Shown here: positions 1-37,912 of the stretch, piece after piece
How the letters are laid out: every line of letters starts with the position of its first letter
How positions within the stretch are numbered: position 1 is the first letter of the stretch
Source: an uncultured Pseudomonadota bacterium
GTDB taxonomy: Bacteria; Myxococcota_A; UBA796; SXON01
Assembly: GCA_903921785.1 (NCBI GenBank)
Contig: CAIXRH010000213.1
Span: 1 to 37,912 of the forward strand
DNA length: 37,912 nt
Reading direction: 5' to 3'
Program-made: the position numbers and the translations under genes
The notes under the pieces: generated by a model
What the model saw: the letters and a program-made list of their open reading frames with translations, nothing else
What the model was told of the DNA's origin: nothing
Databases searched by the model: none

Positions 1-421
1 GGGTCCGGTGTGTGCGCAGCGCCCGGGCTGGCCCGCCGATGCGGGCGCTACGCTAACGCTCGCGCCCGGCTCGGCTCACTTTTCTGCCGGTGGTAGCTCG
101 GCTTCGGTCGTCGGCGGGTCAGTAACCCGCCGCCTCGGTCAGCCGTACAACCGGCGACGCGGGGTGGGCCAGCCCGGCTTGCGGTGAACGATTCCAGCCA
201 CTCGGGTGACGCCTGTTTGCACAGCCCCCGGGCTGGTCCCCCGACCGGCCTCCGGTCCGGGGTGCCGCGCGAGCCAGTCCCTCGGGGGAGCGGGAGCGAC
301 CGATCGGGTCGCCCGTGGGCGGACCCCGTGTACCAAAATGTAGGGGGCAGGACGGGCCTCGACCGCCGACGGTGCGGGGGCCGCCGACCTTGGATACACG
401 TCCGCCTCTCCCGGAGCCCCC
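1..421. other. Leading non-coding stretch with hairpins
   Basis: I see no convincing gene here; the open frames across it look like compositional shadows. It holds two GC-rich inverted repeats. One is at 42-68 (arms CGGGCGC and GCGCCCG). The other is at 112-132, an 8-bp stem with a 5-nt loop (arms CGGCGGGT and ACCCGCCG). The second could end a gene lying outside the window, but it has no T-tract. A GGATACACG element at 392-400 lies just upstream of the FKBP gene and is listed separately. Confidence 0.5.
392..400 (+). promoter_or_regulatory. GGATACACG promoter-like element before FKBP gene
   Basis: The 9-mer GGATACACG ends 21 nt before the ATG at 422. The same 8-mer GGATACAC occurs, in the same orientation relative to the gene, just before the radical SAM gene (minus strand, 7829-7837) and the class II aldolase gene (minus strand, 26562-26569). 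It may contain a -10 element (GATACA). I see no good -35 at normal spacing, so the role is inferred from position and recurrence only. Confidence 0.35.
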
Positions 422-748
422 ATGTCCGCCCTGAAGATCGAAGACCTCGCCGTCGGCACCGGCGCCGAAGCCACCAAGGGCAAGAGCGTGAGCGTGCACT
501 ACACGGGCACGCTGGAGAACGGCAAGAAGTTCGACGCGTCCTGGGATCGCGGCGAGCCCTTCGTCTTCACCCTCGGCGCCGGCATGGTGATCAAGGGCTG
601 GGACCAGGGTGTGGCGGGGATGAAGGTGGGCGGCAAGCGGAAGCTCACCATCCCGTCGGACCTCGGCTACGGCGATCGGGGTTACCCCGGCGTGATCCCG
701 CCGCGCGCCACGCTCCTCTTCGAGGTCGAGCTCGTCGGCGTGCGCTGA
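422..748 (+). CDS. FKBP-type peptidyl-prolyl cis-trans isomerase
   Basis: This 108-residue protein matches the size and layout of single-domain FKBP12-type isomerases, which catalyse cis-trans isomerisation of Xaa-Pro bonds during folding. Family marks visible include VHYTGTL (about 26-32), [11 protein letters not shown] (40-50), [10 protein letters not shown] (55-64) and the C-terminal [13 protein letters not shown] segment. There is no signal peptide, so it probably acts in the cytoplasm. The ATG is preceded by GGAG at 413-416, five nt upstream, which supports this start. It is followed 95 nt later by the IF-1 gene on the same strand. Its in vivo substrates cannot be inferred. The family call is secure. 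Confidence 0.95.
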
Positions 749-808
749 AGGCGTACGAATCACGCGCCGTCACGGCGTCGTCGCCCGGTTTCCCTCGCCT
801 CGGTGGCC

Positions 809-827
809 CCGGCCGGTTAGCGGCCGG
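809..827 (+). other. GC-rich hairpin upstream of infA
   Basis: CCGGCC (809-814) and GGCCGG (822-827) can pair around a 7-nt loop. The hairpin sits just before the infA ribosome-binding site (GAGG at 835-838). It could end the FKBP transcript or modulate infA. There is no T-tract, so neither role is established. Confidence 0.3.
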
Positions 828-843
828 TCCGCGAGAGGTGAGC

Positions 844-1062
844 TTGGCGAGTGATGACCTGATCGAGATCGACGGCGTGATCAAGGAAGTGTTCCCCGGC
901 GGGGCCTTCCTCGTGCAGACGGATGCAGGCACCGAGGTGCACGCGCACCTCGCCGGCAAGCTGCGCCGGTTCCGCATCCGCGTCGTCCTCGGCGATCGGG
1001 TCACCGTGGCGGTGAGCCCGTACGACCTCTCGAAGGGGCGGATCACCTTCCGGCACAAGTAG
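844..1062 (+). CDS. infA: Translation initiation factor IF-1
   Basis: This is a 72-residue S1/OB-fold protein of exactly the usual IF-1 length. It binds the A site of the 30S subunit during initiation with IF-2 and IF-3. The family hallmarks are AHLAGKLRR (about 36-44), IRVVLGDRVTV (46-56) and the C-terminal YDLSKGRITFRHK. The start is a TTG at 844; a nearby ATG at 854 is out of frame. GAGG at 835-838, five nt upstream, supports the TTG. The open frame runs further upstream but that part has no IF-1 similarity. The stop codon lies inside a hairpin that begins at 1061. Confidence 0.93.
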   Translation: MASDDLIEIDGVIKEVFPGGAFLVQTDAGTEVHAHLAGKLRRFRIRVVLGDRVTVAVSPYDLSKGRITFRHK

Positions 1063-1128
1063 GTCGGCCCGCCCGACCTCGGGAACGTGGTTCCCTGATC
1101 CGCCGACGGACCCGGTCACGGTGACCGG
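1061..1128 (+). terminator. Three consecutive inverted repeats after infA
   Basis: Three hairpins follow directly. The first is 1061-1079 (AGGTCGG/CCGACCT, 5-nt loop, overlapping the infA stop). The second is 1081-1095 (GGGAAC/GTTCCC, 3-nt loop). The third is 1112-1128 (CCGGTCAC/GTGACCGG around one central G). A fourth short one is at 1195-1207 (GGGGA/TCCCC). None has a T-tract, so a terminator role is inferred from position. The 1112-1128 palindrome could instead be a protein-binding site. Confidence 0.45.
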
Positions 1129-1216
1129 CCCGAACGGCGGCGATTCGCGTGGCGTGGTCGGCGGTGGGCGCCCGTGTGCCCCACCCCACCAAACGGGGAT
1201 CGTCCCCCCGAGATCG

Positions 1217-1245
1217 TTGACGCCCGTCGGCGGCAAGACTATGAC
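1217..1245 (+). promoter_or_regulatory. Candidate sigma-70-type promoter of the ISC operon
   Basis: TTGACG at 1217-1222 and TATGAC at 1240-1245 are separated by exactly 17 bp, a standard vegetative promoter layout. The transcription start would fall near 1252, inside the palindrome at 1244-1265, giving a very short leader to the ATG at 1268. The spacer is 17 bp rather than the stretched 19-20 bp typical of MerR-activated promoters, which argues for simple repression. Confidence 0.6.
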
Positions 1246-1265
1246 TCTCACGTTCACGTAAGAGT
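1244..1265. promoter_or_regulatory. 22-bp palindrome, candidate MerR operator
   Basis: The sequence reads ACTCT-C-ACGT-TC-ACGT-A-AGAGT. The 5-bp outer arms and the inner ACGT pairs are perfect inverted repeats, and 18 of the 22 positions are symmetric. Dyads of this size are typical operators for MerR-family dimers. It overlaps the proposed -10 element and start point and ends two bases before the ATG of the MerR gene. Binding here should block transcription, so I infer autorepression of the ISC operon. Confidence 0.65.
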
Positions 1266-1267
1266 TG

Positions 1268-1771
1268 ATGTCGGACCCTGCCCAGACCCTGATGCGCATC
1301 GGCGTCCTCGCGGACAAGGCCGGGCGTACGCAGCGCACCCTGCACTTCTACGAAGAGCTGGGGTTGCTCACGCCGGTCGGGCGTACCAAGGGCGGTTTTC
1401 GGCTCTACGACCAGGACTCGCTGCTGCGCATCCACTGGATCAGCCGGCTGCAGGACATGGGCTTCTCGCTCCCGGACATCCAGGAGTTCCTCGAGCAGCT
1501 CCGCTCCGCGCAGTCCGCCCCGGCGATGATGCAGTCGCTCGAAGACTTCTATGCCTCCAAGCGTGACGAAACGCGCACCCAGCTCGAGCGGCTCCAGTCG
1601 CTCGACCGGGAGCTCGCCTCCGCGCTGAACTACCTCGCCGGCTGCCAGACCTGCGCTCCCGCCACCGAGAAGTCGGCGTGTGGGAGCTGCGAGGAGGGGG
1701 AGCACGCCGAGGTGGAGGCCCCCGCGCTCGTGGCCGCCGTGCGCGAACCCCAGCCCCACCCGGATACCTGA
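1268..1771 (+). CDS. MerR-family regulator with CxxC-x8-CxxC, heads ISC operon
   Basis: The protein has 167 residues. It has a MerR winged-helix domain (about 9-76) with the signature [11 protein letters not shown] and [11 protein letters not shown], then a helix that would form the dimer coiled coil (about 88-123). The C-terminal tail has cysteines 126, 129, 138 and 141 in a CxxC-x8-CxxC arrangement. Four cysteines after the coiled coil recall SoxR, which carries a [2Fe-2S] cluster, although SoxR spacing differs. The gene ends one base before iscS, so they are almost certainly cotranscribed. By position it replaces the usual Rrf2-type IscR. I infer that it senses Fe-S status or metal and controls the operon through the palindrome at 1244-1265. 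The start could also be the TTG at 1265 or the ATG at 1292. The MerR family is certain; the ligand is not known. Confidence 0.85.
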
Positions 1772-1772
1772 G

Positions 1773-2996
1773 ATGGCCCTGAAGCTCCCCATCTACCTCG
1801 ATAACCACGCCACCACCAAGGTGGACCCGAAGGTTCTCGACGCGATGCTCCCCTACCTCACCGAGGTGTTCGGCAACGCCGGCTCGCGCAACCACTCCTT
1901 CGGGTGGTCGGCGCAAGAAGGCGTGGAGCGGGCGCGGGAGCAGGTGGCCGACCTCATCGGCGCCGACCCGAAGGAGATCGTCTTCACCTCGGGCGCCACC
2001 GAGTCCGACAACCTCGCCATCTTCGGCGTCGCCCACTTCTACAAGGAGAAGGGCAAGCACCTCGTGACCCAGGTCACGGAGCACAAGGCCGTGCTCGATG
2101 CGTGCCACGCCCTGGAGAAAGAAGGCTTCGAGATCACCTGGCTCCCGGTGGACAAGGAGGGGATGGTCAACCCGGCCGACGTGCGTGCCGCCATCCGCCC
2201 CGACACCATCCTGGTCTCGATCATGTGGGCCAACAACGAAGTCGGCACCATTCAGGACATCGCCGCCATCGGCGCGATCTGCCGGGAAAAGGGCGTCTTC
2301 TTCCACTCCGACGCCGTGCAGGGTATCGGCAAGCTCCCGTTCGACGTGGCGAAGATGAACGTCGACATGGTGAGCATCTCCGCCCACAAGATGTACGGGC
2401 CCAAGGGCATCGGCGCGCTCTACGTCCGCCGCGGCCGCCCCCGCCTGCGCCTGGAGCCCACGATGTTCGGCGGCGGCCAGGAGCGCGGCCTCCGCAGCGG
2501 CACCCACGCCGTGCACCAGATCGTCGGCCTCGGCGCCGCCTGCGCGGTGGCGAAGGAGGCCATGGCCGCCGGCGAAGCCGATCGCCTCCGCGCCCTGCGC
2601 GACCGCCTCTGGAACGGCCTCCAGGCCAACCTCGACGAGCTCTACCTCAACGGCAGCTGGGAGCACCGCCTCCCCGGCAACCTCAACGTGAGCCTCGCGT
2701 TCTGCGAGGGCGAAGCGATGATGATGGCGATCAAGGAGCTCGCGGTGAGCTCCGGCAGCGCCTGCACCTCGGCCTCGCTCGAGCCCTCCTACGTGCTCCG
2801 CGCCATGGGCGTGGACGTGGAGCTCGCCCACACCAGCATCCGCTTCGGCATCGGCCGGTTCACCACGGAAGAAGAGGTCGACTTCGCGATCCAGCTCGTC
2901 ACCGAGAAGGTGCGCTGGCTCCGCGAGATGTCGCCGCTCTACGAGATGGTGAAAGAAGGCATCGACATCAAGTCCATCGAATGGGCGGCCCACTAG
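1773..2996 (+). CDS. iscS: Cysteine desulfurase IscS
   Basis: This 407-residue PLP enzyme takes sulfur from L-cysteine as a persulfide, yielding alanine, and passes it to IscU. The N-terminus [11 protein letters not shown] is typical. The PLP lysine is Lys206 in [10 protein letters not shown], and the persulfide cysteine is Cys331 in [10 protein letters not shown]; both match IscS spacing. The C-terminus (SIEWAAH) resembles the IscS tail that contacts IscU, which favours IscS over NifS or SufS. The start is one base after the regulator stop, with no separate strong ribosome-binding site, suggesting translational coupling. Confidence 0.96.
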
Positions 2997-3013
2997 GTCG
3001 CACGGGAGCAATC

Positions 3014-3418
3014 ATGGCGTACAGCAACAAGGTCATCGACCACTACGAGCACCCCCGCAACGTCGGCTCGCTCGACAAGAACGCGGAAGACGTGGGCACC
3101 GGCCTCGTGGGCGCCCCCGCCTGCGGGGACGTGATGAAGCTCCAGCTCCGGATCAACGACGACGGCATCATCGAAGATGCCAAGTTCAAGACCTTCGGCT
3201 GCGGCTCGGCGATCGCGTCCAGCTCGCTCGTCACCGAGATGGTGAAGGGCAAGACGGTGGAGTACGCGCTCTCCATCAACAACTCGATCATCGCCGAGGA
3301 GCTCAAGCTCCCCCCGGTGAAGATCCACTGTTCCGTCCTCGCCGAGGATGCCATCAAGGCCGCGATCGCCGACTTCAAGAAGAAGAAGGCCAGCCGCGCA
3401 GCCGCCACCGCGGAGTAG
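3014..3418 (+). CDS. iscU: Iron-sulfur cluster scaffold IscU
   Basis: This 134-residue scaffold is where [2Fe-2S] clusters are built from IscS-derived sulfur. The three ligand cysteines are Cys37 (PACGD), Cys63 (FGCGS) and Cys106 (IHCSV), with the conserved Asp39. The LPPVK motif at 99-103 is the known docking site for the chaperone HscA, and hscA is present downstream, so the set is consistent. GGGAG at 3004-3008 gives a good ribosome-binding site for the ATG at 3014. The tail is lysine- and alanine-rich and slightly longer than the enterobacterial protein. Confidence 0.96.
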   Translation: MAYSNKVIDHYEHPRNVGSLDKNAEDVGTGLVGAPACGDVMKLQLRINDDGIIEDAKFKTFGCGSAIASSSLVTEMVKGKTVEYALSINNSIIAEELKLPPVKIHCSVLAEDAIKAAIADFKKKKASRAAATAE

Positions 3419-3421
3419 GTC

Positions 3422-3760
3422 ATGGCCATCGAGCTCACCGAGCGTGCGGTCGGCCGCATCAACGAGCTGAAGAAGAAGCGGCAGACGCCCGAACACGTCT
3501 TCCGCATCGGGATCAAGGGCGGGGGCTGCTCCGGCTTGTCCTACTTCGTGGACTTCTCGCCGAAAGCCGAGGAGAAGGACAAGGTCTTCGCCTTCGGGCC
3601 GGACGAGGGGAAGGTGACCGTGGTCATCGACCGGAAGTCCTACCTCTTCCTCAACGGGACGATCATCGACTGGAAGTCCGAGCTGATGAAGACGGGCTTC
3701 GAGTTCATCAACCCGCTCGCCAAGACCAGCTGCTCCTGCGGGGAGAGCTTCACCGTCTAG
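3422..3760 (+). CDS. iscA: A-type Fe-S carrier IscA
   Basis: This 112-residue HesB/IscA-family protein is thought to carry iron or Fe-S clusters from the scaffold to apo-proteins. The three conserved cysteines are Cys36 in GGGCSGLSY and Cys104/Cys106 in the C-terminal SCSCGESF. It starts three bases after the iscU stop and lies between iscU and hscB, the canonical ISC order, so IscA is preferred over ErpA or SufA. Sequence alone cannot fully separate these paralogues. Confidence 0.93.
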   Translation: MAIELTERAVGRINELKKKRQTPEHVFRIGIKGGGCSGLSYFVDFSPKAEEKDKVFAFGPDEGKVTVVIDRKSYLFLNGTIIDWKSELMKTGFEFINPLAKTSCSCGESFTV

Positions 3761-3773
3761 GTCGGGAGCGTCG

Positions 3774-4352
3774 ATGGCCTCCAATCGTTCTGTCTGCTTC
3801 TCCTGCCGAGAGCCGGTACACGCGCCGTCGTGTGTCGGCTGCGGTGCGTTGCAGCCCCCGCCGCCCACGCCCGATCCGTTCGAGCTGTTCGGCCTGCCCC
3901 ACCGCTTCCACGTCGACGTGTCCGACGTGGACGCGAAGTACCGCGCCATCGCCCGCTCTACGCACCCGGATCGGTTCACCACCCGTCCGGCGGTGGAGCG
4001 GCGGATGTCCCTGCAGTGGACCGCCGCGCTCAACGAAGCGAAGCGGGTGCTCAAGGACGACCGCCTCCGCGCCCGTTGGCTCGCGACGGGCCGCGCCACC
4101 GCGGCCGAGGACGCCCGCCGCCAGATGGACCCGGCGTTCCTCGCCCAGATGTTTGAGTGGCGCGAAGCCGAGGAGGAGTCCCCTGGCTCCACCCACGCCG
4201 AAGCCGCCGCCGCGCGCGACGCCCTCCTCGCGGAGATCGACGCCGCCTTCACCGCCTGGGAGGCCGGCACCGGCACCCTCGATCACGTCGAGGACCGCCT
4301 CCTCCGTCTCAACTACGTCGAGGGGCTCCTGCGCCCCGCTCCGGAAGCCTGA
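3774..4352 (+). CDS. hscB: J-domain co-chaperone HscB with N-terminal Cys4 knuckle
   Basis: This 192-residue protein is the J-protein partner of HscA and delivers IscU to it. The HPD tripeptide that stimulates the Hsp70 ATPase is at 64-66, and the C-terminal helical part (about 110-190) would bind IscU. The first 23 residues carry Cys8, Cys11, Cys20 and Cys23, two CxxC pairs forming a likely zinc site. Enterobacterial HscB lacks this, while eukaryotic HSCB has a comparable N-terminal tetracysteine motif. GGGAG at 3764-3768 supports the start. It is followed three bases later by hscA. Confidence 0.92.
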
Positions 4353-4355
4353 CCC

Positions 4356-6182
<1,827 letters not shown>

Positions 6183-6183
6183 C

Positions 6184-6588
6184 ATGGGTAAAAACCCCTA
6201 CATGCACGACGAAGCGCCGCCGCTCCCCACGCGCCCCTACCGGATCACGGTCAAGGGCACCGACGTGGTGCTCGAGGTAGACCCCGCGAACCTGCCCGAG
6301 GCCGATCACGGCCAGGAAGGCTCGATCCTCACGATCCTCATGGCCGCGCACGTCGACCTGGAGCATGTCTGCGGCGGCGTCTGCGCCTGCTCCACCTGCC
6401 ACGTCTACGTCACGAAGGGTTTTGCCACGGCGAACGAAGCGACCGACGACGAGCTCGACATGCTCGACACCGCGCCGGCCCTGAAGGCCACCAGCCGCCT
6501 CGCGTGCCAGTGTGTGCCGAACGGCGAGAGTGACATCGAGATCGAGGTCCCGAGCTGGAACCGGAACGCGGTGAAGGAAGGGCACTGA
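6184..6588 (+). CDS. fdx: ISC-type [2Fe-2S] ferredoxin
   Basis: This 134-residue adrenodoxin-type ferredoxin supplies electrons for cluster assembly on IscU. The cluster ligands follow C-x5-C-x2-C (Cys63, Cys69, Cys72) with the fourth at Cys108 in RLACQ. It has two extra cysteines, Cys67 inside the loop and Cys110 after the fourth ligand. The N-terminus is about 15 residues longer than usual; an alternative start is the ATG at 6202. It begins one base after the hscA stop and is the last gene of the operon. No iscX follows. Confidence 0.93.
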
Positions 6589-6594
6589 GGCGGC

Positions 6595-6610
6595 GGGCGG
6601 CTACCCGCCC
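6595..6610. terminator. Hairpin between convergent fdx and radical SAM genes
   Basis: GGGCGG (6595-6600) pairs with CCGCCC (6605-6610) around a 4-nt loop, in the 12-nt gap between two converging genes and running into the end of the minus-strand gene. It could act on both transcripts. There is no T-tract, so termination is only suggested by position. Confidence 0.4.
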
Positions 6611-7815
6611 CACCCCTCCTCTACCAGCTCGAACCTCCCGAAGTCGTACGGCTCTCCCGCCGCCTTCACCACCTGCACCAGCCGCTCGCGCTTCCCGGCG
6701 CGCTTGAGCGTCGCCGCGCGGTGGTAGCAGAACGGGTTGTTGCCCCGCCGCCCCAGCGTGGTGTGCGCGGTGAAGTTGCAGCCCGCGTGGCAGACCTCGG
6801 CGTACGCGCAGGTCCGGCAGAAGCCCCAGAGGTCCTCAACGGTGCGCTCGCGCGCGAAGCGCATCAAGGGCTGGTTCAACCACGCCTCCCGCACCGACTG
6901 GTCGAGGATGTTCCCCGCCCCGTAGGGCGCCGTCGGCAGCGACGGGCAGGCCTTGATCGTGCCGTCGGACTCGAGGCTGAGCACCGCGATGCCCGCCGCG
7001 CACCCGCTCCAATGCGCCGAGCTCCCGCCCGGACGCGAGCGCAGGAGCTCCTCGTGCGGACCGAAGTAGCCGATGTTGTTCCCGGGCTGGAGGTCGAAGG
7101 TCCGGTCGGGGAAAGGGAGCTCCCAGGGGCGGGGCTCGGCGACCGCGCGCTTCTGGATCTCCGCGAGGGTGTCGATGACCTGGAGGATGTCCCACGGCTG
7201 GAGGATCCACTCCGGGTGGTCCGCCGCGTTGCCCATCGGCACGGTGAGCTGGGCTCGCCAGTAGCGGACCTGACGGTCGCGGAGCGACTCCACGTGTTCG
7301 GCGAGCAGGTGTTTGTTGAGCCGGTTCACCTGACAGTTGCTGGAGACGCCGAGGCCCGCCTCCCGGGCGTTGTCGATCGCCCGCATCGCCGCCGCCCAGC
7401 TCCCTGTGTTTCCCCGGAGCTGGTCGTGCACCGCCTCGGGCCCGTCGATCGAGACCCCGATGCCGAACATCCCCGCGGCCTTGAGCGCCCGGGCCCGCGC
7501 CGCGGTCAACGCCCGACCGCCCGTCTGCATCGTCACCACGACGCCCGCGCCGGCGAGCGCGCGGACGATCTCGTCCAGGTCGGCGCGGAGGTACGCTTCG
7601 CCGCCGATGAGGGTGATCTCCCGAGCGCCCAGCTCGGCGAGTTGTTTCGCCACATCGAGGCACTCGGCGGTGCTCAGCTCCCGGTGGCGGGCCGCACCGG
7701 CGCGGCTTCCGCAGTGGGTGCACGGTTGGTCACAGCGCAGCGTGAGCTCCCACACGACGTAGATCGGGGTGGGGGTCTGTTCGGGATCGAAGGTCCGGCG
7801 CGTAGAACGTGGCAC
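6601..7815 (-). CDS. Radical SAM/SPASM-domain protein
   Basis: This 404-residue protein starts at a GTG. The radical SAM [4Fe-4S] motif is CDQPCTHC (Cys28, Cys32, Cys35), with the SAM-contacting GGE at 71-73. The C-terminal part has seven further cysteines (272, 290, 333, 336, 342, 346, 363) in the SPASM pattern that binds auxiliary Fe-S clusters. SPASM enzymes commonly modify peptides (PqqE, RiPP maturases) or act as sulfatase maturases. The gene is divergent, with a 44-bp gap, from two small cysteine-bearing paralogues (7860-8535), which are possible substrates or partners; that link is inference. A role in cofactor synthesis or enzyme maturation is equally possible. The family call is firm; the substrate is unknown. 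Confidence 0.9.
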   Translation of the reverse strand: MPRSTRRTFDPEQTPTPIYVVWELTLRCDQPCTHCGSRAGAARHRELSTAECLDVAKQLAELGAREITLIGGEAYLRADLDEIVRALAGAGVVVTMQTGGRALTAARARALKAAGMFGIGVSIDGPEAVHDQLRGNTGSWAAAMRAIDNAREAGLGVSSNCQVNRLNKHLLAEHVESLRDRQVRYWRAQLTVPMGNAADHPEWILQPWDILQVIDTLAEIQKRAVAEPRPWELPFPDRTFDLQPGNNIGYFGPHEELLRSRPGGSSAHWSGCAAGIAVLSLESDGTIKACPSLPTAPYGAGNILDQSVREAWLNQPLMRFARERTVEDLWGFCRTCAYAEVCHAGCNFTAHTTLGRRGNNPFCYHRAATLKRAGKRERLVQVVKAAGEPYDFGRFELVEEGWGG

Positions 7816-7828
7816 GCCGTGAGCGTAG

Positions 7829-7837
7829 CGTGTATCC
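7829..7837 (-). promoter_or_regulatory. GGATACACG element before radical SAM gene
   Basis: On the minus strand this reads GGATACACG, 13 nt before the GTG at 7815. It matches the element before the FKBP gene exactly. On the plus strand the same bases include TATCCT, which could serve as a weak -10 for the small-protein pair. Both roles are inferred. Confidence 0.35.
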
Positions 7838-7859
7838 TGGGGGCTGCCGAGGACCTCCG

Positions 7860-8201
7860 ATGAGCAAGCTTGTCCCGTGCGCCAGCTGCGGCGCCCACCT
7901 GATCGCCGGGAGCTGCCCGTCGTGTGGCGCCGTCGCCGCGCCCGCGCTCCCCACCGCCAGCCGCTCCGTCGCGGCCGCGCTCCTCGGCCTCGCCCTCGTG
8001 GGGTGCTCCACCTCCACGGACACGCCCCAGGCGCTCTACGGCGCGGCGATGCAGGACGAGGATGGCGACGGTTTTCCGCCGCCTGACGACTGCAACGACA
8101 ACGACGCGTCCATCCACCCCGGCGCCACCGAGACCGCGGGCGACGGCGTGGACTCCGACTGCGACGACCAGGACGACCCCGCCGACTCCGGCGGAGCCTG
8201 A
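7860..8201 (+). CDS. Small knuckle/lipobox/MopE-motif protein, copy 1
   Basis: I do not recognise a named function. The protein has 113 residues in three parts. A Cys4 knuckle comes first (Cys7, Cys10, Cys19, Cys22; C-x2-C-x8-C-x2-C). A hydrophobic stretch (about 37-48) then ends in the lipobox-like LVGC (Cys49). Last is one aspartate-rich motif (about 66-101, including DEDGDG and DCNDNDASIHPGATE) of the MopE-type putative metal-binding family, and the tail is DSGGA. If Cys49 is lipidated, the knuckle lies in an unusually long 48-residue leader that would be cleaved off. GAGG at 7849-7852 supports the start. It is one base from its paralogue at 8203 and divergent from the radical SAM gene. 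Confidence 0.8.
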   Translation: MSKLVPCASCGAHLIAGSCPSCGAVAAPALPTASRSVAAALLGLALVGCSTSTDTPQALYGAAMQDEDGDGFPPPDDCNDNDASIHPGATETAGDGVDSDCDDQDDPADSGGA

Positions 8202-8488
8202 CATGACGCTCGTCCCCTGTCGTGTTTGTGGGGCGCACGTCGTGGCGGGCGTCTGTCCCAGCTGCGGCGCCACCGGCGGCGCCCGGCGCACCGCCACCGC
8301 GGTCTTCCTCGGGCTCGCGATGGCGTCCGCGCCCGGCTGCATCATCCAGGCGGCCTACGGCGTCGCGTTCCAGGACGCCGACGGCGACGGGCACAACGTC
8401 CCTGGCGACGACTGCAACGATAACGACGCGTCCATCCACCCCGGCGCCACCGAGACCGCGGGCGACGGCGTGGACTCCGACTGCGACG
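8085..8488 (+). repeat. 82-bp near-identical repeat within the two small genes
   Basis: Positions 8085-8166 and 8407-8488 match at 81 of 82 bases; the one difference is C at 8099 versus T at 8421. They encode the same motif core in both proteins. The rest of each gene has diverged much more, which suggests recent gene conversion or strong constraint on this segment. Confidence 0.85.
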
Positions 8489-8535
8489 GCTTCGACAATC
8501 CCGCTGCCGACACGGGCGACTCCGGCGGGGCCTGA
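8203..8535 (+). CDS. Small knuckle/lipobox-like/MopE-motif protein, copy 2
   Basis: This 110-residue paralogue of the preceding protein has the same order of parts. It has a knuckle with Cys6, Cys9, Cys18 and Cys21, a hydrophobic stretch (about 31-45) ending in APGC (Cys46), and an aspartate-rich MopE-type motif (about 58-96, DADGDG then DCNDNDASIHPGATE). The tail is ADTGDSGGA. The site before Cys46 is a poorer lipobox than in copy 1 because of the proline, so this copy may remain membrane-anchored or use another signal. GGAG at 8193-8196 precedes the ATG, and the two genes are one base apart, so they form an operon. Function unknown; calcium or other metal binding is the likeliest property of the C-terminal part. 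Confidence 0.8.
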   Translation: MTLVPCRVCGAHVVAGVCPSCGATGGARRTATAVFLGLAMASAPGCIIQAAYGVAFQDADGDGHNVPGDDCNDNDASIHPGATETAGDGVDSDCDGFDNPAADTGDSGGA

Positions 8536-8540
8536 GCTCC

Positions 8541-8570
8541 AGCCCACCTCGACGATCCCAAGGGTGGGCT
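8541..8570 (+). terminator. Hairpin after the small-protein pair
   Basis: AGCCCACC (8541-8548) pairs with GGTGGGCT (8563-8570), an 8-bp stem with a 14-nt loop, five bases after the stop codon. There is no T-tract. It may stabilise or end the two-gene transcript. Confidence 0.4.
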
Positions 8571-8696
8571 CACCTCCCGGCCCGGCTCGACCCTCGCGAG
8601 CCAGGACACGCGTCGGTGGACGAGGGGCCACCGCAGCCTCGCGCCCGGTGACGTTTCGCCCCGCCGTCCGCGCGCCCGCGGCGTTACCCGGCGTCG

Positions 8697-10715
8697 ATGC
8701 TGCTGGTCTGGGCCACCCTCGCCGCCGCCGGCCCCTGGGACGCCCTCGGGCCCGTGCCCGCGCCCGCGCGCCTCGTGTCCGAGACCGCCGGGCCCGACCT
8801 CCTCCGCGCCGAGATCGACGATGCGGGGAACCACTATTGGATCGAGGTCACGCCCGACCGCGGCGGCGACGCGTTCTGCCGCGCCGACGGCTACGCCTTG
8901 CAGGTCCGGCGCACGCTGGACGCCTCCAACGAGAGCTTCGACCTCGATCCCGTGCCCGCTCCGGTGGCGGTCGCGTGTGAGCGCCTCGGGGGCGCCGCGC
9001 CCGCGATCGGCGCGGCGATGCGCGGCTCGCCCGTCCTGCAGCCGAGCGGCCCCGACGAACACGACCCCAAGCGCCCCGGCCCCGACGGCGTCCCGCTCGA
9101 CCCTCGCACCGCCCAGGTCGACCCCACCGGCGAAGGGTCGTGGGCCGACGGGAATCGCCCGTTCGCGCTGTACTCTTTCCGCCCCTTCCAGGCGGTGGTC
9201 TTGGCGTGGGGCGTCGCCCTCCTCGCGGCGCTCGGGCTCGGCTTCCGCCGCGCCCCGCGCCTCACCCTCCCCGCCGCGGGGCTCTTCGTCGCCGCGCTGA
9301 CGCTCCGGCTCCGCTTCGCCCCGCTCACGGTCCTCCTCGGCGGCGACGCGGCCTTCGAGCGCCTCGTCTCCGCCTACGGCCGGGGCAGCCCCGACCGCTA
9401 CTACGGCGAAACCTGGCCTTCGTTCTTCGGGCTCCTCCACGAGGCCGCGCTGGGCTCCGGCCTTGCGCTCGCCCGCATGACGGACGTGGTCCACCACGTG
9501 AACCTCCTCGCGTCCGCGGCGGCGGCGCCGCTGGCCTGGGGCGTGGCCCGGCGGGCCGGCCTCTCGCCGCGCGTGGCGCTTGCGGCGGGCGCGGCGATGG
9601 CGGCGCTCCCCCACGCCGTCGTCCTTGCCCGCATCGAAGATCACGCCGTCCTCTGCGCCACCCTCCAGCTCCTCGTGGCGTTCGCCGCGCTCGGTCCCAC
9701 CGCCGCGGACGAGGCCCTCGCCGTGCTCAGCGCCGGCCTCCTCGCCCACCTCCGCCCCGACCAGCTCCCCGCGGCCGGGCTGCTCCTCTTGCCGCTCCTC
9801 GCCCGGCGGCGCTGGGTGTCCTTCCTGGCGGGCGCGCTGCTCGTCGGCGCGCGGCTCACCTACCTGGGCCACGCGGAGGGCTCGGGGCCGATCCAGTTCA
9901 CGCGGCTCCTCGACGTGCAGGCGTGGCCCATGATGATCGCGGCCTGGGTCGGGGCGCCGGGCGTGCCGTTGCCGGGGCTGTACGGGCTCGCGGGCGTGGG
10001 CGTGGCTGCGGCGCTGGTGCCGGCCTCGCGTGCAGGGGTAGGGCCCCCGAGGAAGCTGGGCGCCTCGGCCACCGTCACCGCCTGGTGGTCGCTCGTCCTC
10101 GCCTCGACCACCGTCCCCTACCTCCCGAAGGACCTCCCTGCGGCCGACCCGCTGCGCTTCTCCCTCCCGGCCGAGGGCTGGCTGGTCCTCCTCGGCGCCG
10201 CGGGGGCCGTCGCCCTCGTCCACGCCGCCCGCACCCGCCGGGTCTTCCTCGCGCTCGGCCTGATCCTGGTCGCCTGGACGGCCACGCGCTCGTTCCCCCG
10301 CGAGGCCGTGCACGCGCGCCCGTGGGCCTGGGAGCAGGAGTACACCTTCCTCCGCTCCAACATCCCGAGCGCTGCCCCCCGCGACCCGTCCACCCGCAAC
10401 GGCGAGGCCGGCCCTGGCCGCGGCTGGTACGACGACAGCCAGGACCCCAACGGTGCCCTCGGCCGCTGGCTCTCTACCGTCAGCGATCGCGTCTGGCTCC
10501 CGTGGAGCGCCGGCACCCCAGCCGCCGGCGACCTCGTCTTCCGCGGCACCGCCGACCGCCTCGCCGGCCACTGGCTCGGCGAGCGCTGCGGCCTGGACCC
10601 CGTGGCGGAGACCGAGATCCCCCCCACCAGCGACGGCTGGGTGGACTTCGGCGCCGAGCCCCTGCGTTTCTCGCTCTACCGCGTCCGTGAATGCGGAGAC
10701 CCCGTCGCGCGTTGA
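8697..10715 (+). CDS. Large polytopic membrane protein, unknown function
   Basis: I do not recognise this 672-residue protein. A hydrophobic N-terminus (about 1-12) is followed by a polar region to about residue 160 that is probably outside the cytoplasm. A series of transmembrane segments follows (about 163-500), then a soluble C-terminal region with tryptophan-rich patches. The overall plan, many membrane helices ending in an extracytoplasmic domain, resembles GT-C type membrane glycosyltransferases. I see no clear catalytic motif, so this is only a suggestion. It stands alone between the small-protein pair and the heat-shock genes. There is no obvious ribosome-binding site before the ATG. 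The codon pattern supports real coding. Confidence 0.75.
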   Translation: MLLVWATLAAAGPWDALGPVPAPARLVSETAGPDLLRAEIDDAGNHYWIEVTPDRGGDAFCRADGYALQVRRTLDASNESFDLDPVPAPVAVACERLGGAAPAIGAAMRGSPVLQPSGPDEHDPKRPGPDGVPLDPRTAQVDPTGEGSWADGNRPFALYSFRPFQAVVLAWGVALLAALGLGFRRAPRLTLPAAGLFVAALTLRLRFAPLTVLLGGDAAFERLVSAYGRGSPDRYYGETWPSFFGLLHEAALGSGLALARMTDVVHHVNLLASAAAAPLAWGVARRAGLSPRVALAAGAAMAALPHAVVLARIEDHAVLCATLQLLVAFAALGPTAADEALAVLSAGLLAHLRPDQLPAAGLLLLPLLARRRWVSFLAGALLVGARLTYLGHAEGSGPIQFTRLLDVQAWPMMIAAWVGAPGVPLPGLYGLAGVGVAAALVPASRAGVGPPRKLGASATVTAWWSLVLASTTVPYLPKDLPAADPLRFSLPAEGWLVLLGAAGAVALVHAARTRRVFLALGLILVAWTATRSFPREAVHARPWAWEQEYTFLRSNIPSAAPRDPSTRNGEAGPGRGWYDDSQDPNGALGRWLSTVSDRVWLPWSAGTPAAGDLVFRGTADRLAGHWLGERCGLDPVAETEIPPTSDGWVDFGAEPLRFSLYRVRECGDPVAR

Positions 10716-10726
10716 TCGAGATCCGG

Positions 10727-10788
10727 TACGGTGTGTGACACTCGTAGACCCCCTGGGGCTTGACCCGGGGTCCTGCCGTGATTCATTT
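10727..10788 (+). promoter_or_regulatory. Candidate regulatory region of the small heat-shock operon
   Basis: An imperfect inverted repeat at 10727-10746 (TACG ... CGTA around GTGTGTGACAC) is followed by a hairpin with arms GACCCC (10747-10752) and GGGGTC (10767-10772). TTGACC at 10760-10765 could be a -35 with a poor -10 near 10782-10787. No CIRCE element and no clear sigma-32 promoter is present. The hairpin may also end the upstream gene. Confidence 0.3.
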
Positions 10789-10852
10789 GTAGGAGTAAGC
10801 GGTCGGCCCCGGACGCGAGTTCAGGGGCCGGCTCCACCCAACGGAGTTCCAC

Positions 10853-11266
10853 GTGTTTCTTACGCCCTGGCCGAGCTACGCCCGGCCCTTCCCGAGTCCC
10901 GCCGAGCTCTTCCTTCGTACGTTCAACGAAGCGAATCCTCGCCACGACCACGCCGTGACGGCCACCGAGGTGGAGGACGGTTGGGAGCTGAGCGCCGAGA
11001 TTCCGAGCTGCTCGGTCGAGGATGTCAAGATCGAGGTGAAGGGCGACACCGTGACCATCCACGCCGCAGCCAAGGCCCCGCCGCCGGCTGGCTGGGTGTT
11101 GGTCCGCCGCGAACGCCCCGAGGTCGAGTTCACCGAACACTTCCGCTTCTTCAAGCCGATCGACGTCGATCATGTGGAAGCCGCGGTCAAGGATGGGGTT
11201 CTCACCGTGAAGGTGCCCCGCCTCGCCCCCCCGGCCGCCCGCGTCATCCCTGTCGCGTCCCACTGA
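10853..11266 (+). CDS. Small heat-shock protein (Hsp20/alpha-crystallin), copy 1
   Basis: This 137-residue protein has an alpha-crystallin domain (about 40-130). Visible marks are the strand pattern WELSAEIPSCSVEDVKIEVKG, split here by position 45-65, and the late VEAAVKDGVLTVKVPR segment, equivalent to the A-x-x-x-n-GvL motif. Such proteins bind unfolding clients without ATP. The start is a GTG with GGAG at 10843-10846, six nt upstream. It lies 22 bases before a second, shorter Hsp20, and the two are probably cotranscribed. Confidence 0.9.
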   Translation: MFLTPWPSYARPFPSPAELFLRTFNEANPRHDHAVTATEVEDGWELSAEIPSCSVEDVKIEVKGDTVTIHAAAKAPPPAGWVLVRRERPEVEFTEHFRFFKPIDVDHVEAAVKDGVLTVKVPRLAPPAARVIPVASH

Positions 11267-11288
11267 ACCCTTCCGCCCCGGTCATCCC

Positions 11289-11621
11289 ATGAACACCGAC
11301 ACCAAGACCGAGACCGCGACCCCCACCCCCGCCCGCGTGCAGCGCGTGCCCCGCGTGGATGTCTGGCGGGCCGACGAAGGCTTCCGCGTGCTGGCAGAGC
11401 TGCCGGGCGCCCAGGCCGAGAGTGTGAAGCTCACCGCTGAGCGCGGTGTGCTCACCCTGTACGCGGAGTCCCCGCGTCACAGCTGGAAACGCTCCTTCGA
11501 GCTGCCCGACGACGTCGATGCCGACGCGATCGCGGCCCGCCTGGAGAAGGGTCTCCTCGAGATTTCTATGCCGCGCGTACCGACCGCGCGCTCCCGCCAG
11601 ATTCGCGTCGTGAGCGCCTAG
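11289..11621 (+). CDS. Small heat-shock protein (Hsp20/alpha-crystallin), copy 2
   Basis: This 110-residue protein is an alpha-crystallin domain with very short flanks. The first strand region VDVWRADEGFRVLAELPG lies at about 23-40 and the closing motif IAARLEKGLLEISMPR at about 80-95. The C-terminal extension lacks an obvious I-x-I motif (it ends QIRVVSA), and the N-terminal arm is short and rich in Thr/Pro, so higher-order assembly may differ from copy 1. Two unlike Hsp20s in tandem may form mixed oligomers. There is no strong ribosome-binding site; coupling to the upstream gene is plausible. The gene ends before a clear intrinsic terminator. Confidence 0.9.
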   Translation: MNTDTKTETATPTPARVQRVPRVDVWRADEGFRVLAELPGAQAESVKLTAERGVLTLYAESPRHSWKRSFELPDDVDADAIAARLEKGLLEISMPRVPTARSRQIRVVSA

Positions 11622-11677
11622 AGGTCGGGTACGCCCGCTGCGCAGGAGCCCATCTGGGGAGGCGGGCTCACTGCGCC

Positions 11678-11724
11678 GGGCGGGGTCGGGGGGAAACCCC
11701 TGGCCCCGCCCGTTGGGCGTTTTT
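11678..11724 (+). terminator. Intrinsic terminator of the heat-shock operon
   Basis: A compact hairpin CGCCC-GTT-GGGCG (11707-11719) is followed directly by five T residues (11720-11724). A larger nested stem, GGGCGGGG (11678-11685) with CCCCGCCC (11704-11711), can form instead. This is the best Rho-independent terminator in the window and lies between converging genes. Confidence 0.75.
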
Positions 11725-11733
11725 GGCACTGTC

Positions 11734-13095
11734 TCAGAACGCCTCGCCCCAACCCAAGAGCACGCCCCAGCCGTCGGGGCTCCATCCGACGTCCAGGCGG
11801 GTGATGTTGTCGCGCTCGGGCGGAAGCACCACCCGGAGCCCCGCGCCGACGGAGGCGTGCGGGCCGTCGCAGAGCGCGCTGTCCACGAAGATGGCGCCTT
11901 CGAGCGGCCCGACGAGGGGGTGACGGAGCTCCAGCTGGAGGGCCGCGAGCCACTCATCCCGGAAGCGCCCGGAGGGCAGGCCGCGGAGGAGGGTGGTGCC
12001 ACCCACGCTGGGGAGCAGGTACCAGGCGGGCTCTCCCGGCGCGGCCTCGCCGTAGGCGCGTGCGGCCAGCTCGCCCTTGCCCACCGGGCGGCTCAGCCTC
12101 AGGTCCGCCGAGGCGTCGGGGTGCAGCTCCGCTCCGGCCACGCCCACGAGCAGCCGGCCGCCGACCGCGAAGCTCGCCCGTTTCGCCTTGTCCGCCAGAC
12201 GGACGCTCGCCTGGGGCCCCACCGCACGGACGGCGTCGGGGCCGGGGCCGCCGAGCGGGTCGAAGAGCAGGGCGTCGGCGCCGCCGGAGACGGTGAGGGG
12301 GCCGCGGGCCCAGCCGGCGGTGAGGGTCGCTTCACCGCGGTGCGCGGGTGTGCCGTAGACGGCGGCGCCCTCCCAGCGGTAGAGGTTCGCGTAGCTGTAG
12401 GCCAGGGACGCGCCGGGGCTGGCCGGGATCCGCGCGGTGAAGCCGACGGCCGCACCCGCTTCGCCGGTGCTGTCGCCGAAGGCCTGGAGCACCAGCCGGT
12501 GGCCACGCGCGGCCGTGTCCGGGTCTACGAAGCGGACGTAGGCTCCGATGCCTGCGTAGGGGGCGGTGGTGACGCCGAGGCCGAGGGTCCATGTGCCCGG
12601 GTCGGGCGGCTCGGCGGCGCTGCGGGCCTTCATGCCGCGGGCCATGCCGTCGTCGCCGGTGAGGGGCCAGTCGGCGGGGGCCGGAGGCCCGCCTCGGGCG
12701 GCGGCGAGGCGGAGCCGGGCCGCCGCCGCGCCGGCCACGGTGGGGTCGTCGGTCAGGGGGGCGGCCAGGGCAGCCGCGCGGGCGGCGGAGCCGCCGGCGA
12801 AGGCGGGGAGGAACAGCGCCGCGTCGGCCTCCGCGAGGACGCACCACGGATCGTCCGGGGGGCAGGCGTCGAGCGCGCGGTTCCACGGACCCTCGTGCCA
12901 CAACGGGGCGAGGTTTCCTTCCCGGTGCACCAGCCGCAGGTGCGCCATCGCTTCCACGGCACGGCAGGCCGCCTCCGGGCACTCGACCACGGCGGCGAGG
13001 GCGCCCCGCCAGGCGGACACCGCGTCCAGCCGCGCTCCGGCCCAATAGGCCTCATCTCCCTTCGACAAAAGCGCGATCGCCTCGGCGCCCGTCAC
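11734..13095 (-). CDS. Omp85/surface-antigen-like outer membrane barrel
   Basis: This 453-residue protein has a helical, TPR-like first third (about 1-130), then beta-rich sequence to a C-terminal phenylalanine, the usual outer membrane beta-signal. Near residue 365 is GGTTLLRGLPSGRF, which resembles the conserved GG-x-x-x-LRG-x motif of Omp85 (BamA/TamA/D15) barrels. There is no signal peptide after the GTG start, and only 31 bases separate it from the sulfatase stop. No better start is visible in this frame. Either the N-terminus is wrong (a frameshift or sequence error) or the protein is exported another way. It follows the sulfatase lipoprotein on the same strand. Confidence 0.7.
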   Translation of the reverse strand: MTGAEAIALLSKGDEAYWAGARLDAVSAWRGALAAVVECPEAACRAVEAMAHLRLVHREGNLAPLWHEGPWNRALDACPPDDPWCVLAEADAALFLPAFAGGSAARAAALAAPLTDDPTVAGAAAARLRLAAARGGPPAPADWPLTGDDGMARGMKARSAAEPPDPGTWTLGLGVTTAPYAGIGAYVRFVDPDTAARGHRLVLQAFGDSTGEAGAAVGFTARIPASPGASLAYSYANLYRWEGAAVYGTPAHRGEATLTAGWARGPLTVSGGADALLFDPLGGPGPDAVRAVGPQASVRLADKAKRASFAVGGRLLVGVAGAELHPDASADLRLSRPVGKGELAARAYGEAAPGEPAWYLLPSVGGTTLLRGLPSGRFRDEWLAALQLELRHPLVGPLEGAIFVDSALCDGPHASVGAGLRVVLPPERDNITRLDVGWSPDGWGVLLGWGEAF

Positions 13096-13126
13096 CGGCG
13101 GGATCCGGCGATCGGCGGGGCTCGGG

Positions 13127-14542
13127 TCATTGTTCGTACCCGAGCGCCTCGAGCAGGGACTTTGTCGCCTCCCCGAGCTCCACTACCGTGGGCAGGGCGG
13201 CGTCGCGGGTGGCGGGCCCGTCCACCTTGGCGTCGGGCGGGAAGAGGGCGAAGGTGGTCGGGAGCTCCTGGCGGTGCAGCGCCTCCCCGCCGGGCTGACG
13301 CATCCAGCCGGTGCTCATCACCGCGCCGGTGCTCGTCCAGTGCGCACCCACCGCGGCCCAGAGCTGCTCGACCAACGCCGGGTCAACGCCACCGGGGATG
13401 GGGTTGGTCTCGCCGGGGTCGTGGGCGTCGTCGTAGAGGGTGACCTTGTCGTGGGCAAGGTCGACGTCGAGGCGGAGGTCGCCGTGCAAGATCCCGAGCC
13501 GCGCACTGTCGAAGCGACTGGTGTCGAAGACCTGATCGCGCGAAGGCGGGACCACGCCGAGGACATCCACCCCGCGGCTGGGGAAGTCGACGCCGCCGAG
13601 CTTCGCGACGGTGGCCGCCACGTCGAGGACGCCCACCCGGTCGTCGCGGACGGCCGGCGTGGCGACACCCGCGCCGGACACGATCAGCGGCACCCGCATC
13701 GCCTCCGGGTAGAGCGTATGGGCGTGGCCCCAGCTCCCGCGTTCGCCTAGCTCTTCCCCGTGATCGGCGGTGATCACCCACGTCGCTTTGCGGTCGCCCC
13801 AGGCGGCCTTGAGCCGCTGGAGCTGGTCGTCGACGTAGGCGATCGACTCGTCGTACTGCGCGAGCAGGCGCGGCCAACGCTCCGCCTCGACGGGGTGGAG
13901 GAAGTACCAGTCATACGACCGATACTTCATCGCCTTCTTCGAGGCCGCCTTGTCGTACCGGAACGCCCAGGGCTCGGGCGGGAGGTAGGGGTAGTGCACA
14001 TCGTAGAGGTGCACGAACAGGAAGACAGGCTTGGAGCCTTGCTCCGCGGCCCACTTCACCGCCTCGTCCACCACCTTCTCCGCCCGCACCGGGTGCTGGA
14101 GGTTCTGTTTCACCTGGATGTCGTGGTCGTCGAAGTGGTCGAACCCTCGGGCGAACCCGTAGGTGTCCGACACGTAGACGGTGGAGACGAAGCCGCCGGT
14201 GGCGAAGCCGCCCGCTCGCATCGCCTCCTGCACCATTGGCAGGTCGTCCGGGATGTGGCGGTCGTCCTCGACGACGCCGTGCTCCAGCGGTCCGCGGCCG
14301 GAGAGCATCGTCACGTGCGAGGGGAGCGTCCACGGCGAGCTGGACCGCGCTTCGGTGTACCGCGCGCCCGCGGCGGCGAGGCCGTCGAGGAAGGGGCTCG
14401 GGCTGGGGGTGCGGGTGTTGCCGTAGGCACCGAGGTGGTCGGGGCGAAGGCTGTCGATGGAGACGAGGATCACGTCGGGACGCGTCGGATCCCCTTCTGG
14501 GAGAGTCGGGGGCGACGCGCAGGCCAGGAGCAGGATCACCAT
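13127..14542 (-). CDS. Sulfatase-superfamily lipoprotein
   Basis: This 471-residue protein has the alkaline phosphatase/sulfatase fold. A lipoprotein signal is present at the start (VILLLAC, Cys8). Metal-binding elements are DVILVSIDSLRPDHLGAY (23-40) and the later ADHGEELGERGSWGH region. At the nucleophile position, where formylglycine sulfatases have C/S-x-P-x-R, the sequence is TLPSH with Thr72. It therefore probably does not use formylglycine and may be a phosphatase or phosphotransferase (LtaS-type enzymes use Thr). The ATG overlaps the stop of the upstream glycosyltransferase by 7 nt, so the pair is coupled. It is probably anchored to the periplasmic face of a membrane. Confidence 0.88.
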   Translation of the reverse strand: MVILLLACASPPTLPEGDPTRPDVILVSIDSLRPDHLGAYGNTRTPSPSPFLDGLAAAGARYTEARSSSPWTLPSHVTMLSGRGPLEHGVVEDDRHIPDDLPMVQEAMRAGGFATGGFVSTVYVSDTYGFARGFDHFDDHDIQVKQNLQHPVRAEKVVDEAVKWAAEQGSKPVFLFVHLYDVHYPYLPPEPWAFRYDKAASKKAMKYRSYDWYFLHPVEAERWPRLLAQYDESIAYVDDQLQRLKAAWGDRKATWVITADHGEELGERGSWGHAHTLYPEAMRVPLIVSGAGVATPAVRDDRVGVLDVAATVAKLGGVDFPSRGVDVLGVVPPSRDQVFDTSRFDSARLGILHGDLRLDVDLAHDKVTLYDDAHDPGETNPIPGGVDPALVEQLWAAVGAHWTSTGAVMSTGWMRQPGGEALHRQELPTTFALFPPDAKVDGPATRDAALPTVVELGEATKSLLEALGYEQ

Positions 14543-16038
14543 GTCTTCCACGACCTCCAGCCGGTCGGCAGGAACCACATCATCAGCCCGAGGAGGATGG
14601 CCCCCACGAGGACTGCGCCCCACCCGCGGCGGGGATCGGCGCGGAGCGCAGCGAGGGCGGCTTTGGGGTCGGCCAGGAAGCCGGCCGCGTACACCATCCA
14701 CAACGGCTCCAGCGGCACCCGGTAGCGGGAGAGGCCGGCGAGGCAGGCGATGGCGGCCACGTGGTAGGTGACGATCAACGCCGACCCGACGGCGTACCAC
14801 CCCCGCCCGCGCGCGAAGAGGCCGAGGGTGCCGCCGAGGAGGACCACGAACGAGGACGCCACCACGGCGAGGACGAGCGCCTGGTCGACCCAATTCGGCA
14901 GCCCCTTCCAGTGCCCGGTGCGGAGGTTGCGGGTCAAGAGGCTGTGGGGGTTGAGGAGCTGCGCGACCCGTAGCGGCATCCGCTCCACGAATTCAACAGG
15001 GTGGTCCTTGATCCACTGGATGCCGGCGCGGGTCTCGCAGGCGTCCTGGGCGATCGCGTCGTCCTCGAAGGGGCAGTGGGGCCGACCCGAGCTCGTCATC
15101 GCGTCGAACTCGTCTTCGTCGATCGGGCCGTTGCCAAAGTCGAAGGAGACGGGCGGGTAGTCGTTGTCGCCGAGCCAGAGCATCTGCCCAAGCGTGCGGT
15201 CCGACACGATCAGCGCGCCGAATTTCTGGGTGGCGTAGACGCTGTACGGCGCGACGGTGAGCGCCGCGGCGAGCCCCATCGCCACCACCGAGCGCCACGC
15301 GGCGCCGGATCGCCAACGCCCCCACACGAGCGTGATCGCCACGAGGGGAAGCAGGTAGGTAGCCACACCCCGGAAGAGCACACACGCCCCGAGCAAGATC
15401 CCCACGGCGGCCGCGCGGAGCAGGGCAGGGACGCGGTTGGGCTCGACCGCAGGCGCGGCTTCCTGGTCTCCGCCACTGCTGTTGGGCGTCGGCGCCGCCG
15501 TCGGCGCCGCTTCCAGGCCTCCGGGTGGCTCCCCCCGCGCCCACCCGATCGCGCTGACCATCCCGAACAGGATTGCCGTGTAGAAACACTCGCTCCACAG
15601 GCTGGAGGCGTAGAACGCGTGCGTGGGGCTCAGGGCGAGGAGGAACGCGGCGATGGTGGCCGCCCGAGGACCAAAGTGTGCGCGCGTGAACCGCCAGAGG
15701 AGCCAGATGGTGAGCAGCGCCACGGCCACCTGGGTGTACTTGACGGTGTTCAGGCGGCCGAAGAGCGAGGCATGTGCGGCGATGACGCTGGGGTAGCCCG
15801 GCGCCCACAGCCAGCCCTTGGTGCCGACCATCCCGTCGCCGCGGGCGATCGACCCCGCGAGGTCGCGGTAGGTGCACTCGTCGCGGATGCAGGGGCGCCG
15901 CCACCACACCTCGATGGGTACGATTCGCACGGCGGCGCCGAGGAGCAGCGCGGTCAGCAGCGAGCGGTCGAGGCGGGGCACGTCGCGGGCTCTAACCAGG
16001 GACCGGATGACGATCCGGAATCCGCGTTTACGATCCAC
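14536..16038 (-). CDS. GT-C glycosyltransferase (PMT/ArnT-like)
   Basis: This protein of up to 500 residues has about ten or more transmembrane helices. The acidic pair Asp53-Glu54 (IRDECTYRD) lies in the first extracytoplasmic loop, the catalytic signature of PMT/ArnT-type enzymes that use lipid-phosphate sugar donors. A large loop rich in Ala, Pro and Thr interrupts the helices near 175-200. The GTG at 16038 is only 5 bases from the divergent gene; a GTG at 15981 would start just before the first helix (LLTALLLGAAVRIVPI) and leave room for a promoter. It is followed by the sulfatase lipoprotein with a 7-nt overlap. Transfer of a sugar to an envelope acceptor is inferred. Confidence 0.85.
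   Translation of the reverse strand: MDRKRGFRIVIRSLVRARDVPRLDRSLLTALLLGAAVRIVPIEVWWRRPCIRDECTYRDLAGSIARGDGMVGTKGWLWAPGYPSVIAAHASLFGRLNTVKYTQVAVALLTIWLLWRFTRAHFGPRAATIAAFLLALSPTHAFYASSLWSECFYTAILFGMVSAIGWARGEPPGGLEAAPTAAPTPNSSGGDQEAAPAVEPNRVPALLRAAAVGILLGACVLFRGVATYLLPLVAITLVWGRWRSGAAWRSVVAMGLAAALTVAPYSVYATQKFGALIVSDRTLGQMLWLGDNDYPPVSFDFGNGPIDEDEFDAMTSSGRPHCPFEDDAIAQDACETRAGIQWIKDHPVEFVERMPLRVAQLLNPHSLLTRNLRTGHWKGLPNWVDQALVLAVVASSFVVLLGGTLGLFARGRGWYAVGSALIVTYHVAAIACLAGLSRYRVPLEPLWMVYAAGFLADPKAALAALRADPRRGWGAVLVGAILLGLMMWFLPTGWRSWKTW
16003..16018. promoter_or_regulatory. Palindrome near divergent starts
   Basis: CCGGAT (16003-16008) and ATCCGG (16013-16018) form a perfect inverted repeat with a 4-bp spacer, 26 bp before the metallopeptidase ATG. 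It is intergenic if the GT-C gene starts at 15981. It could be an operator for the divergent pair. Confidence 0.35.
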
Positions 16039-16043
16039 CGACC

Positions 16044-17186
16044 ATGCTCCGGCGCATCCTGGCCCCCTTCGCCGCTCTCGGGATCGCCTTCGGGCTCGCC
16101 CTGGGGTTGTTGTTCACCTCGCCGGCCGCGCGGGCAGAGGTGCCCACCGAAGCGCCGACGTCCGCCGAGGCGGTGATGCGCCCTGCGCCCGAATGGAAGC
16201 GCCCGGCGGTCCCGGAGCCGTCCGGCGGGTGGACGGTCCAGGATGGCCTGTACGGGGACGTGCACTCCACCTGGGGGGACCGCGCCATTGCCCGTCGCCT
16301 CTCGGCACATCTCGCCACCAGCGTGCCCGCGCTCGCCGCCCGCCTCGGGCTCTACCCGGGGGACGCGGTGGAAGTGTACCTCGTGGACAACGAGGTCGAC
16401 TTCCACCGGATGCAGCCCGGCGCCACCCCCGACTGGGCCGATGGTACGGCGTGGCCGAACGCCTCCTTGATCTTCCTCAAGTCGCCCGGGATCCGGGCGG
16501 GAGACGCCGCACCGCTGGAGACCGTACTCGACCATGAGATCGTCCACGTGCTCCTCGGGCAGGCGTTCGGCGGGCGGCCGGTGCCGCGTTGGCTCCAGGA
16601 GGGCTACGCCCAGTTTTTCTCGGGGGAAGCTTCGGAGCGCTCCATGCGCCTGGCCCACAACGAGCTTGGCCTCGCGCCGATGCCGCTCTCCGAGCTCACC
16701 CAGGGCTTCCCTGCCAACGGGCTCCGCGCGCAGATCGCCTACGGAGAAAGCGCGGACTTCGTGGCCTGGATCGCCGGCCGAGGCGGGGAAGAGGGCCTCC
16801 GGAAGCTGGTCGCGCGGCTGGCAGACGGGGCAACGGTGGATGACGCGCTGTTCTCCGCCGCCGGGATCTCCCTGGCCAACGCCGACATCGAGTGGATGAG
16901 CACGGTGCCCACGGCGAAGCCCTGGTTCCGTTGGCTCACCAACACCAACCTCTGGTGGTCGATCGGCGCGGTCGCGCTGGTGGTCGGTGCGTACCGTCGG
17001 CGCCGGCGGAGCAAGGAGAAGCTGGCCCGTTGGGAAGCGGAAGATCGGGCGCGTGCGGCGGCGATCCTGGAGCGTCAGGAGGCCGCATGGCGCGAAGCGA
17101 ACGAGACGGTTTTGCCGATCTGGGTGGGCGCCCCGGCGCTGGGACCGCGGCCGCGGCGGGTGCTGGTGGATCCGCGCTGGAACTGA
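16044..17186 (+). CDS. Membrane-anchored zinc metallopeptidase (MA clan-like)
   Basis: This 380-residue protein has a signal peptide (about 1-31, ending in AARA), a gluzincin-type zinc site and a single C-terminal transmembrane segment (about 298-313) followed by an arginine cluster and a basic tail. The zinc site is HEIVH at 164-168, and the likely third ligand is Glu186 in WLQEGYAQFF, as in MA-type peptidases. The catalytic part would face the periplasm and the basic tail the cytoplasm. The start is only 5 bases from the divergent GT-C gene. There is no evident ribosome-binding site. The substrate is unknown. Confidence 0.85.
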   Translation: MLRRILAPFAALGIAFGLALGLLFTSPAARAEVPTEAPTSAEAVMRPAPEWKRPAVPEPSGGWTVQDGLYGDVHSTWGDRAIARRLSAHLATSVPALAARLGLYPGDAVEVYLVDNEVDFHRMQPGATPDWADGTAWPNASLIFLKSPGIRAGDAAPLETVLDHEIVHVLLGQAFGGRPVPRWLQEGYAQFFSGEASERSMRLAHNELGLAPMPLSELTQGFPANGLRAQIAYGESADFVAWIAGRGGEEGLRKLVARLADGATVDDALFSAAGISLANADIEWMSTVPTAKPWFRWLTNTNLWWSIGAVALVVGAYRRRRRSKEKLARWEAEDRARAAAILERQEAAWREANETVLPIWVGAPALGPRPRRVLVDPRWN

Positions 17187-17208
17187 CGCGGCGAGCTACC
17201 CTGCTCGG

Positions 17209-19050
17209 ATGCTCCTCACGCTCCTCCTGGCCTGTGGCACGCCCACCACCGAAGACACTGACACCGGTTCCGCCGTGGTGGACGCCGACAACGACGGCGT
17301 GAGCACCGCCGACGGCGACTGCGACGACGCGGACGCCAACGTTTTTCCGGCTGCCATCGAGACGTGCAACGAGGTCGATGACAACTGCGACGGCGACGTG
17401 GACGAAGGCGTGGCCACGCTGTTCTTCGCGGACGCCGACGGTGACGCCGCGGGCGACTTCGCCACCTGGGTGGAGGCCTGCACCCAGCCCGCCGGCTACG
17501 TCGACAACGACCTCGACTGCGACGATACCTCCGCGGACATCGGACCGAACGCGGTCGACTACGCCTACGACGGCATCGATCAGGACTGCTCCGGCGCCGA
17601 CGACGAGTGCACCGGACTCCTCACCCACGACGGGAACGTCTCCATCGGCGACGCCGCGGACATGACCGCCTTCTGCGCCACCTACGGCAAGATCGAGGGC
17701 AACCTCCAGATCATCGGCCTCGACGCCTCCGATCTCAGCGGGCTGGATTGCCTCTGCTCCGTCGGCGGCGACGTCCGGATCTGGAACTCCACGGTGACGT
17801 CGCTGCACGGGCTCGACCGCCTGGCGAAGGCGGACCGGCTGGAGCTCATCGGGGACGACTCCATCGCCACCCTCGACGGGCTCGATCACCTCCGGTTGAT
17901 CCAGGAGATTGAGCTGTGGGACCTCCCGCTGCTGGAGTCGGCGGACAGCCTCGCCACGGTGAGCGGGGCGCTCTCGACCGTGCAGCTCCAAGAGCTGCCG
18001 CGGCTGCGGTCGGTCGACGGGCTCTCGGGCGTGACCGGTGCGTCGCTGGTGCAGCTCGATCAGCTCGACGCGGTCGCGGAGGTGGATGGGCTCGCGGCGC
18101 TCACCCAGGCGGACACGTTCTCGATCACCACCGCGCCCGCCCTGGTGGACCTGTCGGGGCTCGGGTCGCTGTCCACCGTCACCACCTTCACCCTGAAGGG
18201 GACCGGGGTGACCGCGCTGGGCGGCCTCGGCGGGCTCTCCGCGGTGGACTCCATCGAGATCGCCGACAACCCGGACCTCCTCTCCCTCGACGGGATGGAT
18301 GGGCTCCGCGCCGTGGACAACGTCATGGTCCACGACAACGACGCCCTCACCGACATTTCGGCGCTGGCGGGCATCGGTACCGACCCGGCCCAGGTCGGGG
18401 TGTACGACAACCGCTCGCTCGCCGACGCCTCCGCGCTTTCCAGCCTCGACAGCGTCGATTGGCTGCGGCTCAGCGGAAACGCCCTGGCGGACTACTCCGC
18501 GCTCTCCGGACTCTCAAAGGTCGGGACGATCGCGCTCGGCGAGGAGACGCCGACGTCGCTGGCTGGCCTTGGCGGGGTCTCCCAGTTCGGCAACCTCACC
18601 ATCTGGGCCAGCCCGATCCCCGACCTTTCGGCGCTCACCTCGTGCACCAAGATCAGCACGCTCGACCTCGAGGAGCTCCCCGCGCTCGGCTCCCTCGCCG
18701 CGCTCCGCCCGATGACCCTCGGCGACGTGACGCTCAAGCACCTCGACGCGCTCACCACGCTGGACGGCCTTGATGGCTGGGATGGGTCGACCAAGGACGA
18801 CCTCGCGATCGTGGACCTCGGCGCGCTCCCCGACCTCGCCGGCCTCGGCGCGGTGGAGTCGCTGCGGACGCTCACGATCACCGACAACGCCATCCTTGCC
18901 GACGTGTCTGGGCTCGCGGCGCTCGGTAGCGTTGAATCGGACGTGAAGATCGAGGACAACCCTTCGCTCCCGACGGCCGCCGCCGAGGCGCTCTGCGTGC
19001 AGTCCACGGGGGACCTCGCCGCGTGCTCCATCAGCGGGAACGGCCCGTAG
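17209..19050 (+). CDS. Lipoprotein with MopE-type motifs and L-domain/LRR-like repeats
   Basis: This 613-residue protein starts with a very short lipoprotein signal (LLLAC, Cys9). Next come two aspartate-rich MopE-type putative metal-binding motifs (about 22-65 and 70-130; for example DADNDG, DCDDADANVFPAAIETC and GIDQDCSG). From about 150 to 600 there are irregular leucine-rich repeats of roughly 20-25 residues with L-x-x-L-x-G-L units, like receptor L-domain repeats. No transmembrane helix follows. It is probably a surface- or periplasm-facing binding lipoprotein with metal-stabilised head motifs. The frame is open upstream into the preceding gene, but the lipobox fixes the start at 17209. 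Confidence 0.85.
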   Translation: MLLTLLLACGTPTTEDTDTGSAVVDADNDGVSTADGDCDDADANVFPAAIETCNEVDDNCDGDVDEGVATLFFADADGDAAGDFATWVEACTQPAGYVDNDLDCDDTSADIGPNAVDYAYDGIDQDCSGADDECTGLLTHDGNVSIGDAADMTAFCATYGKIEGNLQIIGLDASDLSGLDCLCSVGGDVRIWNSTVTSLHGLDRLAKADRLELIGDDSIATLDGLDHLRLIQEIELWDLPLLESADSLATVSGALSTVQLQELPRLRSVDGLSGVTGASLVQLDQLDAVAEVDGLAALTQADTFSITTAPALVDLSGLGSLSTVTTFTLKGTGVTALGGLGGLSAVDSIEIADNPDLLSLDGMDGLRAVDNVMVHDNDALTDISALAGIGTDPAQVGVYDNRSLADASALSSLDSVDWLRLSGNALADYSALSGLSKVGTIALGEETPTSLAGLGGVSQFGNLTIWASPIPDLSALTSCTKISTLDLEELPALGSLAALRPMTLGDVTLKHLDALTTLDGLDGWDGSTKDDLAIVDLGALPDLAGLGAVESLRTLTITDNAILADVSGLAALGSVESDVKIEDNPSLPTAAAEALCVQSTGDLAACSISGNGP

Positions 19051-19114
19051 CGCGCGTCACGGGATCTCATGTCGGCTTGCCCGGCTCGCGCTCGGTGCGC
19101 AGCCTTGGCGGACC

Positions 19115-20284
19115 ATGAGCTCCGCCTCGGCCCTCCCGCGGGTGAACACTCGCGCCCGTCCCCCCCGGTCGATGGCGTTGTTCGCCGTGATCGTGCTCAC
19201 CGTCTTCTCGGTCATCCACCTCACCATCGGGTGGCGGCTCGTCGGGTCCTCTGGGCTCACGGGCGCGCCGGCGGCCGTGGTGTCCGGGGCGCTCTTCGCG
19301 CTGTACCTGAGCGTTCCGGCAGCGATGTCGGCGCGGGTGTTCGGGGACGCGATCCCCCGCTGGGTCACGGGGCTCGGCTTCCGCTGGTTGGGGCTGATGT
19401 TCTACTGGTTCGTGCTCTCGCTGGCGGCGGAGCCGGTGGTGCGGATCGGCGCGTCGTTGGCGCCAGGTGTGCCGTGGGGCGCGGGGGCGGCGGTGGGGGT
19501 GGCGGCGCTGGGGCTCGGGCTGTCGGCGTTCGCCCTGGCGGGGGCGCGCACCCCACCGGTGAAGCGCGTGGAGGTGCCAGTGCCCGGACTGGCCCCGGCG
19601 CTCGACGGGCTGCGGATCGCCCAGCTCTCCGACGTCCATGTGGGCAACACCATCGGACGCGACTTCGTGGCGGCCTGTGTGGAACGGACCAACGCCGAGA
19701 ACGTGGACCTGGTCGCGCTGACCGGCGACTTTGTCGACGGCGCGCCGGAGGCACTCCGGGGCGACGTGGCGCCGCTCGCGGGGCTCCGCTCCCGACACGG
19801 AAGCTACTTCGTCACCGGGAACCACGAGTATTTCTCCGGGGCGCCCGCCTGGTGCCAGGAGTTCTCCAACCTCGGCATCCGCGTGCTCCGCAACGAGCAC
19901 GTGGTGCTTGAGCATGAGGGTGCGCGGCTCGTGGTCGCGGGGATCGACGATCCCTTCGCCACGGTGCCCGGCCACGGGCCGGACCTGCCCCGGGCCCTGG
20001 CGGGTCGCCCCACGGAGGCGCCGGTGATCCTCCTCGCGCACCAGCCGGTCTTTGCGGAGCAGGCGGCGGACCTCGGGGTCACGCTCATGCTCAGTGGCCA
20101 CACCCATGGCGGCCAGCTCTGGCCGTTCTCGGCGCTGGTTCGCCTGGTGCAGCCGATCGTGGCCGGGCTGGTGAAGGTGGGCGAGACGTTCATCTACGTC
20201 TCGCGTGGCACCGGCTGGTGGGGGCCGCCCATGCGCCTCGGCGCGCCCAACGAGATCACGGTGCTGACGCTGCGGCGCGTGTAG
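19115..20284 (+). CDS. Membrane metallophosphoesterase (YaeI/YkuE-like)
   Basis: This 389-residue protein has four predicted transmembrane helices (within about 20-145) followed by a calcineurin-like phosphoesterase domain. All metal motifs are present: SDVH (Asp173, His175), GDFVD (204-208), GNHE (235-238), AHQP (His309) and GHTHGGQ (328-334). Related enzymes hydrolyse phosphodiesters or pyrophosphates of lipids such as UDP-diacylglucosamine; the substrate here is not shown. The ATG has only a weak purine stretch upstream. The next gene on the same strand also has a lipid-related fold. Confidence 0.92.
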   Translation: MSSASALPRVNTRARPPRSMALFAVIVLTVFSVIHLTIGWRLVGSSGLTGAPAAVVSGALFALYLSVPAAMSARVFGDAIPRWVTGLGFRWLGLMFYWFVLSLAAEPVVRIGASLAPGVPWGAGAAVGVAALGLGLSAFALAGARTPPVKRVEVPVPGLAPALDGLRIAQLSDVHVGNTIGRDFVAACVERTNAENVDLVALTGDFVDGAPEALRGDVAPLAGLRSRHGSYFVTGNHEYFSGAPAWCQEFSNLGIRVLRNEHVVLEHEGARLVVAGIDDPFATVPGHGPDLPRALAGRPTEAPVILLAHQPVFAEQAADLGVTLMLSGHTHGGQLWPFSALVRLVQPIVAGLVKVGETFIYVSRGTGWWGPPMRLGAPNEITVLTLRRV

Positions 20285-20285
20285 T

Positions 20286-20317
20286 CCGGGGCGAGGGGGC
20301 TGGGCTCTCACCCCCGG
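20286..20317 (+). terminator. Hairpin after the metallophosphoesterase gene
   Basis: CCGGGG (20286-20291) can pair with CCCCGG (20312-20317), and GGGGG (20295-20299) with CCCCC (20311-20315) as an alternative. It follows the stop codon directly. There is no T-tract, so this is a weak terminator call. Confidence 0.35.
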
Positions 20318-20378
20318 GCGGCCACGGCCCACCCGTCCCCAGAATTGACAGGCGGTCCCGGTCGGATAGCCCTCGGGC

Positions 20379-20975
20379 ATGTTCTTCCCCGCGACCCCCG
20401 AATCCCCGCCGATGTTCGAGAACAAGTTCTTGGACGGGTTCTCGCGCGTGCCGTGGTACGTGGTGCCCATCGTGTGGGTCCCGGCGTTGGCGGCCTCGTT
20501 CAGCTACGGGCTCCTCAAGCTCGACCTCGGTCTGCTCCCGTCCATCGGCGCGGTGCTCGCCGGCCTCTTCGTGTGGACCTTCTCTGAATACTGGCTGCAC
20601 CGCACCCTGTTTCACTGGGAGCCGAAGACCTCGTGGGGTCCGAAGATGCACTTCTTCCTCCACGGGGTGCACCACCAGTGGATCGATGATCCCTACCGTC
20701 TGGTGATGCCCCCGGCGGCGGCGGTGGTGCTCGCGGCCGGGTTCTACGGCCTGTTCTGGCTGGCGCTCGGCGCCTGGGTCTTCCCGTTCATGACGGGGAT
20801 GATCGTCGGCTACATCGCCTACGACATGACCCACTACTACGTACATCACGGGAAGGTGAGCGGGCTGTGGTTCAAGCGGCTGCGCGCGCACCACATGAAC
20901 CACCACCACAACAAAGAAGAGCGGAAGTTCGGCGTCAGCAGCACGCTGTGGGACCACGTCTTCCGCACGTACTGA
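20379..20975 (+). CDS. Fatty acid hydroxylase/sterol desaturase-family protein
   Basis: This 198-residue diiron membrane protein has the histidine clusters of the family: HRTLFH (74-79), HFFLHGVHH (91-99), HYYVHH (152-157) and HHMNHHH (171-177). The size and the HGVHH plus HHMNHHH arrangement resemble FA2H/Scs7-type 2-hydroxylases, which hydroxylate acyl chains of sphingolipids or related lipids. Two pairs of membrane helices are visible (about 28-70 and 110-150). A TTGACA at 20345-20350 lies upstream, but the best -10-like match (GATAGC, 20365-20370) is only 14 bp away. The ATG at 20412 is an alternative start. The lipid substrate is not known. Confidence 0.9.
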   Translation: MFFPATPESPPMFENKFLDGFSRVPWYVVPIVWVPALAASFSYGLLKLDLGLLPSIGAVLAGLFVWTFSEYWLHRTLFHWEPKTSWGPKMHFFLHGVHHQWIDDPYRLVMPPAAAVVLAAGFYGLFWLALGAWVFPFMTGMIVGYIAYDMTHYYVHHGKVSGLWFKRLRAHHMNHHHNKEERKFGVSSTLWDHVFRTY

Positions 20976-21012
20976 GCGCCTGGCGTAGACTCGGGGGGCT
21001 CCGGAGGCTCCC

Positions 21013-22314
21013 ATGTTGTGGCTTTTCACGTCTGCTTCGGCGGCGACGCTCTCGGTCGGTCCGTCGGGCACGTACGCCTCGCCCTGCGCGGCGATCGCGG
21101 CGGCTTCGACGGGGGATGTCATCGAGGTGGACGCCTCGGGCGACTACGCCGGCGACACCTGCAGCTGGTCCACCGACGGGCTGACGGTCAAGGGCGTCAA
21201 TGGCCAGCCGACGCTCGATGGCACCGGCGCCAGCATGGCGGAGCAGAAGGGGATCTTCGTGATCCACGCCGAGAACGCCACGATCGAGAACCTTGCGTTC
21301 CGCGGGGCCGCGGTCGCCGATCTCAACGGCGCGGGCATCCGCCACCAGGGCATCAACCTGACGGTGCGCGGTTGCCGCTTCGAGGACAACGAAAACGGCA
21401 TCCTCGGCTCCCCGAGCACCGATGGCACCGGCCGGGTGGAGGTCACCGGCTCGGAGTTCGTCCACAACGGCGCGGGGGACGGGTACTCGCACAACCTCTA
21501 CCTCGGTCACTACGCTGAAGTGAGCTTTCGCAGCTCGTACAGCCACGCGGGCAACGCGGGCCATCTCTTCAAGTCGCGCGCGGCCTACACCGAGATCGTG
21601 GCCAGCCGCCTCACCGACGAGTCGGGCGGCGGCGCCAGCTACGAGGTGGACCTGCCCAACGGCGGCGAGGGGTGGATCGTCGGCAGCGTGATCGAGCAGG
21701 TGGGGTCGACGCAGAACAGCGGGATCATCGCGTTTGGCGAAGAGGGCGCGGGGAGCAACACGGTCCTGGCGCTGCACGTCGTCAACTCCACGATCGTGAA
21801 CCACCACGATCGGGGCACGTTCCTCAGCATCGGCGGGGCGGTCACCACCCCGGTGGAGGTGGTCAACACCGTCTTCGCCGGGCCGGGCACGCTCAGCTCT
21901 CAGGCCTCCACGGCCTTCACGTCCAGCTGGGACGACAGCCTGGGCGATCCCGGCTTCGTGGACGACGTTGGGCTCGACGTGCACCCGGCGGCGGGCTCTC
22001 CGCTGATCGACGCCGGCGCTCCGCCCCCGGACGCGGTGCCGGTAGACGCCGAATACGCCCCGACCGCGCGTGAGATTCCCCGCGGCATCGCCGGGAGCGC
22101 CATCGACATCGGCGCCTTTGAATATGGAAACCCCGGGATCGACGAGGACACGGGTGCGCCGGATGGCGAGGGCTCCCCCGCGTCCGACACGGGCGACGCC
22201 GACGACACCGGGGCCGGGGCCTCCGACTGCGGGTGCCAGAGCGGCGCTGGCTCGGGGGTCGGGCTCGCGGCCGCCGCCTTTGGGCTGGCGGCCCGCCGGC
22301 GCCGCGCCGGCTGA
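21013..22314 (+). CDS. Secreted beta-helix protein with MYXO-CTERM-like tail
   Basis: This 433-residue protein has a short signal peptide (about 1-11), then repeated short beta-strand units (about 25-330; for example ATIENLAFRGA and VNSTIVNHH) typical of parallel beta-helix (PbH1) proteins. A low-complexity Asp/Thr/Gly spacer (about 370-404) leads to a C-terminal tail with DCGC (Cys406, Cys408), a hydrophobic helix and an arginine cluster. That tail matches the architecture of MYXO-CTERM sorting signals, which are processed by a rhomboid/CPBP-type sortase system in Myxococcota. No sortase gene is in the window. GGAGG at 21003-21007 supports the start. It is likely surface-exposed; a polysaccharide ligand is possible but not shown. 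Confidence 0.88.
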   Translation: MLWLFTSASAATLSVGPSGTYASPCAAIAAASTGDVIEVDASGDYAGDTCSWSTDGLTVKGVNGQPTLDGTGASMAEQKGIFVIHAENATIENLAFRGAAVADLNGAGIRHQGINLTVRGCRFEDNENGILGSPSTDGTGRVEVTGSEFVHNGAGDGYSHNLYLGHYAEVSFRSSYSHAGNAGHLFKSRAAYTEIVASRLTDESGGGASYEVDLPNGGEGWIVGSVIEQVGSTQNSGIIAFGEEGAGSNTVLALHVVNSTIVNHHDRGTFLSIGGAVTTPVEVVNTVFAGPGTLSSQASTAFTSSWDDSLGDPGFVDDVGLDVHPAAGSPLIDAGAPPPDAVPVDAEYAPTAREIPRGIAGSAIDIGAFEYGNPGIDEDTGAPDGEGSPASDTGDADDTGAGASDCGCQSGAGSGVGLAAAAFGLAARRRRAG

Positions 22315-22369
22315 CGAATCCGACGGCGCGGACGTGCACTGCGCCGCCCGGGCCCGTAAACTGTGCGGC

Positions 22370-23278
22370 GTGACGGGCCTGACCACCGATCTCCCTGGCG
22401 GCGCACCCCAGGGTGACGCGCTTCGTGTGCTCTGGGAGCGACGCGGTCGGCACACGCTCGTCGCAGGCGGGTGGGTCTGGGCGCGCCACCGCGGCCCGGT
22501 GTACGCGCCGCTGGCGCCCGAGGCCCGGCTCGACGGGCCCGTCGTCGCCCTCGACGCCATGCTCCGGGAGGCCAGGGTCCCGGCGGTGCGGGTCCCCGTC
22601 GCGGACCCCCTGGCCGACGCCGGTGCCTATGTCCTCGATCTTCGCGGGTATGCCCTGCGCTCGCTGAGCCGGAGCGCGCGTCGGAACGTCGTGCGAGGGC
22701 TCGAGGGCTGCGTCATCCGGCGCCTCGAACCTCAGGAGCTCGGGCGGCTGGGGTTGCTCGCCAACCAGGACACCCTGCGCCGACAGCGCCGGTCAGACCC
22801 CGAGTTCGGCGAAGCTCGCGGCTGGGCTCGCTTCGTGGCGTCGCTCCAGGGAGTGCCCGAGCTCCGGGTGCACGCGGCGTTCGTGGACGACGTGCTCGCC
22901 ACCTGGACCTTGTCCAGCCGTGAAGGCCCCTGGCTGCGCCTCTTGTGGAAGTTCGGTCGATCCCACCTTCGCGGACACCATGCCGACCACGCGCTCGACT
23001 TCCGGGTGCTCTCCGAGGCGGCGGCGGAGCCCGGGCTGGTCCACGCGGTCGACGGCCACACCGCCACTCTCGGGGACGTCGGCCTGGACCAGTACAAGCG
23101 GTCCCACGGATTCCGTGTGGAGCCTCACCGGAAGGTCACTCGGTTCCATCCGTGGCTCGCGCCGCTCACCCGCAGCCGACCCGCGCTCGCGGCGGTCCGG
23201 GGGCTGCGCCGGATGTTGCCGGAGGAGACGCGGTTGGCGCTGGGAGAGCGGCTGATGGCCGAGCAGGACCCCCTCTGA
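22370..23278 (+). CDS. Acyl-CoA N-acyltransferase-fold (GNAT/FemAB-like) protein
   Basis: This 302-residue protein resembles GNAT/FemAB-type acyltransferase-fold proteins of polysaccharide or lipid clusters. Supporting marks are an SRSARRNVVRGL segment (about 101-112), a mixed alpha/beta pattern (about 150-240) and LDQYKRSHGFRVEP (about 240-255), which looks like the end of such a domain. It has no signal peptide or transmembrane helix. I chose the GTG at 22370; an in-frame GTG at 22334 is also possible. The frame is open upstream into the beta-helix gene. The acyl donor and acceptor are unknown, and the family call is by pattern only. Confidence 0.65.
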   Translation: MTGLTTDLPGGAPQGDALRVLWERRGRHTLVAGGWVWARHRGPVYAPLAPEARLDGPVVALDAMLREARVPAVRVPVADPLADAGAYVLDLRGYALRSLSRSARRNVVRGLEGCVIRRLEPQELGRLGLLANQDTLRRQRRSDPEFGEARGWARFVASLQGVPELRVHAAFVDDVLATWTLSSREGPWLRLLWKFGRSHLRGHHADHALDFRVLSEAAAEPGLVHAVDGHTATLGDVGLDQYKRSHGFRVEPHRKVTRFHPWLAPLTRSRPALAAVRGLRRMLPEETRLALGERLMAEQDPL

Positions 23279-23293
23279 GGCACTGCGCCGTGC

Positions 23294-23833
23294 TCACTCC
23301 TCGCCGTCGTCCTCGGCTTCAGGACCCTTGATTGGGGGCCCGTAACGCCGGTACTCCTTGAGGAAGGCCAGTGACCCCACCTGCGCGCGGTCGACGTAGA
23401 GCACGCCGTCGAGGTGGTCGCACTCGTGCTGGACGACCCGGGCCGCCCAGCCGTGCGCTTCGAAGGCGAAGGGCTTGCCCTTGCGATCGAGCGCATCCAC
23501 CCGGATGTCGACCCAGCGTTCCACTCGCCCGCGCAGCTCCGGCACGCTGAGGCAACCTTCGTAGCCCCAGGCCTTGGTCTCCGATAACGGCACGATGACC
23601 GGATTGATGAGGAACATCGGCTCCTCTTCGGCCTCGAGCTGGAACACCACCACCCGTTGGCTGTGGTGCACCTGGGGGGCGGCGAGGCCGAGGCCATCCT
23701 CCTCCAGCATGGTGTCGTAGAGGTCGTCGCAGAAGACCTGGAAGGCCCGCGTGCGGATTTCGGCAGCTTCAACGGGGGCTGCGACCTGGCGGAGGACGGG
23801 GTTGCCCATGCGGGCGACCTGGAGGAGGGACAT
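23294..23833 (-). CDS. def: Peptide deformylase
   Basis: This 179-residue metalloenzyme removes the formyl group from the N-terminal methionine of new proteins. The three conserved motifs are all present: GLGLAAPQV (47-55), EGCLSVP (92-98, metal ligand Cys94) and QHECDHLDG (135-143, ligands His136 and His140, catalytic Glu137). The C-terminal tail is acidic. It is divergent from the small ferredoxin gene, with a 75-bp gap containing an inverted repeat. It is not next to fmt, its common partner. Confidence 0.96.
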   Translation of the reverse strand: MSLLQVARMGNPVLRQVAAPVEAAEIRTRAFQVFCDDLYDTMLEEDGLGLAAPQVHHSQRVVVFQLEAEEEPMFLINPVIVPLSETKAWGYEGCLSVPELRGRVERWVDIRVDALDRKGKPFAFEAHGWAARVVQHECDHLDGVLYVDRAQVGSLAFLKEYRRYGPPIKGPEAEDDGEE

Positions 23834-23843
23834 GCGGCCCCTG

Positions 23844-23883
23844 TTAGCCTCTCGGCCTTTCCCCTGGGAGGCGGGTAGGCTAA
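23844..23883. promoter_or_regulatory. Inverted repeat between def and ferredoxin genes
   Basis: TTAGCCT (23844-23850) and AGGCTAA (23877-23883) are perfect 7-bp inverted arms 26 bp apart in the divergent gap. The spacing of about three helical turns suits a two-site operator. No regulator can be named. Confidence 0.4.
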
Positions 23884-23908
23884 GAGGGGGGCCCTATCGG
23901 AGCGTCTC

Positions 23909-24169
23909 GTGGCTGACTTCAAGAACCGCTGGGAAGACAACGTCGGCGGCAGTGTGGTGGTGGCTGGCCAGAAGGTCGGCTTCTACGTGGATAAGGAGTG
24001 CATCCTCTGCTCGGTGTGCTCGGATGCTGCGCCCAACAACTTCCGCATGTCCGACGCGGAAGATCACGACATCTGCTTCAAGCAGCCGGAGAACGCGGAC
24101 GAGGTGGCGCAGTGCCGTGAGGCCGCGTCCAACTGCCCCGTTGAGGCCATCGGCGAGGACGGCAACTAG
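23909..24169 (+). CDS. Single-cluster ferredoxin
   Basis: This 86-residue protein has one ferredoxin cluster motif, C-x2-C-x2-C (Cys31, Cys34, Cys37), with the fourth ligand Cys76 in SNCPVEAI. This is the pattern of monocluster [4Fe-4S] ferredoxins. Cys56 and Cys69 are extra. It has a 25-residue N-terminal extension before the ferredoxin core. The GTG start has GGAG at 23899-23902, six nt upstream. Its stop overlaps the stop of the convergent cytochrome gene within CTAG. Electron partners are unknown; the nearby tetraheme lipoprotein is divided from it by strand. Confidence 0.9.
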   Translation: MADFKNRWEDNVGGSVVVAGQKVGFYVDKECILCSVCSDAAPNNFRMSDAEDHDICFKQPENADEVAQCREAASNCPVEAIGEDGN

Positions 24170-24732
24170 TCTCCGGCGTGCGCCACGCGCCGCCAATACG
24201 GCGCGAAGGCGAAGTCGGGGGATTGGGCTACGGTGTGGCAGGCCACACATGCGCTCGCATCTCGCGGCAGGGTCCCGTACCCTGCCGCCGGGGCGGCGAC
24301 GTGATCGCTGCCGGGACCGTGGCATGCTTCGCACTGCACACCCTGGAGCGGGACCGCGTTGGTGTTCGCGCCGCCGGGATGCCCCAGCCCGGTCACGTGG
24401 CACGGGAGGCACTCGGGGTCGTGGGCGTGTTGGGCGCGCTCCAGCGTGAGTAGCGCTCCCGCGTGTTCGCTGCGCGCCCAGCGCCGCGAAGTCGCGACGT
24501 GACATGCCGCGCACGACTGCGCGCCCACGTACGTTGCGGTGGACCGCGAGACCCCGGTGAACGGCGGCAGCGGCGACTGTCCGGGGTGTAGCGCAGGCCC
24601 GCCGCGCGCCGGGTCCGGCACCCGCTCGGCGGCGGCCTGGGCGGCTGCGTCGGCGGCTGCGGCGGGGTTCGGCTCCGCGTGCGGGGCGCACGCCAGGAGG
24701 AGCACGAGGATCAACCGCCCTCCAGCAGGCAT
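24166..24732 (-). CDS. Tetraheme cytochrome c lipoprotein
   Basis: This 188-residue lipoprotein (LVLLLAC, Cys15) has four CxxCH heme-binding sites: Cys74-His78, Cys108-His112, Cys134-His138 and Cys162-His166. The motif spacing and the ECLPCHVTGLGHPGG and CEACHGPGSDH segments resemble cytochrome c-554-type multiheme proteins. Residues 16-60 form an Ala/Pro-rich linker. It would sit at a membrane facing the periplasm and carry electrons. Its start overlaps the end of the upstream PLP-enzyme gene by 22 nt, so it is the third gene of an aldolase, PLP enzyme, cytochrome operon. Confidence 0.92.
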   Translation of the reverse strand: MPAGGRLILVLLLACAPHAEPNPAAAADAAAQAAAERVPDPARGGPALHPGQSPLPPFTGVSRSTATYVGAQSCAACHVATSRRWARSEHAGALLTLERAQHAHDPECLPCHVTGLGHPGGANTNAVPLQGVQCEACHGPGSDHVAAPAAGYGTLPRDASACVACHTVAQSPDFAFAPYWRRVAHAGD

Positions 24733-25694
24733 CCGAGCCGCGCCGGGAGCGTGGGGAGGGCGGTGCGGAGCAGCGGCTCGAAGGGTTGCCCGTTGCTGGT
24801 GGCGATGAAGCAGCCGGGCCCCTCGGTGAGCGCCACCGCGTAGGCTTTCGCGGCGTAGGTGGCGTCGAGATGGAGCCCCTGTGCGCCCGCCGCCGCCGCC
24901 GCCCGCTCGCCCGCCTCGGTGAGGGCCCCGTAGGCGCTCTCCTCCGCCACCACCCGGAGCGGGCCCGGCCGGGGCACTCGCACCCCCCGCGCTTCCAGGG
25001 CGCGGCGTGCCCGCCAGGCCTGCGCCTCCACGAGCCGGCGCCCGAGGCCGGTCACGTCGACCGCGACGAGCTCAGTGGAGAGCCCCCCGAGGGCGCAGCC
25101 GAGCCAGAGGCCGGCGGCGGTGCCGCCGCTGCCGGCCGCGACCCACACCCGGGGCGGTGCCGGCATCGCGCCCGCCGCCACCCTCTCCGCGAGCTCCATC
25201 CCCGCCTGCACCCAGGCGAGCGTTCCGGGCGGATCGCTTCCTCCGGGGCCCCAGACCTCCGGCGCGTACCCGGCCTGCACCCGCACGGTCGCGAACGCCC
25301 GGCCGAGCACCGCGAGGGCCTCGCCACGAGAAGCCGCGGGCCACACGTGCTCGGCGTGGGCGTGGACCGCCCGAAGGTTCCTCTCGGACTCCCCGGTCCG
25401 CGGGCACGGCCACGCGACCGCGTGCACCCGCAGGCCGTGGGCACGCCCGTACACCGTGGCGGCCAGGAGATGCTGGCCGCCCGCGGGACCGAGGGTGAGC
25501 ACATCCCCGCCGCCGCGGCGCGCGAGCCCGAGCAGCCACTCGACCTTCCGCACCTTCGCGCCGCCGACCGGGCCGCCCGCGAGGTCCTCCCGCCAGGCGA
25601 AGCGCCCTTCGCCGAGCGCCTCGATCCGGGTTGGGGCGCCTCGAAGCGCCTCGATCGGGAGGCCAAGGGCGCGCGGGAGGGCCTCGGCGCGCAT
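24711..25694 (-). CDS. PLP-dependent enzyme, D-cysteine desulfhydrase/ACC deaminase-like
   Basis: This 327-residue fold-type II PLP enzyme has the lysine motif GAKVRKVEWLLG, where Lys47 would hold PLP (the family usually has N-K-x-R-K-L-E). GPAGGQHLLAATVYG (69-83) corresponds to the substrate-carboxylate loop but lacks the usual QSNH. A glycine-rich phosphate loop, AAGSGGTAAG, follows near 180-190. These changes suggest a substrate other than D-cysteine or ACC. It begins six bases after the class II aldolase stop and overlaps the cytochrome gene. The family call is good; the reaction is open. Confidence 0.82.
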   Translation of the reverse strand: MRAEALPRALGLPIEALRGAPTRIEALGEGRFAWREDLAGGPVGGAKVRKVEWLLGLARRGGGDVLTLGPAGGQHLLAATVYGRAHGLRVHAVAWPCPRTGESERNLRAVHAHAEHVWPAASRGEALAVLGRAFATVRVQAGYAPEVWGPGGSDPPGTLAWVQAGMELAERVAAGAMPAPPRVWVAAGSGGTAAGLWLGCALGGLSTELVAVDVTGLGRRLVEAQAWRARRALEARGVRVPRPGPLRVVAEESAYGALTEAGERAAAAAGAQGLHLDATYAAKAYAVALTEGPGCFIATSNGQPFEPLLRTALPTLPARLGCLLEGG

Positions 25695-25700
25695 TGGCGG

Positions 25701-26552
25701 CTAGGTGGACAGCGCGCGGAGCACGGCCTGGGCGATCGCCGCCTCCACGAGCGGCGAGGGCGCCATCGGCTGGGAGGTGACCCGCGCCATGCGCAGCTCG
25801 GACTTCGGCGCGATGCCCTGCGGGTGGGGGTTGGCGCAGCCGGAGCAGCCCACGCACGCGGCGGGGAGGTCGGCGCCCGGCTGGTCGGCCTTCGCCACCG
25901 CGGCGGGGGGGCCGCCGTAACGTTTGAGCCCCATCGAGCGGAGGTGCGCCGCTTCCTTGGCGTCGAGCTCCTTGGCCCCGCCGAGGTCCCGCGCGGTCTT
26001 GGTGATGAGCGCGGTGTGCTCCACGGTCTCCAGGCGGCAGAAGGCCTCGAGCACACTTGTGCCCAGGGCTACCGCTCCGTGCGTGTCCATCAAGACGGCG
26101 TCGTGCTCGCGAACGTACGGTCGTAACGAGTCCGCCAGCTTTCGGGTGCCCGTGGTCTCGTAGGGGACGGTGGGCACGGTGCCGAGGGTGAGCACCACCT
26201 CGGGGAGCACGCAGCGCGCCATGCTCACGTTCGCGATGGTGAACGCGATGGAAATCGGCGGGTGGGCGTGGATCACCGCGCGGCAGTCGGGCCGCTCCTC
26301 GTAGCAGGCGAGGTGCATCTGCATCTCGCTGGTGGGGTTGCCCGCGCCGCGGAGCTTCCGTCCGGAACGGTCGATGACGACCAGATCGTCGTCCTCCAGG
26401 AACCCCTTGTGACACCCGGCGCGGGTGCACAGGATCGAGCCGTCCGGCAGGAGCGCGGACAGGTTACCGTCCATCGCGACGAGCAGGTGTCGCTCGTAGC
26501 AGAGGCGGCCGAACTTGATCAGCTCATCACGAAGGCGGCGCTCAGGAACCAT
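25701..26552 (-). CDS. Class II aldolase with Cys-rich and helical C-terminal extension
   Basis: The 283 residues comprise a class II aldolase/adducin domain (about 1-212) and a 70-residue tail. The fuculose-phosphate aldolase site is intact: GNLS (30-33), Glu76, zinc ligands His95, His97 and His158 (in DTHGA). The tail has CVGCSGCANPHP (Cys233, Cys236, Cys239), a flexible Pro/Ser linker and a final short helix, LVEAAIAQAVLRAL (268-281), that looks amphipathic. Aldolases of some bacterial microcompartments end with a linker plus an amphipathic encapsulation peptide; this tail fits that plan, but no shell gene is in the window. The substrate is probably a sugar phosphate. First gene of a three-gene minus-strand operon. 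Confidence 0.88.
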   Translation of the reverse strand: MVPERRLRDELIKFGRLCYERHLLVAMDGNLSALLPDGSILCTRAGCHKGFLEDDDLVVIDRSGRKLRGAGNPTSEMQMHLACYEERPDCRAVIHAHPPISIAFTIANVSMARCVLPEVVLTLGTVPTVPYETTGTRKLADSLRPYVREHDAVLMDTHGAVALGTSVLEAFCRLETVEHTALITKTARDLGGAKELDAKEAAHLRSMGLKRYGGPPAAVAKADQPGADLPAACVGCSGCANPHPQGIAPKSELRMARVTSQPMAPSPLVEAAIAQAVLRALST

Positions 26553-26561
26553 GGCGCGGTG

Positions 26562-26569
26562 GTGTATCC
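26562..26569 (-). promoter_or_regulatory. GGATACAC element before the aldolase gene
   Basis: On the minus strand GGATACAC ends 9 nt before the ATG at 26552. If it contains the -10, the aldolase mRNA would be nearly leaderless. The element is shared with two other gene starts, at 392 and 7829. Confidence 0.3.
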
Positions 26570-26624
26570 TCACCGCGCGGGGGTGTGCTTGAGCACGGCG
26601 CCGGGAACGGAGTGGATCCAGGCG

Positions 26625-28844
<2,220 letters not shown>

Positions 28845-29162
28845 CTCGCGCCGAGACCCCTTCGGCTCGGACTCCGCAGTGAACCCAAGGGAGCGAGCCC
28901 GTGCAGCCAGCCCAAGCGGGCTTCCCCGCGCCGCAGCTCAATGTGCTCCTCATGCGCCGACACCGGCGGGTGACGGTGACCGGGCGGGTGACGTCGCCGG
29001 CGGCGGGCGGAGCGGAGCGACCGCCCGTCGGCGGTGGCGGCAGGACCCAGGGTCGACGCCCTCCGTTTCTGCGGCGCGGAGGCCCCGTGTGCGCGATGCG
29101 GTGAATCCCGCTCCCCGGGCGCCGCGTCCTCGCCGGGCGAGCGGAGCGCACGGAGCCCGCCA
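28845..29162. other. Intergenic stretch with an 18-bp-period repeat
   Basis: I see no credible gene in these 318 bases. The one structure I note is a direct repeat of GGCGGGTGACG at 28965-28975 and 28983-28993 (period 18). A short stem, CCGAG (28851-28855) with CTCGG (28866-28870), follows the kinase stop. The ribosome-binding site GGAG (29152-29155) of the next gene is at the right end. Confidence 0.4.
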
Positions 29163-29894
29163 ATGAGGGACCGCACCACCGTCGTGGTGCCCCACCGCCG
29201 CGCGACCGCCGCCCTCCGCCGGCTGCTCCCCGCGCTCGAAGGGTGGCGGCTCGTGGTGGTGGACGACACCGACGACGGCCTCGACCTCGACGTGCCCCGT
29301 GTGCGCCTCGGCGGGGGCAGCGGCTTCGCCCGCGCGAGCAACGCGGGCCTCGCCGTCGTGCGCACGCCCTGGGCTGTGCTCCTCAACGACGACGCGCTCC
29401 CCCTGGAGGACTGCCTGGAGCGCCTGGCGAAGCGCGGCGGCCTCTGTGGTCCGGTGCTCGAGGGGCGCCAGGGCGTGGAGTCGGCGGGGCTGCGCGTGAC
29501 CGGGTGGGGGCGGGTGGTGCAGCGGACCGACCTTCCAGCTGCCGATCGCCCCGTGGACGCGCTCAGCGGTGCATGCCTGCACCTCCCGGCGAACGCCCGC
29601 TTCGACGAACGGTTTCCCCACGGTTTTGAGGACGTGGAGCTGTGTCGGCGCCTCGGCGGCGCCTGGCTGGTAGCGGGCGCCCGCTGCGCCCACGCCGGTG
29701 GCGCCACGGTCGATCGGCGCTCCGCCCGTGCCACCCGCGACGCCGTGGCCGGTCAGGCGCTTTTGTACCCGCCGGGCTGGCGCACGGCGGTGGTCGCGGG
29801 GCTGCACGTGGCGCAGGTGGTGCGGGAGCGCGGCCCGGCGGGGCGGTTTCCGGCGATCGCCGCGGGGCTCCGGGAGGCCAAAGCGCGGCGCTGA
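29163..29894 (+). CDS. Family 2 glycosyltransferase
   Basis: This compact 243-residue GT2 (GT-A fold) protein has the nucleotide-sugar motif VVVDDTDDG (31-39), a DxD equivalent in LLNDDA (about 74-79) and the ED motif in FDERFPHGFEDVELCRRL (141-158), typical of rhamnosyltransferase-like enzymes. The tail has a hydrophobic amphipathic stretch rather than a clear membrane helix. GGAG at 29152-29155 supports the start. It probably adds a sugar to a surface polysaccharide, in line with the polysaccharide genes further right. Confidence 0.88.
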   Translation: MRDRTTVVVPHRRATAALRRLLPALEGWRLVVVDDTDDGLDLDVPRVRLGGGSGFARASNAGLAVVRTPWAVLLNDDALPLEDCLERLAKRGGLCGPVLEGRQGVESAGLRVTGWGRVVQRTDLPAADRPVDALSGACLHLPANARFDERFPHGFEDVELCRRLGGAWLVAGARCAHAGGATVDRRSARATRDAVAGQALLYPPGWRTAVVAGLHVAQVVRERGPAGRFPAIAAGLREAKARR

Positions 29895-30066
29895 TCCCGA
29901 CCGGCCGTGATCACCGGTCGCCCGGCGAGGACCCGGCGCCGGGAAGCCCGCGTGGCTTGCTGCACGGACTCGCTCCGCGTCACCGCGACGTGCAAGCGAT
30001 CCTCATCGGGCGCGGGCGGAATGAGCGGACCCCGCCGCGGCGGAGACCGGCCACTGGAGCGCTGAG

Positions 30067-30140
30067 GGTGGGTCGAAGCGCGACCGTGCGCTCGTTGTCG
30101 GTGGGTCGAAGCGCCGAGGGTGGGGATGCGCATCCACCCC
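30067..30140. repeat. Direct repeats plus strong hairpin between convergent genes
   Basis: GGTGGGTCGAAGCGC occurs exactly twice, at 30067-30081 and 30100-30114 (period 33). A GGTGGG-like third unit begins a strong dyad around GGATGCGCATCC (30124-30135), extended by GGGTGG on the left and ACCCC on the right with a small bulge. It lies between two converging genes and may terminate both, although there is no T-tract. Confidence 0.5.
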
Positions 30141-30183
30141 GATGACGTCGCCGCCGACCGATCCGGCCCGGTACGACCTCGCC

Positions 30184-31578
30184 TCAAACCCCCCGATACA
30201 TCGCGGCGACTTGTGCCTTGTCGTCGAGCCGCTCCCACACGGTGTCGAGCACCCACTTGGAGAATCGCTCGACCACGGCGACGTCCTCCGGGCCGATGCC
30301 CAGGCCGAAGCGCACCCGGTCCGCCACCTCGGCGACATCCTCCAGCCCGTGGACCTCCACCGGGGAGAGCTTCTGGAGGACCGGCCCCGCGCGACGGGCC
30401 AGGCCGGTCGCGTCTTCGCCCGGGAGCGGGGTGATCCCGGCGTCTCCCAAGGCGATCTCCACGAGGCGCCAACACTGGTCGATCCGCGCTGCCCCGGTGA
30501 CGTCCCAGAGCGGCTCGCGGAGGTGCCGCACCACCACGAGCCGCTTGAGCGGCCGATACGCGAGCAGCGCCCCGATGGTGGCGAGGATCAGGATCGAGAG
30601 CACCGAGCAGATGGTTCCGCTCGCCTTTTTCGCTGCTTCGCCGCCTTTTTGGACGAGCTCCTTCACCCCGTCGGGGAGGTCGGCGCCGTCGAGCGGGCTC
30701 CCGTCGCCGGGGTTGGCCCGCGCGTCGGCGTCAGACTGGTTGCGCTCCTGCTGGCTGGGCGCGTGGGTCTCGGGGCCCTGGCCGTTGTCGTCGGGGCCGG
30801 TGCGCCACAGGTACGGCGCGATCACGGCCGTGGCGCCGGCGACCACGACGGCCATCCCGGCCAGGAGTACGAGGCCGAGGAAGGTGATCCGCGGCCGTGA
30901 AACGCCCCGTTCTTGTTGGCTGGGGAGCAGCGGCGCGGTGGGCCCCCGCTTCCACATCGCCAGCCGGTGGGTCTCGCGGCTGACCAGGTAGAGCAGGAAG
31001 AGCCCGACCGAGGGGATGAACATCGCGAGGGAGGCGAAGTCCCACACCGCCCACTTGTTCCCCGCCTCCCAGTCGGCCACCTTGCCCTTGCCTTCCGCCC
31101 ACACCAGCACGGCGCCCACGGTGAAAACCAGGGGCAACCAGGTGGACCAGAGGGTGCGGTTGGTCTCCAGGCTCCACAACCCGCCGGTCCAGGCGACGGG
31201 ACCGAGGAAGAAGATCGAGATCAGCAGGGCCGCGATGACGTCGCTCTCCATGAGCGCGCTGCCGCCAGCGAGGAGGAACAGGAAGAAGAACGCCCAGGAG
31301 GCCGCGCCGAGGCTCAGCATGATCCAGGTGCGGATGCGGAGGAACGCGCAGAGCTGCCCGAAGGCCACGGCGACGAACGTGCCCCCGGCGAAGAACACCA
31401 GGGTGATCGCGTCCTTGAAGCCGCTGTCGAGGATGATCGCCAGGCAGAACGTGGCGAAGGCGAAGAGCACCCACACCCAGTAGGTGACGACCGGGACGAT
31501 GGTCTCCTTGAGCTGACCCCAGAGGGACAACGAGGAGCCGAACTCCAGCGGGCCGTTCCAGCCGGTGCCGGCGCTCAT
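30184..31578 (-). CDS. Polytopic membrane protein of a MoxR-DUF58 operon
   Basis: The 464-residue protein has about seven membrane segments in the first 250 residues, a polar Asn/Asp/Gln-rich loop (about 255-300), one more membrane helix (about 310-330) and a C-terminal cytoplasmic domain (about 335-464). The last domain (REPLWDVTGAARIDQCW onward) resembles the DUF4129-like tails that accompany MoxR and DUF58 genes. Its ATG overlaps the DUF58 stop as ATGA, so translation is coupled. Function is unknown; similar clusters are linked to envelope stress or protein maturation. No VWA-domain or transglutaminase-domain gene follows within the window. Confidence 0.75.
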   Translation of the reverse strand: MSAGTGWNGPLEFGSSLSLWGQLKETIVPVVTYWVWVLFAFATFCLAIILDSGFKDAITLVFFAGGTFVAVAFGQLCAFLRIRTWIMLSLGAASWAFFFLFLLAGGSALMESDVIAALLISIFFLGPVAWTGGLWSLETNRTLWSTWLPLVFTVGAVLVWAEGKGKVADWEAGNKWAVWDFASLAMFIPSVGLFLLYLVSRETHRLAMWKRGPTAPLLPSQQERGVSRPRITFLGLVLLAGMAVVVAGATAVIAPYLWRTGPDDNGQGPETHAPSQQERNQSDADARANPGDGSPLDGADLPDGVKELVQKGGEAAKKASGTICSVLSILILATIGALLAYRPLKRLVVVRHLREPLWDVTGAARIDQCWRLVEIALGDAGITPLPGEDATGLARRAGPVLQKLSPVEVHGLEDVAEVADRVRFGLGIGPEDVAVVERFSKWVLDTVWERLDDKAQVAAMYRGV

Positions 31579-33308
31579 GCGGCCTTCCCCTTGGGTTTTG
31601 CGTACACCTTCCCGCCGCTCTGCAGCCCGACCAGCTTGTGCGTGCCCTGGCCGGCGTGGAGCACGTAGACCGTGTCGCCCCGCGCGCGGAGCTGGCTGAG
31701 CACCCGCCCGCCGTCCCGCTTCGCGACTTCCCGCAGACGCTTGCGGGCGCTCAGGCGCCCGGCCTGATCCCGGAAGATGCGGAGCTGGGCGAAGAACGCG
31801 TTCTCGTCGCTGCCGACGGGGAAGGGCAGCCGGAACAGCCACAAGAAGGCGTTGACCGGGGTGCCGGCGAGCGCCTCCAGCAGCGTCGGGTCCTTGCCCT
31901 GGAGCGCCTGGTCGGGCGGGAGGTAGACCCAGGTGAGGGTCTGCCCGTCAAAACCGCCGGGCGGGGGAGACTGGAAGCGGCTGGAGACGATGACCCCGTG
32001 GCTGTCGAGGCCGGCTTCGGCGAGGAGGGCCGGCAACTCCAGGCGGCCCTGCCAGACGACGCGGGCGCCGAGGTCTTGCCACCGGACATGCCCGCCCTTC
32101 TGGGCCTGGCACACCTCCACGCCGAGCTCGCCCTTCGTGGTGCGCGCCGCGGCCACCATCGTGACCCGATCGCCGCGCTCCACCAGCTCCTTCGCCAGGG
32201 AGATCCACGTCTCCACCATCTTGTCGAGCACCTCCTCCACCCCCACCGCGTCGTCGAGCATGCGGCCGGAGGGGAGGTAGCTGTCGAGCACCAGGAGCAC
32301 GTTCTTGGTGCTGATCTCCTTGGTCTCCGGCATGCGGAGCTGCATCTGCCCCGCCTTCATCGAGAGCTTCCACTGGATGCGCCGCGTGTCGTCCCCCGAC
32401 TGGTAGTCGCGGAAGCGGAAGTAGTCCTCGGTGGGGAACCGGTGGGGACGGGTGAGGATGTCAGGCTTCTCGAGCTTGCTCCGGGGCGGCTCGATGATCT
32501 GCAGCGAGCGGAAACGGGGGAGGACCTTGAGCTCGGCCGTGGCCAAAGAAGCGACCGAGACCCGGGTGAACCCGAGGGCGTCCTGGTAGTACACGTGCGC
32601 CGGGCCGAGGCGGTACATGCCCCGCGGCGTGCGCCGGAGCCGCCCGGCGACGACGAGCTCCTCGCGGCGCGCGCCCGCCCCCACGGCGTAGCGGCTGGTG
32701 GTGGCGAGCCGGGGCGGGAGGTGGTCCTCCACGAGGAGGAAATACAGCGGCGGCACCGGCACCCGGCGGAAGGTGAACCGCTCCTCCGCGACCTCGCCGG
32801 AGAGGATCACCGCCTGCACCATCTGCCGCTCCACGCTCGCCCGCTTCTTGAGCTGGGCTTCGAACGAGGAGACGATGAACGCGCTGAGGAACGTGGAGAG
32901 CCCGAGCACCCCGTAGAAGACGGTGAGGGCGAGCACGGCCACGACCGAGAGGTCCGCCCACTTGGCGCCGAGCGCCAGCAGCACGAAGAGGATGCCGGTG
33001 CTGAACACCGCCCACCCCCGGGGCGTGACGACGGAGACGTGACGGTGAATCGTGGCGAGGACCGTCGTGGCGTCGGACCGCCCGGCCTGGCGAAGGAGCT
33101 GCAGCTCCCGCCGCGACTTCCAGGCCACGCCGAAGATCAGCATGATGAAGCTCGGCCCGATGACGAGGCCCGAGATCGCGAGGAGGTAGGGCAGCGTGTC
33201 GGCGACCTGACTGACCTCGAAGAACAGCGCGCAGACAAAGCCCACCACAAAGGGCAGCACGAAGAGCCCGAAGAGGTTGAAGGCGATGCCAGCGAGGTGA
33301 CGGATCAC
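31575..33308 (-). CDS. DUF58-domain membrane protein
   Basis: The 577-residue protein has two N-terminal membrane helix pairs (about 5-65 and 95-150), then a beta-rich region and a DUF58 domain whose signature FRDYQSGDDTRRIQWK is at about 296-311. A VWA-like fold follows, with VLLVLDSYLPSG near 337-348 as a partial metal-site-like segment. The GTG start overlaps the MoxR stop by 4 nt (GTGA), and its own stop overlaps the next gene, so the three are translated in series. DUF58 proteins commonly pair with MoxR ATPases; the client is unknown. Confidence 0.9.
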   Translation of the reverse strand: MIRHLAGIAFNLFGLFVLPFVVGFVCALFFEVSQVADTLPYLLAISGLVIGPSFIMLIFGVAWKSRRELQLLRQAGRSDATTVLATIHRHVSVVTPRGWAVFSTGILFVLLALGAKWADLSVVAVLALTVFYGVLGLSTFLSAFIVSSFEAQLKKRASVERQMVQAVILSGEVAEERFTFRRVPVPPLYFLLVEDHLPPRLATTSRYAVGAGARREELVVAGRLRRTPRGMYRLGPAHVYYQDALGFTRVSVASLATAELKVLPRFRSLQIIEPPRSKLEKPDILTRPHRFPTEDYFRFRDYQSGDDTRRIQWKLSMKAGQMQLRMPETKEISTKNVLLVLDSYLPSGRMLDDAVGVEEVLDKMVETWISLAKELVERGDRVTMVAAARTTKGELGVEVCQAQKGGHVRWQDLGARVVWQGRLELPALLAEAGLDSHGVIVSSRFQSPPPGGFDGQTLTWVYLPPDQALQGKDPTLLEALAGTPVNAFLWLFRLPFPVGSDENAFFAQLRIFRDQAGRLSARKRLREVAKRDGGRVLSQLRARGDTVYVLHAGQGTHKLVGLQSGGKVYAKPKGKAA

Positions 33309-34270
33309 GCGAGGGGTACCTTCTCCAGGATGCGCGACACGTAGCTGGTGCCGGCTTCATCCCCCGAGATGATCATGCGGTGGGCCAGGACGTCCGGGGC
33401 GAGGGCGCGTACGTCCTCCGGAGACACGAAGTCGCGGCCCTGGGTCATCGCGTGCACCTGGGCGACGCGGGCGAGCATCAGGATGGCGCGCGGGGAGGGC
33501 GGGGCGAGGGCCACGGAGTCGCCGCGGATGGTGTTGGCGATCTTCACCAGGTAGCGCTTGATCTCTTCGGCGAGGAAGATGCGCGTGGCGAGGCTCTGCC
33601 AGCCGAGGAAGGTGTCCTTGTCGATGACGGGCCGCACGTCGTCCACCGGGGGGCGGCCGCCGAGGTGGATGTCCAGCATCTGCATCTCCGCCTCGGGCCC
33701 GGGGAAGCCCATGGAGAGCTGCGCGGTGAACCGGTCGAGCTGGGCCTGGGGGAGCACGTAGGTGCCGTCGTGGTCGAGCGGGTTCATGGTGGCCATGACC
33801 AGGAACGGCGGCGGCAGCTTGTGGGTGATGCCTTCGACGGTGACCTGCCCTTCGGCCATGCTCTCCAGCAGCGCGGACTGGGTCTTCGGGGTGGCGCGGT
33901 TGAGCTCATCTGCGAGGAGCAGGTTGCAGAAGACCGGCCCCGGTTGGAAGACGAACTGCTTCTGGCGCAGGTCGAAGACGTTGGTGCCGGTGATGTCCAT
34001 CGGCAACAGGTCGGGGGTGAACTGGATGCGCCGGAAGTCGCTGGCCACGGACGCCGCGATGGCACGGGCGAGCATGGTCTTGCCGGTGCCCGGCACGTCC
34101 TTGAGCAGGATGTGCCCGCGGGCGATGAGCACCACGAGGCACTTGAAGATGACGTCGTCCTTGCCGAGGATGACCTGACCCACCGACTTTCGGACGGTGG
34201 CGAACGCGTCGCGGAACGAGGAGATCTGTGCGGCGAGCGCCGCGTCGCGCGTCGGGGGGGCGTGGAGCAT
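33305..34270 (-). CDS. MoxR-family AAA+ ATPase
   Basis: This 321-residue AAA+ ATPase has Walker A DVPGTGKT (58-65), Walker B LLLADE (117-122), a sensor segment MATMNP and the arginine-finger region LDRFTAQL. MoxR ATPases act as chaperones that insert cofactors or activate VWA/DUF58 partners. It is the first gene of the minus-strand trio MoxR, DUF58, membrane protein. I chose the ATG at 34270; the frame is open 96 bases further upstream, but that part is arginine/serine-rich and unlike the family. No clear ribosome-binding site is visible. Confidence 0.94.
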   Translation of the reverse strand: MLHAPPTRDAALAAQISSFRDAFATVRKSVGQVILGKDDVIFKCLVVLIARGHILLKDVPGTGKTMLARAIAASVASDFRRIQFTPDLLPMDITGTNVFDLRQKQFVFQPGPVFCNLLLADELNRATPKTQSALLESMAEGQVTVEGITHKLPPPFLVMATMNPLDHDGTYVLPQAQLDRFTAQLSMGFPGPEAEMQMLDIHLGGRPPVDDVRPVIDKDTFLGWQSLATRIFLAEEIKRYLVKIANTIRGDSVALAPPSPRAILMLARVAQVHAMTQGRDFVSPEDVRALAPDVLAHRMIISGDEAGTSYVSRILEKVPLA

Positions 34271-34344
34271 CCGCGGAAGGTAGCTCAGCTCAGGCGATCG
34301 TGCTCCACGGTGGCGCCGCGATGAGCGACCAGCAGTGGCCCGGC

Positions 34345-34364
34345 GAGCGGACCGTGATCCGCTC
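34345..34364 (-). terminator. Hairpin downstream of the polymerase/ligase gene
   Basis: GAGCGGA (34345-34351) pairs with TCCGCTC (34358-34364) around a 6-nt loop, 23 bases beyond the stop of the minus-strand gene ending at 34388. There is no T-tract. It could end that transcript or lie in the moxR leader region. Confidence 0.35.
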
Positions 34365-34387
34365 ATCGCCCAGAGAGAAATTCGGTC

Positions 34388-35962
34388 CTATCGGCCCGCG
34401 AGCGTCCGGGCGGCTTCGGCCTCGGCCGCCGCCGCTTCGTCGGCGCGAATCTGCTCCGCCACGTCCTTGATCTCGTCAGACTCCACCACAACATCTGCTT
34501 CGAAGCTGGCCTCTTCGATGTACCCAGCCCGCGCCGCCCGGACGTTGTTGTACTCGACCAGCGAGAGGATCGCCCACTGGTAGATCGCGACTTCATAGTA
34601 TTCGAGGATGTTGTCGGTCGCGTTGAGCATGACGTAGGTGAGCGTCATCGTCACGTAGACGTGGCTGACCATCGCCAACGTGCCGGCGCGACGACGGCGG
34701 ATGAGCCGAAACCCCTGCCACATCATCGTGAGCAGCACCCATGCGAAGAAGGCGACGCCAAGCCAGCCGGTCTCGTACGCGACGCGGAGGTAGCCGTTGT
34801 GGGGCGCCGCCTCCTGGCCGAAGAGCTCCACCCCGAGCATGACCGAGCTGCCGGCGCCGTGGCCCAGCCACTGGTGCTCCCAGAACCGGCGTTGGAGCTC
34901 GTCCCAGAAGTAGAGGCGCCAGCCGACGGAGGTGTTGAGATCGTACACCTCCGCGCCGGTCTGGAAGACCGCGCCGGCGTCCTCCATGCGCGAGACGATG
35001 CCGCGGCCGAAGGCCACCAGGCCGAACGCGCCGAGCAGGCCGCCGGCCACGAGGTAGCTCCGTTTTTTGTAGACCCAGCTCAGGTATACCCAGCACACCA
35101 GCATCGCGAGCCAGCTGATGCGCGTGTAGGTGCTGATCTCCAACGCCACGAGCATCCCGATGTAGATGAGGCGCAGCCCCCGGTTCGTGCGGGCGTCGTC
35201 GAGGAACTCGGCGTACGCGAGGCAGAACAGGAAGGTGAGGTACATCGAGAAGTGGGCGGGATGGAAGAAGCTGGAGTTGACCCGGACGTACCCCTCGGTG
35301 ACGTCGTTTCCCTGGCCGGTGGCCCACTGGTAGAACCCGTAGATGATCGGGACGATGGAGCTGGCGTAGATCGCAGTGATGACCTGCCGGACCATCTTTC
35401 GATCGAGCATGTCGGAGATGATGAGGTACGTGAAGAACGGCGCGGCGAGGCGGGTGACGAAGCGGCTGGACCAGCGGTCCTCCGGTGCCCAGGCCATGCT
35501 CACGGCGAAGAGCCCGAGGAACGCCCCGTACGGGACGGTGAGCGAGCGACCCTTGAACGGGTTCTTCCACAGGACCAGGAAGTAGACGAAGCCGATGCCG
35601 GTGGCGAGGACGTTGACCAGCCCACCGAGGTCGAAGTCGAAGCCGCCGATGGTGATGCGATCGCCGCCGGCCACGAAGTTCCGCATCGCGATCAGCGTGA
35701 GGAAGACGAGGATGAACGCCTTGGGATTGGCGAGGAAAAGCCCTCCACCCACTCCAATGATCGCCAGCGCCGCCATGTAGTGCGGCCCGCCGAACGCGAG
35801 CGCCAACGCCATCGGCACGGTGATGAGCACCGGGATGAGGAATTGCCGCGTCGGGTCACTCCCGAAGTCGGCGAACGGGCTCGGGCGGTCGAGGGCCAGA
35901 CGCTGAGCGTAACCGTGAGGGTGCCGGGTTACCCGGCGCCCGATGCGCGTCCTCCTGGTCAC
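34388..35962 (-). CDS. O-antigen ligase/polymerase-like membrane protein (WaaL/Wzy)
   Basis: The protein of up to 524 residues has about twelve transmembrane helices. A large loop holds YVRVNSSFFHPAHFSMYL and a later HNGYLRVAYETGWLG segment, which is characteristic of the O-antigen ligase (Wzy_C) family that polymerises polysaccharide units or transfers them to a lipid. The C-terminal cytoplasmic tail (last 50 residues) is Ala/Glu/Asp-rich. The start is uncertain: the only in-frame codons near the first helix are GTG 35962, which overlaps the divergent GT4 gene by 20 bp, and GTG 35830, just before the helix. It is divergent from that GT4 gene, suggesting a shared polysaccharide pathway. Confidence 0.85.
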   Translation of the reverse strand: MTRRTRIGRRVTRHPHGYAQRLALDRPSPFADFGSDPTRQFLIPVLITVPMALALAFGGPHYMAALAIIGVGGGLFLANPKAFILVFLTLIAMRNFVAGGDRITIGGFDFDLGGLVNVLATGIGFVYFLVLWKNPFKGRSLTVPYGAFLGLFAVSMAWAPEDRWSSRFVTRLAAPFFTYLIISDMLDRKMVRQVITAIYASSIVPIIYGFYQWATGQGNDVTEGYVRVNSSFFHPAHFSMYLTFLFCLAYAEFLDDARTNRGLRLIYIGMLVALEISTYTRISWLAMLVCWVYLSWVYKKRSYLVAGGLLGAFGLVAFGRGIVSRMEDAGAVFQTGAEVYDLNTSVGWRLYFWDELQRRFWEHQWLGHGAGSSVMLGVELFGQEAAPHNGYLRVAYETGWLGVAFFAWVLLTMMWQGFRLIRRRRAGTLAMVSHVYVTMTLTYVMLNATDNILEYYEVAIYQWAILSLVEYNNVRAARAGYIEEASFEADVVVESDEIKDVAEQIRADEAAAAEAEAARTLAGR

Positions 35963-37067
35963 CCGCGTGTACTGGCCCAACATCGGGGGGATCGAGCGGC
36001 ACGTGCAGTGGTTGGCGGAGGCGCTGGTGCGGCGGGGCCACACCGCTGACGTCGTGACCCTCAATCGTGCGTTCGAGGACGGGCGGGCGTTGCCGGCTGC
36101 GGAGGAGCTCAACGGCGTCCACGTCACCCGGGTGCCGTTCCGCGGGAGCACGCGATACCCCATCGCGCCGAGCGTGCTGCGCAAGGTCGCCGACTACGAC
36201 GTGGTCCACGTGCACGCGGTGGACTTCCTGGCCGATTGGCTGGTGGCCACCCGCCCGATCCACCGCCGCCCGGTGGTGCTGAGCACGCATGGCGGCTTCT
36301 TCCACACCGCCTACGCCGCCCGGGCGAAGAAGCTCTGGTTCCACACGATGACCCGTGCGCTGGTCCGCGCTGTGGATGCGCTGGTGTACACCTCGGATCA
36401 AGACGCCGAGCTCTTCGGTGAGCTCACCGATCGAGGCGTTCTGCTCCGCAACGCGGTGGACCTCGCCCCCTGGCAGGCCCTCGCCCGCGCGCCGGAGCCC
36501 GGGCAGTTCGTGACCCTCGGCCGGGTGGACGTGCACAAGGGCCTGGCCCACCTCCTGCGCACGCTCGCCGCGTTGCGTGACGCGGATCCGCGGCCCTTTC
36601 ACGCGAAGATCGTGGGTCCGGAGGTGGTGGAGGGGCTGGTGGGGCGGCTCAGCACCGAGCGCGACAGCCTCGGACTGACCGAGAGGGTCTCCTTCCTCGG
36701 GAAGGTGACCGCAGAGACGATGCACGAGGCGGTTCGCACCGCCGAGTTGGGCCTCTGGCCCGCCGAATACGAGAGCTTCGGGATCTCGGTGGTGGAGACG
36801 ATGGGCGCCGGCCTCTTACCGGTGATGCAGGACAATCGGGCGTTTCGTTACTTCGTCGACGGCCCGACCGGCGTCTTGACCGACTACCGGGACCCGGTGC
36901 GGGCGGCGGCCGCCATCCGTCAGGCCCGGGACCTGCCCGACCGGCCGGTGTGGGAAGCGGCGACGCGCGCCAAGGCCACTGACTACGGCTGGGACAAGGT
37001 GATCGGGGACATCGAGGCGCTCTACGCCCGGGTGGTGGCCGCGAAGGCGAGCTCGGCCGGCCGGTAG
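35943..37067 (+). CDS. Family 4 glycosyltransferase
   Basis: This 374-residue GT-B enzyme starts with RVLLVTRVYWPNIGGIERHV, the usual N-terminal motif of GT4 proteins. The sugar-nucleotide site has the EX7E motif ESFGISVVE near 279-287, and the phosphate-binding GRVDVHKGL segment lies near 194-202. It probably transfers a nucleotide-activated sugar to a growing surface glycan on the cytoplasmic side. It is divergent from the O-antigen ligase-like gene and convergent with the epimerase, overlapping the end of that gene by 46 bp. There is no strong ribosome-binding site. Confidence 0.93.
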   Translation: MRVLLVTRVYWPNIGGIERHVQWLAEALVRRGHTADVVTLNRAFEDGRALPAAEELNGVHVTRVPFRGSTRYPIAPSVLRKVADYDVVHVHAVDFLADWLVATRPIHRRPVVLSTHGGFFHTAYAARAKKLWFHTMTRALVRAVDALVYTSDQDAELFGELTDRGVLLRNAVDLAPWQALARAPEPGQFVTLGRVDVHKGLAHLLRTLAALRDADPRPFHAKIVGPEVVEGLVGRLSTERDSLGLTERVSFLGKVTAETMHEAVRTAELGLWPAEYESFGISVVETMGAGLLPVMQDNRAFRYFVDGPTGVLTDYRDPVRAAAAIRQARDLPDRPVWEAATRAKATDYGWDKVIGDIEALYARVVAAKASSAGR

Positions 37068-37912
37068 ACGTAGCCCATGTCCGGCTCGGGGTCTGGCTCG
37101 GCGAGGTGGGCGCGGACGACGTCCGGGAGCCACTCATCGAGCGGGGTGCAGGCGAAGCCGAGCTCGCCGGCGAGACGCGCGGGGTCGGGGCGGGAGCACC
37201 AGCTCCCGGAGTAGGGTGAGAAGTTGGGGTCGATGCCGGCGGCGGTGAGCGTCTCGCTGGCGGCGGGGATGAGGTCGGCGGTGACGCCGAGCAGGGCCGC
37301 CGCGCGCTCCACCAGGCCCCGCAGGGTGGTCTCCTCGGGCATCGCCAGGTTGTACGCGGGGGAGGGAGTGGCGAGGCCGGCGGCGAGCCGCGTCAGGAGC
37401 CGCGCCACGTCCTCGGACCACACGTACCGGACGGGGGCGTCCCCGCCCTCCGGGAGCAGGAGCGGGCCGCCGTCGCGAAGCCGCTGGAGGTAGGCCCAGA
37501 GCCGACGGGACCCATCTTCGGCGCCTTGCACCACGGGGAGCCGGAGGATGAGCGTGTCGAGCCCCGTCGAGCGTCGCCGTCCGACCTCCGCCTCGGCGCC
37601 TCGTTTGCCCATCCCGTAGACCCAGTTGGCGTGATCCCGGGTGCCGGGAGGGGGCTCGACCATCGCCGGCTTCTCGGCGTCCTCCTCGCGAAAGGGAGGA
37701 GTGCGGTCGGCGGCGACGAGGTACACCTGCCCGGTGGAGATCATCACGTAGCGGCCGGGGATGAACCTGGGGACGTCGAGGAGTCGGGCGACATCCGGCG
37801 CGGTGTAGGCCAGGAAGTCCACGGTGAGGTCGAAGCGCCGTCCCGCGAGCGCGGCGTGGAGGGTGTCGGGCGCCGCCGCGCGCCGGTCGGCGACGAGCGC
37901 CGCCGCGCCCAC
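37022..37912 (-). CDS. NAD-dependent epimerase/dehydratase (SDR), 5' end missing
   Basis: The window cuts this gene at its 5' end; 296 residues are visible. It is an extended SDR. The N-terminal G-x-x-G-x-x-G NAD-binding loop is missing and must lie beyond 37912, so the GTG at the very edge is not the real start. Visible marks are STGQVY (the conserved serine region), the active-site pair in NWVYGMGKRGAE (Tyr-x-x-x-Lys) and a substrate-side VWSEDVARLL. Such enzymes make or modify nucleotide sugars, which fits the adjacent glycosyltransferase. The 3' end overlaps the convergent GT4 gene by 46 bp. Confidence 0.85.
   Translation of the reverse strand: MGAAALVADRRAAAPDTLHAALAGRRFDLTVDFLAYTAPDVARLLDVPRFIPGRYVMISTGQVYLVAADRTPPFREEDAEKPAMVEPPPGTRDHANWVYGMGKRGAEAEVGRRRSTGLDTLILRLPVVQGAEDGSRRLWAYLQRLRDGGPLLLPEGGDAPVRYVWSEDVARLLTRLAAGLATPSPAYNLAMPEETTLRGLVERAAALLGVTADLIPAASETLTAAGIDPNFSPYSGSWCSRPDPARLAGELGFACTPLDEWLPDVVRAHLAEPDPEPDMGYVYRPAELAFAATTRA

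Follow-up and report, generated by a model that had tools for sequence, protein, structure and literature searches.

Feedback control of the isc genes is known from IscR of Escherichia coli and other bacteria and from RisR of Myxococcus xanthus, both of which belong to the Rrf2 family. The isc locus of M. xanthus lacks a regulator gene; RisR is encoded by the suf operon and represses isc, with a footprint that takes in the start site of isc together with most of its -10 (PMC9973013). Among the genes that IscR represses are erpA in E. coli (PMC5040110) and nfuA in Pseudomonas aeruginosa (PMC6084964). A review lists IscR and SufR as the main regulators of Fe-S assembly and does not use the term MerR (PMC8593673). 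No MerR regulator of isc is described in the titles and abstract openings of the open-licence literature that we searched.

Promoters of the MerR family usually have a 19-20-bp spacer that holds the palindrome (PMC9909328, PMC1526738), and a cysteine stands at the start of the dimerisation helix in ZntR (Cys79') and MerR (Cys82') (PMC9909328). MerR-type repressors with operators over the transcription start site and the -10 have also been described, namely CvkR at PtnsB, HnoC and McdR (PMC9938897). The locus studied here lies in a stretch of 37,912 bp, called the window below, in which a merR-family gene heads an isc operon, merR-iscSUA-hscBA-fdx (Table 1). The ATG at 1268 is aligned in relatives of the genus, and a TTG at 1265 is in frame too. 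Beyond the operon, at 6601-8535, the minus strand encodes a protein that is radical-SAM-like, judged by eye from a CxxxCxxC-type motif. Facing it on the plus strand, at about 7809-8535, are two small proteins that are related and carry DxDGD-type repeats and a CxxC pair.

Table 1. Features of the promoter region and the merR-isc operon in the window.
Feature	Position	Strand	Basis
-35 box TTGACG	1217-1222	+	Sequence; 22 loci, selected for it, have TTGAC 27 bp before the dyad
Promoter spacer, 17 bp, without operator, unconserved	1223-1239	+	Mean 0.51 bits per position in 22 loci
-10 box TATGAC	1240-1245	+	TATAAC in many relatives
Putative 22-bp operator dyad, ACTCT-C-ACGT-TC-ACGT-A-AGAGT	1244-1265		Kept upstream of orthologous operons
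Predicted transcription start	1252	+	Inferred from the -10, about 7 nt after it, near the dyad centre
merR-family regulator gene, 167 aa from ATG 1268	1268-1771	+	PF13411, PF00376 and PF09278 above cut-offs
Codons of the four-Cys segment C-x2-C-x8-C-x2-C	1643-1690	+	Four Cys in 85/86 orthologues; after model helix 76-117
iscS, cysteine desulfurase	1773-2996	+	NCBIfam TIGR02006 above cut-off
iscU, scaffold	3014-3418	+	NCBIfam TIGR01999 above cut-off
iscA, A-type carrier	3422-3760	+	TIGR00049 above cut-off; IscA equivalog itself below its own
hscB, co-chaperone	3774-4352	+	Pfam PF07743 above cut-off
hscA, chaperone	4356-6182	+	TIGR01991 above cut-off
fdx, ISC-type ferredoxin	6184-6588	+	Best NCBIfam TIGR02007 below cut-off; Pfam Fer2 above

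An earlier note on this DNA had placed a 22-bp dyad over the TATGAC -10 of the operon promoter, and its coordinates and boxes match the sequence. Indeed, ACTCTCACGTTCACGTAAGAGT is exactly 1244-1265, nine of its 11 position pairs are complementary (the exceptions being 6/17 and the central 11/12), and its first two bases are the last two of the -10. The inferred start would leave a leader of about 16 nt. A generic promoter scan (9/12, with T demanded at the last -10 position) gave no match, because TATGAC ends in C. The symmetry of the dyad is by itself not beyond chance, since 22 stretches of 22 bp with at least nine pairs, this one included, occur in the 37.9-kb, 71% GC window; its significance comes from conservation, which is decisive.

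The regulator protein was found in 47 of 112 related genomes (E <= 1e-15), with iscS directly downstream in 46 of these. When named genomes were scanned with an alignment of 36 sequences and the best 80 loci were kept, 79 of these had iscS downstream; the titles of these loci are mostly Deltaproteobacteria or Myxococcota bins, together with Nannocystis, Enhygromyxa and Plesiocystis. Four records (L057, L060, L065 and L066), titled Klebsiella pneumoniae or Bifidobacterium breve, hold a merR-isc locus near the window's own, and their names look wrong. Removal of 39 loci with identical MerR core sequences reduced 130 loci to 91, and five without iscS linkage (L047-L050 and L114) were set aside; one of the 86 linked loci had less than 150 nt upstream, which left 85 to be scored. 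The consensus upstream of merR-iscS is ACYCTnACGTnnACGTnAGRGT (18 scored positions). The earlier note had proposed conservation of the dyad upstream of orthologous operons as its check, and this check came out in favour of the dyad: at least 14/18 positions matched within 220 nt upstream in 81 of the 85 loci, a count that is partly circular as the consensus had initially been drawn by eye from these loci, while the same regions reversed reached at most 13 and the iscS coding sequence at most 12. Within 330 nt, 84 of the 85 loci scored at least 14/18. In 22 loci with the geometry of the window, a group selected on TTGAC 27 bp before the dyad, mean information per position was 1.83 bits for the -35, 1.50 for the -10 and 1.61 for the dyad; the spacer had 0.51 bits and the stretch after the dyad 0.37.

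Because the pattern came by eye from those loci, we ran whole-genome scans as an independent and fairer test. At no more than one mismatch, the 112 relatives yielded 35 sites in 31 genomes and the reversed pattern none. By coordinate comparison, 31 of these sites lie upstream of merR (at one, G008:C309, merR is broken by the contig end), three upstream of cysM and one upstream of a NifU-domain gene. Such a site was present in 31 of the 46 genomes with merR-isc vs none of the 66 without it. When the sample was widened to 377 genomes of the phylum, the 112 relatives included, 57 sites were found in 53 genomes, against six sites in four genomes for the reversed pattern. These 57 comprise 51 before merR-iscS, three before cysM, one before a NifU-domain (nfuA-like) gene, one before a merR paralogue and one that is intragenic; the 22 beyond the relatives account for 20 of the merR-iscS sites, the paralogue and the intragenic site. 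The intragenic site, in G229, falls within a gene that has Radical_SAM and BATS domains and was taken as chance, and the two-mismatch sites in G096 and G017, which lie within long ORFs, were left unused, as was that in G005:C58. In the genome of the window itself, the dyad at 1244-1265 is the sole site without a mismatch, and the whole-genome site scan predicted none beyond that of isc; a site with two mismatches on contig C85 of this genome, around which no high-GC3 ORF was called, was given no weight. A merR paralogue found in one family (L241 and L047) has this type of operator too but no iscS nearby, and after it comes a gene for a sigma-70-type (ECF-like) factor.

The layout of the promoter was also compared across loci. 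The earlier note had pointed to a spacer of 17 bp, where the palindrome of a classical MerR activator would sit in one of 19-20 bp, and the window's spacer length recurs in 49 of 76 orthologous loci with a TTGAC box vs about 10 expected from shuffles (ties broken at random), the counts for 19 bp (8 vs 10.8 expected) and 20 bp (2 vs 10.6) showing no such excess. The placement of the site downstream of the spacer likewise holds among relatives: 55 of 84 loci have a promoter with a 16-18-bp spacer and the dyad at or after the -10, and L116 alone shows the classical activator layout, TTGACC-19-TAGAGT with the dyad in the 19-bp spacer. A further 28 of the 84 fit no promoter class under the rules applied, and the layout is not uniform, since TTGACA stands only 7 bp before the last dyad in L095, L101, L109 and L115. 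A second dyad (threshold 13/18) occurs in 31 of 85 loci, sometimes just before the -35, and in L088-L090, L104, L111 and L128 it is 134-160 bp further upstream than the proximal dyad; a phasing of paired dyads was considered, and as spacings are scattered from 25 to 160 bp we claim no pattern. Since the 17-bp spacer and a dyad at or after the -10 hold across orthologues, repression is likely the better prediction than activation, which is what the earlier note had argued against DNA-twisting activation. CvkR at PtnsB offers a close parallel, with a palindrome overlapping the start site and -10 of a promoter with a 17-nt spacer, although its targets are CRISPR-associated transposon genes (PMC9938897). 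The targets of CvkR, HnoC and McdR all differ from those of the window regulator, and the comparison covers family and operator position.

In sequence, the dyad resembles the ZntR site, which is also a 22-bp palindrome with outer arms ACTCT...AGAGT (PMC1526738). However, the ZntR site lies inside a 20-bp spacer and differs in its inner part. The inner ACGTnnACGT of the window dyad has a counterpart in the LiuR site, which has an ACGTnnACGT-like core. LiuR is a MerR protein of another pathway, branched-chain amino acid utilisation (PMC5343134).

The protein itself has the marks of the MerR family, with an N-terminal winged helix-turn-helix above the curated cut-off (PF13411, 58.9 bits vs 21.6, 5.3e-16; PF00376, 41.9 vs 28.2; PF09278, 38.1 vs 25.4), followed in a predicted model by a long dimerisation helix at 76-117. 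The mean pLDDT of the model is 91.3, and about 72-73 around the cysteines; its structural matches are CadR, PbrR, CueR and SoxR (2zhh: Z 12.2, rmsd 4.4 over 114 residues). No Rrf2 family appears among the Pfam or NCBIfam matches of the regulator. Four NCBIfam models fell short of their cut-offs, with ZntR the best NCBIfam match by score (62.1 bits vs 167.95) and CueR (54.3 vs 147.4), CadR-PbrR (48.2 vs 151.45) and SoxR (TIGR01950, 47.8 vs 116.9) below it. The regulator shares with SoxR the MerR fold and four cysteines after the dimerisation helix, but the SoxR motif is CX2CXCX5C (PMC8063818) vs CX2CX8CX2C here, and the window operator, unlike that of SoxR, is outside any long spacer. Thus, by motif and family score, the regulator is a four-Cys MerR protein and not SoxR. 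All four cysteines are kept in 85 of 86 orthologues and a histidine lies near or after the fourth in 78, while no cysteine occurs at positions 59-115 in any of the 86, so that the ligand which ZntR-type and MerR-type metal sensors have at the start of the dimerisation helix is missing. Since CX2C-x8-CX2C follows this helix in nearly every orthologue, Fe-S sensing through it is likely, and a cluster is the natural guess for the ligand because the targets are Fe-S genes.

These targets may extend beyond isc. A dyad of at least 14/18 was found upstream of cysM in nine of 30 loci (30 of 34 matches were fetched), and both controls reached at most 12. Upstream of an nfuA-like (NifU-domain) gene it occurs in four loci of one family, 23 having been scored (30 of 46 matches were fetched, seven of them with too little upstream sequence); two more at 14/18, L220 and L227, apparently lie within the preceding gene by eye and were not counted. 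In one Enhygromyxa genome, a site with two mismatches and a TTGACC promoter precede erpA, whose product scores 122.7 bits vs a cut-off of 117. The site G009:C12 sits after a gene, and a terminator was ruled out there as cysM comes next. The window's own genome has no cysM relative at E <= 1e-60. We therefore predict a small regulon of isc, cysM, the nfuA-like gene and erpA in some relatives; as judged from predicted sites, it joins isc with Fe-S carrier genes as an IscR- or RisR-like regulon does, and it would converge on that of IscR since both erpA and nfuA are repressed by IscR. At L147:330-1909 (G005), the gene after cysM gives desampylase-like (JAMM) matches and ubiquitin-like-modifier matches, all below cut-offs.

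Among the 112 relatives, IscU was above its cut-off in 57 and SufB (E <= 1e-60) was found in 43, whereas the 46 genomes with merR-isc have IscU in 43 and SufB in two. This might suggest that the MerR protein excludes SUF, but SufB is absent from the 14 ISC genomes lacking merR-isc as well, so that the pattern reflects ISC vs SUF and is no evidence on MerR. Thirteen of these 14 operons, counted by the IscU cut-off, could be scored (the stretch in G037 lacks iscS), and none has the dyad, all 13 scoring 11-13, which is the background level. In six of them, from one family (L156-L161), a Rrf2-like gene stands directly upstream of iscS by eye, and the search matched it at no fewer than three of the six places; the other seven, from two families, have neither merR nor a Rrf2-like gene. 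Given this Rrf2-like gene in a sister family and RisR in M. xanthus, the MerR protein appears to be a non-orthologous replacement of IscR/RisR. In relatives with SUF instead of ISC (G048:C72, G032:C1 and others), a Rrf2-like gene lies just upstream of sufB.

Taken together, we consider it quite probable that the regulator is an autoregulating MerR-family repressor of Fe-S cluster biogenesis with the dyad at 1244-1265 as its operator. It is very likely, on comparative grounds, that the dyad is bound by the MerR protein of the first operon gene; that it represses is likely, and that it has an Fe-S ligand and responds in the direction given below is moderately likely. A MerR dimer at this site would lie over the transcription start and the last bases of the -10, and RNA polymerase would therefore be blocked at a normal promoter with a 17-bp spacer, so that merR-iscSUA-hscBA-fdx would be autorepressed. 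The form with a cluster on the four C-terminal cysteines may repress while the Fe-S supply is adequate, and loss of or damage to the cluster under iron or oxidative stress may free the operator and induce the machinery; a release of this kind, following a change in the state of the sensor, is plausible. The feedback logic would be that of IscR and RisR, carried by a different protein family, and in some relatives the same operator would also control cysteine supply (cysM) and cluster carriers (the nfuA-like gene and erpA).

Alternatively, it is possible, with a smaller though real chance, that the same MerR-type repressor binds zinc or another metal through the four-Cys segment or senses thiol oxidation, the signal then being metal or redox stress. 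Indeed, CX2C-x8-CX2C with a following histidine in most orthologues could equally bind zinc, CadR, PbrR and CueR are as close in fold as SoxR, and ZntR gives the best NCBIfam score, far below its cut-off as it is; however, the region where ZntR has Cys79' (PMC9909328) is free of cysteine in all 86 orthologues, and the predicted targets all serve Fe-S clusters or cysteine, with no efflux gene among them. Classical MerR activation, with DNA distorted at a second promoter that has gone unrecognised and has the dyad in its long spacer, would agree with the typical mode of the family (PMC9909328) and with the arrangement in L116, but we regard it as unlikely, given that only this one locus of 84 has the classical layout, that the -35 and -10 conserved upstream are 17 bp apart, and that the region downstream of the dyad, where the -10 of such a promoter would fall, carries 0.37 bits per position on average.

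That a different regulator binds the dyad and the adjacency of merR is coincidental would be harder still to reconcile with sites in 31 of the 46 merR-isc genomes and in none of the 66 others, with the site before a merR paralogue unlinked to iscS, and with arms that match the 22-bp ZntR site form, ACTCT...AGAGT (PMC1526738); on these comparisons we think it very improbable. We give hardly any credence to a chance palindrome or to a hairpin of the leader RNA. A hairpin fold does exist for the leader and the window holds 22 equally symmetric dyads, but the fold z-score of -0.09 indicates no excess stability, 15 of 84 sites oppose C to A at positions 3/20, transcription is predicted to start within the dyad, and the dyad is conserved.

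The repressor layout of MerR proteins is already known from HnoC, McdR and CvkR; what is apparently undescribed is a role in Fe-S biogenesis. Although control of Fe-S assembly in bacteria beyond IscR and SufR is largely open, we lean slightly towards the view that in ISC-dependent Myxococcota-type bacteria the Fe-S master regulator is a cluster-sensing MerR-family repressor with a CX2C-x8-CX2C segment and an operator at the -10 and start. Being neither Rrf2 nor SufR, it would represent a third family in the feedback loop, and its regulon of isc, cysM, the nfuA-like gene and erpA would converge on that of IscR. This raises the question of how a family whose members are best known as DNA-distorting activators came to repress in this role. 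The conserved operator, the small predicted regulon and the cultured hosts (Nannocystis, Enhygromyxa and Plesiocystis) make such a non-Rrf2 solution directly testable.

Follow-up and report, generated by a model that had tools for sequence, protein, structure and literature searches.

What controls iron–sulfur (Fe-S) cluster assembly in a bacterium whose isc operon begins with a gene for a MerR-family protein, in the place of IscR? We addressed this question in a stretch of DNA of 37,912 nucleotides, referred to as the window, and in related genomes.

The MerR gene and its linkage to Fe-S assembly

The open reading frame at 1268-1771 on the forward strand encodes a MerR-family protein of 167 amino acids and ends in a TGA stop codon at 1769-1771, one base before the ATG of iscS at 1773. 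The genes that follow, iscS-iscU-iscA-hscB-hscA-fdx, make up the full set, and the gaps between them are no longer than about 20 bases, making a single operon likely. The features are:
1268..1771, + strand, MerR-family regulator, proposed autorepressor of the isc operon (open reading frame and Pfam)
1773..2996, + strand, iscS, cysteine desulfurase
3014..3418, + strand, iscU, scaffold
3422..3760, + strand, iscA
3774..4352, + strand, hscB, co-chaperone
4356..6182, + strand, hscA, chaperone
6184..6588, + strand, fdx, [2Fe-2S] ferredoxin of the isc operon

MerR-superfamily domains in the first of these proteins, the N-terminal winged helix-turn-helix among them, pass the Pfam thresholds (MerR_1 PF13411, 58.9 bits against a cut-off of 21.6; MerR PF00376, 41.9 bits; MerR-DNA-bind PF09278, 38.1 bits), and the same search found no Rrf2 domain (PF02082) in it. 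The PDB fold matches listed for the protein are MerR-family proteins, SoxR among them. In an AlphaFold model with a mean pLDDT of 87 (about 70-76 for the tail), residues 84-126 form a long dimerisation helix. A PADLOC match to mad1 was set aside because it spans only residues 8-55, the helix-turn-helix.

We next considered how widely this arrangement occurs. The MerR gene is present in 38 of 58 relatives, and iscS lies directly 3′ of it in nearly all parsed loci; in the few others the gene or iscS was missed by a simple motif search. Across the phylum Myxococcota, a family profile matched in 126 of 379 genomes and an ISC-type IscU was found in 152, using simple open-reading-frame calls with a GC-codon score on a collection in which many genomes are metagenome-assembled (MAGs). 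In 113 of the 126, MerR and iscU share a strand, the MerR gene lying 1.25-1.83 kb 5′ of iscU and iscS occupying the interval. The preliminary description of this DNA had placed MerR one base 5′ of iscS at the head of a complete isc operon; coordinates and Pfam assignments bear this out in the window, and the arrangement evidently recurs. The remaining MerR genomes are mostly cases of contig ends, paralogues, or a MerR gene before a cysteine desulfurase without detected iscU. Three loci of family f24 (L217, L248, L249) have MerR-headed isc operons with iscS, iscA and hscB-/hscA-like genes in which iscU was undetected. In three loci of family f38 (L221, L247, L325), MerR directly precedes a cysteine desulfurase that is 40-43% identical to IscS, and no adjoining iscU was found.

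The distribution of the SUF system is related to that of the MerR gene. SufB/D was detected in 1 of 38 genomes with MerR versus 15 of 20 without it (Fisher p 7e-9, uncorrected for kinship), and its rarity in the former implies that ISC under MerR is usually the sole assembly system. SufB/D was not found in the source genome, so the isc operon of the window is probably the cell's only Fe-S assembly operon. In the one genome G309, we found no ISC-type IscU; here a MerR gene heads a complete SUF operon, comprising sufB, C, D, S, U and T together with an IscA-like gene (locus L246, G309:C67:14000-25000). Its product has the four cysteines described below and groups with isc-linked relatives (98/94 support), and the operator at this locus is degenerate. 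From its sequence, L246 represents an apparent move of the isc regulator to SUF, and it is the strongest single argument that the MerR protein is tied to the function of Fe-S assembly. The earlier proposal that MerR stands in IscR's place and is tied to Fe-S assembly thus gains support from this locus, as it does from the unique operator at the gene's own promoter.

Other regulators hold the same slot elsewhere. In family f13, which has ISC, the loci L236, L238 and L239 carry an Rrf2 gene immediately before iscS; this gene was not seen before iscS in L237 and L244. Family f3, of the same order, has SUF and no ISC, with an Rrf2 gene at the head in several genomes. ISC is present in families f7 and f8, where we recognised no adjoining regulator. 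Rrf2 matches are absent altogether from 12 MerR-bearing relatives. The preliminary description had named an Rrf2-type IscR acting on isc from elsewhere in the genome as the contrary case. The single Rrf2 gene of the source genome (G000:C84:21087-21473) lies beside a mannose-6-phosphate isomerase-like gene and adjoins neither isc nor suf. The cysteines of its product are spaced C-x6-C-x5-C.

A candidate operator and the geometry of the promoter

Directly upstream of the MerR gene lies a 22-bp palindrome that was absent from the preliminary description and that we consider a candidate operator. The promoter region contains:
1217..1222, + strand, -35 hexamer TTGACG (sequence; TTGAC precedes the operator in 99 of the 112 loci with a site)
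1240..1245, + strand, -10 hexamer TATGAC, 17-bp spacer (sequence; spacer statistics over 96 promoters)
1244..1265, no strand assigned, 22-bp palindromic candidate operator ACTCTCACGTTCACGTAAGAGT (conserved in the phylum; overlaps -10/+1 and reaches the merR ribosome-binding region)

The chance expectation of this site in the window is 0. Equivalents of the palindrome occur in nearly all isc-linked MerR loci, and at a strict threshold it was found in 112 of 148 MerR loci; the windows and thresholds were chosen after the palindrome had been seen, and these counts should therefore be taken as a measure of conservation, not as independent tests. In the source genome (7.48 Mb), the only perfect site is the one at 1244-1265. 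Similarly, a scan of 20 genomes (4-13 Mb) showed sites with one mismatch or none to be nearly confined to the merR-isc promoter, and near-perfect sites away from it were about as frequent as in a reversed-pattern control. The search for further targets thus returned one site with three mismatches in the source genome and approximately background in the 20 genomes.

Alignment of 96 promoters gave the best -10 signal at a spacer of 17 bp, with a mean of 3.3 of 6 matches versus 1.2-2.1 at other spacings. A generic promoter scan did not report the merR promoter because it demands a final T in the -10 hexamer, and TATGAC ends otherwise. Relative to the predicted +1, 21 promoters of the window's own family type have the operator start at -9; in most of the others it falls between about 0 and +10. 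Classical MerR activators bind inside a promoter spacer of 19-20 bp. By contrast, the spacer here is 17 bp and the operator lies over and after the -10 hexamer, an arrangement most naturally read as repression by occlusion. As judged from these sequences, the promoter geometry is indicative of a repressor and not of a SoxR/MerR-type activator. The 19-20 bp rule defines the classical activators and not the superfamily, and the assignment of the protein to the MerR superfamily therefore stands. A similar layout is known from RisR of Myxococcus xanthus, an Fe-S holo-repressor whose footprint on isc covers the -10 and the start site (PMC9973013), as the candidate operator of MerR covers -10/+1. 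A search of the window's isc promoter for the RisR site itself, T(t/g)GAC-N7-GTCC, found none.

The four-cysteine tail

The MerR protein of the window contains four cysteines and no others, arranged as CxxC-x8-CxxC:
1643..1690, + strand, codons for C126-x2-C129-x8-C138-x2-C141, proposed cofactor site (sequence; conservation)

In the AlphaFold model, they sit at the end of helix 84-126 and around a short helix at 135-140, all in one loop. The motif had been described as following the coiled coil, and C126, C129, C138 and C141 do directly follow the predicted helix. We examined 117 MerR proteins, having first removed known paralogues and distant relatives. All four cysteines are present in 116, in agreement with the conservation among orthologues on which the earlier proposal depended, and most of these proteins have no further cysteine. 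The spacing is C-x2-C-x8-C-x2-C in 88 and slightly different in 28; the exception, an isc-linked orthologue in genome G022 (L087), lacks one cysteine. No cysteine beyond the four in the tail is conserved. Four other MerR matches are present in the source genome; two were recovered at full length, and both lack the four-cysteine tail.

The expectation that the cysteines would be confined to isc-linked copies did not hold. Equivalent tails occur in MerR proteins encoded near folE (L216, L220), in paralogues of family f24 and in MAGs of Poribacteria, NC10, Thermodesulfobacteriota and Proteobacteria. TusA/DsrE-like or unrelated genes adjoin some of the related tail-bearing MerR genes. In a tree built from the first 112 residues, one supported set of 65 rows (support 99/96) unites the Fe-S-linked proteins with seven f24 paralogues, three desulfurase-linked proteins, the SUF-linked protein and one from a Planctomycetota-labelled MAG, and the Poribacteria proteins branch next to this set. 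The occurrence of the tail in non-isc contexts, together with this placement, argues that it predates recruitment to isc. By this comparison of sequences, the four-cysteine tail is older and wider than the isc-linked copies and is not specific to Fe-S assembly.

Two observations concern individual loci. Contigs titled Klebsiella pneumoniae or Bifidobacterium breve (L098, L103, L110, L111) encode a myxococcal-type MerR and are probably mislabelled MAGs. In NC10 (Methylomirabilota), a four-cysteine MerR gene and a similar palindrome are followed by an IscA-like gene (L135:3886-4915, L136:2463-3496); this palindrome overlaps the -35 and the spacer, unlike the layout in the window.

A proposed circuit and its alternatives

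Taken together, the data lead us to propose, with a probability of roughly 0.6, that the MerR protein is a dedicated autorepressor of Fe-S assembly, akin to IscR, RisR and SufR and built on a MerR scaffold, whose four-cysteine loop most likely holds a cluster. The protein would bind as a dimer to the 22-bp palindrome that covers -10/+1 of the merR promoter, thereby blocking RNA polymerase. The C-terminal loop most likely carries an Fe-S cluster, which would be supplied by the ISC machinery under MerR control; function and the four co-located cysteines make this the likely cofactor. When clusters are plentiful, the holo-protein, presumably the DNA-binding form, would repress the isc operon, and loss of the cluster under iron shortage or oxidative stress would release it. 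By analogy with known systems, such negative feedback by cluster supply is the most likely circuit. Several observations weigh on the other side: the occurrence of the tail outside Fe-S contexts, the f38 genes without adjoining iscU, the degenerate operator at L246 and the missing cysteine at L087.

The four-cysteine loop could equally hold zinc. CxxC-x8-CxxC is a common zinc arrangement, and in sensors of the ZntR, CueR and CadR type, the nearest MerR metal sensors by sequence score, the metal-binding loop is placed as the cysteine loop is here. The loop might thus be a sensor site for zinc or another metal, or a structural Zn(II) site, with isc tuned to metal stress and not to cluster status. 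ZntR gives the best NCBIfam similarity, and some tail-bearing relatives adjoin folE, which encodes a zinc enzyme. However, the ZntR score (64.6 bits) is under its cut-off, as are those of the curated MerR (59.5), CueR (54.3) and CadR (48.2) models. The metal-sensor cysteines, including the cysteine located where the long helix begins in ZntR and MerR, are not reproduced, all conserved cysteines being in the tail. In addition, no isc-linked locus that we read has a zinc export or uptake gene in its operon, the promoter geometry is of the repressor type, and the MerR protein stays with Fe-S assembly even where SUF has replaced ISC. We therefore regard a metal-sensing or structural zinc site as unlikely, while giving it some weight. 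Two CxxC pairs might instead react with persulfide or polysulfide from the cysteine desulfurase and adjust sulfur flow. Such a thiol switch would fit the desulfurase that adjoins in nearly every locus, including those of f38, and the TusA/DsrE-like genes near distant relatives. It is nevertheless improbable: the NC10 genes precede an IscA-like carrier with no desulfurase seen within the fetched stretch, and four conserved cysteines exceed the needs of a disulfide or trisulfide switch.

SoxR carries all cysteine ligands of its [2Fe-2S] cluster in one loop after the dimerisation helix, at the same place as the loop described here. The preliminary description had accordingly suggested SoxR-type action, in which the cluster would twist a suboptimal promoter and switch the operon on under oxidative stress. 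Despite the shared scaffold and the SoxR fold match, this part of the proposal fares poorly. SoxR activates from within a long spacer, whereas the operator here lies on -10/+1 or downstream with a 17-bp spacer; the SoxR motif CxxCxCx5C is absent, and the curated SoxR model scores 47.8 bits against a cut-off of 116.9. We consider such activation very improbable. Finally, adjacency alone proves no regulation, and an ordinary MerR gene could lie beside isc by accident; the conserved arrangement in 113 genomes, the dedicated operator and the alternation with Rrf2 and SUF partners make this scarcely credible.

The proposed cluster-sensing autorepressor can be compared with the regulators already known. 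IscR, RisR and SufR repress in their cluster-bearing form (PMC9973013; PMC8593673), and M. xanthus uses RisR, its isc locus being without an iscR orthologue (PMC9973013). The MerR protein would resemble IscR of E. coli and RisR in autoregulation or holo-repression of Fe-S biogenesis, and an Rrf2 gene occupies its slot in family f13; it differs in family, in its DNA site and in having four cysteines versus three. SufR, a DeoR-type protein of cyanobacteria and actinobacteria and the second known dedicated Fe-S assembly autorepressor, likewise has four cysteines in its C-terminal part and a palindromic operator (PMC8593673), but it belongs to an unrelated family, spaces its cysteines differently and controls suf. 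As in this class of dedicated repressors, the MerR gene is linked to isc or suf, and its own promoter carries a candidate operator.

In a review of bacterial Fe-S assembly, IscR and SufR are the only dedicated regulators named (PMC8593673), and our search of open-access papers found no description of a MerR regulator of isc, suf or Fe-S biogenesis. The task and the superfamily are known; their combination is new. On balance, we lean towards a third family after Rrf2 (IscR/RisR) and DeoR (SufR), namely an Fe-S-sensing MerR holo-repressor that would occlude -10/+1, serve as main regulator in much of Myxococcota and, in at least one lineage, have passed to SUF. If so, feedback by cluster sensing evolved anew on an unrelated scaffold, the MerR superfamily gains a cluster-responsive member acting as a plain repressor, and control of the sole assembly line in Myxococcota with ISC but no SUF or IscR is explained. 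The operator and the four residues offer precise targets for testing and mutation.

Two minor features of the window lie outside this circuit. Its HscB (3774-4352) has an N-terminal CxxC plus another CxxC, which recall the zinc-binding N-terminus of eukaryotic HSCB. At 7809-8535 on the forward strand, two adjoining open reading frames resemble tandem duplicates, each opening with a short zinc-ribbon-like segment (C.xCGAH...CPSCGA), followed by a hydrophobic segment that ends in a cysteine and then by DxDGDG...DCND...DGVDSDCD repeats.
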